A stretch of 64,000 nt of DNA. Origin: Salinisphaera sp. T31B1 (GTDB lineage: Bacteria > Pseudomonadota > Gammaproteobacteria > Nevskiales > Salinisphaeraceae). The notes under the pieces were generated by a model. That model did not search any database, was not told the origin of the DNA, and was given only the letters and a program-made list of their open reading frames with translations. Position numbers and translations under genes: made by a program. Shown in pieces: positions 1 through 64,000 of this stretch; the stretch's first letter is position 1; every line of letters starts with the position of its first letter. The DNA lies in assembly GCF_040361275.1 (NCBI RefSeq), contig NZ_APNH01000003.1:496001-560000 (forward strand). Reading direction: 5' to 3'.

Positions 1-1459
1 GTGCCCGCGTGTCGGAATCCGAGAGCAGGCGATTGATGCTCTGGGTCGCGGTATGCATTTCGTCCAGCGTGGCGTTGGTGGTGTCCAATGTGTGTTTGAG
101 ATCATCCACGATCGGGCGGACATCGATGGCATTGAGGCGGTCCATCAGGCTCGATAGCTGCTGCTGAATGCTGGTGATGCTGCTGGGCACGCTCGGGAAC
201 ACCGGGTACTGGCCAATCGTGCTGGCCTGGTAGGTGGCGTTCTTTTCGAACTGGGTGTCGATGAACGTCGATCCAGTGAGTAGGTTGCCGGACTTGATCG
301 TCGCGCGCAGGCCGTTGTTGAAGAATTTCTGCAGGTTGTCGCGCCACTGTCGGTCGGTCCAGTCGGCCCAGGCATTGGCCGGGCGCTGGGGCTCGATCGC
401 GACGAGTACCGGTATCTTGAAGTTCGAAAAGCGCTTGAAATCGAAGTCTTCACGAAAATACGGGACTTCCTCGACCGTACCGATGCGCAGGCCGCGATAT
501 TCAACCGGGGCGCCTGCCGACAGGCCACGGACCGAGTCGTCCAGCAGGATCACGTATTCGATCTTGTGATCGTAGCGATCCTGCGTCGCGGCATTGCGGG
601 TAGCATAGAGTTCGTAGCGGTCGCCGTTGCTGGCCTGACTGCCAGGCGTGACGTCGTCGGGTGTGCCGAAGGTCACGCCGCCGGCGAGCACGCTCTGGAT
701 CGAGCCGAGCTGGACATCGACGCCGTCCGAGCCGAGATGAAAGTCGACGCCCGAGCGCAGCCAGAACTGGGTGGTATGGGTGACGAGCGTGGAGAACGGC
801 TCGCGGATGAAGATATGGTAGTCCATGCGCTTGGCATCGACATTGAAGTCGGCGGACTCGATCTGGCCGACGGTCTGGCCCTGGTAGATGATCGGGTCGC
901 CCACGGCCAGCGAGTTGTCGTTATTGCTGGTCAGCTGCAGCGACAGCCCGGGTTCGTCCGTGGATATCGCCGGTGCACTGTCGCGTACCGTAAAGCGGCG
1001 CTTCTCGGTATCGCTGCTGCCCGGCTGGAGCTGGATATAGGCGCCGGACAGAATGGTGCCTAGCCCGCTGATGCCCTGGCGACCAACCCGCGGTTTCACG
1101 ATCCAGAAGCGGCTGTCGTCGACCAGCAGCGGGCCGGTGTCTGGATCCATCTGCACGGTCACCACGGCGCCCTGGTAGTCGTCGGCCAGATGCACATCGG
1201 TGACGTGGCCAACCTCGACGCTGCGAACCTTGACCAGCGTGCTGCCGGCTTCCATGCCTTCGGCGGTATCGACCGACAGCGTGATTTGCGGGCCCTTGGA
1301 AATCACGTTCTGATATATCAGCCAGGCGCCGATCAGCGCCGCACCGAGCGGGATCAGCCAGACCGGGGAAATGCGCCAGCGCCGCGGGCGACTGATGACC
1401 GCCTGGTGGGCCGTATCGGTGCCCTCTCGCGTGGGCTGGTTGTCGGCATCGTCGGTCAT
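1..1459 (-). CDS. pqiB: PqiB, MCE-family intermembrane transport protein (partial)
   Basis: This gene runs off the left edge; about 486 codons are present, so the C-terminus is missing (E. coli PqiB has about 546 residues). PqiB is a periplasm-spanning MCE-domain protein that forms a tube for lipid transport between the inner and outer membranes. After a charged N-terminus there is one membrane segment (about residues 33-53), followed by repeated MCE/MlaD domains: the first begins near residue 57, and similar modules recur near residues 170 and 300. The ATG at 1457-1459 overlaps the pqiA stop codon (ATGA), which implies translational coupling. A pqiC gene would be expected beyond the edge but cannot be seen. 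Confidence 0.9.
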   Translation of the reverse strand, partial: MTDDADNQPTREGTDTAHQAVISRPRRWRISPVWLIPLGAALIGAWLIYQNVISKGPQITLSVDTAEGMEAGSTLVKVRSVEVGHVTDVHLADDYQGAVVTVQMDPDTGPLLVDDSRFWIVKPRVGRQGISGLGTILSGAYIQLQPGSSDTEKRRFTVRDSAPAISTDEPGLSLQLTSNNDNSLAVGDPIIYQGQTVGQIESADFNVDAKRMDYHIFIREPFSTLVTHTTQFWLRSGVDFHLGSDGVDVQLGSIQSVLAGGVTFGTPDDVTPGSQASNGDRYELYATRNAATQDRYDHKIEYVILLDDSVRGLSAGAPVEYRGLRIGTVEEVPYFREDFDFKRFSNFKIPVLVAIEPQRPANAWADWTDRQWRDNLQKFFNNGLRATIKSGNLLTGSTFIDTQFEKNATYQASTIGQYPVFPSVPSSITSIQQQLSSLMDRLNAIDVRPIVDDLKHTLDTTNATLDEMHTATQSINRLLSDSDTRA

Positions 1460-2742
1460 GCGTGGTCCAGGGCTTTTCGTGGCTCATCCGCGTTCTGCCA
1501 GAGCAATCGCGTGTCGAAGGTCAGCGCCGCAATCATGGTGATGACCACGACCGCGGCGAACGACAATGCGGCGGGGCCGGGGTGGATGGCCATCAACGCG
1601 CCAGCCTGAACCAGTGAGCCGAGGATCGCGACCACGAACACATCGATCATCGACCAGCGTCCGATCTTCTCGGTAACCCGATAGAGCCGCGTACGCTCGA
1701 GCGCGTTGCGTTGACGTCCGCGCCGCGCGGCCACGCACAGCCAGGCCAGGGCAATGATCTTGCTGATAGGAACCACGACGCTGGCGACAAAGATGACCAG
1801 AGCGATGGGCCATGATCCGGCTGCGGCCAGATGTACCACGCCGCCGATGATCGTCTGCGGCTCACTTTCGCCCAAAGTCACGGTCGATAGAATCGGATAG
1901 ACATTGGCCGGAATGTACAGGATCACCGCCGTGGCTAATAGCGCCCAAGTCAATTGCGTGCGATCGACGCCGTGTGCCAGGTGACGTTTGCCGCAGCGCG
2001 GGCAGCGATGGGCCGGATTGATGGCAAACGGCGTGTCGCAGGCATGACAGACCATCAACTGCTGGCTGCGCCCGCTGCGATGAAAATCCAGCGCACGGCC
2101 GAAATCGCTCGCCAGCACCGGATGCGGGGCGATGGCATCCCACAGGGTGACCCAGTCGACGAGGCTGAATGTGCGGATGAGCAGTAACGAATAGATACAG
2201 AAAGCCACGAAGGACGGCCCGATCTGGATATCGGCCAGTGACACGATCTTGATCAGGGCCACGAGCACGCCCACGATGAACACGTCCGACATCAGCCAGG
2301 GCTCGAGCGGCCGCAGCAGGCGGGCGAGCGCGATCGCCCCCGGCAATCGTCGGTCCGGGCGCGCGCCGGCACATAGATAGATCAGGGCCGCCAGGTACAG
2401 TCCGGGCAGCCCGACCGTCGTTGCCAGCAGCAGCGCGGCCAGGGACGGGTAGTCATACCCCAGCAGCGATCGCGCCGCATCGATGAACGACATCGTATGA
2501 CCGATGCCGCGCGTCGAGAAACTGAGGAAATCGAAACAGAAGACCAGACCGAGCATGAGCGCGGCTGCGATTGCCCATGAAAGCGTGATCTGCACATCGC
2601 GTTGTGCCGCGGCCGCGACATGATGATGGCAGCGATGGCAGTGCGCCGACTCACCGGGGGCACGCGCCGGGAGAATCATCAGCTGGTCGCATTGTCGACA
2701 CAGCACCACGCGACCCCTACCGCTGGCATTGGCTATGCTCAT
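1456..2742 (-). CDS. pqiA: PqiA, inner-membrane partner of PqiB
   Basis: A 428-residue polytopic membrane protein, close to the 417 residues of E. coli PqiA. It has two repeats, each introduced by a zinc-ribbon-like cysteine cluster: C15/C18/C35/C38 and C232/C235/C247/C250. Each cluster is followed by several hydrophobic helices, the PqiA-domain arrangement. PqiA anchors or energises the PqiB tube in the inner membrane. The gene lies 66 bp downstream of gltA on the same strand and overlaps pqiB by 4 bp, so pqiA and pqiB are clearly co-transcribed. Family membership is secure. The transported lipid cannot be read from the sequence. Confidence 0.9.
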   Translation of the reverse strand: MSIANASGRGRVVLCRQCDQLMILPARAPGESAHCHRCHHHVAAAAQRDVQITLSWAIAAALMLGLVFCFDFLSFSTRGIGHTMSFIDAARSLLGYDYPSLAALLLATTVGLPGLYLAALIYLCAGARPDRRLPGAIALARLLRPLEPWLMSDVFIVGVLVALIKIVSLADIQIGPSFVAFCIYSLLLIRTFSLVDWVTLWDAIAPHPVLASDFGRALDFHRSGRSQQLMVCHACDTPFAINPAHRCPRCGKRHLAHGVDRTQLTWALLATAVILYIPANVYPILSTVTLGESEPQTIIGGVVHLAAAGSWPIALVIFVASVVVPISKIIALAWLCVAARRGRQRNALERTRLYRVTEKIGRWSMIDVFVVAILGSLVQAGALMAIHPGPAALSFAAVVVITMIAALTFDTRLLWQNADEPRKALDHA

Positions 2743-2772
2743 GGTCGAGGTCCCTCCGAAACGCGGCGATAG

Positions 2773-2798
2773 GCCGGGCCGGTAGCTTCCGGCCCGGC
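2773..2798 (-). other. Strong hairpin after gltA (no U-tract)
   Basis: A perfect 10-bp inverted repeat (GCCGGGCCGG and CCGGCCCGGC) around a 6-nt loop begins 11 nt beyond the gltA stop codon. No T-run follows on either strand, so it is not a textbook intrinsic terminator. It may protect the gltA mRNA 3' end or give partial termination before pqiA. Confidence 0.55.
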
Positions 2799-2808
2799 GC
2801 GGCGTCGG

Positions 2809-4104
2809 CTAGCGCTTGTCGATATTGACGTAATCGCGCAGTTCGTAGCCCGTATAGACCTGACGCGGACGCGCGATACGCATGCCGGGATCGGCCATCA
2901 TCTCGGACCAGTGGGCGGCCCAGCCGACGGTACGCGCGATGGCGAACATCGGCGTGAACATGTTGATCGGTATGCCCAGCGCCTGGTAGATGATGCCCGA
3001 GTAGAAATCCACGTTCGGGTAGAGCTTGCGCTCGACGAAATAGTCGTCTTCCAGGGCGATACGCTCGAGCTCCAGGGCCATTTCGAACAGCTGGTTGTTC
3101 TGCATGCCGAAGTGCTCGAGGATTTCATGGCAGTAGCCACGAATGATCGTCGCACGCGGATCGAAGTTCTTGTAGACGCGGTGGCCGAAGCCCATCAGGC
3201 GGAACGGATCGTCCTTGTCCTTGGCCTTCTCGACATACTTGCCGACCTGCGAGATGTCGCCCACCTCGTTGAGCATGTTCAGCACGGCCTCGTTGGCACC
3301 ACCGTGTGCCGGCCCCCACAGAGCCGCAATGCCCGTGGAGATGGCCGCGTACGGATTGGCACCGGTCGATCCAGCCATGCGCACCGTCGACGTCGAAGCA
3401 TTCTGCTCGTGGTCGGCGTGCAGGATGAACAGCACGTCCAGCGCCTTGGCGGCGACCGGGTCGACTTCGTACTCCTCGGCCGGCACGGCGAAGCACATGC
3501 GCAGGAAGTTCGAGGCGTAGTCGAGATGGTTCTTCGGCCCGATCTTGGGCTGGCCGATCGAATGCTTGTAGGCGGCCGCCGCGATCGTGGGCATCTTGGC
3601 GATCATGCGCCGGGCGAAGATTTCGCGATGCTCCGGATTCCGGATGTCGGTGGTGTCGTGATAGAACGCCGACAACGAACCGACGATGCCGGTGAGCATG
3701 GCCATCGGATGGGCGTCGTAGTGGAAGCCGTCGAAGAACTTGACCAGCGATTCGTTGAGCATCGTGTGATGCGTGATCGCATGCCGGAACTCGTCCATCT
3801 CCGGTGCGGTCGGCAGTTCGCCGTTGAGCAGCAGGTAGCAGACTTCCAGGAAGCTCGACTTCTCGGCCAGCTGATCGACCGGGTAGCCGCGATACATCAG
3901 GATGCCGTTCTCGCCGTCGATGAACGTGATGTCGGACTTGCAGCTGCAGGTGGCCGTGAACGCCGGATCGTAGGTGAACACGCCCTGCTTGGTGTTGAGT
4001 CCGCGCACATCCACGCCCGGCGTGCCGAGACTGCCCTCGATCACCGGTAGTTCGGTGCTCTGGTCGTTGCTCGGATTACTCAGCGTAAAGGCTTTTTCGG
4101 TCAT
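2809..4104 (-). CDS. gltA: Citrate synthase (type II)
   Basis: A 431-residue protein matching the hexameric gammaproteobacterial citrate synthase. It condenses oxaloacetate and acetyl-CoA to citrate, the entry step of the TCA cycle, in the cytoplasm. Visible family landmarks include the N-terminal beta-sheet region, the HADHEQN segment, the [13 protein letters not shown] catalytic-histidine region and the NVDFYSG catalytic-aspartate region. A GGGAG ribosome site precedes the ATG. It follows the malic enzyme gene by 39 bp on the same strand, so the two central-carbon genes may share a transcript. No anomalies were seen. Confidence 0.97.
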
Positions 4105-4143
4105 CTACGATCTCCCGGTTATTTTCCCGCAGTGGACTGGTCT

Positions 4144-5415
4144 TCAGTCCGTTTGGGTGTCGACCACCGGCTGCGGATAATGCGAAGGGTATTCGGTACG
4201 CGCCACGCCGGTATCGATCGCGGCCTGCGCGACGGCGGACGGTATGAAGTCGATCAGGCGCGGATCGAACGGGCTCGGAATGATGTAATCCGCGCCGAAC
4301 GACATCTGCTCCTGGTCGTGGGCTTCCAGCACGCTGTTGGGCACCGGTTGGCGGGCGAGTTCGCCCATGGCCTTGGCAGCAGCCACGCACATCTGCATGT
4401 TGATGCGTCGCGCGCGCACGTCGAGCGCGCCGCGAAAGATGTAGGGGAAGCCAAGGACATTATTGACCTGGTTCGGGTAATCGCTGCGGCCGGTTGCCAT
4501 GATCAGGTCGTCGCGCACGCTCTTGGCGTCCTCGGGGCTGATCTCGGGGTTCGGGTTCGACAGCGCGAAGATCACCGGCCGGGCGGGCATGGAGCCGATC
4601 TGCTCCTTGGAGACCGTATCCGGGCCCGACAGACCGATGAACACATCGGCGATCTTCATCACATCGTCGACCGTGCGTAGATCGGTCTTGCTGGCAAACC
4701 GTGCTTTCTGTTCGGACAGGTCGTCGCGATCGCTGTGAATCACGCCCTTGCTGTCGCACATGTAGACGTTGTCCAGCGTCGCGCCCATCTCCAGCAGCAG
4801 GTTCATCGAAGCCACGCCGGCCGCGCCTGCGCCCATGCACACGATCTTCGCATCCGCGAGCGTCTTGTCCTGCAGCTCGAGCGCGTTGATCAGTCCGGCG
4901 GCCACGATAATCGCGGTGCCGTGCTGGTCGTCATGGAAGACCGGAATATCCAGGCGTTCGATCAGGGCCGCCTCGATCTCGAAACAGTGCGGCGCGGCGA
5001 TGTCCTCGAGATTGATGCCGCCGAAGGTCGGCGCGATACGCACGACCGTGTCGATGAAGTCCTTCGGATCCTCGGCATCGAGTTCGATATCGAAAACGTT
5101 GACGTCGGCGAATTTCTTGAACAGAACGGCCTTGCCTTCCATGACCGGTTTGCTGGCCAGCGCGCCGGTGTTGCCCAGGCCCAGCGTCGCGGTGCCGTTG
5201 GAGATCACCGCGACCAGATTGCCCTTGGACGTATAGAGGAACGCATCCTCTGGATTATCGCGGATCGCCTTGACGGGTTCGGCCACACCCGGCGTATAGG
5301 CCAGGGACAACTCGCCATAGGTCGTGAAGGGCTTGGTGACCGAAATCGCCAGCTTCCCGGGCTTGGGCTTGGCGTGGTAGTCCAAGGCTTCCTGTTTGCG
5401 CGAGTATTCGGCCAT
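4144..5415 (-). CDS. Malic enzyme, short form without phosphotransacetylase domain
   Basis: The protein begins MAEYSRKQEALDYH and has 423 residues. It decarboxylates malate to pyruvate with reduction of NAD(P). It aligns with the N-terminal catalytic and NAD-binding parts of MaeB: there is a LAYTPGVAEP segment, an acidic metal-binding stretch with DIELDAEDP, and a nucleotide-binding GAGAAGVA motif. The C-terminal phosphotransacetylase-like domain of E. coli MaeB (about 330 residues) is absent, as in the roughly 420-residue Pseudomonas malic enzymes. The frame stays open upstream of the chosen start to 5664, but only the ATG at 5415 matches the family N-terminus. Confidence 0.92.
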   Translation of the reverse strand: MAEYSRKQEALDYHAKPKPGKLAISVTKPFTTYGELSLAYTPGVAEPVKAIRDNPEDAFLYTSKGNLVAVISNGTATLGLGNTGALASKPVMEGKAVLFKKFADVNVFDIELDAEDPKDFIDTVVRIAPTFGGINLEDIAAPHCFEIEAALIERLDIPVFHDDQHGTAIIVAAGLINALELQDKTLADAKIVCMGAGAAGVASMNLLLEMGATLDNVYMCDSKGVIHSDRDDLSEQKARFASKTDLRTVDDVMKIADVFIGLSGPDTVSKEQIGSMPARPVIFALSNPNPEISPEDAKSVRDDLIMATGRSDYPNQVNNVLGFPYIFRGALDVRARRINMQMCVAAAKAMGELARQPVPNSVLEAHDQEQMSFGADYIIPSPFDPRLIDFIPSAVAQAAIDTGVARTEYPSHYPQPVVDTQTD

Positions 5416-5537
5416 GCGGCGTCTGTCGTGTCCTGCGGGTCGGCGCTGCGGTGCAACAACGTGCGCCCCAAGCCGTATTGAACGAATCAGCGAGTATACC
5501 GACGCGGTGGCCTCGCGACTAGCGAAGCCACGGCCGC

Positions 5538-5726
5538 TCAGCCGTTTTCCGCCTGAGCCCGGATTTCGGCCAGACGACCGTCGGCGGCGACTTCGATGAT
5601 CAGCTCGATCGGCTGGCAACAGACGAAGCAATCCTCGATATAACGCTGCGAGCCGGCCGAACAATCGACCACGACGGTGATTGTTTCGCCGCAGTAGGGA
5701 CAGGCGATTTCGGGTTCTTCGAGCAC
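5538..5726 (-). CDS. CPXCG-motif cysteine-rich small protein
   Basis: A 62-residue protein with two cysteine pairs, CPYCGE near the N-terminus and CFVCCQP in the middle, separated by about 25 residues. This fits the small CPXCG-motif cysteine-rich family, presumed zinc-ribbon proteins of unknown function. I chose the GTG start at 5726 because GAGAGG lies six bases upstream and the family begins just before the first CPXC. The frame is open further upstream, but that part overlaps hemW and looks non-coding. It lies 10 bp after hemW and is probably co-transcribed with it. Confidence 0.8.
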   Translation of the reverse strand: MLEEPEIACPYCGETITVVVDCSAGSQRYIEDCFVCCQPIELIIEVAADGRLAEIRAQAENG

Positions 5727-5736
5727 GTCGAGCCTC

Positions 5737-6939
5737 TCAGTCGGCAGAATCGGGGACGAGTTCGGCCAGAATGCTGTCCAGGTAATACCAGCCGCGGTCG
5801 GAGGCGGCCAGCCGGGCGTCATCGGCGTCGATCAACCCGTTGGAGCGTGCGCCGCCGAGATTATCCAGCAGCTCTGCCCAGGAAAGCCCGGTCCGGTATT
5901 CGTAGTCGTCACGGCTCAGGCCCTGGCGTCGACGCAGCGCGCCCAGAAGACACTCGAAGCGTGCATCGGCCTCAGTCAGGACCCGGGTTTCGGTAATCGA
6001 AACCGGTCGGCCGGCGGCCTGCATGTAGCCGGTTGGCCAGCGCTGGCGCGCGGTGCGCACGATCCGGCCGTCCTCGGCCGTGCATTTGCCGTGGGCGCCG
6101 GCGCCAATGCCCAGATAATCGCCGAATCGCCAGTAGTTGTCGTTGTGTCGACAGCCATGACCGGGTCGTGTCCACGCCGAAACCTCGTATTGATCGTAGC
6201 CCGCGGCGGCGAGGCGTTCGGTCGCGGCGTCGAATATGTCGGCCACGACATCGTCGCCCGGCAGCGGCGGCGGCCGTTTGTAGAACGGGGTGTTCGGTTC
6301 GAGCGTCAACTGGTAGTAGGACAGATGGCCCGGATCGCAGGCCAGCACGGTCTCGAGATCGTGCATGGCGCGCGCCAGCGTCTGTCCGGGCAGGCCGAAC
6401 ATCAGATCGCAGTTGAGGCGCTCGAAGCCCGCGGCGCCGGCACTGTCGATCGCGGCCAATGCTTCGTCGGCGTCGTGGATCCGCCCGAGTGCGGCCAGGC
6501 ATGCGTTGTCCAGGCTCTGAATGCCCAATGACAATCGGTTGACGCCGGCGGCGCGAAGATCGGCGAAGCGCGAATGCTCGGTGGCCCCGGGATTGGCTTC
6601 CAGGGTGATCTCGCAGGCATCGGCCAGGCCGGGTCCGCGGTCCAGCGCGGCGAGGATGCGCTCGATGGACTCCGCGGTGAACAGGCTGGGCGTGCCGCCA
6701 CCGAAGAACACGGTATCGATCGGACGCGGATCATCCTGTCGCGCCAGCTGCCAGTCCGCCAGTAATGCATCCACATATGCCTGCTCGGGAAGCGTATCCG
6801 GCAGACGATGCGAATTGAAGTCGCAATAGGGACACTTGCGTACACACCAGGGCAGGTGCACATACACCGATAACGGGATGTGCCGACGCTGGGCGAGCGC
6901 GTGACTCTCGGCGGCGGGCCGGGTCGGCGTTTCAGCCAC
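5737..6939 (-). CDS. hemW: HemW, radical SAM heme chaperone
   Basis: A 400-residue radical SAM protein with the CX3CX2C cluster at C32, C36 and C39 (PWCVRKCPYCDF). A GGGTPS SAM-binding segment follows, along with the family's C-terminal HemN-like domain. HemW binds heme and delivers it to target proteins; it was long annotated as an oxygen-independent coproporphyrinogen oxidase. The cysteine directly after the cluster that typifies true HemN (CX3CX2CXC) is absent, which favours HemW. It overlaps the end of rdgB by 8 bp, an order (rdgB-hemW) widely conserved in proteobacteria. Confidence 0.93.
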   Translation of the reverse strand: MAETPTRPAAESHALAQRRHIPLSVYVHLPWCVRKCPYCDFNSHRLPDTLPEQAYVDALLADWQLARQDDPRPIDTVFFGGGTPSLFTAESIERILAALDRGPGLADACEITLEANPGATEHSRFADLRAAGVNRLSLGIQSLDNACLAALGRIHDADEALAAIDSAGAAGFERLNCDLMFGLPGQTLARAMHDLETVLACDPGHLSYYQLTLEPNTPFYKRPPPLPGDDVVADIFDAATERLAAAGYDQYEVSAWTRPGHGCRHNDNYWRFGDYLGIGAGAHGKCTAEDGRIVRTARQRWPTGYMQAAGRPVSITETRVLTEADARFECLLGALRRRQGLSRDDYEYRTGLSWAELLDNLGGARSNGLIDADDARLAASDRGWYYLDSILAELVPDSAD

Positions 6940-7549
6940 GATCCGACAGCTGTTCGATCAGCCGGTGCATGGCCCGCGCCCGATGACTGATCTGATTCTT
7001 GCGCTCGGCGCTCATTTGACCGGCGCTGGCCTGCTCGTCTTCGACCCAGAACAACGGGTCGTAGCCGAATCCGCCGGTGCCGGCCGGCCGCTCCAGTATC
7101 AGGCCGTGCCAGACGCCATGGGCGATGATCGGTGCGGGGTCTTCGGCGCTCCGGGTGGCTACCAGACAGCAGTGGAAGGCCGCACCGCGGTCGTGGCGCG
7201 CTACGCCGGCCAGATTGGCGACCAGCAGCCGGTTATTGGCTGTATCGTCGCCGTGCGTGCCGGCATAACGGGCAGAATAGACCCCCGGCGCCCCGTCGAG
7301 CGCATCCACCGCCAGCCCCGAGTCGTCGGCGATCGCCGGCAGGCCGGTATGGGCCGCGGCATGCCGGGCCTTGATGAGCGCATTGTCGACGAAGCCGATA
7401 CCGGTTTCTTCTGCGTCCGTCACATCGAACTCGCGCTGAGAGACCAGCTCCATCGACAGCGGGGCGAGCAGCGCGCGCATCTCGGCCAGCTTGCCGGCAT
7501 TGCCCGAGGCCAGGACCCACCGGGGTGGGCGTGTGGTCGATGCAGCCAT
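6932..7549 (-). CDS. rdgB: XTP/dITP diphosphatase RdgB
   Basis: A 205-residue Ham1/RdgB family pyrophosphatase. It hydrolyses dITP, XTP and other deaminated purine nucleotides to monophosphates and keeps them out of DNA. Hallmarks are the N-terminal ASGNAGKLAEM substrate loop, the ADDSGLAVDAL metal-binding segment, the YSARYAG motif and the FGYDPLF segment. It sits 3 bp downstream of rph and overlaps hemW, giving the conserved rph-rdgB-hemW order. Confidence 0.95.
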   Translation of the reverse strand: MAASTTRPPRWVLASGNAGKLAEMRALLAPLSMELVSQREFDVTDAEETGIGFVDNALIKARHAAAHTGLPAIADDSGLAVDALDGAPGVYSARYAGTHGDDTANNRLLVANLAGVARHDRGAAFHCCLVATRSAEDPAPIIAHGVWHGLILERPAGTGGFGYDPLFWVEDEQASAGQMSAERKNQISHRARAMHRLIEQLSDRG

Positions 7550-7552
7550 GAT

Positions 7553-8272
7553 TCAGCCCCGTGCGGCGCGCTGAATAGCTAGCAGTTCATTCACGCCTTT
7601 TTCGGCATGGCCGAGCAGGGCGTCGAGCTCGCTGCGCTGGAAGGCATGGCCTTCGGCGGTGCCCTGAATCTCGATGAACGCGCCGGCTTCGTTCATGACC
7701 ACGTTCATGTCGGTTTCGGCCTGGGAATCCTCGGCATAATCCAGATCCAGCACCGCAGCCCCGTCGAAGATGCCGACCGACACCGCGGCGATCTGGCCGT
7801 GAATGGGGTTGGTCTTGAGTTTGCCGGCCGCCGTGAGCGATTCCATGGCATCGAGCAGGGCAACATAGCCGCCGGTGATCGATGCGGTCCGGGTGCCGCC
7901 GTCGGCCTGAATGACATCGCAATCCACGGTGACCGTGCGTGCGCCCAGTGCGTTCATGTCCACGACCGCCCGCAGGCTCCGGCCGATCAGTCGCTGGATC
8001 TCCACGGTACGGCCGCCTTGTTTGCCGCGTGCGGCCTCACGGCCGTTGCGACTGCCGGTCGCGCCGGGCAGCATGCCGTATTCGGCGGTCAGCCAACCGG
8101 TATTCTGGCCGCGTAGCCACGGCGGCACGCGCTCTTCGACGCTGGCCGTGCAGATCACCCGGGTATCGCCGAAGCTCACCAGTACAGAACCGGCCGCATG
8201 TTTGGTGAAATGGCGCTCGATACGGATGTCGCGCAGTTCGTCGGCGGCTCGGCCGCTGGGTCGCTGGGTCAA
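7553..8272 (-). CDS. rph: Ribonuclease PH
   Basis: A 239-residue phosphorolytic 3'-5' exoribonuclease that trims tRNA 3' ends. The sequence carries the RNase PH landmarks: the early [10 protein letters not shown] segment, [19 protein letters not shown], the [13 protein letters not shown] segment, and the [17 protein letters not shown] phosphate-binding region. It is the first gene of a minus-strand group continuing into rdgB, hemW and the CPXCG gene, and it diverges from yicC, as in many gammaproteobacteria. Confidence 0.96.
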
Positions 8273-8308
8273 GATAAGTCCTAGAATCGTGGGTGTGGCT
8301 CGGCACCG

Positions 8309-8314
8309 ATTGTA
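8309..8314 (-). promoter_or_regulatory. Candidate -10 element for rph
   Basis: On the minus strand a TACAAT hexamer within GTTACAAT lies about 37 nt upstream of the rph start. No convincing -35 is visible. The same octamer, at a similar distance, precedes rpoZ. Confidence 0.4.
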
Positions 8315-8423
8315 ACAGCGCCGCCGGTCGGCCCGCGGCGAGCGAAACCGCCCGTGGGGTGTATGCGCAGGCTGTGCGATACTGCGCCGCCAGCCCGACC
8401 GCCCAATCGATCAAGGCAGGCCC

Positions 8424-9287
8424 ATGACCCGCAGCATGACCGGATTCGCACGCAGCCAGACCCAGGGCGCCTGGGGAGAACTGGTTTGGGAAGTGCGTAG
8501 CGTCAATCACCGTTATCTGGATATTCATCTGCGACTGCCCGAGGCGTTGCGTTCGCTGGAACCGGCGATCCGCGATGCGGTCGGCCGTCATCTGTCGCGT
8601 GGCAAGATCGATATCGGCGCGAAGCTGGCCGGCGCCGATACCGCCCAGGCGATCGAGCTCGATCACGACCGGCTCGACGCCTTGGCCCGCGCGCTGGACG
8701 AAGTGCGCGCGCGAGTGGTGGACTGCCAGGCGCCAGACGCCCTGCGCATGCTCGGTTATCCCGGCGTGCAGCGCGAGCCCGAGCCCGATACCCAGGCTCT
8801 CGAGCGCGACGCGTTGCGCGGCCTCGAGGACGCACTCGGCCAGCTGCAGCGCATGCGGTCCGAGGAGGGCGAGCGTCTGGCCGGGCTTCTGCGGGAGCGC
8901 GCCGCGGCGATCGCCGAACGGGCGACGGCGGCCGCCGAACGTCTGCCCCGGGTTCGCCAGGCCTGGTACGACAAGCTTCGTGCGCGTCTGGACGAACTCG
9001 ACACCGAGACCGATCCTGCCCGGCTCGAGCAGGAACTGATTCTCGTCGCCCAGAAGATGGACGTGGCCGAAGAACTCGATCGTCTGCACAGCCACGTCAC
9101 CGCGCTGGAGAATGCGTTGGCCAAGAGCGAGCCCGTTGGCCGCCGGCTGGACTTTCTCATGCAGGAGTTCAACCGCGAGGCGAACACGCTCGGCTCGAAG
9201 TCGCAGGACGCCGAACTGACCGCTCATGCGGTCGAGATGAAGGTGCTCATCGAGCAGATGCGCGAACAAGTACAGAACATCGAGTGA
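8424..9287 (+). CDS. yicC: YicC-family endoribonuclease
   Basis: A 287-residue YicC/YloC family protein beginning MTRSMTGFARSQ, the typical family N-terminus. The family has been reported to be a metal-dependent endoribonuclease involved in RNA turnover. The C-terminal part holds the conserved EFNREANTLGSKSQD region followed by a helix ending in EQMREQVQNIE. The stop codon overlaps the gmk start. The pairing yicC-gmk-rpoZ-spoT is classical in proteobacteria and supports the call. Confidence 0.93.
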   Translation: MTRSMTGFARSQTQGAWGELVWEVRSVNHRYLDIHLRLPEALRSLEPAIRDAVGRHLSRGKIDIGAKLAGADTAQAIELDHDRLDALARALDEVRARVVDCQAPDALRMLGYPGVQREPEPDTQALERDALRGLEDALGQLQRMRSEEGERLAGLLRERAAAIAERATAAAERLPRVRQAWYDKLRARLDELDTETDPARLEQELILVAQKMDVAEELDRLHSHVTALENALAKSEPVGRRLDFLMQEFNREANTLGSKSQDAELTAHAVEMKVLIEQMREQVQNIE

Positions 9288-9886
9288 TGGTGGAGCAGAC
9301 GTTGCAACCCCGCGGCCAGCTTTATGTGATCTCGGCGCCCTCGGGTGCCGGCAAGACGAGCCTGACCCATGCATTGATCGAACGCCTGGCCGCCCGTGGC
9401 CGGATCGCCCGGTTTTCGGTGTCCTATACCACTCGCGATGCACGCCCGGGCGAAGTTGATGGCGTGGACTATCACTTCGTGTCCACCGCGGATTTCCAGG
9501 CGATGATCGCCGCTGGGGCGTTCCTGGAATATGCCCAGGTCTTCGACCGCTATTACGGCACCTCCGCGGCAGAGACCGAGCGCTGGCTGGCGCACGGCCA
9601 GGATGTGGTGCTGGATATCGACTGGCAGGGCGCCCGGCAGGTACGCGAACGCGCACCCGAAACGGTCAGTATCTTCATTCGGCCGCCGTCTCGCGTCGAG
9701 CTGGAGCGTCGTCTGCGCGACCGGGCCTCCGACGACGACGCCGCCATCGCCCGGCGCCTGGCCGAGGCCGACGACGAAATGGCCCGCGCCGACGAATACG
9801 ATCACCAGATTGTCAACGATCATTTCGAGGATGCGCTTGCGCAGCTGGAACGGCTGTTCGTCGAACGCGCGCGCTCGACTTCGTAA
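9287..9886 (+). CDS. gmk: Guanylate kinase
   Basis: A 199-residue P-loop kinase that phosphorylates GMP to GDP with ATP. The Walker A motif SAPSGAGKTS is near residue 19. It is followed by the GMP-binding SYTTRDARPGEVDGVDY region and the DIDWQGARQV segment. A GTG three bases earlier could also start the frame, but the ATG overlapping the yicC stop codon (TGATG) is preferred. The length is close to the roughly 205 residues usual for the family. Confidence 0.96.
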   Translation: MVEQTLQPRGQLYVISAPSGAGKTSLTHALIERLAARGRIARFSVSYTTRDARPGEVDGVDYHFVSTADFQAMIAAGAFLEYAQVFDRYYGTSAAETERWLAHGQDVVLDIDWQGARQVRERAPETVSIFIRPPSRVELERRLRDRASDDDAAIARRLAEADDEMARADEYDHQIVNDHFEDALAQLERLFVERARSTS

Positions 9887-10101
9887 TCGGGCTGGTCACG
9901 TTCGGTCCGGCTTGGCGATGCGCGGGGCCTGAGTTCGCCGAGTCGATCGGCGGCCAGACGGATTCAGGGACTGTCGGGTCACCCGTTCATTCCGCCCGGT
10001 GGCCGGCGGCGGCAAGACCGGCCGGTATGAGTTCGTAGCCGTCACCGTGCCTGTTGCTGTGGCCTCGAGCGTCGGGGCTGGCGGTGAGCGATCGGTGTCG
10101 T

Positions 10102-10107
10102 TACAAT
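10102..10107 (+). promoter_or_regulatory. Candidate -10 element for rpoZ
   Basis: TACAAT, within GTTACAATACGCGG, lies 35 nt upstream of the rpoZ start in a 255-bp gap that otherwise shows no gene. No good -35 hexamer is found at 16-18 bp. Confidence 0.4.
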
Positions 10108-10141
10108 ACGCGGTTTACCACGTCCCGAGCGAAGGCTGAGC

Positions 10142-10456
10142 ATGGCACGAGTCACCGTCGAAGATTGTCTTGAACATGTGAACAACAAGTTCGAGCTGGC
10201 CACGATCGCGGCCAAGCGCGCTCGCCAGCTGGCCCGCGGCGCCAATGCCCATCTGCCCTGGGAGGACGACAAGCCCACGGTGATGGCGCTGCGTGAAATC
10301 GCGGAAGGCTATGTGACCGTAGCCATTCTCGACGAGCCGGATCTGCCGCCGCTGACCACCGGCATGGATACGCCGCGGCCGGCCGAGGCCGCCGAGGAAG
10401 AAAGTGAGGGCGATACTCTCAAGAAGGAAAAGCCCGCCGAAGACGCCGACGACTAG
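10142..10456 (+). CDS. rpoZ: RNA polymerase omega subunit
   Basis: A 104-residue protein beginning [13 protein letters not shown]. This and the following [19 protein letters not shown] segment are diagnostic of omega. Omega assists assembly of the beta' subunit and contributes to the first ppGpp-binding site on RNA polymerase in proteobacteria. The last 30 residues are acidic and lysine-rich, a tail longer than in E. coli (91 residues). The gene precedes spoT, an arrangement conserved in gammaproteobacteria, but a terminator lies between the two. Confidence 0.95.
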
Positions 10457-10494
10457 CCTGGTTCCCGGGTCGGCCCGTAACTGCTGATCGCATG

Positions 10495-10522
10495 AAGGCC
10501 GCTGTCCGCAGCGGCCTTTTTC
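10495..10522 (+). terminator. Intrinsic terminator after rpoZ
   Basis: A perfect 10-bp stem (AAGGCCGCTG and CAGCGGCCTT) around a TCCG tetraloop is followed by a run of five T (10517-10521). It lies about 40 nt after the rpoZ stop and should separate rpoZ from spoT. Confidence 0.9.
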
Positions 10523-10598
10523 GTTGCAGCAATGGTCGCTGTGCACATCCTGGGCACGCATAGTCGTCAAGCGCGCGTTTTCCCCGTAATCTGATGGG

Positions 10599-12761
10599 AT
10601 GGAACTGACCGGCGGCCTTACCCGTATACAGAGTCGACTGCGCACATCGCGCATGTCACGAGAGTACGGTATCGACACCCTGGCCGAGCACCTGGAGAGT
10701 TATCTGCCGGAGCCGGTGATCGCGCGCGTGCGTGCAGCCTACGAGTTCGGCGAGCGCCAGCACCGGGGCCAATTTCGCAAGACCGGCGAACCCTATATCT
10801 ATCACCCGCTCGCCGTGGCACGCATTCTGGCCGACATGCGGCTGGATGCGACCACTCTGATCGCGGCGATCCTCCATGACGTCATCGAGGACACCGACGC
10901 CGCGCGCGACGAGGTCGCCGAACGGTTCGGCAAGGAAGTCGCGCATCTCGTGGACGGCGTCTCCAAACTCGACAAGGCTCAGTTCCACAGCCGCGAGCAG
11001 GCCACTGCCGAGAGTTTCCGCAAGCTCATGCTGGCGATGACGCACGATCTGCGCGTGATTCTGGTCAAGCTGGCCGATCGGCTGCACAACATGCGCACGC
11101 TTGAAGGCATGACCGTGCGCAAGCGTGCCCAGATCGCGCGCGAGACATTGGATATCTACGCGCCGATCGCCCGCCGTCTGGGTATCAACAGCATGCGTGT
11201 CGAGCTCGAGGAGCTGGGTTTCGCCAATCTCTATCCCAAGCGCTATGAAGTGCTCCAGCGGGCCAGCCGGTCGGTGACCGGCGATCGGCGTAGTCTGTTG
11301 CGCGAGATAGAAGAGACGTTGTCACGCGGGCTGGCCGCCGAAGGTATCGGAGCCAACGTCAAGGGCCGTAGAAAGAACCTCTACAGCATCTACCGCAAGA
11401 TGCGCGAAAAACACCGTCGCTTCCTCGACGTGTTCGATCTGTATGGCGTCCGGGTGATCGTCGACGCGGTCGACGAGTGCTACCGCGCGCTGGGTATCGT
11501 GCATCATCAGTATCGGCCGATCACCGAGCAGTTCAACGATTTCATCGCCAATCCCAAGCTCAACGGTTATCAATCGCTCCACACCACGGTCATGGCGCGT
11601 GGCGGGATCAAGTTCGAGGTTCAGATCCGGACCCGCGAGATGGATCAGATCGCCGAATCCGGCATAGCCGCGCACTGGCAGTACAAGCTCGGCGAGCGGG
11701 TCGGCAAGCTGGGCAATCTCGACGCCGAAGAGTGGCTGAGCCATCTGAGCGAGATGAACGCCGGCGAGACCGACTCGCTGACCTTTGTCGACGACCTGCG
11801 CATGGACCTGTTCCCCGACGAGGTCTACGTGTTCACGCCCAAGGGCAAGATCATGCGCCTGGCGCGCGGGGCGACCTGCGTGGATTTCGCCTATGCCGTA
11901 CATACCGAACTGGGCGATCGCTGCGTGGCTGCCCGCGTCGATGGCCATCTGGCGCCATTGAACAGTCAGCTCGAATCGGGCCAGACGGTCGAGATCATCA
12001 CCGCCAAGCATGCGCGGCCCAACGCGGCATGGCTGCATTTCCTCAAGACCGCCAAGGCCCGCAACGGGGTACGCAACTTTCTCAAGAATCAGCGTGCAGA
12101 CAAGGCGGAGCGCCTGGGCCAGCGCTTGCTGGACAAGGCGCTGGGCGATCTCGGGCTGTCGTTGCGACGGCTTTCGCGTACCGATATCGACCGGGGGCTG
12201 GCCGAGATGGACGAACCGAGCCTGCCGGCGCTCTATGCCGCGATCGGGCTCGGACGCCGGTTGGCGCCGCTGGTGGCACGCCATTTCCTGGCGGCCGATA
12301 CGCCGGTGGCCAAGGGCCGCCGGGCCAAGCCGCTGGCGGTCGAAGGCACCGAAGGTCTGGTCGTGGAATTCGCCAAGTGTTGTCACCCGGTGCCGGGCGA
12401 CGCTATTCATGGCCAGGCGAGTGTGGGGCGCGGGCTGGTCGTTCACCGTTTCGGCTGTGACTACTCCAAGCGCAAGGGGGCATCTGCGGATCGGGTGGAG
12501 CTGACCTGGGCGGACAATGTCACCGGCGAGTACGATGTCGAGCTGCGGGTGACCGCGTCCAACAAGCGCGGGCTGTTGGCCACGCTGACCGCCAAGTTCG
12601 CCGACTCGGACTGCAATATCGAGAACATCACCTTCCCCGAGCGCGGCGGGGCGTTGATCACGATCCGGTTTCTCATCGGCGTACGCGACCGCCATCATCT
12701 GGCCAGTATCATCCGGCGGCTGCGCCGGGTCGCCGCAGTCGAACGCGTCGAGCGCAGCTGA
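10599..12761 (+). CDS. spoT: Bifunctional (p)ppGpp synthetase/hydrolase SpoT
   Basis: A 720-residue RelA/SpoT protein. The N-terminal HD hydrolase domain is intact, with HDVIED at about residues 93-98, so ppGpp hydrolysis is expected. A synthetase domain (about 245-360) contains GRRKNLYSIYRKM and NGYQSLHT. A TGS domain (about 405-465, VFTPKGKIMRLARGAT) and a C-terminal ACT domain (about 645-720) follow. The protein controls the stringent response. The start is uncertain: the ATG at 10653 (MSREYGIDTLAEHL) resembles many SpoT N-termini and would remove 18 residues. Confidence 0.94.
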   Translation: MELTGGLTRIQSRLRTSRMSREYGIDTLAEHLESYLPEPVIARVRAAYEFGERQHRGQFRKTGEPYIYHPLAVARILADMRLDATTLIAAILHDVIEDTDAARDEVAERFGKEVAHLVDGVSKLDKAQFHSREQATAESFRKLMLAMTHDLRVILVKLADRLHNMRTLEGMTVRKRAQIARETLDIYAPIARRLGINSMRVELEELGFANLYPKRYEVLQRASRSVTGDRRSLLREIEETLSRGLAAEGIGANVKGRRKNLYSIYRKMREKHRRFLDVFDLYGVRVIVDAVDECYRALGIVHHQYRPITEQFNDFIANPKLNGYQSLHTTVMARGGIKFEVQIRTREMDQIAESGIAAHWQYKLGERVGKLGNLDAEEWLSHLSEMNAGETDSLTFVDDLRMDLFPDEVYVFTPKGKIMRLARGATCVDFAYAVHTELGDRCVAARVDGHLAPLNSQLESGQTVEIITAKHARPNAAWLHFLKTAKARNGVRNFLKNQRADKAERLGQRLLDKALGDLGLSLRRLSRTDIDRGLAEMDEPSLPALYAAIGLGRRLAPLVARHFLAADTPVAKGRRAKPLAVEGTEGLVVEFAKCCHPVPGDAIHGQASVGRGLVVHRFGCDYSKRKGASADRVELTWADNVTGEYDVELRVTASNKRGLLATLTAKFADSDCNIENITFPERGGALITIRFLIGVRDRHHLASIIRRLRRVAAVERVERS

Positions 12762-13340
12762 GCGGCCCCGAGCGAGGCGCCGCCTGCGACACGCCCTCGC
12801 CGATTCCAACGGCAACGCGACCGCGCCTGGTCGCTGCAATGTCCTCACCCAGTACGGGCGGCGTCCGATCTGCACAGTCCGTAAAGCCCGGGTCGGCCGC
12901 GAAATCGATATCGATGCTGACGACGGTGCGATCCGCAAGCCAGTGCGCGCCATCAACGCGCAGAGGTTCGGCTGCGTGCGCGCGGGTAGCGATCCGGCCG
13001 CGTGACCGTTCTAGGCCCCGGTCGTCGATTGACATGCGCAGCAGGCGCCGTTCCATGCTGTGGCCGCGGTGGCGGTGCCGCCTCGGGGCAGCTGTGCGTC
13101 GGATCAGCTCGACCGCGTGGACGAGCGGACGTGTTTGAGCTACGAATGGAGCTGGCGGCCGGCCGGCTGCCTCGACCGCAGTACGCCGCGCAGCCGATCG
13201 GGCGTCGGCGGATTTCCGTGGCGGGGCCCATGGCTGTTGCCCTGCCGGGCTCGGATACCCTTGCGGCTTCGCTCGTTCCGGTCGGCAAGGCGCCATCGCT
13301 GTGGGACAATCGCCGGATCAGTCACTCGATTGCTCATGTC
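12762..13340. other. 579-bp gap without a supported gene
   Basis: Several overlapping open frames exist on both strands, as expected for GC-rich DNA, but none gives a recognisable protein or has a clear ribosome site. One minus-strand frame across about 12790-13000 reads less arginine-rich than its neighbours and could be a gene remnant, but this is weak. No RNA gene or repeat was recognised. Confidence 0.5.
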
Positions 13341-13736
13341 ATGACTCGACCGGATACTCACCAGATCATCGAAACACAGAGCGCGCCCGCTGCCATCGGC
13401 GCGTACTCGCAGGCCGTGCGCGCCGGCCAGACCGTCTATATATCGGGCCAGATTCCGCTCGACCCGGCCACCGGTCAGCTCGTCGAAGGCGGTATCGAGA
13501 CACAGATAGCGCAGGTATTCGATAACCTGGCAGCGGTCGCCACAGCCGCCGGCGCCACGCTCGGGCACGCGGTCAAGCTCACGATCTACCTGACCGATAT
13601 GGACGATTTCGGCGCGGTCAACAAGGTCATGGAAGCGAAGTTGGGTACGCCATACCCGGCCCGTGCGGCCGTCGGCGTAGCCGCGTTGCCCAAGGGCGCA
13701 CGCGTCGAGGCCGATGCCGTCCTCGTCCTCGGTTGA
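13341..13736 (+). CDS. ridA: RidA family enamine/imine deaminase
   Basis: A 131-residue RidA (YjgF/YER057c/UK114) protein. RidA hydrolyses reactive 2-aminoacrylate and other enamines formed by PLP enzymes. The family motifs are GAYSQAVRAGQTVYISGQIPLD near the N-terminus, the central ETQIAQVFDNL helix, and the active-site arginine region PYPARAAVGVAALPKGARVE at the C-terminus. The frame is open for 100 more codons upstream, but homologues start near this ATG. The end overlaps recG by 23 bp. The spoT-ridA-recG order is common in gammaproteobacteria. Confidence 0.94.
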   Translation: MTRPDTHQIIETQSAPAAIGAYSQAVRAGQTVYISGQIPLDPATGQLVEGGIETQIAQVFDNLAAVATAAGATLGHAVKLTIYLTDMDDFGAVNKVMEAKLGTPYPARAAVGVAALPKGARVEADAVLVLG

Positions 13737-15852
13737 ACCGACCGCTGCCCGGGCAGGGGCCCGGCTGCGTGCCGCGGATTCGTGTCGCCGGCTGAACGGA
13801 ATCGGGCCGAAGCTGGCCGTCCGGCTCGCCGCGCTCGGGATCGAACGTATCGGCGACGTGCTCCTGCACCGCCCGTCGCGCTACGAGGATCGCACCCGGA
13901 TCACGCCGGTGTGCGAACTGGCAACGGCTGGGGGCCCTGCGCTGGCGGTAGTTCGCGTCGATGCAGCCGAGGTTCGTCACGGTCGCAGGCGCAGCTTGCT
14001 CGTGTCGGCCAGCGACGGGCAGGCGCGGCTGTGGCTGCGGTTTTTTCACTTCGCGCCCGCACAGCAGGCACAGATGAGTCCGGGCACATGGCTGCGTGTG
14101 TTTGGCGAGCCCCGGCCCGGTGTCTACGGCCTGGAAATGGTTCACCCCGAGTATCAGATCGTGGCCGACCAGTCAGCGGGCCACGATATCGTGGCCGAAC
14201 TGCGTGCGATCTACCCGACGACGAGCGGAGTCACCCAGCCGCGTCTGCGTGACCTGGTCGGTCAGGCGCTGACCTTGCTGGACGATCCGGACTTCTGGCC
14301 CTCGGGCCTTCCGGCTGATGTAAGCGCCGAACTGGTGGCTGCCGGGCTGCCGGCCCGGACCGGCTCGGCCCTCGAACGGATCCACCGGCCGCCGCCGGAT
14401 ACGGATCTGGCTGCTCTGGTCGAGGGCCGTGATCCGGCTGTGGCCCGTCTGGCCTTCGAGGAGTTGCTCGGTCATCAGCTCGGGCTGCGCACGCGCCGTC
14501 GGCGGATCAAGACCGAGTTGGCCCCCCAGCTGGGCGATGCCGGGCGGGGCCTTGCGCCGCTGTTCGAGCAGCTCGGCTTTGCGCCCACTGGCGCCCAGCG
14601 ACGCGTGATCGGCGAGATTCTGGCGGATATGGCCACGTCTGCGCCGATGCTGCGCCTGATCCAGGGCGACGTCGGCTCCGGCAAAACCGTGGTGGCCGCT
14701 GCCGCCGTGCTCACCGCGGTCGAGAACGGCTGGCAGGCGGCATTCATGGCGCCGACCGAACTGCTGGCCGAGCAGCACTACGCCAGTCTGGCCCGCTGGC
14801 TGGCGCCGCTTGGGATCAATGTGTGGCTGATCACTGGCCGCCGCCGGCGCGACGACACGGAGCTGGCCGAGATCGCGGCCGGTGCACCCGGGGTGGCCGT
14901 GGGCACCCACGCGCTTTTCCAGCAGGCGCTGTCCTTCGGGCGCCTGGGGTTGTGCGTGATCGATGAACAGCACCGGTTCGGGGTCGATCAGCGGCTGGCC
15001 TTGCGCAACAAGGTCAGCGAGCGCGGCCTGACCGCGCATCAACTGATCATGACCGCGACCCCGATTCCACGCACGCTGGCGATGTCGGCCTATGCGGACC
15101 TGGATACTTCGATCATCGACGAACTGCCGCCCGGGCGAACGCCGGTGGTGACCGTAGCGGTGCCCAACACGCGGCGCGACGAGGTCGTGGCGCGTATCGG
15201 TCGCGCGGTAGCCGAGGGCCGTCAGGTCTATTGGGTGTGTACGCTCATCGAAACCAGCGACAAGCTGGAGGCGCAGGCGGCCGAAGCCGCGGCCGAGGCT
15301 CTTTCGGTAGCGCTGGACCGTGTACGGGTCACGCTCGTGCACGGGCGCATGAAGGCCGCCGAGAAGGCCCGGGCGATGAATGCCTTCAAGTCCGGCGCGA
15401 TCGATGTGCTGGTAGCCACCACGGTGATCGAAGTCGGCGTGGACGTGCCCAATGCCTCGCTGATGATCATCGAGAACGCTGAGCGGCTGGGCCTGGCGCA
15501 GCTGCATCAGTTGCGTGGACGGGTGGGGCGCGGCTCGGTGGAAAGCCACTGCGTGCTACTTTATCAGCCGCCGCTGTCCGATACCGCGCGGCGTCGGTTG
15601 TCGGTGCTCCGCGAGACTGGCGACGGTTTCGCGATTGCACGTGCCGATCTGGAACTGCGAGGTCCCGGCGAGGTGCTGGGCACGCGCCAGACCGGCGCGG
15701 CGACGTTCCGTATCGCCGATCTCGTGCGCGACGGCGCGTGGGTCGAACGTGCGCTGGCGTTGGCCGACGATCTGCTGGCCTATCATCCGCGCGAGGCCGA
15801 TATCCTCATCGATCGCTGGGCCGGCGCTGGCGGCGCCTACGCCCGCGTATGA
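13714..15852 (+). CDS. recG: ATP-dependent DNA helicase RecG
   Basis: A 712-residue superfamily 2 helicase that remodels stalled replication forks and Holliday junctions. An N-terminal wedge/OB domain (about residues 20-220) precedes two helicase lobes. Walker A is GDVGSGKTVVAAAA, motif II is the DEQH box in VIDEQHRFGVDQR, and motif VI lies in the QLRGRVGRG region. The length matches the family (about 690). It starts inside the end of ridA, which suggests coupled expression. Confidence 0.95.
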   Translation: MPSSSSVEPTAARAGARLRAADSCRRLNGIGPKLAVRLAALGIERIGDVLLHRPSRYEDRTRITPVCELATAGGPALAVVRVDAAEVRHGRRRSLLVSASDGQARLWLRFFHFAPAQQAQMSPGTWLRVFGEPRPGVYGLEMVHPEYQIVADQSAGHDIVAELRAIYPTTSGVTQPRLRDLVGQALTLLDDPDFWPSGLPADVSAELVAAGLPARTGSALERIHRPPPDTDLAALVEGRDPAVARLAFEELLGHQLGLRTRRRRIKTELAPQLGDAGRGLAPLFEQLGFAPTGAQRRVIGEILADMATSAPMLRLIQGDVGSGKTVVAAAAVLTAVENGWQAAFMAPTELLAEQHYASLARWLAPLGINVWLITGRRRRDDTELAEIAAGAPGVAVGTHALFQQALSFGRLGLCVIDEQHRFGVDQRLALRNKVSERGLTAHQLIMTATPIPRTLAMSAYADLDTSIIDELPPGRTPVVTVAVPNTRRDEVVARIGRAVAEGRQVYWVCTLIETSDKLEAQAAEAAAEALSVALDRVRVTLVHGRMKAAEKARAMNAFKSGAIDVLVATTVIEVGVDVPNASLMIIENAERLGLAQLHQLRGRVGRGSVESHCVLLYQPPLSDTARRRLSVLRETGDGFAIARADLELRGPGEVLGTRQTGAATFRIADLVRDGAWVERALALADDLLAYHPREADILIDRWAGAGGAYARV

Positions 15853-15901
15853 CGTGCCGACGGCGCGTACGAGCGACCCAACGACAACCGCAAGGCTGGC
15901 C

Positions 15902-17857
15902 ATGAGTCTGATCACACGTATCCGCCATCTGGCCCAGTTCCGACTGGAACAGTTCATTCTCCGCGGCGTGGTGTCGCGGCTCATGGTGATCGCGCTGGCG
16001 ATGGTACTGATCGCCGCCGGCGCCGGGCTGTTCGTCTATGCCATGGCGCCGTTGCCCTCGGAGACCTATCCCGATGCGGGCTCGGCCATCTGGTGGGCGT
16101 TTCTGCGCCTGACCGACTCGGGCTATCTCGGTGACGACGAGGGTGCGCTGTTACGCAGCGTCTCCACTGCGTTGACGATCACGGGCGTGGTGCTGTTCGT
16201 CGGCGCGCTGATCGCGACCATGACCCAGTGGCTCAACGATACGATCGAAACGCTCGAGGCCGGCTACACCCCCATCGCACAGAACAATCATGTGCTAATT
16301 CTGGGCTGGAACAACCGTACCGCAGCCATGGTCGAGGATCTGGTGCAGTCCGAGGGGCGGGTCGCCCGGTTTCTGGACCGGCACGGCGGCGGGCGGCTGC
16401 ATATCGTGATTCTGGCCGAGCGTGTATCGCCGGCGCTGATGCAGGAGATCAAGGATCGGCTCGGCCGTCGTTTCGATTTCCGTCGGATCACGCTGCGCTC
16501 CGGCACGCCTCTGCGCCTGGATCACCTCAAGCGGGTCGACTATCTGCATGCCGGCGTGATCCTGCTGCCGACCCGTGAATTCGCTGCTGACAACTCGCCC
16601 GACGAACTCACCATCAAGACGCTCATGAGCGCTGCGCATTCCGACGACGATGTTCCGGCCGAGCAGCTGCCGCTGGTGGTCGCAGAGATCTTCGACGCCG
16701 ATCGGCTGGAAACCGCGCGTCGCGCCTACCCCGGGCCGGCGGAGTTCATCGGCACGCCGCTGATCATCAGCCGGTTGCTGGTACAGAATGCGCGCCATAC
16801 CGGTCTGTCCTGGATATACAACGAGCTGCTGGCCAGCCACGACGAGCCTGGCTGCAATCAGATCTTTGTACGGCGCTGTCCGGAGCTGGCCGGTCAGCGT
16901 CTGGTGGATGTCGCCGGTCGTTTCGACAAGGCAGTGCTGGTGGGCATCGCACGCGATGGCCAGCTGATCGCGTTGTTCGCCGACGCCGAGGACCGGGTGA
17001 CCGCCGATGATCCGCTGGCTTTCATCGCGCGTGAGTTCGATCATTGCCGACCCGATCGCGACGTGCCGCCGGAGTCGACTGAACTGCGTCTGCCGTCGGC
17101 GCGTGACAATCGGGTCAGCGGTACGCGTCGTGTGCTCGTGCTGGGCTGGAATCAGAAGCTGCCATCGTTGCTGGCCGAGTTCGATGCCCATAACCGTGAG
17201 CCGGTGGACGTGGACGTGCTGTCGCTGCTGGATACCGCCGAGCGCCAGACGATCCTGCATCGCAAGGGCGTGCGCCTATCGCATGCCCGCGTGCGCCAGC
17301 TCGAAGGCGATCTGACCTCCCACTACGAAGTCGAGCAGCTGAATGTCGCCGGCTACGACAACCTCATTCTGGTGGCCAGCGACTGGCTTGGCTCGGCGGA
17401 CGCCGCGGATGCGCGCATGCTGCTGGGGTATCTCGTGCTCTCGCGGGTACTCGAAGACGTCGCCAATCCGCCGCGCATGGTGGTCGAGACCTTGTCCAAC
17501 GACAACGAAAAACTGTTCGACGTCGCCAACGTCGAGCGCCTGGTTTCGCCGGACCTGCAGGCCAGCGTACTCACTCAGGTTGCCCTGCGCCGCGAACTGC
17601 ACTGGGTGATCGAGGAGCTGTTCGGCGCCGGCGGCGCCGAGATCGAATTCCGCGATGCCGAGGCGCTGGGTCTGGCGGGCCGTCAGCCGTGCTTCGATAC
17701 GCTACGCGCCGAGCGCGCCCGTCACGGTGAAGTGCTGATCGGTGTGCTGGGCGGCCCGAACCGTCCGGCGCCGCGATTGCGGCTCAATCTGGCCGACAAG
17801 CAGGCGCCGATTCCATTGGCCGCTGGCGACGAACTGGTCGTGATCGCGGTTGGCTGA
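15902..17857 (+). CDS. CASTOR/POLLUX-type ion channel with RCK domains
   Basis: A 651-residue protein with two membrane segments (about residues 26-48 and 88-108) flanking a pore-loop-like stretch WWAFLRLTDSGYLGDDEG. TDSGYL at 71-76 resembles the ADSG-type filter of plant CASTOR/POLLUX channels rather than the TVGYG of potassium channels. Two Rossmann-like RCK/TrkA-N regions follow: one starts at VLILGWNNRTAAM near residue 131, the second at RVLVLGWNQKLPS near 413. It is probably an inner-membrane cation channel gated through its RCK domains. It follows recG by 49 bp. Ion selectivity and ligand are unknown. Confidence 0.85.
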   Translation: MSLITRIRHLAQFRLEQFILRGVVSRLMVIALAMVLIAAGAGLFVYAMAPLPSETYPDAGSAIWWAFLRLTDSGYLGDDEGALLRSVSTALTITGVVLFVGALIATMTQWLNDTIETLEAGYTPIAQNNHVLILGWNNRTAAMVEDLVQSEGRVARFLDRHGGGRLHIVILAERVSPALMQEIKDRLGRRFDFRRITLRSGTPLRLDHLKRVDYLHAGVILLPTREFAADNSPDELTIKTLMSAAHSDDDVPAEQLPLVVAEIFDADRLETARRAYPGPAEFIGTPLIISRLLVQNARHTGLSWIYNELLASHDEPGCNQIFVRRCPELAGQRLVDVAGRFDKAVLVGIARDGQLIALFADAEDRVTADDPLAFIAREFDHCRPDRDVPPESTELRLPSARDNRVSGTRRVLVLGWNQKLPSLLAEFDAHNREPVDVDVLSLLDTAERQTILHRKGVRLSHARVRQLEGDLTSHYEVEQLNVAGYDNLILVASDWLGSADAADARMLLGYLVLSRVLEDVANPPRMVVETLSNDNEKLFDVANVERLVSPDLQASVLTQVALRRELHWVIEELFGAGGAEIEFRDAEALGLAGRQPCFDTLRAERARHGEVLIGVLGGPNRPAPRLRLNLADKQAPIPLAAGDELVVIAVG

Positions 17858-17899
17858 GGCCTTGACGAGCCGGGCACGCGCACGGCCGCGACGGCGAGG

Positions 17900-18988
17900 C
17901 TAGATCCATTTGCGACGCCGGAAATAGATCAGCATGCCGATGACCAGTATCGCCATCACAGCAATGACGGCCGGGTAGCCGTATCGCCAGCCCAGTTCAG
18001 GCATGTTCCAGGGGCTGCGCGTGTTGAAGTTCATGCCATAGACGCCGGCGATGAACGACAATGGCATGAAGATCGTGGCGATCAGCGTGAGCATGCGCAT
18101 GATTTCGTTGAGCCGCGTGGAGGCCAGCGACAGATGGGTGTCCAGCAGCGAACCGGCGGTCTCGTAGTAGCCCTCGGTCAGATCCAGTACGCGCCGGGCG
18201 TGGTCTTCGACATCGCGGAAGTAGGGCCGGTTGTCGACGTGGATCAGCCCGTGATCCAGCCCGACCCAGCGCAACAGCATTTCGGACTGGCTGCGCAGGA
18301 TTTTCTTCATGCCGATCAGGCGCCGTCGAAGGTCGTGAATGACGCCGATCAGATCGCGACCGTTACGGTCGAAAATCTCGTCCTCGACTGTTTCCAGATG
18401 GTCGTTGTAGGCCGACAGGACCTCAAAGCTGGTATCGACCACGACATCCGCCAGGCAATACGCGAGATAGTCCGACTCGGCCTGGGCGATCCGGCCCTGG
18501 GCCTCGTGGATTCGCTGGCGAACCGGTGCGAACACGTCGTGGCTGCCGGCATGAAAGCTCAGCACGAAATCCTCGCCGACGAACAGGCTGACCTGCTGAA
18601 ACACCGGCTCGTCGTCGATGGTGACCGGCAGGGCCAGACAGGCGAATACGCTGTAGCGATACGCATCGAGCTTGGGCCGCTGGCCGGTATTGATGACGTC
18701 TTCAAGCGCTAGCGGATGCAGATGAAAAACGCGACCCAGGCGCTCCAGATCGGCTGCGGCCATGTCGCCTTCGAAATGCAGCCAGCTCAGTCGGTGGTTG
18801 TGGCCGGCCGGGGAGGCCAGCGCTTCGTCGAGCGAGCAGTTGGCTCGTTCCACGGTCTCGTGTTCGCCGCCGAAATCCATGCGATGGATCGTCAGGGGCC
18901 AGCGTGTAGTCGGGCGATCGGGCGCGTCGCTCAGAGCGCCGGGGCGAGTGCCGGGGCGGGGGCGGTGGCTGAGAAAATAATGCAGCAT
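17900..18988 (-). CDS. CorA-family divalent metal transporter
   Basis: A protein of about 362 residues with a large cytoplasmic N-terminal domain and two C-terminal membrane helices. The CorA signature YGMNF lies between the helices and a basic tail ends the protein (RRRKWI). The CorA pentamer conducts Mg2+; the related ZntB moves Zn2+, and sequence alone does not separate them confidently here. The frame can be extended to a TTG at 19012 or shortened to an ATG at 18880; the ATG at 18988 is a compromise without a clear ribosome site. It is convergent with the channel gene upstream. Confidence 0.85.
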   Translation of the reverse strand: MLHYFLSHRPRPGTRPGALSDAPDRPTTRWPLTIHRMDFGGEHETVERANCSLDEALASPAGHNHRLSWLHFEGDMAAADLERLGRVFHLHPLALEDVINTGQRPKLDAYRYSVFACLALPVTIDDEPVFQQVSLFVGEDFVLSFHAGSHDVFAPVRQRIHEAQGRIAQAESDYLAYCLADVVVDTSFEVLSAYNDHLETVEDEIFDRNGRDLIGVIHDLRRRLIGMKKILRSQSEMLLRWVGLDHGLIHVDNRPYFRDVEDHARRVLDLTEGYYETAGSLLDTHLSLASTRLNEIMRMLTLIATIFMPLSFIAGVYGMNFNTRSPWNMPELGWRYGYPAVIAVMAILVIGMLIYFRRRKWI

Positions 18989-19062
18989 CAACGAAACGGG
19001 TGAGCAAACCAACGGAGCGGCGAGTAAAGCGCAGGCACCCGCTTGCTGGCAAGTCGAGCGGC

Positions 19063-19779
19063 CTAGGCGCGCGCCACGCAGTAGATATCAACACGCGTGG
19101 CGCCGGCCGCACGCAGACAACGATCGAGTGCAGCGACGGTATGGCCGGTGGTCATGACATCGTCGACGATCGCCACATGGCGTGCACGCAACGTGCCGCG
19201 GCATACGAACGCGTCGCGCATGTTCGCGGCACGACGCTCTGCGGCCAGCGTACTTTGACGCTCGGTCGCACGGCCGCGTTCGACCATTCGCGGTTCGACC
19301 GGGCATGCCAGTTGCCCACCGAGCCGCCGGGCCAGGCGCTCGGCCTGATTGAAGCCCCGCTGTCGATAACCGCTGCGATGCAGCGGCACCGGTATGAGCT
19401 GTTCGGGCAGCACGTCGCCGTGCTCGTCCAGCCGCTCGCGGATGTGCGCCGCCAGCAGATCGCCGAGCAGTCGGGCGTAGGTCAGCTGACCATCGAATTT
19501 AAGCCGGGCGATCATCCAGCGGATCGGCTGTTCGTACACAAAGCCGGGGACCACATGGTCGAAGCGGGGACGTTGCCGGCAGTCGCGACAGGTCGTGCTG
19601 CTCGCGGTCGGCGTCAAGGGCATGCCGCAGTGGTGACAGGCATGGACGAGCCAGGGCAGCTCCGTGGCGCAGTCGTGGCACAGATTCCGATCGAGGTCGG
19701 CCGGTGCTCGACAAAGCGCACAGGATGTACCGAGCAACATTTGTTGAGCAATTTTTATCCAATCGTCAAGAAATGACAT
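19063..19779 (-). CDS. ComF-family phosphoribosyltransferase-like protein
   Basis: A 238-residue ComF/GntX family protein. The N-terminus has a four-cysteine double zinc-finger-like region (CALCRAP, CHDC, CHHCG, CRDC). The C-terminal half is a phosphoribosyltransferase fold with the PRPP-binding motif VAIVDDVMTTGHT and the QRGFNQAERLARRL segment. In naturally competent bacteria ComF aids DNA uptake; GntX is linked to use of DNA as nutrient. The start at MSFLDDW was chosen because longer versions would overlap bioB. It diverges from bioB, a pairing common in gammaproteobacteria. Confidence 0.88.
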   Translation of the reverse strand: MSFLDDWIKIAQQMLLGTSCALCRAPADLDRNLCHDCATELPWLVHACHHCGMPLTPTASSTTCRDCRQRPRFDHVVPGFVYEQPIRWMIARLKFDGQLTYARLLGDLLAAHIRERLDEHGDVLPEQLIPVPLHRSGYRQRGFNQAERLARRLGGQLACPVEPRMVERGRATERQSTLAAERRAANMRDAFVCRGTLRARHVAIVDDVMTTGHTVAALDRCLRAAGATRVDIYCVARA

Positions 19780-19847
19780 GTTTTTAAGTTGACAGAGGTT
19801 CGATGCTGACAAAAGCTGGTGTCTGAAATCCACCGTTCGATCTTGCC
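19780..19847. promoter_or_regulatory. Divergent comF-bioB promoter region
   Basis: A perfect TTGACA at 19789-19794 is oriented towards bioB, but no good -10 lies 17 bp on. Two similar segments, GTTGACAGAGG and GCTGACAAAAG, form a loose direct repeat. I could not find the BirA operator pattern TTGTAAACC/GGTTTACAA. Confidence 0.35.
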
Positions 19848-20900
19848 ATGTCCGACGCCCCTGTCTCCTCTGTGCCGCGCCACGACTGGACGCATGCCGA
19901 AGTCGTAGCGCTGTTCGCGCTGCCGTTCGCCGATCTGATCTATCGCGCACAAACCGCGCACCGGGCTTGTTTCGATGCCAACGCGGTCCAGCTGTCGACG
20001 CTGATGTCGATCAAGACCGGCGCCTGTCCCGAGGACTGTGCCTATTGTCCCCAGAGCGTACGCTTCGATACGGGCCTGGAACGGGAGGCGCTGTTGCCGC
20101 TGGAACAGGTACGCGATGCCGCTCAGCGTGCCCGTGCAGCCGGTGCAACGCGGTTTTGCATGGGCGCGGCCTGGCGTAGCCCCAAGGATCGGGATCTGGA
20201 CAAGGTCATTGATATGGTGCGCGCAGTGCGCGACGAGGGGCTCGAGACCTGCGTGACACTCGGGATGCTCCAGGCTGAGCAGGCTCGACGCCTCAAGGAG
20301 GCCGGGCTGGACTACTACAACCACAATCTCGATACCTCGCCCGAATATTACGAGGACATCATCACCACGCGCACCTACGACGACCGTCTGGATACGCTCG
20401 GGCACGTACGCGATGCCGGGCTCAAGGTCTGCTGTGGCGGCATCGTCGGCATGGGCGAGTCGCCAATGGATCGCGCCGAGCTGCTGCGTCAGCTCGCCAA
20501 TCTGCCTGAACATCCGCAGAGTGTGCCGATCAACAATCTCGTACAGGTCGAGGGCACACCATTGCACGGCGTCGACCCGATCGACGAGTTGGATTTCGTG
20601 CGCACCATCGCGGTTGCAAAGATCATGATGCCGAGCGCCTATGTGCGCTTGTCGGCCGGTCGCGAGCAGATGTCCGAAGCCGTGCAGACGCTATGCTTTC
20701 TGGCCGGTGCGAACTCGATCTTCTACGGCGATCAGCTGCTGACCACCTCCAACCCCGCTCACCTCAAGGATTTGGCCCTGCTGGACAAGCTTGGCATGGC
20801 GCCCGAGGCGACGCCCAAATACAGTGATGTGGCACCGGCGAGCCCACCGAGTGCGGCGCGTGCGCCGCAGCGGCGATCCACGCCCGCCGCCGCGAGCTAG
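19848..20900 (+). CDS. bioB: Biotin synthase
   Basis: A 350-residue radical SAM enzyme that inserts sulfur into dethiobiotin to form biotin. The radical SAM cluster motif is C60-X3-C64-X2-C67 (CPEDCAYC). Other family segments include the [13 protein letters not shown] region, [10 protein letters not shown], and the C-terminal [17 protein letters not shown] region. The last 25 residues form a low-complexity Ala/Pro/Arg tail. It is the first gene of the bioB-bioF-bioH-bioD operon. Confidence 0.97.
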
Positions 20901-20903
20901 TCC

Positions 20904-22091
20904 ATGCGGCTGAACGACTTCTGTCGCCAGCGTCTGGCCGATATCGACGCGGCCGGGCGCCGTCGCCGCCGTCGGGTCATCGACGGGGCGCATACGCCGT
21001 CGATGACGGCAGACGGTCGCCGGTGTCTGAACTTCTGCAGCAACGATTATCTGGGGCTGGCCGGCGATCCGATCCTGAGCCACGCGCTGTCCGAGGCGGC
21101 CGGCCGGGTGGGGGTCGGCAGCGCGGCTTCACAGCTGGTCACCGGCCACAACGCCGAGCACGCGGCGCTGGAGGCCGAGTTGGCCGCCTGGGTCGGCCGT
21201 GAACGGGCCCTGGTGTTCTCTACTGGCTATGCGGCGAATCTCGGGGTGGTCAGTGCCTTGGCCGGCAAGCGCGATCATGTCGTGGCCGATGCGCTCAATC
21301 ATGCGTCGTTGATCGATGGCGCACGGCTGTCCGGCGCCCGCAAGCATGTGTATGCCCATGGCAACGTGGATGCGGCCGCGCACGCGCTGTCGTCGACCGG
21401 GCCCGGCCAGCGGCTGCTGGTCACCGACAGCGTGTTTTCCATGGACGGCGACACCGCGCCACTGGCCGATCTGGCCGATCTGGCCGCGCGACACGATGCA
21501 TGGTTCGTCGTCGACGATGCGCACGGGTTGGGAGTGTTCGGACCCGGCGGGGCGGGGGCAGTCGCTCAAGCCGGTCTAAATAGCGCTCAGGTGCCGATCC
21601 TGCTGGGTACGCTCGGCAAGGCAGCCGGAGCGGCCGGAGCCTTCGTGGCCGGCGACGATCTGACCATCGAAATGTTGCTGCAGACCGCGCGTTCGCTGAT
21701 TTTCTCGACGGCCATGCCGCCCGCGGTGGCTGCTGCTGCTCGCCAGGGTGTGGCGATGGCACGGGCCGGCGAAGCCCGACGCGCGCATCTGCATGCGTTG
21801 ATCGCGCGGTTCCGAGCGGGTGCAACTGCTCGCGGACTCGTGCTCGAACAGTCCGATAGCCCCATTCAGCCGCTGGTGCTTGGCGATGAGCGACACGCGG
21901 TGGCGGTCAGCCAAGCGCTGCTGGCGCGCGGCTATCTGGTCGGCGCCATCCGGCCGCCGACGGTGGCGCCGGGCACCTCAAGATTGCGGATCACGCTCAC
22001 CGCAGGTCACGACGAAGCCCAGGTCGATGGGCTGCTGGATGCGCTCGGTGCGGTGATTCGTACGGGCGTCGATCGGTCGGCGTCGGCATGA
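20904..22091 (+). CDS. bioF: 8-amino-7-oxononanoate synthase
   Basis: A 395-residue PLP-dependent alpha-oxoamine synthase that condenses pimeloyl-ACP (or CoA) with alanine in the second half of biotin synthesis. Visible motifs are FCSNDYLGLAG near the N-terminus, the DDAHGLGVFGPGG segment that contacts PLP, and the Schiff-base lysine in TLGKAAGAAGAF. It starts 3 bp after bioB and overlaps bioH by 4 bp. The length is normal for the family. Confidence 0.96.
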   Translation: MRLNDFCRQRLADIDAAGRRRRRRVIDGAHTPSMTADGRRCLNFCSNDYLGLAGDPILSHALSEAAGRVGVGSAASQLVTGHNAEHAALEAELAAWVGRERALVFSTGYAANLGVVSALAGKRDHVVADALNHASLIDGARLSGARKHVYAHGNVDAAAHALSSTGPGQRLLVTDSVFSMDGDTAPLADLADLAARHDAWFVVDDAHGLGVFGPGGAGAVAQAGLNSAQVPILLGTLGKAAGAAGAFVAGDDLTIEMLLQTARSLIFSTAMPPAVAAAARQGVAMARAGEARRAHLHALIARFRAGATARGLVLEQSDSPIQPLVLGDERHAVAVSQALLARGYLVGAIRPPTVAPGTSRLRITLTAGHDEAQVDGLLDALGAVIRTGVDRSASA

Positions 22092-22912
22092 ATCTGCATA
22101 TCGTCAGCCAGGGCACCGCGCGCGCGGACCAGCATGAGCTGGTCTTCATACACGGCTGGGGGCTGTCCGGGCGGATCTGGCAGTCCTTGATCGATCGTCT
22201 GTCGCCTCGCTTTCGTTGTCATGCGGTGGACCTGCCCGGCCATGGGGCCAGCAAGCCGGGCCCGGTAGGCCTGAACAATTGGGCCGACTCGCTGGCCGAT
22301 ACGCTCGCCGAGTCGGTGCAGAAGCCGACGGTGTGTGTCGGCTGGTCGCTGGGCGGGCTCGTCACATTGAGTCTGGCACGTCGGCATCCCGAGCGGCTGG
22401 CGGCTGCGGTGCTGGTGGCCAGCCTGCCACGCATGGTGCGCAGCCGGGATTGGGCCTGGGGGCTGGCCCCGGCAGCGATCGAACAGACCCGGCAGGGTTT
22501 GGCAGGCGATTACGCGACCACGGTCAGCGAATTTCTCATGCAGCAAGTGTTGGGCGAGCCCGGTGCCGCACGGGCTGTTCGCAGTCTACGCAGCGACCTG
22601 ATCGATCAGCCGCCCAGCCGGGCCGGCCTGGAGCGCGGCCTGGACATCCTGCACGACACCGATCTTCGAACCGCTCTTGCCGCGCTGTCGCTGCCCACGC
22701 TCTGGGTCGCCGGCGCGCGTGATCGTATGGCGCACCCGGCGGGCATGGACTGGGCGGCTCGGCAGATGACCGGTGCCGGCTATTGGCCGGTCGAGCGGGC
22801 GGCCCACGCGCCGTTCGTCTCGCACGAGCGACGCTTTGCCGAGCGCGTAACGGCGTTCGTCGACGAGCTGGCGCGATCGCGCCCCCAACCGGCCGGCGAG
22901 ATCCGCCCATGA
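22088..22912 (+). CDS. bioH: BioH, pimeloyl-ACP methyl ester carboxylesterase
   Basis: A 274-residue alpha/beta hydrolase. BioH removes the methyl group from pimeloyl-ACP methyl ester and ends the masked fatty-acid phase of pimelate synthesis. The nucleophile is S87 in GWSLGG, the acid is probably the aspartate in VAGARDRMAHP, and the catalytic histidine is in AAHAPF near the C-terminus. HGWG near residue 22 forms the oxyanion region. It sits between bioF and bioD with ATGA overlaps on both sides, which supports BioH over a generic esterase. Confidence 0.92.
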   Translation: MNLHIVSQGTARADQHELVFIHGWGLSGRIWQSLIDRLSPRFRCHAVDLPGHGASKPGPVGLNNWADSLADTLAESVQKPTVCVGWSLGGLVTLSLARRHPERLAAAVLVASLPRMVRSRDWAWGLAPAAIEQTRQGLAGDYATTVSEFLMQQVLGEPGAARAVRSLRSDLIDQPPSRAGLERGLDILHDTDLRTALAALSLPTLWVAGARDRMAHPAGMDWAARQMTGAGYWPVERAAHAPFVSHERRFAERVTAFVDELARSRPQPAGEIRP

Positions 22913-23583
22913 CCGCGCGCACGATATTCGTCACCGGCACCGATACCGAAGTCGGCAAGACCCTGGTGAGTACCGCTTTATTGCGCGGCCTGCGGTCGGC
23001 GGGCCATCGCGCGGTCGGTTACAAGCCGGTGGCCAGTGGCTGCGCGCGCACGCCGACCGGGTTGCGCAACGATGATGCGCTGGCCCTGCAGGCAGCGGGC
23101 ACGCCGGGATGGCGCTACGACGCGATCAATCCCTATGCGTTTGCCGAACCGATCGCGCCGCACGTCGCGGCCGCGGATGCCGGCGTCACCGTGCTGCCCG
23201 ATCGACTCGACACCGGCCACGCCAGGCTGGCGGCCGCCAGCGATTGGGTGGTCGTCGAAGGCGCGGGCGGCTGGCACGTACCGCTCAACGCCGAGTGCGA
23301 TTTTGCCGATTGGGTCGTTGGTGCCCGCTGGCCGGTACTGCTCGTGGTCGGGATGCGTCTGGGCTGTATCAACCATGCCGTGCTCAGTGCCCGCGCGATC
23401 CGGAACGCCGGCGCACCGCTGGTTGGCTGGGTGGCCAATCTGATGCCGCCGCTTCAGCCCCGTGTGGAGGACAATCTCGCCTGTCTGGCGCAGGTGCTCG
23501 GCGTGCCGCCGCTAGCCCGTATTCCGCCGATGCCGGACGCCGAACTGGCGCTGAATCCCGAGCCCTGGCTGGCACGTATATAG
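22909..23583 (+). CDS. bioD: Dethiobiotin synthetase
   Basis: A 224-residue ATP-dependent enzyme that closes the ureido ring of dethiobiotin from diaminopelargonic acid and CO2. The P-loop FVTGTDTEVGKT is near residue 7; the YKPVASG and VVEGAGGWHVPL segments are family hallmarks. The ATG overlaps the bioH stop codon. It ends the operon. bioC and bioA, needed for the complete route, are not in this window. Confidence 0.96.
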   Translation: MTARTIFVTGTDTEVGKTLVSTALLRGLRSAGHRAVGYKPVASGCARTPTGLRNDDALALQAAGTPGWRYDAINPYAFAEPIAPHVAAADAGVTVLPDRLDTGHARLAAASDWVVVEGAGGWHVPLNAECDFADWVVGARWPVLLVVGMRLGCINHAVLSARAIRNAGAPLVGWVANLMPPLQPRVEDNLACLAQVLGVPPLARIPPMPDAELALNPEPWLARI

Positions 23584-23618
23584 AGGCTGCAGCGGGAAGT
23601 GTCGGACGCGATTGCTGT

Positions 23619-23646
23619 TTGCCAGCGCAACAGTGCTTCGCATAAA
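23619..23646 (+). promoter_or_regulatory. Possible promoter for DUF2244-cox genes
   Basis: TTGCCA at 23619-23624 and CATAAA at 23641-23646 are separated by 16 bp and lie just upstream of the DUF2244 gene. The match to sigma-70 consensus is moderate. Confidence 0.3.
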
Positions 23647-23671
23647 CTCTCCGACCGGAGGACACGGTGGG

Positions 23672-24157
23672 ATGTCTAGCCGAATCGAATCCAACGAACA
23701 CGTGCGACGGCTGGTGATCGCGCCCAATGCTTCGCTGAGCAAGGCGCAGGCCCAGTGGTTCTTTGTCGGTATGTGTGCCGTGTCGTTCGGTATCGCCGGA
23801 TTTCTGACAGTCTTCGGGCTGTGGCTGATCTGGCCTTTTGCGGGGCTGGAAATGGCCGCACTGGGCGCAGGGCTCTATGTCAGCCTGCGCGACAATGGTT
23901 ATCGCGAGGTCGTCACCGTGTACGACGACCGTATAGAAGTCGAAGCGGGTCTGAACGAGCCGCAGAGAAGGTGGGAGTTTCCGCGTTTGCTTACACAGGT
24001 CCGTCTGAGTCCGGGCGTGTATAACAACAGCCCGTCACGGTTGTTGGTCACACGTCACGGCCACGGCTGCGAACTCGGACGCTGCCTGACCGATGAGGAA
24101 CGCGGCGAAGTGGCCGAGCGGCTCAAGGCGTGGGTGACCGCGCCGCAGCTGACGTGA
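23672..24157 (+). CDS. DUF2244 membrane protein of the cox locus
   Basis: A 161-residue protein with two adjacent membrane segments (about residues 28-70) and a soluble C-terminal part, matching the DUF2244 family. Members are typically encoded next to cytochrome c oxidase subunit II genes in proteobacteria, as here: coxB begins 42 bp downstream. The function is unknown; a role in oxidase assembly is plausible from context only. A GGAGGA sequence upstream of the ATG supports this start over the longer open frame. Confidence 0.82.
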   Translation: MSSRIESNEHVRRLVIAPNASLSKAQAQWFFVGMCAVSFGIAGFLTVFGLWLIWPFAGLEMAALGAGLYVSLRDNGYREVVTVYDDRIEVEAGLNEPQRRWEFPRLLTQVRLSPGVYNNSPSRLLVTRHGHGCELGRCLTDEERGEVAERLKAWVTAPQLT

Positions 24158-24199
24158 GCCGGCATCGCGGGCCTGATTCGTGTTTTACAGAGAGTGACT

Positions 24200-25711
24200 A
24201 TGAATAAAATCAGCATTCTGTCCCGGTCGGGCCTGGCGGCCCTGGGCGCGCTGGCGATGGCGCCGGCGCACGCCGCCTGGACTCTCAACATGAATGAGGG
24301 CGTGACCGACCTGACCAAGGAAGTCTTTGGTCTGCACATGCTGATTTTCTGGATCTGCGTGGTCATCGGCATCGGCGTGTTCGGCGTGATGCTCTACTCG
24401 GTGATCGTGCATCGCAAGTCGCGCGGCTTCGAGGCCGCTCATTTTCATGAGTCCACCGGTGTCGAGATCGCCTGGACGATCATCCCGTTTCTGATTCTCA
24501 TCGCCGTGGCCATTCCGACCGCAGGCACCCTGCTCAAGGTCGAGGACAGCAGCAATCCGGACATGACCATCCGGGTCACCGGCCATCAGTGGCTGTGGGA
24601 ATACGACTATGTCGATCAGGGCGTGCATTTCTTCAGTCGTCTGGATCGCGCCAGCGACAAAGCGCGCCAGCAGAATTCCGGTATCGACCCCAATTCGGTC
24701 GAGCATTATCTGCGCAACGTTGACAACGCCATGGTCGTGCCTGTCGACAAGAAGGTACGCCTGCTGCTGACCTCGGGTGACGTCATCCATTCATGGTGGG
24801 TGCCCGATCTGGGCGGCAAGAAAGACGCGATTCCCGGCTACATCAACGACATGTGGTTCAAGGCCAACGAAACCGGCACCTATCGGGGCCAGTGTGCCGA
24901 GCTGTGTGGTCGCGGCCATGCGTTCATGCCGATCGTGGTCAAGGTGGTCTCGCAATCCGACTACGACCGTTGGGTTACCGATCAGGGTGGCAACGCCGGC
25001 GGCGATTCGGAGCTGGCTACCGGCCAGCCGAGCACCGACGATGCCAACGCCGATGCTCAGACGTCGGCTGATTCCAGCCCGACCGCGGGCGACGCGACCA
25101 AGGGACGGACCGAGGACGGCAACACCGAGGATCCACAGGCGGCCAAGGACAGCATTGTCGGCGTGGGTGAAAAGGACAACCAAGGTGCGTCGTCCGAGCA
25201 GTCGGGCGAACAGCAGCGGGAGATCGATTCGGCCCAGGCTTCACCGGATCGCGGCTCGCCGAAGGTCGATTCGCCCGAGACAAACGCCGAGGGCAACCAG
25301 TCCTCCGATTCACAACAGGGCGAGGGTGCCGGCGGCGAACAGGGCAACGCGCAGCAGGGCTCGTCTTCGAATGCCGATCAGGGCCAGGACGGAGACGAAT
25401 CCGACCTGTCCAAAGACGACCTGATGGCCCAGGGCAAGCAGGTTTACGGCAATATGTGCGTAGCCTGCCACCAGGCCGACGGCAGCGGCATGCCTGCGGC
25501 CGGTTTCCCGGCGCTCAAGGGCGGTGCGATCACCACCGGCCCGGTGCCGGCACATATCGCCCAGGTTCTCAACGGCAAGGGCGCGATGCCCCCCTACAAG
25601 GGTTCGCTCAGCGATGAGCAGATTGCGGCCGTGGTGACCTACGAGCGCAATGCCCTCGGTAACAGCACCGGCGACGTGGTCCAGCCTTCCCAAGTGGCCG
25701 AGCAGCGATAA
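24200..25711 (+). CDS. coxB: Cytochrome c oxidase subunit II with fused cytochrome c
   Basis: A 503-residue subunit II: signal peptide (cleavage near AHA-AW), two membrane helices, then the periplasmic CuA cupredoxin domain. CuA ligands include H197 (DVIHSWW) and C232/C236 in CAELCGRGHAFM. After the cupredoxin comes an unusually long, almost non-hydrophobic linker (about residues 263-401) rich in D, E, Q, S, G and N. A C-terminal cytochrome c domain follows, with heme motif CVACH at 420-424 and a methionine ligand probably in GAMPPY. The ATG at 24200 was chosen over an in-frame GTG six bases earlier. Confidence 0.95.
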   Translation: MNKISILSRSGLAALGALAMAPAHAAWTLNMNEGVTDLTKEVFGLHMLIFWICVVIGIGVFGVMLYSVIVHRKSRGFEAAHFHESTGVEIAWTIIPFLILIAVAIPTAGTLLKVEDSSNPDMTIRVTGHQWLWEYDYVDQGVHFFSRLDRASDKARQQNSGIDPNSVEHYLRNVDNAMVVPVDKKVRLLLTSGDVIHSWWVPDLGGKKDAIPGYINDMWFKANETGTYRGQCAELCGRGHAFMPIVVKVVSQSDYDRWVTDQGGNAGGDSELATGQPSTDDANADAQTSADSSPTAGDATKGRTEDGNTEDPQAAKDSIVGVGEKDNQGASSEQSGEQQREIDSAQASPDRGSPKVDSPETNAEGNQSSDSQQGEGAGGEQGNAQQGSSSNADQGQDGDESDLSKDDLMAQGKQVYGNMCVACHQADGSGMPAAGFPALKGGAITTGPVPAHIAQVLNGKGAMPPYKGSLSDEQIAAVVTYERNALGNSTGDVVQPSQVAEQR

Positions 25712-25746
25712 TACAAGCCCCTTCGCGGCGGCTTAGGAGTTTTGCG

Positions 25747-27378
25747 ATGAGCACTGTCAATCCGACTGACACCCACCACGATCACCACGATCATCACCAC
25801 GGCCCGGTGACTCTGGCCGACGGTGTCTGGCCCTGGATGAAACGCTGGATCGGGACGACCAACCACAAGGATCTGGGTACGCTGTACCTGATCTTTTCTT
25901 TCACGATGCTGTTCATCGGCGGCCTGATGTCGCTGGTGATTCGTGCCGAGCTGTTCGCGCCCGGCATCCAGTTCGTCGACCCCGGTTTCTACAACGAGAT
26001 GATCACGCTGCACGCGCTGGTGATGATCTTCGGCGGGGTGATGCCGGCGTTCGTGGGCCTGGCCAACTGGATGGTGCCGATGATGATCGGCTGCTCCGAT
26101 CTGGCATTGCCGCGCGTTAACAACTGGGGCTTCTGGATCCTGCCGTTCGCGTTCTCGATGCTGCTCGGAACGCTGTTCGTGTCGGGCGGCGCGCCGGCGT
26201 CTGGCTGGACCATGTACCCGCCATTGGTGATGCAGACGGGTAACGCCCTGCCGTTGATGGTGTTCGCCATCCATATGGCGGGTATTTCGTCGATCACGGG
26301 CGCAATCAACGTCGTGGTCACCATTCTCAACATGCGTGCGCCGGACATGCCGCTGCTCAAGATGCCGCTGTTCGTCTGGACATGGCTGATCACTGCCTAC
26401 CTGCTGATCGCGGTGATGCCGGTGCTGGCCGGTGCGGTGACCATGCTGCTGACCGACCACTTCTTCGGCACGACCTTCTTCGACGCCGCCGGCGGCGGTG
26501 ATCCGGTGCTGTTCCAGCATATCTTCTGGTTCTTCGGGCATCCCGAGGTCTACATCATGATTCTGCCGGCCTTCGGCATCGTGTCGACCATCATCCCGAC
26601 GTTCGCCCGCAAGAAGCTGTTCGGCCACGATTCCATGGTGTACGCCGTGGCGTCGATCGCCTTCCTGTCGTTCATCGTGTGGGCCCACCACATGTTCACG
26701 GTGGGCATGCCTGTGTCGGCCGAGCTGTTCTTCATGTTCGCGACCATGCTCATCGCCGTGCCGACGGGCGTTAAGGTGTTCAACTGGGTCGCGACAATGT
26801 GGCGCGGCTCGATGACCTTCGAAACGCCCATGCTGTTCGCGATTGGTTTTGTCGTGCTGTTCACGATCGGCGGGTTTTCCGGCCTGATGCTCGCGCTCAC
26901 GCCGGTCGACTTCCAGTATCACGACTCCTACTTCGTGGTCGCCCACTTTCATTACGTGCTGGTGCCCGGGGCGATCTTCTCGATCATCGCGGCCATCTAC
27001 TACTGGATTCCCAAGTGGACGGGCGTGATGTACAACGAGAAGCTCGGCCAGTTCCATTTCTGGTGGAGTGCGGTCTGGATCAACGTACTGTTCTTCCCGC
27101 AGCACTTCCTGGGGCTGGCCGGCATGCCGCGCCGGATTCCGGATTACGCGACTCAGTTCACCGACTTCAACATGATTTCCTCGGTCGGTGCCCTGATGTT
27201 CTTCCTCGGCCAGTTCGTGTTTATCTACAATATGATCATGTGCATGCGGCGTTCGGGCAAGAAAGCCACCGGCCGGGTGTGGGAAGGTGCCCGCGGGCTC
27301 GAGTGGACCGTCGCCTCGCCGGCGCCGTACCACACCTTCGAGCAGCCGCCCAAGATCGACCCGCGCGAGCTGGCCTGA
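25747..27378 (+). CDS. coxA: Cytochrome c oxidase subunit I
   Basis: A 543-residue twelve-helix heme-copper oxidase subunit. It carries low-spin heme a and the heme a3-CuB centre that reduces oxygen. Landmarks include WFFGHPEVYIMILP with the CuB histidine and cross-linked tyrosine, the HH pair in IVWAHHMFTVG, and HDSYFVVAHFHYVL with heme ligands. The first 20 residues are His/Asp-rich (HHDHHDHHHG). It follows coxB by 35 bp with GGAG upstream. Confidence 0.97.
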   Translation: MSTVNPTDTHHDHHDHHHGPVTLADGVWPWMKRWIGTTNHKDLGTLYLIFSFTMLFIGGLMSLVIRAELFAPGIQFVDPGFYNEMITLHALVMIFGGVMPAFVGLANWMVPMMIGCSDLALPRVNNWGFWILPFAFSMLLGTLFVSGGAPASGWTMYPPLVMQTGNALPLMVFAIHMAGISSITGAINVVVTILNMRAPDMPLLKMPLFVWTWLITAYLLIAVMPVLAGAVTMLLTDHFFGTTFFDAAGGGDPVLFQHIFWFFGHPEVYIMILPAFGIVSTIIPTFARKKLFGHDSMVYAVASIAFLSFIVWAHHMFTVGMPVSAELFFMFATMLIAVPTGVKVFNWVATMWRGSMTFETPMLFAIGFVVLFTIGGFSGLMLALTPVDFQYHDSYFVVAHFHYVLVPGAIFSIIAAIYYWIPKWTGVMYNEKLGQFHFWWSAVWINVLFFPQHFLGLAGMPRRIPDYATQFTDFNMISSVGALMFFLGQFVFIYNMIMCMRRSGKKATGRVWEGARGLEWTVASPAPYHTFEQPPKIDPRELA

Positions 27379-27399
27379 GGGCACGGGTCGTACTGGATC

Positions 27400-27498
27400 A
27401 TGTCGCCGAAGAGAAAGAACGCGCTGCTCGCACTCGCCCTGGGCGGTGTGGCGGTCGGTATCTATATCGCCTTCTTCTTCGAGATGGCGGCACGCTAG
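27400..27498 (+). CDS. Small single-helix protein of the cox operon
   Basis: A 32-residue frame starting MSPKRKNALLALALGG and ending FFFEMAAR: a basic N-terminus followed by one hydrophobic helix. It lies 21 bp after coxA on the same strand, where cox loci often encode a tiny cytochrome oxidase assembly protein of this size and pattern. A homology search was not possible, so the family link is inferred from size, topology and position. Confidence 0.65.
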   Translation: MSPKRKNALLALALGGVAVGIYIAFFFEMAAR

Positions 27499-27500
27499 GC

Positions 27501-27524
27501 GTGTGGCGGCTCCGGCCGCCACAC
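27501..27524 (+). other. Hairpin in the cox operon (no U-tract)
   Basis: A perfect 10-bp stem (GTGTGGCGGC and GCCGCCACAC) closes a TCCG tetraloop directly after the 32-residue gene. No T-run follows, so it may act in mRNA processing or stability rather than termination, for example setting the ratio of coxBA to coxC message. Confidence 0.55.
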
Positions 27525-27612
27525 GGGCGCCGCGCATGCGGCACGACGGATGGGACGGACCGGCGCGTCATGGCCGTTCCGCTTAACTGAGTTAGAGAAG
27601 GGATCAAGCGCT

Positions 27613-28491
27613 ATGGCCACGCACACCAGCGAGCAGCACAAATACTACGTACCCGAGCCGTCGCCATGGCCGTTCATGCTCACGGTCGCACTCGTGCTCA
27701 CACTCGGCGGTGCCGGATTCTGGTTGAATGGCCATGTGGTCATCGCGCCGTACATCGCCGCGCTGGGCCTGGCCTGTCTGCTGGTGATGGTTTTCATCTG
27801 GTTTCGCGATGTCGTTCACGAAAACCGGACCGGGGTGTATGGCCACCAGGAGGACATGACCTATCGCTGGGCGATGAGTTGGTTCATCTTCTCCGAGGTC
27901 ATGTTCTTTGCCGCCTTCTTCGGCGCGCTTTTCTATAGCCGCATGATTGCGCTGCCCTGGCTCAACGGTGAAGGCGAGAAATTCTTCACCAACGTCTATC
28001 TCTGGCCGCAGTTCGAAGGTGTCTGGCCCAGCAACGGGCCCGGCAATATCGGCGGCGATTTCGAGACCGTCAATGCCTGGCACCTGCCGCTGATCAACAC
28101 GATACTGCTGCTGACTTCATCGGTGACCATCACCTGGGCGCACTGGGGCCTCAAGGAAGACAACCGCTGGAAGCTGTGTCTCGGCCTAGCGGCGACGGCG
28201 GCCCTGGGTGCGACATTCCTGTATTTCCAGGGCGTTGAATATCTCGAGGCCTACGAGCATCTCGGATTGACGCTGGGCTCGGGAATCTATGGCTCGACGT
28301 TCTTCCTGCTCACCGGTTTCCATGGCATGCACGTCACCCTGGGTACGATCATGCTGACCGTGATTCTTCTGCGCTGTCTAAAGGGTCACTTCAGCTCGCA
28401 TGACCATTTCGGCTTCGAAGCCGTCGCCTGGTATTGGCACTTCGTGGACGTGGTCTGGCTGGGCCTGTTCGTGTTCGTCTATATTCTGTAA
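27613..28491 (+). CDS. coxC: Cytochrome c oxidase subunit III
   Basis: A 292-residue membrane protein with seven predicted helices, matching CoxC. Subunit III stabilises the core oxidase and binds lipids near the oxygen path. Conserved parts include the WFRDVVHEN segment, the helix with WFIFSEVMFFAAFFGALFY, the FHGMHVTLG segment and the C-terminal WYWHFVDVVWLGLF. An AAGGGA ribosome site precedes the ATG at 27613. The cox11/ctaG gene often found between coxA and coxC is absent. Confidence 0.96.
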   Translation: MATHTSEQHKYYVPEPSPWPFMLTVALVLTLGGAGFWLNGHVVIAPYIAALGLACLLVMVFIWFRDVVHENRTGVYGHQEDMTYRWAMSWFIFSEVMFFAAFFGALFYSRMIALPWLNGEGEKFFTNVYLWPQFEGVWPSNGPGNIGGDFETVNAWHLPLINTILLLTSSVTITWAHWGLKEDNRWKLCLGLAATAALGATFLYFQGVEYLEAYEHLGLTLGSGIYGSTFFLLTGFHGMHVTLGTIMLTVILLRCLKGHFSSHDHFGFEAVAWYWHFVDVVWLGLFVFVYIL

Positions 28492-28511
28492 TCGCCGCGC
28501 CAGCCTGCCCG

Positions 28512-28533
28512 TCGGGCCGAACTTTCGGCCCGA
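28512..28533. other. Hairpin after coxC (no U-tract)
   Basis: A perfect 9-bp inverted repeat (TCGGGCCGA and TCGGCCCGA) with an ACTT loop lies 20 nt after the coxC stop, between coxC and the convergent DUF2909 gene. It may serve as an imperfect bidirectional terminator. Confidence 0.5.
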
Positions 28534-28580
28534 GCCGCCTGTCCAACCGATCAGCCGCTGCGTGTACGCGTGGCGGCCAG

Positions 28581-28787
28581 TCAGCGGCCGAGGTTGTGCG
28601 GATGCACGATGCCGGCCAGGTAGCCGGCGAACAGCAGGCCGATCAATACGACAGACAGCACGATCCGCCACGTGAGTGCCTTGACCACGCGCCGCGTGTC
28701 GCCGGTATCCCGTACTAGGAACACCAGCCCCGATCCGAGGGCCGCGAGTATGGCGATCAGGAAGGCGACGATGAAAAGTTTGATCAT
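28581..28787 (-). CDS. DUF2909-type twin-transmembrane protein
   Basis: A 68-residue protein with two hydrophobic helices (about residues 3-25 and 42-62) joined by a short charged loop, RDTGDTRRVVKAL. This matches the small DUF2909 twin-transmembrane family seen in cox loci of Pseudomonas-like bacteria. The function is unknown. It is encoded opposite to the cox genes. Its start codon abuts that of SURF1 back to back (CATATG). Confidence 0.75.
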   Translation of the reverse strand: MIKLFIVAFLIAILAALGSGLVFLVRDTGDTRRVVKALTWRIVLSVVLIGLLFAGYLAGIVHPHNLGR

Positions 28788-29522
28788 ATGCGAATAGGGC
28801 GCTTTCGCTTCGCGCCGCCTTGGTGGGGAGGGCTAATTTTCGTGCTCGTATTCGCCGCGCTGTGCGGGCTCGGTATCTGGCAGATCGACCGTGGCGAGCA
28901 GAAGGAGCAGATGCTAGCGCAGCAAGCCGTGGCGATCAAAAATGCGCCACGGTCTTTCAACCGCGCCGCCGCCTCAGACAGCAACCCGGCTTATGGTTCT
29001 CGATACACCGTCGACGGGCGGATGGATGCGTCGCAGCAGATACTGCTCGACAACCAGGCGTTCGATGGCCGGATCGGCTACCGGGTATGGACACCCGTGG
29101 TGATGGCTGACGGGCGCCGAGTGCTGGTGGATCGCGGTTGGGTTCCACTGGGCGCGGGCGGGCGATCGGACATACCTTCACCCGCCGGGCCGGATGGCCC
29201 GGTCCGGATGACAGGGCGCTGGCGTGATCTGCCGGAACCGGGCATGCGTCTGGGCGGGGCGCCCGACTGCACGGCTCGCGGCTGGCCGCGGGTGCTCAAC
29301 TATCCGACTATATCCTCGGTACGCTGTCAGTACGACGGCCCGGTGGTCGACGGGCTGCTGCTACTCGACGAAAGCGACGACCGCGGTTTTGCCCGCGACT
29401 GGCAGGCTGCGCTGGTGCAGATGCCGCCGGTACGCCATTTCGGCTATGCGGCTCAATGGTTCGCAATGGCCATCGCGGTCGCGGCCATCTTTCTTTTCGT
29501 CAATCTCAAGCGAATTCGATGA
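28788..29522 (+). CDS. SURF1-family oxidase assembly protein
   Basis: A 244-residue SURF1/Shy1 protein with a membrane helix at each end (about residues 15-32 and 222-240) and a periplasmic domain between. SURF1 assists heme a insertion into subunit I. Family segments seen are LGIWQIDRGEQKE near the N-terminus and VLVDRGWVPLG in the middle. The ATG directly abuts the divergent DUF2909 start, so any promoter must lie inside that gene. It overlaps the next gene by 4 bp. Confidence 0.9.
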   Translation: MRIGRFRFAPPWWGGLIFVLVFAALCGLGIWQIDRGEQKEQMLAQQAVAIKNAPRSFNRAAASDSNPAYGSRYTVDGRMDASQQILLDNQAFDGRIGYRVWTPVVMADGRRVLVDRGWVPLGAGGRSDIPSPAGPDGPVRMTGRWRDLPEPGMRLGGAPDCTARGWPRVLNYPTISSVRCQYDGPVVDGLLLLDESDDRGFARDWQAALVQMPPVRHFGYAAQWFAMAIAVAAIFLFVNLKRIR

Positions 29523-30103
29523 ACCGACAAACCCTCGCCCGTCTCAAACTGCTCGGCGTGTTCCTGATATTTCTCGGGCCGTTGGCGTTGGCTTATCTGA
29601 TGTACTACGGACTGTCCTATGGTGGCAGTGGTCTGGGTACCAACGGCGGCACGCTCATCAGTCCGGCTCGGCCGTTGCCGGATATCCGGCTGACCGAGGC
29701 CGGCGGCGAACCGGTGCAGAGTGGGGCCGTACTCGAACAGGAATGGACCATCCTTCAGTTGGCGCCCGCCGGCTGCGATGCGACCTGTCTGGAAAGCCTC
29801 GACGAGACCCGGCAGATTCGTGCGCTGCTGCATCGCCGTGCCGCGCGCGTGCAGCGGGTGCTGCTGGCCGGAGGCGATGTGACGCTGCCCGACCTGGGCC
29901 AACAACCCGATCTATCTATCTATCGCGGCGACCTCGCGCCTTTCCTGGATACGATGGAAGACAAGGCGGGCGCGCGCGACTCCGGCGTGGTGTACCTGAT
30001 CGATCCACTGGGCAACTGGATGCTCTACTATCCGCCCGGCGGCGACGGTGAGGCGCTGTTCAAGGACATCAAGCACCTGCTCAAGCTTTCTCATATCGGC
30101 TGA
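29519..30103 (+). CDS. SCO-like membrane-anchored protein with CX3C
   Basis: A 194-residue protein with one N-terminal membrane anchor (about residues 9-31) and a periplasmic thioredoxin-like domain. It has a CX3C pair at C86 and C90 (APAGCDATCLESL), the spacing of the copper-binding motif of Sco1/SenC proteins. The downstream VYLIDPLGNWMLYYP strand also resembles SCO, but the histidine usually found just before it is not present. The position between SURF1 and ctaA suggests an oxidase assembly role, perhaps thiol reduction or copper handling. This is inference. Confidence 0.75.
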   Translation: MNRQTLARLKLLGVFLIFLGPLALAYLMYYGLSYGGSGLGTNGGTLISPARPLPDIRLTEAGGEPVQSGAVLEQEWTILQLAPAGCDATCLESLDETRQIRALLHRRAARVQRVLLAGGDVTLPDLGQQPDLSIYRGDLAPFLDTMEDKAGARDSGVVYLIDPLGNWMLYYPPGGDGEALFKDIKHLLKLSHIG

Positions 30104-30113
30104 GGATTTCGTC

Positions 30114-31118
30114 GTGTCGCGCTTTCAACTGAATCTGGCTACGTTGTGTCTGGCCTTTGTCGTCATCACCCTGGGTGCGTTCGTACGTCTGTCTGATGCC
30201 GGGCTGGGTTGTCCCGACTGGCCCGGCTGTTACGGGCATCTGGACGTGCCGACCGCTCAGGCCGATGTGGCGCGCGCCAACGAGCGCTTCGCCCACCGCC
30301 CCGTTGAGGCGCCCAAGGCATGGAAGGAGATGATCCACCGCTATGCGGCCGGGACCCTGGGCCTGTTGATTCTCGCAATGGCACTGGCCGCTCTTCGGCG
30401 CAGCGACAATCCTCATCAGCAACGTGCCTTGCCATGGGTGCTGGTGGCGCTGGTGATATTCCAGGCGCTGCTCGGAATGTGGACGGTTACGCTGCTGCTC
30501 AAGCCGCTGATCGTGACCGGTCACCTGCTGGGCGGCATGGCGACGTTCGCCCTGCTCGGGTGGTGTCTCTATCGGCAGGGCAATCTGTTTTCCGGCTGGC
30601 GAGCGCGCAGCGTAGGGACCCTGCGCGTTGCGGCCGGTGTGGCGCTGGCACTGCTCGTCGGACAGATCTTCCTCGGCGCATGGACCTCGACCAACTATGC
30701 CGCGCTGGCGTGTCCGGATTTTCCGACCTGTCAGACCTACTGGTGGCCGCCGACCGACTATCCGGCGGCCTTTACCCTGTGGCACGGCCTGGGTATCAAC
30801 TACGAATACGGCATCCTCGACAGTATTCCGCGGGCGACGATCCACTGGACCCATAGATTGGGTGCCGTGCTGATCGTCGCCGTGCTGGTGGCGCTGGCCG
30901 GCCTGCTGTTCCGCCAGGGCGTGTTCGAACGCCGCTGGCGCGGCATGGGCCTGACGTTGCTGGCTGCACTGGCGTTGCAGGTGGGTCTGGGCATCTCCAC
31001 GGTGGTATTCCACCTGCCGCTGCCCGTGGCCGTTGCCCACAACGGGGGGGCGGCCCTGTTACTATTGACACTTGTCGCGATCAATCATGCCGCATGGAGA
31101 GCGCGCGATCATGTCTAG
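30114..31118 (+). CDS. ctaA: Heme A synthase
   Basis: A 334-residue membrane protein of the CtaA/Cox15 family that oxidises the C8 methyl of heme O to make heme A. Eight helices are evident, with GAFVRLSDAGLGCPDWPGCYG at the N-terminus and paired histidines in EMIHRYAAG, VTGHLLGG, TIHWTHRLGA and AVAHNGG. A GTG start at 30114 is chosen because GAGGA lies just upstream and the hydrophobic helix begins right after. The end overlaps ctaB by 8 bp. Confidence 0.94.
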   Translation: MSRFQLNLATLCLAFVVITLGAFVRLSDAGLGCPDWPGCYGHLDVPTAQADVARANERFAHRPVEAPKAWKEMIHRYAAGTLGLLILAMALAALRRSDNPHQQRALPWVLVALVIFQALLGMWTVTLLLKPLIVTGHLLGGMATFALLGWCLYRQGNLFSGWRARSVGTLRVAAGVALALLVGQIFLGAWTSTNYAALACPDFPTCQTYWWPPTDYPAAFTLWHGLGINYEYGILDSIPRATIHWTHRLGAVLIVAVLVALAGLLFRQGVFERRWRGMGLTLLAALALQVGLGISTVVFHLPLPVAVAHNGGAALLLLTLVAINHAAWRARDHV

Positions 31119-32028
31119 CCCGAGCAGCAGCGCCACAGTCGAACAGCCGACATTGAGTCAGCGGCTGAACGATTACTACGAGCTGTGCAAACCGCGCGTG
31201 GTGCTTCTGATCGTGTTCACGGCCATGGTCGGCATGTTTCTGGCGACGCCGGGCATGGTCCCGGTCGATGCGCTGGTCTTCGGTACGCTCGGCATCACCC
31301 TGATGGCCGCCTCGGCCGCCGCCGTCAATCAGATGCTCGATATAAAGGCCGATGGGCGCATGGCGCGTACACGCAAACGCCCGTTGGTCACCGGTCATCT
31401 GGACATGGGACAGTCGGCACGCTTTGCCGTGGCCATCGGCGTAGCCGGCATGCTGGTGCTGATGTGTCTGGTCAATGCGCTGACCGCCTGGCTGACCCTG
31501 TTCACCCTGATCGGCTATGCCGGGGTCTATACGGTCTATCTCAAGCGCGCCACCCCGCAGAACATCGTTATCGGCGGTGCCGCGGGCGCAGCGCCGCCGA
31601 TACTGGGCTGGGCCGCGGTGACCGGTACGGTCGATGCCCACGCACTGATTCTGTTTCTGATTATCTTCATCTGGACACCGCCGCATTTCTGGGCCCTGGC
31701 CATCGAACGGCACAAGGAATACGCCGAGGTGGATATTCCCATGCTGCCGGTCACGCACGGCCTCGAATACACGCGTACGCAGGTATTGCTGTATACCGTG
31801 CTGCTGTTGCTGGTGTCGTTACTACCGTTCGTCGCCGGGCTGAGCGGTCCGCTCTATCTGGTCAGCGCGGTCATTCTGTCTGGCTGGTTCCTCGTCTACG
31901 CGGTCCGCCTGAAGTACGCGCCCAAACCGGGCCTGGCGATGCGCACCTTTGGCTATTCGATCGTCTATCTGATGGCGATCTTCACCGCCTTGCTCGTGGA
32001 TCACTACGTGCCTGTCGTCTTCGGCTGA
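31111..32028 (+). CDS. ctaB: Protoheme IX farnesyltransferase
   Basis: A 305-residue UbiA-family prenyltransferase that converts heme B to heme O. It has about eight helices, with the polyprenyl diphosphate-binding motif in NQMLDIKADGRMARTRKRPL and a second aspartate-containing region near ERHKEYAEVDIPML. GGAGAG lies 9 nt before the chosen ATG; the open frame extends 13 codons upstream inside ctaA. It is the last gene of the cox cluster. No sco or senC gene follows; the next gene is convergent. Confidence 0.95.
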   Translation: MSSPSSSATVEQPTLSQRLNDYYELCKPRVVLLIVFTAMVGMFLATPGMVPVDALVFGTLGITLMAASAAAVNQMLDIKADGRMARTRKRPLVTGHLDMGQSARFAVAIGVAGMLVLMCLVNALTAWLTLFTLIGYAGVYTVYLKRATPQNIVIGGAAGAAPPILGWAAVTGTVDAHALILFLIIFIWTPPHFWALAIERHKEYAEVDIPMLPVTHGLEYTRTQVLLYTVLLLLVSLLPFVAGLSGPLYLVSAVILSGWFLVYAVRLKYAPKPGLAMRTFGYSIVYLMAIFTALLVDHYVPVVFG

Positions 32029-32052
32029 TCCACTTCCGATGGCAGGCCGCGG

Positions 32053-32394
32053 TCAGCGGCCGTCGATCAGGCGATCGAATCTCTGCAGGCACTCGACCAG
32101 TCGGTCCTTGCCGAACCGCTCGTCCAGACTCTCCTCGGCGAGCGGCGCAATCGCGCTCGCAGCGGGCAGACGGGCGTCGGCTTCAATCAGCGCCCGCATG
32201 CGCGGCAGGAACACGAACTGAAGCCACTGTGTGAACGACAGGGTGTCGGCACAGAATGGGGTCCGGCTGGCCATGGCCGCGGGCGCGGGCACCTCGTCAT
32301 GCCAGTAGCCGGCCTCGCGCATGGCCTGTTCGATCGCCAGCACACTATCGGCGATCCGGTGGACGGGCGGGGCGGAATCCTGCGGTCGGGTCAT
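32053..32394 (-). CDS. YqcC-family protein (DUF446)
   Basis: A 113-residue soluble protein resembling E. coli YqcC (109 residues). It has the pattern LAIEQAMREAGYWHDEVP near the start and the FCADTLSFTQWLQFVFLPRM core that typifies the family. The function is unknown. The start MTRPQDSAP at 32394 is chosen because upstream codons overlap the transglycosylase gene in another frame. It is convergent with ctaB. Confidence 0.85.
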   Translation of the reverse strand: MTRPQDSAPPVHRIADSVLAIEQAMREAGYWHDEVPAPAAMASRTPFCADTLSFTQWLQFVFLPRMRALIEADARLPAASAIAPLAEESLDERFGKDRLVECLQRFDRLIDGR

Positions 32395-32431
32395 GCGGAG
32401 TTCACTCGAACATCGGGTTTGTCGGGCCGAC

Positions 32432-33037
32432 TCAGAACGGCCACCACCAATGGCCGGGGTTTTCCAGATCGGCACGGCAACCCTGTAACTGGGCGGCGTA
32501 GCGTCCGGCACGGGCGTCGACCCGGCCTGCGGTACGCATCAGCCACGGCTTGTTCTTGTAAGTACCACGGCGATAGCCTGCCTGACCCTCGTGATAGGCC
32601 AAGTACTGGCTGTAGGCATCCCATTTGGAGATTCCGAGCATCGCGCTGCTCTTGGCCATGTACCAACCAACGAAATCGGTCGCGTCGCCGAAGTCGTCTC
32701 GGTCGGCCCAGCCGTTACCACTATCGCGCTTGTACCAGTTCCAGGTGCTGTCGAGCGCCTGGGTATAGCCATAGGCCGAGGTGATATGAGTCCACGGGAT
32801 GATCCATAGCAGACGCTTGCGCGGCGGACGTGCATCCCCCACGAATCGTGATTCCTGATAGATGATCGCCATCTGCACCTGAATCGGCGCACCCCACCGA
32901 TCAAATGCGGCATCGGCATCATCGTACCAGCCACTTTTGTCGTAGAAGATGTCACAGACATTCGCGGTCGACCGCGGAGGCGCGGTCACGCAGCCGGCCA
33001 GCGCGAGCGTGAGCAGGAACAGAAGATAACGATGCAT
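32432..33037 (-). CDS. Lytic transglycosylase-like lipoprotein
   Basis: A 201-residue protein starting MHRYLLFLLTLALAGC, with a lipoprotein signal and lipobox cysteine at about residue 16. The mature part has the Slt-type catalytic glutamate in IIYQESRFV and a later SAYGYTQALDSTW segment, typical of SLT-domain murein hydrolases. It should cleave peptidoglycan glycan strands at the outer or inner membrane surface. The longer open frame to 33139 is unlikely because it would bury the signal peptide. It is followed by yqcC. Confidence 0.85.
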   Translation of the reverse strand: MHRYLLFLLTLALAGCVTAPPRSTANVCDIFYDKSGWYDDADAAFDRWGAPIQVQMAIIYQESRFVGDARPPRKRLLWIIPWTHITSAYGYTQALDSTWNWYKRDSGNGWADRDDFGDATDFVGWYMAKSSAMLGISKWDAYSQYLAYHEGQAGYRRGTYKNKPWLMRTAGRVDARAGRYAAQLQGCRADLENPGHWWWPF

Positions 33038-33252
33038 GGCCGAAAGCCTAGCAAAAGCAGCCCCGTCCGGGGTGGATAATGGGTGCGTTACAATATCGCC
33101 GCTCGCGATGCGCGGTGCCCTGATCACGTCGTTCGTCATTACCTAGCGTTATAAGAAAATAAAGAAATAGACGTTTTCATGCGGACGATCGCCCGTTAAC
33201 CTGCGCCGTCCCGTGCCGTATCCGCTTTTTTCGCACCCAGCCCGGACCGTCG
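33038..33252. promoter_or_regulatory. cysJ upstream region
   Basis: This 215-bp gap holds GTTACAAT (TACAAT at 33089-33094) and an AT-rich stretch around 33146-33178 with TTATAAGAAAATAAAG. It lies before the sulfite reductase genes, where CysB sites are expected, but I could not define a CysB operator. Confidence 0.35.
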
Positions 33253-35073
33253 ATGAAGTCAGCTCCCATCCAAGATCACACCAGCCCGCTCAACGCCGAG
33301 CAGGCCCAGCAGCTCACCGCGCTGATCGAAACGCTCACGCCCATGCAGGTGACCTGGATTAGTGGCTATCTGTCGGGTATCAATGCCTCGACCGTCGCCG
33401 GCGAAGTCGCCGCGCCGGCCGCGCCGGCCGCCCAGTCGAGTGTCAGCGAGACGCTGACCATCCTGTACGGCTCGCAGACCGGCAACGCCGAAGACATCGC
33501 CGAGCAGCTCAAGGCTCGTGCGGACACCGCCGGGCTGAATGCGGTGGTGATCGACATGCTCGATTACAAGCCCAAGGATCTGAAAAAGGAGCAGAATCTT
33601 ATCGTTTGCGTGTCCACGCACGGTGAGGGTGATCCGCCGGACAACGCCGAGGAACTGCACGAATTCCTGTTCGGCAAGAAGGCGCCCAAGCTTGACGGGT
33701 TGAAGTTCTCCGTGCTGGCGTTCGGCGATACCAGCTACGAGCATTTCTGCCAGACGGGCAAGGATTTCGATGCTCAGCTGGAAAAACTCGGCGGCCGACG
33801 CATGGCCGACCGCGTGGATCTGGACGTGGACTTCGACGATGCGGCCGAGGCATGGATCGAGCACGTGGTGTCGACCTTCGCGGACGATATCGGAGGCGAT
33901 ACCGCGCATCCGACCGTGACCGCGATGCCCGGTGCGCAGGCTGCGACCCCCGAGTCGAACTATTCGCGCAAAAACCCGTTCGGCGCCGAGGTGGTAGGCA
34001 ACGTAGTGCTCAACGGGCGTGGCTCCGATAAGGAAGTCCACCATATCGAGCTCGATACCGAAGACTCCGGCCTGGTCTGGGAGCCCGGCGATTCCCTTGG
34101 CATCATTCCGGAGAACAGTCCGGACGCCGTGGCCGAGCTCATCGCGGCGCTGGGGGTCTCCGGCAAGGACACGGTGACCGGTATCGACGGCGAAGTAAGC
34201 CTCGAACACGCGCTGACTCACCAATACGAGATCACAACGCTGACTCGGCCGCTGATCGAGAAATATGCCACTCAGGCTCAGTCGGAAGCCCTCGATGCGC
34301 TGCTCGCCGAGGACCAGCGCGAAGCGCTGGCCGAGTACATGGACGGCCGGTTCGTCGTCGACCTGGTCGAGGATTACCCGATTGCCGGTCTGACCGGGGC
34401 CGATTTCGTGCGCCTGCTGCGCAAGTTGCCGCCGCGCTTGTACTCGATTGCCTCGAGCCATGCTGCCAACCCCGACGAGCTGCATCTGACGGTGGCGGCC
34501 GTGCGCTACGAGACCCACGGTCGAGCCCGACACGGCGTGGCCTCGATTCAGCTGGCCGATCGCAGCGAAGAGTCGAAGCTGCCGGTCTATATAGATAGCA
34601 ACAAGAACTTCAAGCTGCCGGGCGACGATGTGCCGATTATCATGATCGGGCCGGGCACCGGCGTGGCGCCGTTCCGCGCATTCATGGAAGAACGCGAGGA
34701 GCGCGGGGCCGACGGCGACAACTGGCTGTTTTTCGGCGCCCAGCACTTCCTCACCGATTTCTACTATCAGACCGACTGGCTGCGCTGGCGCAAGGATGGC
34801 CTGCTGACCCGCATGGATGTTGCGTTCTCCCGCGACCAAGCCGAAAAGATCTATGTCCAGGACAAGATCCGTGCCGCGGGTGCCCAGGTGTATGCCTGGA
34901 TCGAGCGCGGCGCGACGATCTATGTCTGTGGCGATGCCAATGCCATGGCGCATGATGTCCACGAGGCTTTGCTGGCGCTGATCGGCGAACACGGAGGTCT
35001 GGACGCCGAGGCCGCGGCCGCCCACCTCAAGCAGATGCAGAAGGACAAGCGCTACCAGCGCGATGTCTACTGA
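33253..35073 (+). CDS. cysJ: Sulfite reductase flavoprotein alpha subunit
   Basis: A 606-residue diflavin reductase that moves electrons from NADPH through FAD and FMN to CysI. The flavodoxin domain begins at TILYGSQTGNAEDIAE (about residue 73). The FAD domain contains RLYSIASS, and the NADPH domain contains IGPGTGVAPFRAFMEER and ends in RYQRDVY, the usual C-terminus. The size equals that of E. coli CysJ (599). It is followed by cysI after 32 bp. Confidence 0.96.
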   Translation: MKSAPIQDHTSPLNAEQAQQLTALIETLTPMQVTWISGYLSGINASTVAGEVAAPAAPAAQSSVSETLTILYGSQTGNAEDIAEQLKARADTAGLNAVVIDMLDYKPKDLKKEQNLIVCVSTHGEGDPPDNAEELHEFLFGKKAPKLDGLKFSVLAFGDTSYEHFCQTGKDFDAQLEKLGGRRMADRVDLDVDFDDAAEAWIEHVVSTFADDIGGDTAHPTVTAMPGAQAATPESNYSRKNPFGAEVVGNVVLNGRGSDKEVHHIELDTEDSGLVWEPGDSLGIIPENSPDAVAELIAALGVSGKDTVTGIDGEVSLEHALTHQYEITTLTRPLIEKYATQAQSEALDALLAEDQREALAEYMDGRFVVDLVEDYPIAGLTGADFVRLLRKLPPRLYSIASSHAANPDELHLTVAAVRYETHGRARHGVASIQLADRSEESKLPVYIDSNKNFKLPGDDVPIIMIGPGTGVAPFRAFMEEREERGADGDNWLFFGAQHFLTDFYYQTDWLRWRKDGLLTRMDVAFSRDQAEKIYVQDKIRAAGAQVYAWIERGATIYVCGDANAMAHDVHEALLALIGEHGGLDAEAAAAHLKQMQKDKRYQRDVY

Positions 35074-35105
35074 TCCGGCGTGATTCTCACTATTTCGAGC
35101 AGAGC

Positions 35106-36854
35106 ATGAGCGACAACGAACTCTCCCCCGTCGAACACATCAAGATCGCGAGCAACTATCTGCGTGGGACCATCGCCGATGGTTTGGCCGACGAGCTCAC
35201 CGGGTCGATCGCCGAAGACGATACCCAGCTCACCAAGTTCTACGGCTTTTACCAGCAGGACGATCGCGACCTGCGATCCGAGCGCAAGGCCTCGAAGCTG
35301 GAGCCGCATTATCAGTTCATGCTGCGCCTGCGCCTACCGGCCGGTGTAGTCACCGGCGAACAGTATCTGGCCATCGACGAGCTGGCCCACAAGTACGCTA
35401 ACGGCACGCTGCGGTTGACCACGCGTCAGACCTTTCAGTACCACGGCGTACTCAAGAAGCACCTGCGCCCGCTGCTGCAGGCGGCATACAAAGTCGGTAT
35501 CGATGCGCGCGGCGCCTGTGGCGACGTCAATCGCAACGTCATGGCTTCGGCGAACCCGCATTTGTCGGCGCTGCATCGGGACGTTCACGACTGGTCGACG
35601 AAAATCTCCGAACACCTGGCGTGGAAGTCACGTGCCTATGAAGAAATCTTTCTCGAACAGGCGCCGCAGGGCGAGGACCACGAGCCGATCTACGGGAAGA
35701 CTTATCTGCCGCGCAAATTCAAGATCGCCATCGCTGTGCCCCCCGAAAACGATGTGGATGTCTTCGCCAACGATATCGGCCTGATTGCGATCGCCGAAGG
35801 CGATACGCTGGTCGGTTTCAATATCGCCATCGGCGGCGGCATGGGTTCGACGCACGGCGACGAAGCCACCTATCCGCGCCTGGGCAGTGTGATCGGCTTC
35901 GCGACACTCGAGCAGACGCTCGAAGCCGTGCAGACGCTGGTCGAGATACAGCGCGATCACGGCGACCGCAGCAACCGCAAGCACGCGCGGTTCAAGTACA
36001 CGATCGACGACCACGGCATCGACTGGATCCACGACCAGATGGAAGAGCGTGTCGGCTGGCGTCTGGCCGAGCCTCGTGACTATGAGTTCGCGCGTAACGG
36101 CGACCCGCTGGGCTGGGCCGAGGACGATGCCGGCAACTGGCATCTGACCCTGTTCATCGAGAACGGCCGTATCGCCGACTTCGACGCCGAGGGTACTGCT
36201 CACTACGGGCAGTATCACGGCGAGCCGGGTTACAAGCTCATGACCGGCCTGCGCGAACTGGCCAAGATCCACCAGGGCACGATCCGTCTGACGGGCAACC
36301 ATAATCTGATCGTGGCCGGGGTATCGCCCGACAACAAGCCCGCCATCGAGGCGTTGGTCGCCCACTACGGCCTGGACGACGGTAGCCGCGGGTCGACTCT
36401 GCGCCATTCGGCGATGGCTTGTGTGGCGTTTCCCACCTGCGGGCTGGCTATGGCCGAGTCAGAGCGGTATCTGCCGGCGCTGGTCACCGAGCTGGAAAAG
36501 ATCGTCGATGATGCCGGGCTGACCGATCAGCCGATCGTCATCCGCATGACCGGATGTCCCAACGGCTGTGCGCGTCCTTTTCTGGGCGAGATCGGTTTCG
36601 TAGGCAAGGCTCCGGGCAAGTACAACCTGTATCTGGGCGCCGGCCACGACGGGGCCCGCCTGAACAAGCTGTATCGCGAGAACATCGGCGAAGACGAGAT
36701 CCTCGCCGAGCTGACACCGATGATCGAGCAGTTTGCCGCTGAGCGCGAAGAGGGCGAACCGTTCGGCGATTTCGTCATTCGAGCAGGTATCATTGCCGAA
36801 ACCACCGAAGGGCGATATTTCCATGACAACGTCGGTTCACCGCAGGCAGCGTAG
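35106..36854 (+). CDS. cysI: Sulfite reductase hemoprotein beta subunit
   Basis: A 582-residue siroheme/4Fe-4S enzyme that reduces sulfite to sulfide. The cluster cysteines are in ACVAFPTCGLAMAESER and TGCPNGCARPF, separated as in the family. The N-terminal parachute domain carries LTTRQTFQYHG, and RNVMAS is the substrate-side arginine region. The 3' end overlaps the DUF2059 gene by 32 bp. The pair cysJ-cysI lacks an adjacent cysH. Confidence 0.97.
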   Translation: MSDNELSPVEHIKIASNYLRGTIADGLADELTGSIAEDDTQLTKFYGFYQQDDRDLRSERKASKLEPHYQFMLRLRLPAGVVTGEQYLAIDELAHKYANGTLRLTTRQTFQYHGVLKKHLRPLLQAAYKVGIDARGACGDVNRNVMASANPHLSALHRDVHDWSTKISEHLAWKSRAYEEIFLEQAPQGEDHEPIYGKTYLPRKFKIAIAVPPENDVDVFANDIGLIAIAEGDTLVGFNIAIGGGMGSTHGDEATYPRLGSVIGFATLEQTLEAVQTLVEIQRDHGDRSNRKHARFKYTIDDHGIDWIHDQMEERVGWRLAEPRDYEFARNGDPLGWAEDDAGNWHLTLFIENGRIADFDAEGTAHYGQYHGEPGYKLMTGLRELAKIHQGTIRLTGNHNLIVAGVSPDNKPAIEALVAHYGLDDGSRGSTLRHSAMACVAFPTCGLAMAESERYLPALVTELEKIVDDAGLTDQPIVIRMTGCPNGCARPFLGEIGFVGKAPGKYNLYLGAGHDGARLNKLYRENIGEDEILAELTPMIEQFAAEREEGEPFGDFVIRAGIIAETTEGRYFHDNVGSPQAA

Positions 36855-37371
36855 TCGGTTTGTCGGGTTCGCGGCGGGGCTGATTTTGGCCCTGTTGCTG
36901 GCGGGACAAAGCGCACTCGCGCAATCCGGCGGTGGGCCGGCCGATGACACAACGGCCTCGAAAGACGCGCTCATCCGCGAGCTGGTCAATCTTACCGACG
37001 CAAGCCAGCTGGAGGCGGTCTTTTCACGCCAGTTCATCGACCGCGTGGCCAACGCCGTGGCGTTCGTCCAGCCGAATCTGGACCCGGCGACCATGGCGGT
37101 GATCCGGCAGGAAGCGACATCGGTGGTGCGCGAGCGAATCGAATCGGGAGATGCGCTGTACTCAGTGCTTTACCCGGTCTACGAAAAGCACTTCAATATT
37201 TTTGAGCTTAATCAGCTGGTGACGTTCTACGAGTCGCCGCTGGGCCAGAGGCTGGTGCGCGTATCGCCGCAGCTGCTTACCGAGTCGCTGTCGCTGGGTC
37301 GTGAATGGGGTTTGTCACTGGTGCCCGAGATCATCGACCGGGTTCAGACACGTCTGTCGAATTCCAACTGA
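36823..37371 (+). CDS. DUF2059 secreted protein
   Basis: A 182-residue protein with a signal peptide (basic start, hydrophobic core to about residue 34, ALAQ cleavage). The C-terminal half has the DUF2059 pattern: LYPVYEKHFNIFELNQLVTFYESPLGQRL. Such proteins are periplasmic with unknown role. The ATG lies inside the end of cysI, so expression may be coupled to it. It is convergent with the desT-like gene. Confidence 0.8.
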   Translation: MTTSVHRRQRSRFVGFAAGLILALLLAGQSALAQSGGGPADDTTASKDALIRELVNLTDASQLEAVFSRQFIDRVANAVAFVQPNLDPATMAVIRQEATSVVRERIESGDALYSVLYPVYEKHFNIFELNQLVTFYESPLGQRLVRVSPQLLTESLSLGREWGLSLVPEIIDRVQTRLSNSN

Positions 37372-37401
37372 GCCGCAGTCGTGTGAACCGGGCGCACAGG
37401 C

Positions 37402-38103
37402 TCAGGACGGCGGCCGTGTACCAGCCGGGGCAGGGCGGCTCTCCCAGCGACCGATGCCCATGAAGATCAGGCGCAGCTGTTTCTCCGCGCGCAGCATCAA
37501 CGCGCTGTCTTCGGCGTTGTCCGGATCGACGTCGAGGATGCGTTCGGCCAGCGAGATCACGGTATTGACCACCAGATCGGCAAGCATTCGCAAGTCACTC
37601 CGCGAGATGTGCGAGAACTCGTCGAAGCGGGAAAAATCGTCGGCCAGGGCGTTGATCAGCAGCCGAATCTCGTCGTGGATTGCAGCCCGCATGGCGACCG
37701 TACCGGAAAACCGTTCCTTGACGACGAACTGGAACAACAGCTGGTTGTCGCGGACGTGGTGGGCGAACAGCTCGACCGAGTAGCGAACCAACCCCTTGAG
37801 CGGCAGCGATGACAGCTGCGCTTGTTGGAGTATGGCGCGCAGCGCCTTGAACGTCTGTTCGACCAGACTCAGCCCGAGTGCATCCAAATCCTCGAAGTGC
37901 CGGTAGAACGCCGTCGGCACCACGCCCGCTTCGCGTGCAATTCGACGCAGCGAAATCGCCGAGAAATTGGCTTCGGTCGCCACCAGTTCCAAGGCGGCCT
38001 GCATGAGTGCATCGCGCGCCTCGCCGCGACGGGGCGCACGTCGGCGGGATTTGGTCGTCGTCTGTTCGGCCGTTCGGGTCATGGGCGTTTGCGTGGCGGT
38101 CAT
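37402..38103 (-). CDS. desT: TetR-family DesT/FabR-type repressor
   Basis: A 233-residue TetR-type regulator. The N-terminal helix-turn-helix is SAISLRRIAREAGVVPTAFYRHF (about residues 48-70), followed by a ligand-binding helical domain. The sequence and the divergent position next to desCB match DesT of Pseudomonas and FabR of enterics, which sense the saturated/unsaturated acyl-CoA or ACP ratio and repress unsaturated fatty acid genes. Two near-identical palindromic sites in the 166-bp intergenic region are probable operators. Confidence 0.85.
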   Translation of the reverse strand: MTATQTPMTRTAEQTTTKSRRRAPRRGEARDALMQAALELVATEANFSAISLRRIAREAGVVPTAFYRHFEDLDALGLSLVEQTFKALRAILQQAQLSSLPLKGLVRYSVELFAHHVRDNQLLFQFVVKERFSGTVAMRAAIHDEIRLLINALADDFSRFDEFSHISRSDLRMLADLVVNTVISLAERILDVDPDNAEDSALMLRAEKQLRLIFMGIGRWESRPAPAGTRPPS

Positions 38104-38194
38104 GGCGATCTCGAAGGGCAGTCAGGCACGATAACCGCTCCGGTGTCCGCCTGGAATGGCGAGGACGGGCGGCCGAGTCGCGTCACGGGTGTCG

Positions 38195-38214
38195 AATGTG
38201 AACAAGTGTTGACT
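38195..38214. promoter_or_regulatory. Putative DesT operator 1
   Basis: AATGTGAACAAGTGTTGACT. It matches operator 2 (read on the other strand) at 17 of 20 positions and covers the -35 hexamer of the desC promoter. Confidence 0.7.
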
Positions 38215-38237
38215 TGGGATTGCCCCATAGCTAAAGT
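38209..38237 (+). promoter_or_regulatory. desC promoter
   Basis: TTGACT at 38209-38214 and TAAAGT at 38232-38237, with a 17-bp spacer. Transcription should start near 38244, about 26 nt before the desC ATG. The -35 lies in operator 1 and the -10 touches operator 2. Confidence 0.65.
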
Positions 38238-38254
38238 GTACACATGTTCACATT
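38235..38254. promoter_or_regulatory. Putative DesT operator 2
   Basis: AGTGTACACATGTTCACATT. Its reverse complement repeats operator 1 with three mismatches. Its centre lies 40 bp from that of operator 1, about four helical turns. Confidence 0.7.
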
Positions 38255-38269
38255 CACTAGGAAGCGGAT

Positions 38270-39331
38270 ATGAGACCCCTGGTCAAGAAAGTGCTGAGCA
38301 GCTCGCTGGTCGGCGCCATGGCCAGCCCGCTCTCCGTCGACGATTATCTGTCTCTTATCGATCGCCGGCTCTCGCTGTCCGAACCGCGCGGCCGTGTGGT
38401 CGGCGTGGCACGTCAGACTGCCGATAGCGTCACGCTGTCGATCGAGCCCAACGATAACTGGGCCGGTCATCTCAGCGGCCAGCATGTGTTGCTGGGCGTT
38501 GACTTAAACGGCACACGGCACAGCCGCTGTTTTTCCATCGTCAGCGTGCCAGGTGAGCCGCTCATCGAAATCACCGTCAAGCGCAACGGCGACGGCCGTG
38601 TGAGCAATTTTCTGGTCGATCACGCCGCGCGGGGGCAACTCGTCTATCTGAGCGCGGCCCAGGGCACGTTCGTGCCCGAAGGCCCGCTGCCGGCCCGTGC
38701 GCTGCTGCTCAGCGCCGGTAGTGGCATCACACCGGTGATGGGATGGCTGCGCGACTGGGTCGCGCGCGGCGCGTGCGGCGAGGTGGTCTTCGTGCACTAC
38801 GCGCGCAGCCGCGACGAGATGATCTACGCGGACGAGCTCGAAGATCTGGCTGCGCGCCATTCCGGGCTGTCGCTGAAGACTGTCTTCACCGCTGCTGACG
38901 GCCAGCGTCTGGATGCGCAGGCGCTAGAGGCCATGGTGCCGGATATCGACCAGCGCACCGCATGGGTCTGCGGCCCGACCGGGTTCATGGACGTCGCCGA
39001 AGCGGCGATCGGCGCGCGAAGCCGGGCGCCGCTTTATCGAGAGCAGTTTGCGGCCACCCGCCGTGAGGTTGCGCATGGCGAGGGCGCCGTACGCTTTATC
39101 CGGTCTGATATCGCCGCCTCCGGCGAGCAGGGCTCCCTGCTCGAAGTCGCCGAGGGGGCAGGCTTGAAGCCGGCCTACGGTTGCCGCATGGGTGTCTGTC
39201 ACGCATGCAAATGTCGCGTGGCCGAAGGCCGGGTACGTGACTTGCGGACCAACCGGACCCGAGACGTACGCGACACCGATATTCAGTTGTGTATTCACGC
39301 CGCCGCCGGCGACGTGACGGTCGAACTCTGA
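38270..39331 (+). CDS. desC: Ferredoxin-type oxidoreductase of the desaturase (DesC)
   Basis: A 353-residue electron-transfer protein: an FAD-binding barrel (CFSIVSV region), an NAD(P)-binding domain (LLLSAGSGITPVMGWLRDW), and a C-terminal plant-type 2Fe-2S ferredoxin with CX4CX2C (YGCRMGVCHACKC) and a last cysteine in QLCIHA. It should feed electrons from NAD(P)H to the adjacent diiron desaturase DesB. AGGAAG precedes the ATG. Confidence 0.9.
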   Translation: MRPLVKKVLSSSLVGAMASPLSVDDYLSLIDRRLSLSEPRGRVVGVARQTADSVTLSIEPNDNWAGHLSGQHVLLGVDLNGTRHSRCFSIVSVPGEPLIEITVKRNGDGRVSNFLVDHAARGQLVYLSAAQGTFVPEGPLPARALLLSAGSGITPVMGWLRDWVARGACGEVVFVHYARSRDEMIYADELEDLAARHSGLSLKTVFTAADGQRLDAQALEAMVPDIDQRTAWVCGPTGFMDVAEAAIGARSRAPLYREQFAATRREVAHGEGAVRFIRSDIAASGEQGSLLEVAEGAGLKPAYGCRMGVCHACKCRVAEGRVRDLRTNRTRDVRDTDIQLCIHAAAGDVTVEL

Positions 39332-39386
39332 TCCGGCCGTATTTCATACCTACCGACAACGCCCCGCGCGTTGAGGACACGATGCC

Positions 39387-40505
39387 ATGAGCAAACCCAC
39401 CCACCTGACCGACGCCGATGTCGAAGCCTTCGGCGCAGAATTCGACGCAATTCGCGACGAGGTCATGAACGATCTCGGCGAACGGGATGCCCGCTATATC
39501 CACGGCGTGCTGCGCACCCAGCGCTCCAGCGAAGTCGCCGGACGCGCCTTACTGATGGCCGGCATTCTGCCGCCGGCGTGGCTGGCCGGTACGGCGCTGC
39601 TGTCGTTGTCCAAGATTCTAGAGAACATGGAAATCGGGCATAACGTCATGCACGGCCAGTGGGACTGGATGAACGATCCGGCGCTGGATTCGGCCACTTA
39701 TGAGTGGGACAACACCTGCCCATCGAACCAGTGGAAGCATTCACACAACTATGTGCACCACACATTCACCAATATCGTGGACCTCGACCGCGATCTGGGG
39801 TACTCGGTGCTGCGCATGAGTGAAGACCAGGCCTGGGAGCCGCGCTTCATCGTGCAGCCGGGCATTGCCCTGGTCCTGGCCGCCTATTTCCAGTGGGGCG
39901 TGGCCCTTCACGACCTGGAATGGGAACGGATCGGCCGCGACAAGAGCTGGTCGGAGGTCGGCAGCCAGGCCAGCCAGATCTGGGCCAAGGTCCGCGGCCA
40001 GCTGCTCAAGGACTATGTACTGTTTCCGGTGATCGCCGGCCCGATGGCACCTTTCGTGCTTACCGGCAACTACACCGCGAATCTGACCCGCAACGTCTGG
40101 TCGTTCCTGATCATCTTCTGTGGCCATTTCACGGACGAAGTGGAAATGTTCGACCAGGCTGAGGCCAGCAACGAAACGCGCGGGCAGTGGTATCTGCGTC
40201 AGTTGCTGGGCTCTTCGAATCTGAGTGGAAGCGTGCCGTTTCATATCCTGTCGGGGCATCTGAGCTACCAGATCGAGCACCACCTGTTTCCGGACATGCC
40301 CTCGCATCGCTATCGCGAGATTGCGCCCCGTGTACAGGCGATCTGCGAGCGCTACGGCCTGAACTACAATACCGGGCCCCTGAGCCGGCAGTTCGGCGGC
40401 GTCGTGCGACGCATTCTGCGCATGTCGTTGCCGCATCGCCGTAAACGCACTACGCTGAGTCACGAGTCTTCCGTGCATGCACCCGTCTATGCTGAAGCTG
40501 CTTGA
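39387..40505 (+). CDS. desB: Membrane fatty acid (acyl-CoA) desaturase DesB
   Basis: A 372-residue membrane diiron desaturase with three histidine boxes: HNVMH near residue 88, HSHNYVHH near residue 118, and QIEHHLFP near residue 294. It introduces a double bond into acyl chains, most likely delta-9 in acyl-CoA as for Pseudomonas DesB. Hydrophobic helices lie before and between the boxes. It follows desC by 55 bp and is controlled with it. The exact substrate is inferred from the DesT-DesCB arrangement. Confidence 0.88.
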   Translation: MSKPTHLTDADVEAFGAEFDAIRDEVMNDLGERDARYIHGVLRTQRSSEVAGRALLMAGILPPAWLAGTALLSLSKILENMEIGHNVMHGQWDWMNDPALDSATYEWDNTCPSNQWKHSHNYVHHTFTNIVDLDRDLGYSVLRMSEDQAWEPRFIVQPGIALVLAAYFQWGVALHDLEWERIGRDKSWSEVGSQASQIWAKVRGQLLKDYVLFPVIAGPMAPFVLTGNYTANLTRNVWSFLIIFCGHFTDEVEMFDQAEASNETRGQWYLRQLLGSSNLSGSVPFHILSGHLSYQIEHHLFPDMPSHRYREIAPRVQAICERYGLNYNTGPLSRQFGGVVRRILRMSLPHRRKRTTLSHESSVHAPVYAEAA

Positions 40506-40788
40506 AACCTTCAAGGACTCGGCGGAGTCGACGCTCGATTCGGCGGCTTCGCGCGTCGAGAACGTTCATCGGCTGATCGGCGGTTATGTCGGTGAGCGGG
40601 CGCGGCGATTGACCGGTCGCCCGCGTGCCGATGACGCGACTGCGCCTGGCTCACGGGCGAACATTTATGACGTGATTCGAGGGGTCAACCGCGAGATCGG
40701 GGAATTCGGTACCGACGTGTTCGAGATCATCGACGACGCCCGGGCACGTCGCGACGCTGAAAAACGCGCTGCCGACGATCACGACTGA
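40489..40788 (+). CDS. Small hypothetical helical protein after desB
   Basis: A frame of 99 residues beginning MLKLLETFKDSAESTLD (or 103 from an ATG at 40477). It overlaps the desB end slightly. It looks fully helical and charged, with heptad-like leucine/valine spacing, and ends in an acidic/basic tail. There is no signal peptide and no recognised family. Codon texture resembles neighbouring genes, so it is probably real and co-transcribed with desCB. Confidence 0.55.
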   Translation: MLKLLETFKDSAESTLDSAASRVENVHRLIGGYVGERARRLTGRPRADDATAPGSRANIYDVIRGVNREIGEFGTDVFEIIDDARARRDAEKRAADDHD

Positions 40789-40903
40789 CCGGCCGCTGCT
40801 CGCTCGTGGGGCCGGCACTCGTTTGGCGGGCCAGCGGGTGGTTCGCGCGCTCTTCCCGTGCACGCTAGAATCGGCGCGCTAGCGCTTCGGTCTTAGGAAT
40901 CAT

Positions 40904-43900
40904 GTGTCGTCGATAAGGTCTCAGCGTCTTCGAATCATTGACCGGCGCCCGGGCATCGCTCTGATAGCCTGTCTCTGGCTGGCGCTGATCGTGCTGTGTA
41001 CGCCCGCGCTTGCCCAGGTCGGCGGGGGTCAGGCCGGCGATCTCGGCGACCGAATCAGCCAGCTACAGGATCGCGTCAACGCGCTCGGCTCGCGTGACGA
41101 TGTCGAATCGGCGGTACGTGAACACGCCACCCAGATCTACCAGCAGGCCATCTCTGCGCTCGAGGCGGCCAAGAGCGACGAGTCGCAGACCCAGGCACTG
41201 CGCGAACAGTCCAGCGACGCGCCGGGCGATCTGCGCCGGATCAAGGCCGAAATTGCAGGACTGGAGCCGCCACCCAGCCCGGAATCGCTCGACGGTGTAT
41301 CTTCGTCCTCACTCGCCGAGCGGGCCGATACCCTGAGTTCGCAGCTGGCCGATACCCAGGCCAGTCTCTCGGATGTGCGCGATCAGCTCACACGCCTGGC
41401 GCAGCGGCCCGAGGCGGCCCGCCAGGAATTGCTGGATGCACGCGACGCCCTGCAGTCACTCGACAGTGCGGCATCGGCCGACAGTGATCAGCCAAGTGTT
41501 GTATCCGAAGCGCGGCGGGCGCTGCTGTCGGCACGGCGTGAAGCACTTACGGCCGAAATCGAGCGACTGCAACAGGAACTCAGCGGGCTGGACAGCCGAG
41601 AGCGGCTGCTCGAGGCTCGCCGAGGCCTGGCTGAAGCGCGACTCGGTCGCGATAACGAAGCCTTGGCAACGGTACAGGTAGCGCTGGGCTCGCGTCAGAA
41701 CGAGTCCGCCAAGGCTCTGGAACAGCAAAGCCACGACAAGCTCAGCGAACTGCGTACCGCCGTCGAGCCGATCGCCGATGCCGCTCAGCGCAATGTCGAA
41801 TTGACCGGCGAACTCTCGACGCTGACTGATCGCACCGAAGCCCTGGCCCAGCGGCAACTGCGCGAACGCGAGCGGGTCGAAGAGATCCAGCGCCGACTGA
41901 ATCTGGTCCAGCGTCAGCTGGAGATCGGCGGCGGCTCGATCGCTCTGGGCGATGTACTGCGTGCCCAGCGTCGCGATCTGGCCAAACCGTCGCTGGTTTC
42001 GGGCCTGGGTAGCGGCAGCAGCGATCCGGACATCGCCGCGGCCGAGTTACAGCGCTTTCAGCTGCAGCAGTCGCGGGTCGCGCTGGACGATCCGCGCGAG
42101 ACCGCGCGCCGCATGCTCCAGGAATCCGGTGTCAAGGCTGACGACGGCGAACTGGCATCGCTGACATCGCTGATCGACAGTCGCCGCCAGATCATCGATC
42201 TGCTGACTGATTCGCAGGGTCGCTATATCGATATCGGTCGCGATCTGCGTTCGTTGTCGAAGCAGTACAACGATACGTTGGTCTCGTTCAACCGCCTGCT
42301 CGACGAACGATTGTTCTGGCTGCCGTCGTTCGATCACATCGACCTGGGCTGGCCGGGGCGAGTGCTGGGCGATCTGCCCTGGGTATTGAACCCGCTGTCC
42401 TGGAAGGCCGCGCTGGGCGGGCTTGCCATAGGCGTAGGCAAGCGGCCGTTCGTGACTGCCATCGCCGCCGTGCTGCTGGCGATGCTGGTCTGGGTACGCC
42501 GTCCGTTGCGAGAACGGCTCAGCCACCTGGCCGAGCCGGTGGGCAACGTCCGGCGCGATACCTTCTGGCTCACGCTGCGGGCGCTGCTGATCACCATTCT
42601 GCTGTCCACGCCGGTCGTGGCCGTCCTGCTGCTGGCCGGTTATCTGGTCGGCCAGGCCAGCGACACCAGCGCCTTTACCCGAGCCGTGGCAGCGGTGCTG
42701 GTACAACTGGGTATTCTGACGCTGTTCATCGAGCCCTTCGCTCAGGTCTGTCGCAAGTACGGTCTGGCCGAGAGTCATTTCCAATGGGGACATGAGGCCC
42801 GTCGCGGGCTGCATAGACTGCTGCGCTGGGTGCTCGCCATGCTGGTGCTTCCCACCCTGTTGGTGACGTTCACCGAGGCCTTCGACGACGATGCCAAGCG
42901 GGAGACCATCGGGCGCGGCGCCTTCATGCTGTTCTCATTGATTATCACCGGGTTTTTCTGGCGCTTGCTGCATCCGGTCCGTGGGGTGCTGTCGCACGTG
43001 CTGGGCAGCGACGACAGTTCTCACTGGCGGTTGGGGTATCTTTGGCTGCCGCTGGCGGTGGGGGCGCCCATCGTGCTCGCCGGCATGGCGGCGTTCGGCT
43101 ATTACTACACCGCGTTGCAGCTGCAGAGCCGTTTTTTCTACTCGGCCGGGCTGCTCGGCGGCTGCATGATCCTGTACAGCCTGATCGTGCGCTGGCTGAC
43201 CGTCGCCGAGCGACGGCTGGCCTTTGCACGCGCGCTGCGCAAGCGTGAGGAGGCCCGCGAAGCCCGAGCCAGCCGTGAGGCGGCGGCCGCGGCCGGCGAG
43301 GGCGCGCCGGACAACTTGGATACGCTGGAAATCGATCTGGTCCAGATCAGCGAACAGACCCGCGGTCTGATCAAGGTCGTGATCGCGCTGCTGATCGGAG
43401 CCGGTCTGTGGCTGATCTGGTCGGACACGCTGCCGGCGTTGCAGTTGCTGGACAACGTCACCCTCTGGCAGCACACCGACGAAATCGATGGCAAGACCCA
43501 GCTGACCAGCGTGACCCTGGGCGCCGTATTGCTGGCACTGGCCGTGGGTGTGGTCACCGCGCTGGCCGGACGCAATCTGCCCGGGTTTCTGGAGATCACG
43601 GTCCTTCGGCGCTTTTCCATGGACTCGGGCAGTCGTTATGCCATGGCCACGCTGTTCCAGTATGCAATCGTGATCGTGGGCCTGTTGATCTCGGTGAATC
43701 TGATCGGGCTCCGCTGGGGCTCGATCCAGTGGCTGGTGGCTGCCGTGGGTGTCGGTCTGGGTTTCGGCCTGCAGGAGATCTTCGCCAATTTCGTCTCGGG
43801 TATCGTGATCCTGTTCGAACGCCCGGTCCGGGTGGGCGATACGGTCACAGTGGGCACGCTCACGGGCACGGTGTCACGCATTCGTATCCGTGCGACCACG

Positions 43901-44362
43901 GTCACCGACTGGGACAACAAAGAAGTGGTGATTCCGAACAAGACGTTCATCACCGAAACCGTGATCAACTGGACGCTGACCGACGACATCACGCGTCTGA
44001 TCGTCAAGGTTCACCTGGCGCTGGATACCGACACGGAACTCGCCGAAAAGCTGATCATGGATGTGATCCGCGCCGAGCCGGTCGCTCTGGAGACGCCGGC
44101 GCCTTCGGTGTTCTTCGTCGGTTATGACGACAGCGCGATTCTCTACGAAGCCCGCGTTTTCTATCACGACCTGTATAACCTGCTGCCGCTACAGCATGCC
44201 CTGTACAAGGGCATACATGCCGCGTTCTCCCGTAACGACGTGGTGGTGTCGTTCCCGCAGCGGGATCTGCACCTGCGTTCGGTCGACGACAGTCTGGGAC
44301 GGTTCGTGGGCGATCGTGACGCCCGCGCAGATACGACCGACGAACGGCCGTCGCCCGGCTAG
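40904..44362 (+). CDS. mscK: Large mechanosensitive channel, MscK/KefA type
   Basis: A 1152-residue protein: signal peptide (to about residue 38, ALAQ), a long periplasmic coiled-coil region (about 40-470) rich in Leu/Arg/Glu heptads, around ten membrane helices, and a C-terminal MscS domain. The pore helix and beta domain carry GLGFGLQEIFANFVSG and ILFERPVRVGDTV, hallmarks of MscS channels. It releases solutes on hypo-osmotic shock. The start is GTG at 40904 with AGGA upstream; an ATG two bases earlier is out of frame and stops after four codons. Confidence 0.93.
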   Translation: MSSIRSQRLRIIDRRPGIALIACLWLALIVLCTPALAQVGGGQAGDLGDRISQLQDRVNALGSRDDVESAVREHATQIYQQAISALEAAKSDESQTQALREQSSDAPGDLRRIKAEIAGLEPPPSPESLDGVSSSSLAERADTLSSQLADTQASLSDVRDQLTRLAQRPEAARQELLDARDALQSLDSAASADSDQPSVVSEARRALLSARREALTAEIERLQQELSGLDSRERLLEARRGLAEARLGRDNEALATVQVALGSRQNESAKALEQQSHDKLSELRTAVEPIADAAQRNVELTGELSTLTDRTEALAQRQLRERERVEEIQRRLNLVQRQLEIGGGSIALGDVLRAQRRDLAKPSLVSGLGSGSSDPDIAAAELQRFQLQQSRVALDDPRETARRMLQESGVKADDGELASLTSLIDSRRQIIDLLTDSQGRYIDIGRDLRSLSKQYNDTLVSFNRLLDERLFWLPSFDHIDLGWPGRVLGDLPWVLNPLSWKAALGGLAIGVGKRPFVTAIAAVLLAMLVWVRRPLRERLSHLAEPVGNVRRDTFWLTLRALLITILLSTPVVAVLLLAGYLVGQASDTSAFTRAVAAVLVQLGILTLFIEPFAQVCRKYGLAESHFQWGHEARRGLHRLLRWVLAMLVLPTLLVTFTEAFDDDAKRETIGRGAFMLFSLIITGFFWRLLHPVRGVLSHVLGSDDSSHWRLGYLWLPLAVGAPIVLAGMAAFGYYYTALQLQSRFFYSAGLLGGCMILYSLIVRWLTVAERRLAFARALRKREEAREARASREAAAAAGEGAPDNLDTLEIDLVQISEQTRGLIKVVIALLIGAGLWLIWSDTLPALQLLDNVTLWQHTDEIDGKTQLTSVTLGAVLLALAVGVVTALAGRNLPGFLEITVLRRFSMDSGSRYAMATLFQYAIVIVGLLISVNLIGLRWGSIQWLVAAVGVGLGFGLQEIFANFVSGIVILFERPVRVGDTVTVGTLTGTVSRIRIRATTVTDWDNKEVVIPNKTFITETVINWTLTDDITRLIVKVHLALDTDTELAEKLIMDVIRAEPVALETPAPSVFFVGYDDSAILYEARVFYHDLYNLLPLQHALYKGIHAAFSRNDVVVSFPQRDLHLRSVDDSLGRFVGDRDARADTTDERPSPG

Positions 44363-45954
44363 GCGTCGTGGCCCGGCAAGGGCTCGGGAAAGTAGGCGTA
44401 GGTCCAGGTTTCGGTCAGGGTGGTGCCGTCGTGCGCGATATAACAGCGTAGTTCTACCGGCTGATCGTCGGCCGGGGCTGATCCGGTCCAGTCGAAGAAC
44501 GCATGCCAGCGCGTGCTGTCGGTGATCTTCGACAGATACGGATTGACAATACGGCCGTGACTGGCCTCGACATGGATAGACGGTTTGGCCTCGGCCTGCA
44601 GACGCCCCAGGGCACCGCCGTCGAACTCGACCACGAACTTGCGTGCCGTCGGCGCCTGCTGATCATAGGTGCCCGGCTCGCCGGCGCGTCCTGTGCGCGT
44701 TGCCACCGCGCGTGCCATGCCGGCCGGGAAGGGGGCCCGGTCGGTCCATAGCAGGCGATAGTCGAACTGCCAGGCGGTACCCGCCGATTCGCTCCCGTTG
44801 GGGACCCAAAAGGCATTGACGTTGTCGTAGATCTCTTCGTTGGTCGGTAGCTCGAGCAGGCCGATATGGCCCTTGCCCCAGTCGCCGTTGGGCTCCACCC
44901 AGAGACTGGGCCGTCGTTCGAAGCCGACATCGGGATCCTGATAATGATCGAACATGCGATCCCGCTGGATCAGTCCGAAGCCACGGGGGCCCTGGTCGCT
45001 GAATGCGCTGTAGTGCGTACGCGGCGGGTTGGCCAACGCACGCCAGATACGCTGGCCCTTACCGGTATGAATGGCAAGCCCGTCGCTGTCGTGCACTTCA
45101 GGCCGCCAGTCGGTGCCCACCCGCGCGTTGGTCTCCGAGAACCAGAACATGCTCGTCAACGGGGCCACGCCCAATCGGCGCACCGGCGTGCGCTGGAACA
45201 GATGCGCCTGGATATCCATGATCACTTCGCCGGGGCGGCTGCAGACCATACGGTAGGCGCCGGTGATGTTTTCGCCAGTCAGAAGGGCATAGAGCGTGAT
45301 TGACTCGTCGCCCGCCTCGGGTTTGACCAGCCAGTAGTCGCTGAAACGCGGAAACTGTTCGCCGTCGCCATAGCCGGTGTCGATGGCGATACCGCGCGCC
45401 GACAGGCCATACTGGTTGAGAGAGCCCGGACTGCGAAAATAACTTGCGCCCTTGAAGGCGAGCCATTCGAGGCCGTCGCTCCGCTGATCGATCAGCCGGA
45501 ATCCGGCGAAGCCGAGATCCTCGGGCAGCCGCTCCTTCACACCGGGATCGTCGTAGCGGAACAGCGACGGTTGGTATCGCACGCGGCGCGATCGGCCGTT
45601 GGCCACGACGTGGATGTTCACCGCGTCGCGTGCGTTCTGGTCGAGATGAAAGAATTCCACCGCGAAGGGCTGCTTTTCGCCGGCCCAGAGCGCCTGCGAT
45701 GTGCGGCTGTGAATGCCCATGAACGCGTCGTAACCGAGTTCGTCGAGCAGCTTGGTGTGACGCGGCTCGGGCTTGTCGTATGGCCGTGTCGCCGCTTTTC
45801 GGGCGCGATCGATGATCTGATCGAAATCGAAGGCCTCGCTGGCGTCGGTCAGGCGCGCGGCGCAGGCCAGCGGCGGCCAGGACGCAAACGCAGAAACGCC
45901 CGCCAGTGCCGTTGTCGACACAAGCAGGCGTCGTCTACCGCGATCGATCGTCAT
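44359..45954 (-). CDS. opgD: OpgD/OpgG-family glucan biosynthesis protein
   Basis: A 531-residue periplasmic protein of the MdoG/OpgG-OpgD family, which works on osmoregulated periplasmic glucans. The N-terminus RGRRRLLVSTTALAGVSAFA has a twin-arginine signal, as in OpgD; OpgG uses a Sec signal, so OpgD is preferred. Family regions include FDFDQIIDRARK, PKYDAF-like YDAFMGI, and GWGKGHIGLLE-like DWGKGHIGLLELPT. No opgH lies nearby. Its stop codon shares a CTAG with that of mscK. Confidence 0.88.
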   Translation of the reverse strand: MTIDRGRRRLLVSTTALAGVSAFASWPPLACAARLTDASEAFDFDQIIDRARKAATRPYDKPEPRHTKLLDELGYDAFMGIHSRTSQALWAGEKQPFAVEFFHLDQNARDAVNIHVVANGRSRRVRYQPSLFRYDDPGVKERLPEDLGFAGFRLIDQRSDGLEWLAFKGASYFRSPGSLNQYGLSARGIAIDTGYGDGEQFPRFSDYWLVKPEAGDESITLYALLTGENITGAYRMVCSRPGEVIMDIQAHLFQRTPVRRLGVAPLTSMFWFSETNARVGTDWRPEVHDSDGLAIHTGKGQRIWRALANPPRTHYSAFSDQGPRGFGLIQRDRMFDHYQDPDVGFERRPSLWVEPNGDWGKGHIGLLELPTNEEIYDNVNAFWVPNGSESAGTAWQFDYRLLWTDRAPFPAGMARAVATRTGRAGEPGTYDQQAPTARKFVVEFDGGALGRLQAEAKPSIHVEASHGRIVNPYLSKITDSTRWHAFFDWTGSAPADDQPVELRCYIAHDGTTLTETWTYAYFPEPLPGHDA

Positions 45955-45995
45955 GGCTTGAACGTCGGCCGGAGTTCAAGCCGGCCAGCAGTTCG

Positions 45996-46871
<876 letters not shown>

Positions 46872-46929
46872 GTCGCAAAGCCTCCTTGGGACTTTTGCCT
46901 AATGCCCCCATTCTAACAAATATCGGGGG
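46872..46929 (-). promoter_or_regulatory. rpoH leader with hairpins
   Basis: On the minus strand GCAAA and TTTGC arms flank the AAGGAGG ribosome site, so the site would sit in a hairpin loop. Further upstream a CCCCC/GGGGG pair encloses a TAGAAT that could be a -10. A thermometer-like role is possible but the stems are short. Confidence 0.35.
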
Positions 46930-47039
46930 TCCGGGCGTTCGCTCGATAGCGATGCTTGTAGGACACAGTAGAACACGACAAGTTCCGACTATCGATGTCG
47001 CGGCCGTTGATTTGTGCGTATCGACAGTTTAGGCAGGGG

Positions 47040-48097
47040 CTATTTCGGTTCGATATCGGCCAGACGGCGGTTGACGGTGATCACGCACCCGATCCATCCC
47101 AGCCCGATACCGACGGCCAGCACGCTCAGTACGCCGAGAAATCCCAGCCCGTGGATGCTCAGTGCGCCATCATAGGAGCGGACCAGCTCGGATAGCGGGC
47201 CAGTCAGGCCGATGAAGCAGCCGGCCAGCAGGATCAGGGCGAACACGGCACCGATCAGTCCATACCAGAAGCCGGAATAGAGAAACGGCCGCCGGATGAA
47301 CGCATCGCTGGCGCCCAGCAGCTTCATCACTTCGATTTCCTCGCGCCGGTTCTCGATATCCAGACGGATGGTATTGCCGACGATGAACAGCACGGCCGCC
47401 GAGAGCAGCAGCCCGATCACCCAGGCTGCCCGCTGAATGAGCGACACGATCGCATACAGACGTGAAAGCCAGGCCTGGTCGAGCTCTGCCCGTGCCACCA
47501 TCGAATCGTGGCCCAGGCGTTCGACGAGTTCGCTCACGGCGGCCTTGGGCAGTCCCGGGCGAGGCGTGATCACGATCACGGCAGGCAACGGGTTATCGGC
47601 CAGTGCATCGAGTGCGGTGCCAAAGCCTGAGGCCTGACGGAAATCGGCGAGTCCCTCGTCTGCGGATACGAAGCGCGTGGACTCGACGTCGTCCTGGGCC
47701 GCGATACGATCGGCCAGGGCGCGCCCGTCAGCGGTGCTCGTGCCGTCGGCCAGGTACAGCGACGCCTGGGCCGCGCGTTGCCAGCCATCGGACAACGACT
47801 GCAGGTTGTCGACCAGAACATACAGGCCCGTGGGCAAAGCCAGCGCGATGCCGATCACCAGCGCGGTCAGCAGGCTGGCAAGCCACCGCCGATGCAGCCG
47901 CCCGAGACTTTCGATCAGGCAGCGTGCATGCGAGCCGAGCCAGTTCTGTGCCGAGACCGCGCGTGGCTTGTCGGCCGCCCGGACGGACCCGGTGCCCGCT
48001 GTATTGCTGCGGGCACGGTCGGTCCGGGCGGCGTGCGACTGACGGCTCGCCCGCACCTTGCCACGTTCGGATCGACGCTCTGGCGGTCGGGCCGGCA

Positions 48098-48098
<1 letters not shown>
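47040..48098 (-). CDS. ftsX: Cell division protein FtsX
   Basis: A 352-residue, four-helix membrane protein, the same length as E. coli FtsX. A basic, Arg-rich N-terminal tail (about 65 residues) precedes the first helix; a periplasmic loop follows. Later helices include the NTIRLDIENRREEIEVMKLLGAS segment typical of FtsX. With FtsE it regulates septal peptidoglycan hydrolases through EnvC. The start overlaps the ftsE stop (TGATG). Confidence 0.93.
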
Positions 48099-48769
<671 letters not shown>

Positions 48770-48772
48770 CCG

Positions 48773-49750
48773 TCAGCCGCGCTTGAACAATGCATCCATA
48801 AAGTTCTCTGCCTCGAACACGCCGAGGTCTTCGACCGACTCGCCCACGCCAATGAAGCGCAACGGCAACCCCAGGGTCTTGGCGATAGCGAACACGATGC
48901 CCCCGGCCGCCGTGCCGTCGAGCTTGGTGACCGTGATGCCGGTCACGCCGACGGCCTCGTTGAAGGCCACCGCCTGCTGCAGCGCGTTGCCGCCGGTGGT
49001 CGCATCGACCACCAGCATGATCTCGTGCGGCGCCGTGTCATCCTGTTTGCCCAGCACCCGCTTGATCTTCTTGAGTTCGTCCATCAGATGGCCCTGGGTA
49101 TGCAGCCGGCCGGCGGTATCGGCGATCAGTACATCGATACCGCGGGCCTTGGCCCGGGCAAATGCATCGAAGACCACCGAAGCCGAATCCGCACCGCTGC
49201 CCTGGGCAACGACGGGCACATGGTTGCGCTCACCCCACCCCTGCAACTGCTCGACCGCAGCTGCGCGGAACGTATCGCCGGCAGCCAGCATCACCGACTG
49301 ACCGGCATCCTGAAACTTCTTGGCGAGCTTGCCGATAGTCGTGGTCTTGCCCACGCCGTTGACGCCGACCATGAGGATCACGAACGGCGTATCGCGTTCA
49401 GGAATATCGAGCGGCTGTTCGCACGGCGCCAGAATATCGCCCAGATGCTCGCGCAGGGCGCGGCCCAGATCCTTGTTCGTGCGCAGCCGGCCGCCGTCGA
49501 ACATGATCTGGAGACGGTTCATCACCTGGCCTGTGGCCTCGACCCCGACGTCGGCCAGCAGCAGCTGGGTTTCGAGTTCGTCGAGGGCGTCCTGGTCGAC
49601 GGTTTCGCCAGGCAGCAGGTTGCGCAGATCGTAGGTCAGCCAGGAGTCGCCCTTGTTGAGGCTGGCCCGCATGCGGGTGAAAAAACCCGGTTGCTTGAGC
49701 TTGGAGGGCTTGCGCGAGCTGCCGCGCTCTGGATTATCGACCTTGGCCAT
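48773..49750 (-). CDS. ftsY: Signal recognition particle receptor FtsY
   Basis: A 325-residue SRP GTPase with the NG domain: P-loop GVNGVGKTTTIGKLA, the DTAGRLHTQGHLMDELKK G3 region and TKLDGTAAGG G4. It docks ribosome-nascent-chain complexes to the membrane. The N-terminal acidic A domain of E. coli FtsY is nearly absent; here a short basic segment precedes the NG core, a common short form. Confidence 0.95.
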   Translation of the reverse strand: MAKVDNPERGSSRKPSKLKQPGFFTRMRASLNKGDSWLTYDLRNLLPGETVDQDALDELETQLLLADVGVEATGQVMNRLQIMFDGGRLRTNKDLGRALREHLGDILAPCEQPLDIPERDTPFVILMVGVNGVGKTTTIGKLAKKFQDAGQSVMLAAGDTFRAAAVEQLQGWGERNHVPVVAQGSGADSASVVFDAFARAKARGIDVLIADTAGRLHTQGHLMDELKKIKRVLGKQDDTAPHEIMLVVDATTGGNALQQAVAFNEAVGVTGITVTKLDGTAAGGIVFAIAKTLGLPLRFIGVGESVEDLGVFEAENFMDALFKRG

Positions 49751-49843
49751 GGCGGTGGAGTGCTGCGGTTGGAAAAAGACATCTGGCGGCGCGCTCGGCG
49801 GCGCCGGCCGCGGCGATCGCCGCGACGGCTCGGCTGGCGTCGC

Positions 49844-51883
49844 TCAGTCGGGCGCTACTTTAGCATCGACGTCCTCGCGCGGGGGCCAGAACAGCAGGCG
49901 CTGTACGCCGTCGTGGTCGACCACGCGCTGGCCGCCCGGCCCACTGGCCAGCGTCGCCGACAATCGCCGCGCCCCGTCGCCGTAGCGACGCGCATCCGCG
50001 GCGGTGGTCAGCAGGTGCAGCCGATGATGGACGATCTGAGCATCGGCGATACCGACCCACAGCGGCAAGTTGCGACGCGCGGTGACCTTGTCGGTCGACC
50101 AGAGCCGTACCACCCAGCGCTCATTGGTAGCCTGGCCGTCGTGCACGAGTGTGATCGCAGCCGGCCGCCCGTCGTGGACGCGCGGCAACACGGCCAGCAC
50201 GGCGATCGGGCTGTCCGGCACAAGCCAGCGCAGCGGCTGGCCCGCTCCCAGCGCCGGCGGCACCCGCCAGCCGGCCTCGGCCAGCAGCCGGCGCAGCGCA
50301 TCGGCCGAACCCGCGGCCTGCAGGTTCAGCGGTGCGCCGTTGCGGCCGGCGATGTCCTTGATGCGTTGATCGAGCTGCCGATAGCCGCCTTCGGCCCAGT
50401 CGACCACTGGCTGCGTGGTACTGCTCTGGCGCGCCGTTGGCATCGGTCTGGGTGCCTGGTCCGGACGCAGCGTCATCAGCAGGGCGATCACCATGCAGCC
50501 GGCCAGCACCACCAGTACAGGCTTGCCGCGGACCGGTCGTGGATGCTGGCGTCGATAACTGAGCACCAGCATGTTCAGCCAGATGAAGGCACTGCTCAGT
50601 CCGATGATCAGGTCGCTGGCCCAGTCCAGCCCGAGATAAAGACGCGCCAGCGCGATCAGCACCACGCCCGCCACCGTTGCAGAATAATAGTAGGGGCGGA
50701 CGCCGCTGGGACGGCGCGAGGCAAGAATCACGCCGGCCAGGCCGTACACGGTGGCGCAGAGGATGAGATCCTGGCCGCCGCCGGCCAGGAATAACGGGTC
50801 GGCCGCCGTGCCGCTGAAGAAAGCCAGCGGCGGCGGAATCGCCAGCCACGCGCGCAGGATCAACGTGACCAGCGACGAGAAGACGACGGCGGCGACCCAG
50901 TGGCCGGCCGCCCGCCGATTCCCCATGATGGCCAGCAGGGCGGCGATTACGCCCGCGAACGGCAGATAGATCAGCGGCGAGCCGAGTTCGGCCAGGACTC
51001 GGGCCACACCGTCGGACAGCGGGGTGTGCAGCCCCTGGCTCAGGTAGAAGGTCAACGCGTCGAAGCGCAGCGGGAACACCGGCGCGCGCCACCCCCAGAC
51101 CAGCAGATAGGCCAGTCCGGTCAGGCTCATCAGCAGCATCGCCGCCACGGCCAGCGCGGGCAGCTCGGGCTGGCGCGGGTCGGCCAGTGCCGGCCCGAGC
51201 AGCCCCAGCCGGCGGTGGCGCCGGCTCCACACGAGCAGCCGTTCGGCGTGACGGCGAGCAAACACGCGCCCGGCCGCCAGGGCATAGCGAGCCGCAATCG
51301 TGGTCAGCCACACGATGGCCACCACGATGATCAGCAGCACCGCCAGCCGGGTGGCGACCTGGGCTGCCAGATCCAGTGATGCGCCGAACACCACGCCGGG
51401 CAGGATGTAGCAGGGCGCCCAGATCGCGGTCGCGAGAATATCCATCAACGCAAAGCGCATCGGTGACAGGCCCGCCGCGCCGGCGACGGTCGGCACGATC
51501 GGCCGCAGCGCCCCGATCAGTCGACCGAGCACGATGGCCTTGCCGCCGTGGCGGGCCAGAAAGCTCTCGCCGCGCGCGACCAGCTGGGGCGCACGGGAAA
51601 ACCCTGGCAGCGCCTGCAGCCGACCGCGATAGCGCCGCCCCAGCAGATAGCTGGTGGTATCGCCGAGCAGTGTGCCCGCGATGGCCACGACGAAGGTTCC
51701 CGCCAGGGGAAGGGCGTCGGCGCCGATGAGGGCGCCGAAGGCGAACATGAACAGCGCGCCGGGCACAAGCAGGCCGAATATGAACAGCGATTCGCCCACG
51801 GCGACGGCGAACACCAGGGCGAGCGCGGCCCAGGGGTGGGCGCCGACCCAGTTCAGCAGGAGGTCGAGCAGGTTATGCCCCAT
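49844..51883 (-). CDS. DedA / PAP2-like / LssY-C fusion membrane protein
   Basis: A 679-residue protein in three parts. Residues 1-195 form a DedA (SNARE-associated) domain with E31 (GESLFIFGLLVPG) and the GRLIGALRPIVPTVAG motif. Residues about 240-450 form a PAP2-type membrane domain. Residues about 490-670 form a soluble LssY C-terminal domain. In the PAP2 part the usual KX6RP, PSGH and SRX5HX3D motifs read LRAWLAIPPP, GGGQ and ARLYLGLDWASD, so the phosphatase looks inactive. DedA proteins move lipids or carriers across the membrane. The family is clear; the role is not. Confidence 0.85.
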   Translation of the reverse strand: MGHNLLDLLLNWVGAHPWAALALVFAVAVGESLFIFGLLVPGALFMFAFGALIGADALPLAGTFVVAIAGTLLGDTTSYLLGRRYRGRLQALPGFSRAPQLVARGESFLARHGGKAIVLGRLIGALRPIVPTVAGAAGLSPMRFALMDILATAIWAPCYILPGVVFGASLDLAAQVATRLAVLLIIVVAIVWLTTIAARYALAAGRVFARRHAERLLVWSRRHRRLGLLGPALADPRQPELPALAVAAMLLMSLTGLAYLLVWGWRAPVFPLRFDALTFYLSQGLHTPLSDGVARVLAELGSPLIYLPFAGVIAALLAIMGNRRAAGHWVAAVVFSSLVTLILRAWLAIPPPLAFFSGTAADPLFLAGGGQDLILCATVYGLAGVILASRRPSGVRPYYYSATVAGVVLIALARLYLGLDWASDLIIGLSSAFIWLNMLVLSYRRQHPRPVRGKPVLVVLAGCMVIALLMTLRPDQAPRPMPTARQSSTTQPVVDWAEGGYRQLDQRIKDIAGRNGAPLNLQAAGSADALRRLLAEAGWRVPPALGAGQPLRWLVPDSPIAVLAVLPRVHDGRPAAITLVHDGQATNERWVVRLWSTDKVTARRNLPLWVGIADAQIVHHRLHLLTTAADARRYGDGARRLSATLASGPGGQRVVDHDGVQRLLFWPPREDVDAKVAPD

Positions 51884-51954
51884 TGGCCAGGTCGGTCGGG
51901 GCAGGGCGGTGGGCAGTCACGATCGATCGACCAACGTACGCGTGCCCGGCTCGC

Positions 51955-53280
51955 TCAGCGGCGAGCCAGGGCGGCGAACGCCGAGTCGGCGGCATCCAGC
52001 GTGCGCTGGATCGCGGTATCGTCATGGGCGCGCGAGATGAACGCGGCCTCGAAGGCCGACGGCGCCAGATATACACCGTGATCGAGCATGTGGTGGAAGA
52101 AGTCGCTGAAGGCAGCAGTGTCGCAGGCTGCGACCTCGTCGAACCGGCTCACGCGATCGGCTGTCGTGAAGAACATGCCGAACATCGCCCCCACACGCTG
52201 GGTCATGAACGGAATGCCATGGCGCTGGGCGCGTTCGTCGAGCCCGGCCAGCAGGGCGTCCAGCTGCGGTTCGATCTGTGCATGAACGCGGCCGTCGCGG
52301 AGCTGGCCTAGCGTGGCGATGCCGGCGGCCATGCCCAGTGGATGACCGGACAACGTGCCAGCCTGATATACCGGACCGGTCGGGGCCAGCGTCTCCATGA
52401 CATTGCGCGCACCGCCGACCGCGCCGACCGGCATCCCGCCGCCCACGATCTTGCCCAGCGCGGTTACGTCGGGACGCACATCGTAATGTGCCTGCGCACA
52501 ACCCGGATGAACGCGAAAGCCGGTCATCACCTCGTCGAAGATCAGCAGCGCACCGTAGCGATCGCACAGATCGCGAAGGCCCTGCAGGAAGCCGTCGACG
52601 GGCGGCACGCAGTTCATGTTACCGGCGACCGGCTCGACCATGACACAGGCGACCTCATCGCCGTGCGCTTCGAACGCCTCGGCGACCGAGTCCAGATCGT
52701 TGTAGGTGGCTACCAGCGTATCGGCGACGACCGCTTCCGGCACCCCGGGGGAGCCGGGAATGCCGAGCGTGAGCGTGCCGGAGCCGGCGTTGACCAGCAG
52801 CGCATCGACATGGCCGTGATAGTTGCCGCCGAATTTGATCACTTTCTTGCGGCCGGTATAACCGCGCGCCAGGCGCAGGGCGGTCATCGCCGCTTCGGTA
52901 CCGGAGTTGACCATGCGGATCGACTCGATCGAGTCCACCATGTCGCATACGATTTCGGCGAGTTCGGTCTCAAGGCCGGTGGGCGCGCCGAAGGACAGGC
53001 CCTTGGCCGCCTGCTTCTGCACGGCCTCGACCACGGCCGGATCCGCGTGGCCTAGGATCATCGGCCCGAACGAGCCGACATAGTCGACGTATTCGTTGCC
53101 ATCTACATCATATATATAGGCCCCGCGTGCGTGGTCGATGAACGCCGGCGTGCCACCGACCCCGTTGAACGCGCGCACCGGCGAATTGACGCCGCCGGGG
53201 ATGGTCCGGGCGGCGCGCGCAAACCATTCGGCCGACTTGGGGCCGGGACGCTGGTGTGGGCTGCGGTCGGATGCGCTCAT
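51955..53280 (-). CDS. hemL: Glutamate-1-semialdehyde 2,1-aminomutase
   Basis: A 441-residue PLP enzyme that converts glutamate-1-semialdehyde to 5-aminolevulinate, the committed tetrapyrrole precursor. The PLP lysine is in [15 protein letters not shown], and the N-terminal [11 protein letters not shown] and the [16 protein letters not shown] segments are diagnostic. The frame is open upstream, but the ATG at 53280 begins the family-like [10 protein letters not shown]. It lies downstream of thiE; the two are a frequent pair. Confidence 0.96.
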
Positions 53281-53311
53281 TGAAGACTCCTGAAAACGGA
53301 TGAAACCTGGT

Positions 53312-53941
53312 TTATCGCCCGGCGCGCGAGCCGTGTTCGGCACAGAGCGCGACCAGTGCGCGGGCGGCCTGTGCACTATCGCGAACGCCGAACAGGCCGC
53401 CGGCGATGGCGAGTCGATCGGCACCGGCTGCGATGATCTGCCCGGCATTATGGATATCGATTCCGCCGATGGCGACCACGGGCACGCCCAGGGCATTCGC
53501 ACGGGCGAGCACGTCGAGCTCGGCCGGCGGTGCATTCGGTTTGGTGGCCGAGACGAAAAACCGTCCGAAGCTGACATGATCGGCACCGGCGGCGATCGCC
53601 CGGCGTGCCCGGTCGATATCGTTGCCACAGGTTGCACCGATCAACCGGTCGGGGCCGAGCGCTGCGCGTGCGTCGGCGATCGATCCATCGGTGGCGCCCA
53701 GATGCACACCGACGCCCAGTTCGGCGGCTAGGCGCCAGTCGTCGTTGATGATCAGCCGCGCGTCGTAGGCACGACAGCGCTCGGAAAGGCGCAGGGCCAG
53801 CGCTCGATCCGGCCCCTGCCCGCGCTTGTCGCGATACTGGATCCAGTCGATACCGGCGGCGAGTACGGCCTCGACAGTGTCCAGGCCGTCGTCGTTGTGC
53901 GTGGATCGATCGTAGATCGCATAGATATGCGGCGTGCTCAT
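53312..53941 (-). CDS. thiE: Thiamine-phosphate synthase
   Basis: A 209-residue TIM-barrel enzyme joining HMP-PP and thiazole phosphate to thiamine phosphate. Visible motifs are IQYRDKRG near residue 34, the [18 protein letters not shown] region, and the phosphate-binding VVAIGGI near the C-terminus. The [11 protein letters not shown] segment corresponds to the family's pyrophosphate loop. Its ATG overlaps the thiD stop (ATGA). Confidence 0.92.
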
Positions 53942-54726
53942 CGCGCTGGCAGCACTCGCTCGTCGAGCCGGGCCGGGATCCGCTGACCGCGGCCGGCAGT
54001 GAAAGCGTGTTCGAGGGTATGCCAGGTATAGGCCTGCGCAGCCTCGAGCGCATCGTCGAGCTCCTGACCGCGGGCAAGCTGCGCCGCAATCGCGCTGGCC
54101 AGCGTGCACCCGGAGCCATGAAACACGCCTGCCAACCGGGGCCAGCGCATGGTACGCATCGGCTGGCCGCGCACATACAGCCGATTGACCACCTCCGAGT
54201 CGTCTTCGTCGCCTCCGGTAATCAACACGGCGCGGGCGAGATCGGACAGCTGCCGTCCACAGGCATCGATATCCGCTTGTCCATCACACAGCAGACGGGC
54301 CTCCGCGGCATTCGGGGTGATCACCCATGCGCGCTCGAACAGCTGGTCGATCAGAGCCCGGGCGACCGCATCATCGGCGAGCCGGCCGCCGCCAGCAGCG
54401 CGCAGGACCGGATCGACGACCAACGCGATGTCCGGCAGGTCCTGCGTCAGCCGCGCGATACGCGCTACCTGGTCCGCATCGGCCAGCGCGCCGATCTTGA
54501 TCGCGCCGAAGCGCATATCCGCGCACACGCAGTCCAGCGAGCGGGAAAAGAAATCGGCATCCACCGCCTGCACGTCGTACACGTTCGTGGTGTCTTGGCA
54601 GGTGAGCAGGGTGGGCACGACCGCCGCATGCGCGCCGTTCGCTGCCGCCGATTCGATATCGGCCTGCAGGCCGGCGCCGCCGCTCGGATCGTGGCCCGAG
54701 AGCACGAGAATATTGGGTCGATTCAT
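53938..54726 (-). CDS. thiD: HMP/HMP-phosphate kinase
   Basis: A 262-residue ribokinase-family kinase that phosphorylates hydroxymethylpyrimidine twice for thiamine synthesis. Motifs: GHDPSGGAGLQADI near the N-terminus, VVDPVLRAAGG in the middle and the GSGCTLASAIAAQLARG anion-hole region at the end. It is first in a thiD-thiE-hemL transcript. I looked for a TPP riboswitch upstream and did not find one. Confidence 0.92.
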   Translation of the reverse strand: MNRPNILVLSGHDPSGGAGLQADIESAAANGAHAAVVPTLLTCQDTTNVYDVQAVDADFFSRSLDCVCADMRFGAIKIGALADADQVARIARLTQDLPDIALVVDPVLRAAGGGRLADDAVARALIDQLFERAWVITPNAAEARLLCDGQADIDACGRQLSDLARAVLITGGDEDDSEVVNRLYVRGQPMRTMRWPRLAGVFHGSGCTLASAIAAQLARGQELDDALEAAQAYTWHTLEHAFTAGRGQRIPARLDERVLPAR

Positions 54727-54764
54727 ACGCGCGAGTCTAACATTCGCAACGAGCGCTCAGCGGC

Positions 54765-54773
54765 TTATGCACA
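54765..54773 (+). promoter_or_regulatory. DnaA box TTATGCACA
   Basis: Matches TTATNCACA exactly. Confidence 0.75.
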
Positions 54774-54796
54774 ACAAAAACAACGACTCGCGAATC

Positions 54797-54818
54797 GCGC
54801 CGAAATTTTTTTCGGCGC
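54797..54818. other. Perfect inverted repeat with T loop
   Basis: 9-bp arms GCGCCGAAA and TTTCGGCGC around TTTT, giving a run of seven T. It lies between DnaA boxes 1 and 2. Confidence 0.6.
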
Positions 54819-54845
54819 CGGTGTCGACACGCCGCGATCATATCG

Positions 54846-54858
54846 CAAACGATTGATT
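54846..54858 (-). promoter_or_regulatory. IHF-site consensus match
   Basis: CAAACGATTGATT on the plus strand is an exact match to the reverse form YAANNNNTTGATW of the IHF consensus WATCAANNNNTTR. Confidence 0.6.
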
Positions 54859-54956
54859 ATGAACGTTTGTGTCGAGCTGGTTACAAAATCGCCGGTTTGT
54901 CTAAATGACTGAGATTACGCGCCATCAGGGCTGTCAACCGCAAGCTTTCCACAAAG

Positions 54957-54965
54957 TTATCCACA
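54957..54965 (+). promoter_or_regulatory. DnaA box TTATCCACA (strong)
   Basis: The highest-affinity box sequence, preceded at 12-bp spacing by CTTTCCACA and followed by an AT-rich pyrimidine tract. Confidence 0.8.
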
Positions 54966-55049
54966 GCTATTGTGGGTTTCTTTTCTTTTGCTTTTAGCGT
55001 CAGCGCGTTAGCCGGAATTGCTGAGAACGAGTCTGCAGCGGGTGCCGGG

Positions 55050-55058
55050 TTATACACA
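55050..55058 (+). promoter_or_regulatory. DnaA box TTATACACA
   Basis: Matches TTATNCACA and lies inside an imperfect palindrome (55045-55070) with arms CCGGGTT and AACCCGG. Confidence 0.75.
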
Positions 55059-55200
55059 GTGTCAACCCGGTTGCTGCCTATAAAAGACTTTGATATGCCG
55101 CTGTGCGTCACTTTGAGCATTCGCAAAATCACTGGCTTGTCAATAGGATAAGCTGACATTAATGGCTGCACGCCTGATGCGCGCGTGCGCTTTCCCGAAC

Positions 55201-55215
55201 TGACCTATAAGGTCA
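55201..55215. promoter_or_regulatory. Perfect palindrome, possible operator
   Basis: TGACCT-ATA-AGGTCA, a perfect 15-bp dyad just beyond the 3' end of the cpdA-like gene and upstream of thiD. The binding protein is unknown. Confidence 0.45.
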
Positions 55216-55232
55216 CTTAGCTATCCCCAGAG

Positions 55233-55241
55233 TTATCCACA
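55233..55241 (+). promoter_or_regulatory. DnaA box TTATCCACA (strong)
   Basis: Second copy of the strong box. It overlaps the stop codon of the cpdA-like gene; CTATCCCCAG 12 bp earlier is a degenerate repeat. Confidence 0.75.
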
Positions 55242-55991
55242 GCCGACGTCGGCTGCGGATACGCGAACCACGCGGCTCACCGGTGCGCCGTGCATCGGCA
55301 GATCGATGACGCGATAACCGGGTGGGCGGTCGCGATCTTCGGCGAACGCCGCGGCGCCGGGCAGGAACTGACGCATTGTCGAAGGTGTTGTCCAGATCGT
55401 GAGCGGCCCCCATCGAGACGTGCTGGCCTGGTGTGCATGGCCCGAGAGCACGCCTCGGACATGGGGGTGACGGGCGAGCAGGGTGAGCAGTTCGGCTCCG
55501 TCTGCCAGGCCGATGGAATCGATCCATGCGCTGTTCAAGGCGACCGGCGGGTGATGGACACAGATCAATGACGGGCGACGAACGCGTGCCAGCGATGCAT
55601 CGAGTGACGCGAGCGCGTCGGCTCCGATACGGCCGTCCGCGTGGCCGGTCCGGTGGCTGTTCAGGCCATAGAGATACCCGCCGTCGACTTGCAGCGATCG
55701 GTGCACGTGGGCTTGGCTCAGGCATTGCTGCATTCGATCCGGGTCGTCGTGGTTGCCGGCCACGGCCAATACCGGGAGATCGATTCCGGCCAGCCGCCGA
55801 TCGAGCCATGTATAGCCTGCGGCCGATTCATCGTCGACCAGATCGCCCCCGAGAACCAGCGCATCGATACCGGCGGTATGGGCCAACGCGTGGCACAGAA
55901 CACGCTCGAAACAGTCGGCCACGGGCCATCCGTGCAGGCGGGCGCACGGATCGGCCAGCAGGTGAGGGTCGGTGATATGCAGAATGCGCAC
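55233..55991 (-). CDS. cpdA: CpdA-like cyclic nucleotide phosphodiesterase
   Basis: A 252-residue calcineurin-like metallophosphoesterase. Metal-binding motifs in order are DPH (ITDPHLL), GGDLVDD, GNHDD, VHHPP and GHAHQ. This order and length match CpdA of gammaproteobacteria (E. coli 275 residues), which hydrolyses cAMP; other class III phosphodiesterases remain possible. No ribosome site stands out before the ATG. Its stop codon lies within a DnaA box. Confidence 0.82.
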   Translation of the reverse strand: MRILHITDPHLLADPCARLHGWPVADCFERVLCHALAHTAGIDALVLGGDLVDDESAAGYTWLDRRLAGIDLPVLAVAGNHDDPDRMQQCLSQAHVHRSLQVDGGYLYGLNSHRTGHADGRIGADALASLDASLARVRRPSLICVHHPPVALNSAWIDSIGLADGAELLTLLARHPHVRGVLSGHAHQASTSRWGPLTIWTTPSTMRQFLPGAAAFAEDRDRPPGYRVIDLPMHGAPVSRVVRVSAADVGCG

Positions 55992-56065
55992 GCGGTCGTC
56001 GGATTTCAGCGGAACGGCCGCTCATGCTGCCATTTCTATCGCGGCTGCGTGCTAGTCTCCAAGCC

Positions 56066-56710
56066 ATGATCGATCGCACGCTGCTGAGCTATCTGCGCGA
56101 CGTGAGTCTGCATGAGACCGACGTCATGCGCGCCAATCGCCGCACCACCGAAGCCGGCGACAGCGCCCACCTGCAGATCGATCCGGAACAAGGTCAGCTG
56201 ATGGCGCTGCTGGTTCGCATGCTGGGTGCGCGCCGCGGTATCGAGATCGGCGTGTTCGCCGGCTATTCGAGTCTGTGGTTGGCTGCAGCGATGGGCGAGG
56301 ATGGGCACTTGCTGGCCTGCGATATCGATGAGCAGATCACCCGTCGTGCCCGAGCCGATTGGCAGGCCGAAGGCCTCTCCGAGCGTATCGAACTGGTGCT
56401 GGCGCCGGCCAGGGAGACCCTCGATGCCGAACTTGCGGTGGGTCGACACGAACAGTACGACTTCGTGTTCATCGATGCGGACAAGGCCGGTTATATCGAC
56501 TACTACGAGCGCGCGTTGGCGCTGTTGCGCAGCGGCGGCCTGGTGATGGCCGACAACACGCTATGGTATGGCCGGGTCGCCGACGAAACCGATCAGGATG
56601 CAGATACGCTGGCCATTCGTGCCTTCAACCGGCATCTATACGCCGATGAGCGCGTAGAGATGAGTCTGGTTCCCATAGGTGACGGGCTGACCGTCGCCCG
56701 CAAGCGATGA
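56066..56710 (+). CDS. Class I SAM-dependent O-methyltransferase
   Basis: A 214-residue enzyme of the caffeoyl-CoA/catechol O-methyltransferase-like family. SAM-binding motif I is RGIEIGVFAGYSSLWLA, the metal-binding acid is in YDFVFIDADKAGYIDYY, and ADNTLWYGRVAD follows. Small-molecule hydroxyls are the usual targets, but the substrate is unknown. The frame opens at 56024; the ATG at 56066 fits homologue lengths better. Its stop overlaps the next gene's start (ATGA). Confidence 0.85.
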   Translation: MIDRTLLSYLRDVSLHETDVMRANRRTTEAGDSAHLQIDPEQGQLMALLVRMLGARRGIEIGVFAGYSSLWLAAAMGEDGHLLACDIDEQITRRARADWQAEGLSERIELVLAPARETLDAELAVGRHEQYDFVFIDADKAGYIDYYERALALLRSGGLVMADNTLWYGRVADETDQDADTLAIRAFNRHLYADERVEMSLVPIGDGLTVARKR

Positions 56711-57324
56711 GCACTCATATCGACGACCGCAGCGCCGCACAGCGCAACAAGGGCCCGATCTTCGCTGCGCTCAAGCCCTGGTTGGCAGACGCAGCCGAAG
56801 TCCTCGAAGTCGGCGCTGGCGATGCCACGCACGCACGGCACGCCGTCGAATGCATGCCGGGCGTGCGTTGGCAGACGAGCGAGGCGCCGGCCCATCATCG
56901 GCGCCTGGTGGCCGCAATCACGGATGCCGCAGATATCGGCTTGCCGGCGCCTCTGGCACTGGATGTACGCGGCGAATGGCCGGACCGGTCATTCGATGCG
57001 GTCTACGGCGCGAACGTGGCGCATATTATGGACTGGGCTGCGGTACAGGCGCTGTTTGCCGGCGCGGCCGCTCACCTGACCGATCGCGGGGTGCTGTGTC
57101 TGTACGGGCCTTTCCTGATCGCAGATGAGGCACCGGCGGCCGGCAACGCGGCCTTCGATGCGGCATTGCGGGCGCGCGATGCAGGCATGGGTCTGCGCGA
57201 AGTGGGTGCGCTCGACGATCTAGCCGATGCGCAGGAGCTCAGCCGGGTTGCTGATATCCCCATGCCCAGCGATAACCGCCTGCTGATCTGGTCGTCGACA
57301 CCGCTGCGCAGCACGATCGGCTGA
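56707..57324 (+). CDS. DUF938 methyltransferase-like protein
   Basis: A 205-residue Rossmann methyltransferase-like protein of the DUF938 family. Motif I is VLEVGAGDATHARH, with WQTSEAP, the NVAHIMDW segment and the LYGPFLIADE strand as family features. The function is unknown. Translation is coupled to the upstream O-methyltransferase through a 4-bp overlap. Confidence 0.85.
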   Translation: MSTHIDDRSAAQRNKGPIFAALKPWLADAAEVLEVGAGDATHARHAVECMPGVRWQTSEAPAHHRRLVAAITDAADIGLPAPLALDVRGEWPDRSFDAVYGANVAHIMDWAAVQALFAGAAAHLTDRGVLCLYGPFLIADEAPAAGNAAFDAALRARDAGMGLREVGALDDLADAQELSRVADIPMPSDNRLLIWSSTPLRSTIG

Positions 57325-57361
57325 GCGCCACGTCGAAGGACCGGTCGAACACCCGCCTTAC

Positions 57362-58315
57362 TCAGTTGACGCGGTTCGGGGTCTCGCCTCGGCCGAAGGC
57401 AGCGATATTGGCGGCCACGCCCTCAAGCATGCGTTGTCTTGCGCCGCGACTGCCCCATGCACTGTGTGGCGTTACGATCAGGTTGGGAATGTCCGGTTGC
57501 GTCAGCGGATGATCCGCCGGCGGCGGCTCGGCGTCCAGGACGTCCAGCGCCGCGCCGCCGATACGTCCGGCTCTCAGGGCCGCGATCAACGCCTGGCTGT
57601 CGATGAGCCCGCCCCGCGCGGTGTTGATCAAAAACGCGGTCGATTTCATCCGTGCCAGCGCCGTGTCATCAATCACATGCCGCGTATCTTCGGTCAGCGG
57701 GCAGTGCAGGCTGAGCATGTCGGCTCGCTCCAGCACCTCGGGCAATGCAATACGCCCGTTGCGAATCTGACGAGCATTCGGCCGTTCGGCGATCAGCACG
57801 TGCATGCCGAACGCTTCGGCGAGCCGCCCGACCGCCTGACCCAGCTCGCCGTGGCCGACCAGGCCCAGGGTCTGCCCGGCGAGCTCTTCAATCGGGTAGT
57901 CGAGTAGACAGAAGAATTCGCCCGCGGCCCAGTCCCCACGCTTGACCGCGGCGTCGTAGCTGGCCCAGCGCGTGGCGTGGGCCAGCATCAGTGCCAGCAC
58001 GTGCTGGGACACGGCCGGCGTGGCGTAGCCGGTGACGTTGACCACGGGAATCCCGCGTTCGGCCGCTGCATCGGTATCGACGTTGTTGACCCCGGTGGCC
58101 GCGACACAGATCAGGCGCAACGCCTTCGCCTTGGCCAGGGTGTCGGCGTCCAGCACGACCTTGTTGGTCACGGCGATCTCCACGTCGCTCAACCGCTCGT
58201 CAAGCTGCCCGGCATCGCTGTTGTGATGCCATCGCCAGTCGTCGAGGGCGGTTTCGAGCGGAGCCCAGTCCAGCGATCCGCCCATGGATCCGGCGTCGAG
58301 AAAGCAGCCCCGCAT
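57362..58315 (-). CDS. D-2-hydroxyacid dehydrogenase (HprA-like)
   Basis: A 317-residue NAD(P)-dependent dehydrogenase. The nucleotide motif is GLVGHGELGQAVG; the catalytic Arg, Glu and His are in NTARGGLID, LDAEPPP and VTPHSAW. It resembles glycerate dehydrogenase/hydroxypyruvate reductase, though other 2-oxoacids are possible. A strong AAGGAG site precedes the ATG. It is divergent from the marR-like gene. Confidence 0.88.
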   Translation of the reverse strand: MRGCFLDAGSMGGSLDWAPLETALDDWRWHHNSDAGQLDERLSDVEIAVTNKVVLDADTLAKAKALRLICVAATGVNNVDTDAAAERGIPVVNVTGYATPAVSQHVLALMLAHATRWASYDAAVKRGDWAAGEFFCLLDYPIEELAGQTLGLVGHGELGQAVGRLAEAFGMHVLIAERPNARQIRNGRIALPEVLERADMLSLHCPLTEDTRHVIDDTALARMKSTAFLINTARGGLIDSQALIAALRAGRIGGAALDVLDAEPPPADHPLTQPDIPNLIVTPHSAWGSRGARQRMLEGVAANIAAFGRGETPNRVN

Positions 58316-58380
58316 TTTTGCTCCTTAATTTTCTATACAATTGGATCGCTATAGCGTTAGCAACTATAAACGAACAGTCG

Positions 58381-58404
58381 AAGCCGGGTGAACTCATCCG
58401 GCTT
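58381..58404. other. Hairpin in the marR upstream region
   Basis: An 11-bp stem (AAGCCGGGTGA and TCATCCGGCTT, one G-T pair) with a 2-nt apex lies between the divergent dehydrogenase and marR genes. It may belong to a leader; no T-run follows. Confidence 0.45.
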
Positions 58405-58432
58405 TCACGAGTCGAAGAAGTTAACATCACGT

Positions 58433-58456
58433 TGAAATTGTTTTTCGCAAATTTCA
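58433..58456. promoter_or_regulatory. Inverted repeat, possible MarR operator
   Basis: Perfect 7-bp arms TGAAATT and AATTTCA separated by 10 bp, 75 bp upstream of the marR-like ATG in AT-rich DNA. This could be an autoregulatory site. Confidence 0.45.
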
Positions 58457-58530
58457 TGTAGGATGCAGGTGTACGCCGTACAGGGGGCGGAACCGTATTC
58501 CGGGTCAACAACCAAGGCTACGAACACCAC

Positions 58531-59019
58531 ATGATTCGCAGAACAGCACAGCAGGATCCATCACTGGGCAACCATCTACCGCCGACTTGTCCGTCGGTGG
58601 AAGCACTCGAATATGAATTGGCGTTTCTCGTGCGCCGACTCGAAGCCGCCCGTCGGAAATTCAACTTCGGGCTCGAGCGGGCTCATTATCTTTTGCTGAT
58701 CCTTCTTGAGCGCAACGATCGGCAGTCGGTCGGCGCGCTGGCCGACCAGGTGAATCTGGACGCGTCCACGGTTACTCGTCAGGTGGCCGCCATGAAGCAG
58801 GCCGGACTGGTCGACAAGCAGGACAATCCCGACGACCGACGCGGCGGGTTCGTCACCATTACCGAAGCTGGCCGGGAGGCCGCCGCGACCGTGCGCGATC
58901 GCCGCTTGGATCGTGTGGAGCGGGCGTTCCACGATTGGACCGAGGAGGACCGCAAGGCGTTTGCGCGTCTGACTGCGCGCTACAACGACGCCATGCGCGA
59001 CGCGCTCAACGAAGAGTAG
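58531..59019 (+). CDS. MarR-family transcriptional regulator
   Basis: A 162-residue winged-helix regulator. The recognition helix region is VNLDASTVTRQVAAMKQAGLVDK, and the wing contains the conserved DNPDDRRGGFVTIT. The divergent neighbour, a D-2-hydroxyacid dehydrogenase, is a likely target. The ligand is unknown. Confidence 0.88.
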   Translation: MIRRTAQQDPSLGNHLPPTCPSVEALEYELAFLVRRLEAARRKFNFGLERAHYLLLILLERNDRQSVGALADQVNLDASTVTRQVAAMKQAGLVDKQDNPDDRRGGFVTITEAGREAAATVRDRRLDRVERAFHDWTEEDRKAFARLTARYNDAMRDALNEE

Positions 59020-59026
59020 TCGGTAT

Positions 59027-59054
59027 CCGGCGCCACGTGGTTTCGTGGCGCCGG
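59027..59054. terminator. Bidirectional hairpin between marR and metF
   Basis: A perfect 11-bp stem (CCGGCGCCACG and CGTGGCGCCGG) with a TGGTTT loop fills the 38-bp gap between convergent genes. Only TTGT follows on the plus strand, so termination would be imperfect. Confidence 0.6.
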
Positions 59055-59057
59055 TTG

Positions 59058-59933
59058 TCAGGCTTTGCCGGCTCGGCGGGCCGCGGGGGTCGGAAGGCCC
59101 AGTTCATGCCATAGCCAACGCACCGGCTCGGTCCTGTTCAAGCTGTAGAAGTGCAGCCCGGGGGCGCCGCCGGCCAGCAACTGCTGGCACAGGCGGGCCA
59201 CGACCTCTCGGCCGAAGTCCCTTATCGCCTGCGCATCGTCGCCGAAGCCTTCCATTTTCTGGCGAATCCAGCGCGGGATATCGGCGCCGCACATGGCCGA
59301 AAAACGCGAGATCTGCTCGAAGTTCGTGATCGGCATGATACCCGGCACCACCGGGACATCGATGCCACGCGCCGTGATCTCTTCCATGAAGTTGAAGTAC
59401 GCATCGGCGGTGTAGAAATACTGGGTCATCGCCGAATCGGCGCCGGCCTCGATCTTGCGCACGAAGTTGTCGATGTCGGCCGACGCCGACGCGGCTTGCG
59501 GATGAAACTCCGGATAGGCGGCGACTTCCAGGTGGAAGTCGCGACCGTGTCGTGCCTTGATGAAGGCCACCAGCTCGTTGGCATAGCGGAATACGTCCGG
59601 CCGCTCCATGCCATCGGGCAGGTCGCCGCGAAGTGCGACGATACGGTTCACGCCGGCGGCCTTGTATTCATCGAGCAACTCGGATACCGAGGCCTCGGTG
59701 CCTTCGATACACGACAGATGCGGCGCGGCCTGGATACCGGTGCGCTGTTTGATGCGGCGCACGGTCTCCAGCGTACCCGAGCGGGTCGTGCCCCCGGCAC
59801 CGAAAGTCACGGAGAAGAACGCCGGCCCGAGCTCGCCCAGCTCGTCCATCGTGCGGTCCAGCCGCACTTGGCCTTTCGGCCCCTTGGGCGGAAAGAACTC
59901 GATCGAGAAAGCGGTGTGCGATACGTGAGTCAT
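59058..59933 (-). CDS. metF: Methylenetetrahydrofolate reductase
   Basis: A 291-residue FAD enzyme that makes 5-methyl-THF for methionine synthesis. FSIEFFPPKG at the N-terminus, VTFGAGGTTRSGT, and VALRGDLPDG are characteristic. No ribosome site precedes the ATG; instead its start overlaps the stop codon of a short frame with its own strong site, suggesting coupled translation. Confidence 0.95.
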   Translation of the reverse strand: MTHVSHTAFSIEFFPPKGPKGQVRLDRTMDELGELGPAFFSVTFGAGGTTRSGTLETVRRIKQRTGIQAAPHLSCIEGTEASVSELLDEYKAAGVNRIVALRGDLPDGMERPDVFRYANELVAFIKARHGRDFHLEVAAYPEFHPQAASASADIDNFVRKIEAGADSAMTQYFYTADAYFNFMEEITARGIDVPVVPGIMPITNFEQISRFSAMCGADIPRWIRQKMEGFGDDAQAIRDFGREVVARLCQQLLAGGAPGLHFYSLNRTEPVRWLWHELGLPTPAARRAGKA

Positions 59934-60052
59934 GGCGATCTGTATGGCGGTGCCGGCCGAGGCCCCCGGCCGACAATAAAAACCCGGCCCGCGCGGTCAG
60001 TCACGGGCCGGGTCCGGGGCTGCGGCACCTGCACGATGACGTGCAGAGGCAT
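59930..60052 (-). CDS. Short upstream frame between ahcY and metF
   Basis: A 40-codon frame starting MPLHVIVQVPQP. It has an AGGAGG ribosome site 4 nt before the ATG, begins 16 nt after the ahcY stop codon and ends with TGA overlapping the metF ATG. Its sequence runs through an intrinsic terminator. The peptide is Arg/Pro-rich and unlike a folded protein, so it is more likely a leader or coupling frame. Confidence 0.5.
   Translation of the reverse strand: MPLHVIVQVPQPRTRPVTDRAGRVFIVGRGPRPAPPYRSP
59976..60013 (-). terminator. Intrinsic terminator after ahcY
   Basis: On the minus strand a 10-bp stem (ACCCGGCCCG and CGGGCCGGGT) is followed by TTTTTATT. It lies inside the short frame that leads into metF. 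Confidence 0.85.
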
Positions 60053-60068
60053 TCAACCTCCTGGTGGC

Positions 60069-61490
60069 CTAGTAGCGGTAGTGGTCCGGCTTGTAGGGGC
60101 CTTCCACCGGTACACCGATATAGTCCGCCTGCTCGGGCGTGAGTTCGGTCAGGCGCGCGCCGAGCTTGCCCAGGTGCAGACGGGCAACCTTCTCGTCGAG
60201 GAATTTCGGCAACACGTAGACTTTGTTCTCGTAGTTGTCGGGACGCTGCCAGAGCTCGATCTGGGCCAGAACCTGGTTGGTGAACGAGGCCGACATCACG
60301 AAGCTGGGATGGCCAGTGGCACAGCCCAGATTCACCAGACGTCCGGCAGCCAGCAGGATGATCTTCTTGCCATCGGGGAACGTGATGTGATCCACCTGCG
60401 GCTTGATCTCTTCCCACTCGTACTGCTCGAGTGACGCCACGTCGATCTCGTTGTCGAAATGGCCGATGTTGCACACGATCGCCTGGTTCTTCATGCGTTC
60501 CAGATGACGGTGCTCGATGACATGGAAGTTGCCGGTGGCGGTGACGAATATGTCGGCCATCTCGACCGTACCCGGGTCATCCAGGTTGACCACACGGTAG
60601 CCTTCCATCGTCGCCTGCAGGGCGTTGATGGGATCCACTTCGGCCACGCATACGGTTGCGCCCAGGCCCTTTAGAGACTGAACCGAGCCTTTGCCGGTAT
60701 CGCCATAGCCGACCACGATCGCGGTCTTGCCGGCGATCATGACGTCGGTGGCACGCTTGATGCCGTCGACCAGCGACTCACGACAGCCATACAGGTTGTC
60801 GAACTTCGACTTGGTGACCGAGTCGTTGACGTTGATCGCCGGGAAGGTGAGCGTGCCGTTCTTTTCCATCTGGTAGAGACGCAGCACCCCGGTGGTGGTC
60901 TCTTCGGTCACGCCGCCCATGGCATCCAGGCGCGTCTGGTAATAACCCGGTTGGCTGTCCAGGCGCTGTTTAATCGAAGAGAACAGGGCGCGTTCTTCGG
61001 CGCTGCCAGGGTTGTCGAGCACCGTGGCGTCGGCTTCGGCCTTGGCGCCGAGGGAGATGAGCATCGTGGCATCGCCGCCGTCGTCCAGAATCCGGTTCGG
61101 CACGCTGCCGTCCGGCCATTCGAGGATACGGTGGCAGTATTCCCAGTATTCGGCCTGCGATTCGCCTTTGTAGGCGAATACCGGGACGCCGCGTTCGGCG
61201 ATGGCGGCTGCGGCATGATCCTGCGTGGAGTAGATATTGCAGGAGGCCCAGCGTACATCCGCGCCGAGCTCGATCAGGGTTTCGATCAGCACCGCGGTCT
61301 GAATGGTCATGTGCAGCGAACCCGCGATCTTCGCCCCCGCCAGTGGTTGCGAATCGGCGAACTCTTCGCGCAGGGCCATCAACCCCGGCATCTCGGTTTC
61401 GGCGATGGCAATCTCGCGTCGACCCCAACCGGCCAGATTGATATCGGCGACGAGGTAGTCCTGGTTCATCTGCTCTGCTGGTGCGCTCAT
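60069..61490 (-). CDS. ahcY: S-adenosylhomocysteine hydrolase
   Basis: A 473-residue enzyme that splits S-adenosylhomocysteine into adenosine and homocysteine, relieving methyltransferase inhibition. The NAD motif is [20 protein letters not shown]; family segments [13 protein letters not shown] and the C-terminal KPDHYRY are present. AGGAG lies 7 nt before the ATG. It sits between metK and metF. Confidence 0.97.
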
Positions 61491-61520
61491 GGCGTACTCC
61501 TGGGAAAGTCGGTCGAGATA

Positions 61521-61542
61521 CGGCGCGCCGTCCGGCGCGCCG
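61521..61542. other. GC hairpin between metK and ahcY (no U-tract)
   Basis: A perfect 9-bp inverted repeat (CGGCGCGCC and GGCGCGCCG) with a GTCC loop. No SAH or SAM riboswitch pattern could be recognised around it. Confidence 0.5.
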
Positions 61543-61584
61543 CGGCCGCTCGAGTTGCGGCGAATAGCGGGTGTCGGGAAACGA

Positions 61585-62748
<1,164 letters not shown>

Positions 62749-62920
62749 AATCAATATCCCTCTATCCGGATACGCGGATGATAGTACATGCATCGGTCGA
62801 GCCGCAAAAAAGGCTGCACGCCTACGCATCGACCCCGGAAAGCCCCTCTGCTGTCAGGGAATGCTTGCCAATCGATTGTGACTTTGCGTAATGTGACATC
62901 CGTGAATGTAATCGAAATAG

Positions 62921-62956
62921 CTCGGATGAGTGCAATCACTCGGATGAATGCAATAA
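62921..62956 (+). repeat. Tandem 18-bp direct repeat upstream of SDR gene
   Basis: CTCGGATGAGTGCAATCA is followed directly by CTCGGATGAATGCAATAA (16 of 18 identical). A third, weaker copy (TGAATGTAATCGA) starts about 20 bp earlier. The block ends just before the ribosome site of the SDR gene and within the 220-bp gap divergent from metK. Confidence 0.6.
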
Positions 62957-62968
62957 CAGGAGTCGCTC

Positions 62969-63832
62969 ATGCCCAAAACCCGATTGTCCCGACAGGCCGC
63001 GGCCGTGATCACCGGGGCCGGCAGCGGCATCGGACGCGCGTTCGCTCTGGAACTCGCTGCACGCGGGGGGCGGGTCGTGTGTTCGGATATCGACATCGGC
63101 CAGGCCGAAGCGACGGTGGAGCTCATCGAATGCGCCGGGCACGGCAAAGCCAGGTCGATCGGCTGTGACGTGACCCGGCTGGAAGATGTAGAGCGGCTGG
63201 CGGGCGCCGCCGAAGCCTGGTTCGGTGGCCCTGCGGATCTCGTCATCAACAATGCGGGTGTCGGGGCCGGGGGCGACCGGATCGGCGAGTTGTCGATGGC
63301 CGACTGGCAATGGGTGATGGATATCAATTTCTGGGGCGTGGTGCACGGTTGCCATGTGTTCGCGCCGCGTCTGCGTGCTGCCGGGCGAGGCGGAATGATC
63401 AACGTCGCCTCGACGGCGAGCTTCGCGGCGGCCCCGCGCATGGCCGTCTACAACGCCAGCAAAGCCGCCGTGCTGGCTCTGACCGAGACGCTGGCCGCCG
63501 AGCTGGCAGACACGCCGGTCCGGGTGACAGCGCTGTGCCCGACCTTCGTACAGACCAACATCATGCGTTCGGGGCGCATCAGCGCGTCGTCGTCGAAGTT
63601 GGCCGACAACCTGATGCGCTGGACCGGTGTGCCGGCCGAGCGCGTGGTTCAAAGCGCGCTGGCCGGGCTGGATCGCGGCCAGCTCTATGTGTTGCCTCAG
63701 GCCGATGCACGCCTGGTGTGGCGTCTGAAACGGCTGTTGCCCAGCAGCTACACGCGTGGCGCCGGTCTTCTCGACCGATTCGCTCGCCGCAACGCCGCAC
63801 CGGCCGATCTGGCCTCCACCACCCCGGAATAG
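62969..63832 (+). CDS. Short-chain dehydrogenase/reductase
   Basis: A 287-residue classical SDR. The cofactor motif is VITGAGSGIGRAFALEL, NNAG is present, and the active site is a serine in NVASTAS with YNASK. Acidic residues after the second strand (CSDIDIG) suggest NAD preference. The C-terminus is longer than average and basic. CAGGAG precedes the ATG. The substrate is unknown. Confidence 0.88.
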   Translation: MPKTRLSRQAAAVITGAGSGIGRAFALELAARGGRVVCSDIDIGQAEATVELIECAGHGKARSIGCDVTRLEDVERLAGAAEAWFGGPADLVINNAGVGAGGDRIGELSMADWQWVMDINFWGVVHGCHVFAPRLRAAGRGGMINVASTASFAAAPRMAVYNASKAAVLALTETLAAELADTPVRVTALCPTFVQTNIMRSGRISASSSKLADNLMRWTGVPAERVVQSALAGLDRGQLYVLPQADARLVWRLKRLLPSSYTRGAGLLDRFARRNAAPADLASTTPE

Positions 63833-63841
63833 GAGCGCAGT

Positions 63842-64000
63842 ATGGATATCGATCTCGAGAAGATGTTGGCCAAGGTCAAGGCCAGCCAGTGGGCATTGGC
63901 GGATATCGACTGGGATGCCCCGGGCGCGGAACGGATCACCGATGAGCAATGGCCGCAGCTCAAGGCCTTCATGTCGGACCTGATGTGGATCGAGCATGTC
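63842..64000 (+). CDS. Probable ferritin-like protein (partial)
   Basis: Only the first 53 codons lie in the window, starting MDIDLEKMLAKVKASQWAL; the frame is open to the edge. DIDWDAPGAERIT and the following helix ending WIEHV fit the start of a ferritin-like diiron protein of the type found next to SDR genes, with E and H as possible first metal ligands. The assignment rests on recall of similar proteins and position, so it is tentative. It follows the SDR gene by 9 bp. Confidence 0.45.
   Translation, partial: MDIDLEKMLAKVKASQWALADIDWDAPGAERITDEQWPQLKAFMSDLMWIEHV

Follow-up and report, generated by a model that had tools for sequence, protein, structure and literature searches.

The window studied here is a stretch of 64 kb from the genome of Salinisphaera sp. 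T31B1 (G000:C3:496001-560000), which comprises 4.36 Mb (4,357,306 bases) in nine contigs. Within it, a gap of 506 bp separates thiD from a gene for a CpdA-like phosphoesterase, and the candidate element takes up the whole of this gap (Table 1). The distance from the thiD start to the first DnaA box is 38 bp, and at the other end the last box overlaps the stop codon of the cpdA-like gene. The latter gene matches PRK11148 with 140 bits, under the curated cut-off of 225, and its closest named match is from Salinisphaera japonica. A search of the window against Rfam at gathering thresholds gave 0 matches. DNA similarity to the gap was found in 13 of 17 family genomes, every one of them within the genus.

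Table 1. Features of the thiD/cpdA-like gap and its two flanking genes (window positions; all offsets are counted from the first base of box II)
Feature	Position	Strand	Remarks
thiD	53938..54726	-	kept as neighbour across the order
Strict DnaA box 1, TTATGCACA	54765..54773	+	offset -192
IHF consensus CAAACGATTGATT, exact	54846..54858	+ (minus strand in WATCAANNNNTTR form)	offset -111
Fis-like site GGTTACAAAATCGCC	54879..54893		offset -78; one mismatch to GNNYANNNNNTRNNC
Core box III, CTTTCCACA	54945..54953	+	weak, 2 mismatches; 3 bp before box II
Core box II, TTATCCACA	54957..54965	+	strong; 3 bp downstream of box III
Core box I, inverted	54971..54979	-	weak, 3 mismatches; TGTGGGTTT on +; 5 bp past box II
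Strict DnaA box 3, TTATACACA	55050..55058	+	offset +93; present in part of the genus
Second IHF-like site AAAGACTTTGATA	55083..55095	+	offset +126; one mismatch
Box 4: weak CTATCCCCA, 3 bp, strict TTATCCACA (55233)	55221..55241	+	offset +276
CpdA-like phosphoesterase	55233..55991	-	PRK11148 3',5'-cyclic-AMP phosphodiesterase, E 9.8e-41

An earlier note on this DNA had reported a cluster of four strict TTATNCACA boxes pointing the same way, a fifth near-match and an exact IHF consensus in an A+T-rich gap, with no dnaA in the window. All of this was confirmed. The strict boxes start at 54765, 54957, 55050 and 55233, all on the + strand, and the window holds no others; the near-match CTTTCCACA is at 54945 and the IHF consensus at 54846-54858; the gap has 50.2% G+C against 64.2% across the window; and dnaA sits on contig C1. 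It was further observed that the box at 54957 is the middle one of a three-box group whose third box is inverted, a feature absent from the earlier note. The whole T31B1 genome contains 28 strict boxes, four of which fall in the gap. At the genome's own box rate, the Poisson chance of four strict boxes in a given 477 bp is 3.7e-12, and the chance of such a cluster anywhere in the genome is about 3e-8. Boxes with one mismatch are not enriched in the window (14 observed vs 13.7 expected).

Box 3 was found at +93 in 6 of 13 genus loci and box 4 at +275 to +277 in 6 of 13, while IHF-like motifs with up to two mismatches occur at +125/+126 in several of the 13. Boxes 3 and 4 thus appear, from their distribution, to be an addition of a sub-lineage.

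Position of the locus relative to dnaA

DnaA boxes, an IHF site and an A+T-rich gap are what could be expected of an origin, and the earlier note had put forward an origin of chromosome replication unlinked to dnaA as one of its two proposals. GC skew speaks against it. On contig C3 the skew was positive in 24 of 24 stretches (20 sampled ones and the four quarters of the window), so that no sign switch, as oriC would have, is found at the locus. On C1 all 10 stretches up to 566 kb had negative skew and all 10 from 580 kb onwards had positive skew; at finer scale the cumulative minimum falls at 560-568 kb, adjoining dnaA (555.7-556.2 kb), and the sign change is at most about 12 kb from that gene. 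In a single-contig relative (G013, 4.14 Mb) the switch lies at dnaA itself (1.454 Mb), with the element at 0.433 Mb, and the skew returns to its former sign somewhere between 3.22 and 3.45 Mb. KOPS motifs were also counted for polarity and are too rare in the sampled stretches to be of use. We therefore regard an unlinked origin at the gap as extremely improbable.

The earlier note had named two findings that together would tell against its proposals: a skew minimum at another locus and a lack of box conservation in relatives. The first was found, the minimum being on C1 near dnaA. The second was not, as the distances within the core and its arm are widely kept. Its other proposal, a datA- or DARS-like element, has fared much better, with a core geometry of DARS type, IHF- and Fis-like sites at kept distances and wide conservation. 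Judged from sequence, the element is not a second origin; its most likely role is that of a conserved site of control at which the initiator protein DnaA is recharged, with the same layout in many relatives.

The position of the element in relatives also resembles that of DARS2. In G013 it lies 0.246 of the genome from dnaA, a little under halfway along the replichore, and in four other genomes of the order the distance is 0.15-0.29 of the genome (sizes rounded; two of the four have two contigs). Judged in these relatives, the element is placed about midway between origin and terminus. Two genomes of one genus differ from the others placed in that their cores (G284:C1:1420711 and G377:C1:611489) are close to the expected terminus, at about 0.49-0.50 of the genome from dnaA. 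The dnaA region of T31B1 near the skew switch (G000:C1:555147-556555, L009) contains just two strict DnaA boxes, and these flank the gene on either side.

The three-box core and its gene neighbourhood

The core at 54945-54979 reads CTTTCCACA, 3 bp, TTATCCACA, 5 bp, inverted AAACCCACA. These gaps equal those of the DARS (DnaA-reactivating sequence) cores of E. coli read in the opposite sense. In MG1655 the DARS1 core is TTATCCACT, 5 bp, inverted TTATCCACA, 3 bp, inverted TAATACACA; the DARS2 core has weaker boxes I and III, and its gaps are equal to those of DARS1 when read from the sequence. PMC5742627 describes the two cores as sharing the same spacing, whereas an alignment in PMC11317965 gives the DARS2 pair a 2-bp gap instead. 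Box I is opposite to boxes II and III at the fixed spacing, as in DARS. The weakness of boxes III and I in T31B1 (2 and 3 mismatches respectively) counts against a DARS reading.

The arrangement is rare within the genome. Only one of the 28 strict boxes of T31B1 has both flanking boxes (up to 3 mismatches) together with an IHF site near -110, and the strict core pattern occurs once where about 1e-4 per genome would be expected by chance. Among relatives it is frequent: the strict core was found in 13 of 14 genus genomes (T31B1 included; the one with no match, G010, is 85% complete), in 52 of 85 genomes of the order and in 246 of the 369 class genomes. With the pattern reversed as a control, no row of the genus, order or class gave a match. 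The strict core is missing from 123 of the 369 class genomes, which again weighs against the DARS reading. A search that allowed any gap from 0 to 10 on either side gave 138 matches in 94 class genomes, 119 of them with gaps of 3 and 5; several of the remainder are nested CACACA repeats, and the reversed control gave one match. The genus loci were not selected by the core. The form CACA-N3-TTATCCACA-N5-TGTG is kept in 13/13 of them though the spacers vary, CACA being the last four bases of box III and TGTG standing at the same place in box I in all 13.

The genes around the core change at a greater phylogenetic distance. ThiD was detected by tblastn near the core in all 13 genus loci, in L058, which belongs to a different genus of the family, and in 28 of the 30 other order loci; of the two exceptions, L173 has HemL and L185 is a short contig. 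In 30 class loci, about 1.5 kb on each side, no match was obtained for ThiD, MutH, RppH, BioD, UvrB (searched in part) or QueG. One flanking protein family is common to 12 of these 30 loci, and all 10 of the 12 that were scanned proved to be PriA. The core directly adjoins the gene of this replication restart helicase in L142, L144, L145, L147, L160, L161 and L163-L166. We infer that the core outlasts its neighbouring genes.

This bears on the reading in which the gap is a promoter region of thiD under the control of DnaA, IHF and Fis, having no direct effect on the DnaA cycle. The short distance between thiD and box 1 and the presence of thiD close to the core in all but two of the 30 order loci from outside the family would fit such a role, as would the preference of E. 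coli DnaA for box pairs 2-3 bp apart, promoters included, described in PMC11317965. Since the core stands beside other genes elsewhere (priA in 10 of 10 scanned, with ThiD matches in 0 of 30 class loci), a role confined to thiD is disfavoured; moreover, the kept distances span about 200 bp and take in the inverted box. We consider such a promoter function quite improbable.

In S. japonica and two similar loci the distance from the core to the end of the cpdA-like gene, on the box I side, is about 100 bp or less. Locus L012 (PBAO01000062.1), from a metagenome bin titled Lysobacterales, looks much like that of S. japonica, and its label may be wrong.

The arm on the box III side

Upstream of box III the element carries an arm of box 1, the IHF site and the Fis-like site, whose distances to the core are kept well beyond the genus. 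For this comparison the order loci (L170-L199) and class loci (L140-L169) were chosen by the core alone and are the first 30 matches with DNA of each search, among the matches listed; the class loci come from 15 families and are not all independent. An IHF motif with at most one mismatch was found at -111 in 12 of 13 genus loci, at -110/-111 in 23 of 31 sampled order loci and at -108 to -111 in 19 of 30 sampled class loci, against a background mean of 0.05-0.07 matches per offset. A strict DnaA box is present at -189 to -192 in 28/31 order loci and at -186 to -192 in 19/30 class loci. The two-box spacing of box 1 and box II was seen in 12 of 14 genus genomes; the count of box 1 in the genus is partly due to selection because loci L059-L070, plus L058, were fetched by this two-box pattern (L073 came from a DNA search).

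Of the 31 order loci, 25 have the strict Fis consensus at -78/-79; of the 30 class loci, 9 have it at -78. In the genus, a match within one mismatch at -78 is found in 13/13 loci and a strict one in 0/13, a point against the DARS reading. The claim for Fis rests on the strict matches at -78/-79 because the loose test (up to one mismatch), when slid by +60, still gives 26/31 order and 13/30 class loci, and loose matches accumulate at -10, over the core. Strict Fis sites were also present in 7 of 13 hand-picked class rows and, outside the class, at -80 to -76 in 16 of 22 loci of family f211 among the matches listed. Taken jointly, box 1, IHF and Fis are in place in 11/13 genus, 21/31 order and 11/30 class loci, and seven slid controls of this joint test gave 0 in every group. 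In L148 and L150 the IHF site is at -99 and the Fis site at -67, about one helical turn closer to the core, with the distance between IHF and Fis kept. Genes for Fis and IHF-alpha are encoded in 17 of 17 family genomes.

The pattern TGAT-N88-94-CACNNNNTTATCCACA occurs in 72 of 137 class genomes (T31B1 included) and in 34 of 261 others, and its reversed control gave 0 in all 398 rows. Thirty loci (L201-L230), like the f211 matches, were chosen by TGAT plus boxes III and II. Some of the 34 matches from outside the class are not this module, because seven of the 30 loci (L201-L206 and L223) are without an IHF motif; L201-L206 look like chance matches. Box I with up to two mismatches is present in only 12 of the 30 and strict Fis in 4 of the 30, which counts against the DARS reading, and a strict box 1 was found in 8 of 24 (L207-L230).

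Relation to E. coli elements and proposed role

Among the closest counterparts in E. coli is DARS2, located between mutH and rppH, which has a III-3-II-5-inverted I core, a mid-replichore position away from the origin and sites for IHF and Fis. The gene context is different, as thiD and the cpdA-like gene stand here in place of mutH and rppH, and the T31B1 element has a strong box at -192. The side of the arm is also different. In PMC4245941 IBS1 and IBS2 are described as 3 bp apart, and shift experiments put both between the core and FBS2-3. From the sequence and this 3-bp statement we assigned them to a pair of 13-mers on the box I side (+217 to +245, with 3 bp between the two), whereas here the IHF site (-111) and the Fis-like site (-78) are on the box III side. 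The E. coli arrangement, with IBS1-2 and FBS2-3 on the box I side, does not appear to recur around the T31B1 core. The interval from +217 to +245 is absent from the top 8 (+) and top 6 (-) IHF offsets in the genus, order and class loci, and in the loci of S. japonica type the box I side is coding; both points weigh against the DARS reading. If either side is allowed, IHF and Fis sites at a fixed distance from the core, with the genes of both proteins encoded, are shared with DARS2. The best reading is that the DARS2 layout itself does not apply, the arm probably being placed opposite to that of E. coli DARS2 with respect to the core.

E. coli MG1655 has an IHF-like CAATTCTCTGATT of its own at -109, on the mutH side of DARS2 (L137:3571-3583), where the class has IHF; it falls outside the putative minimal DARS2. 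The idea that this motif is the mapped IBS1-2 was dropped, as the paired 13-mers on the box I side (+217 to +245) agree with what was published. PMC13036160 reports that a low-affinity site just outside DARS2 shows a stronger IHF peak.

DARS1, between bioD and uvrB, shares the core geometry and has faint traces (2 mismatches each) of the arm: IHF at -111, Fis at -80 and a box at -189. These motifs, if real, are degenerate, and the neighbours are other genes. According to PMC5742627, DARS1 requires no added protein in vitro. The III-3-II pair also qualifies as a double DnaA box with the 2-3 bp spacing of PMC11317965, which by itself has no inverted box, IHF, Fis or box 1.

The main rival is an action like that of datA (glyVXY-queG), in which IHF would loop two boxes of the same direction and thus promote hydrolysis of DnaA-bound ATP (DDAH) or titrate DnaA. 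In datA an IHF site lies between same-direction boxes, and here too the IHF site has a strong box on each side, box 1 and box II, both pointing the same way; the resemblance of this hairpin part to an element with the opposite job counts against the DARS reading. The next box follows the IHF site after 97 bp in datA and after 99 bp in T31B1, where it is box III. On the other hand, the distance from box to IHF is 65 bp in datA vs 81 bp here, the paired boxes sit on the opposite side of the IHF site, and datA has no inverted box at 5 bp. The set intervals of same-direction box 7-2, IBS and box 3 that define datA are thus not reproduced. A box I that is inverted and 5 bp away is a hallmark of DARS, and all 13 genus loci keep its TGTG. 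A datA-like function is in our view unlikely, though less so than the thiD promoter.

We consider it probable that the thiD/cpdA-like gap holds a DARS-type element. In E. coli, DnaA molecules bound head-to-head on boxes I and II release ADP, and DARS2 is activated by IHF together with Fis, as described in PMC5742627, PMC10380432 and PMC8682772. By analogy, ADP-DnaA would load onto the core of the T31B1 element, and the head-to-head arrangement on boxes II and I would make DnaA release its ADP as in E. coli. The apo-DnaA could then leave and take up ATP, so that the dnaA-linked origin would have more ATP-DnaA at its disposal when it next initiates. IHF would bend the arm into a hairpin and bring the DnaA bound to box 1 to the core, and Fis could set the geometry and the dependence on growth phase. 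Boxes 3 and 4 perhaps serve cooperative loading, feedback or titration.

DnaA reactivation has been worked out in E. coli, with an alignment of seven close relatives in PMC8682772. How widely the core is spread may already be known in part, as PMC10380432, citing a 2009 paper, reports DARS-like sequences in many proteobacteria. Titles and abstract openings in the literature searched contained no DARS beside thiD or in Salinisphaera, and these searches brought up no mention of the arm of box, IHF and Fis, apart from one passage that describes an additional IHF site close to DARS2 but not within it. What the present analysis adds is the tracing of the core by its spacing across the class, and the arm on the side away from the mapped E. 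coli sites. If the reading is true, it gives exact sites to mutate, predicts where DnaA is recharged in many species and opens a route to asking how DARS1, DARS2 and datA of E. coli arose.

On this last point a broader proposal can be made, which is tentative and which we hold to be possible rather than probable. The core with its inverted box could, together with the DnaA box and the IHF and Fis sites, all held at fixed helical phase, form an ancestral nucleoprotein module older than E. coli, shared by Gammaproteobacteria with one or more further classes of the phylum, in which a hairpin folded by IHF and Fis would recharge DnaA. Such a module might have stayed intact while its neighbours changed, being next to thiD here and priA elsewhere. 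DARS1 could then be a decayed copy and DARS2 a rewired one with the arm moved across the core, and the hairpin half may have been the source of datA.

Two other loci with DnaA boxes were observed in the T31B1 genome. Three strict boxes occur within 720 bp between two long membrane-protein-like ORFs (G000:C4:89412-90130, L247), possibly a second DnaA-binding locus, which lacks the core geometry and an IHF site near -110. Away from dnaA, two same-direction TTATCCACA boxes lie 174 bp apart at G000:C1:291582-291764 (L001), and one of them has a weak box 3 bp upstream.
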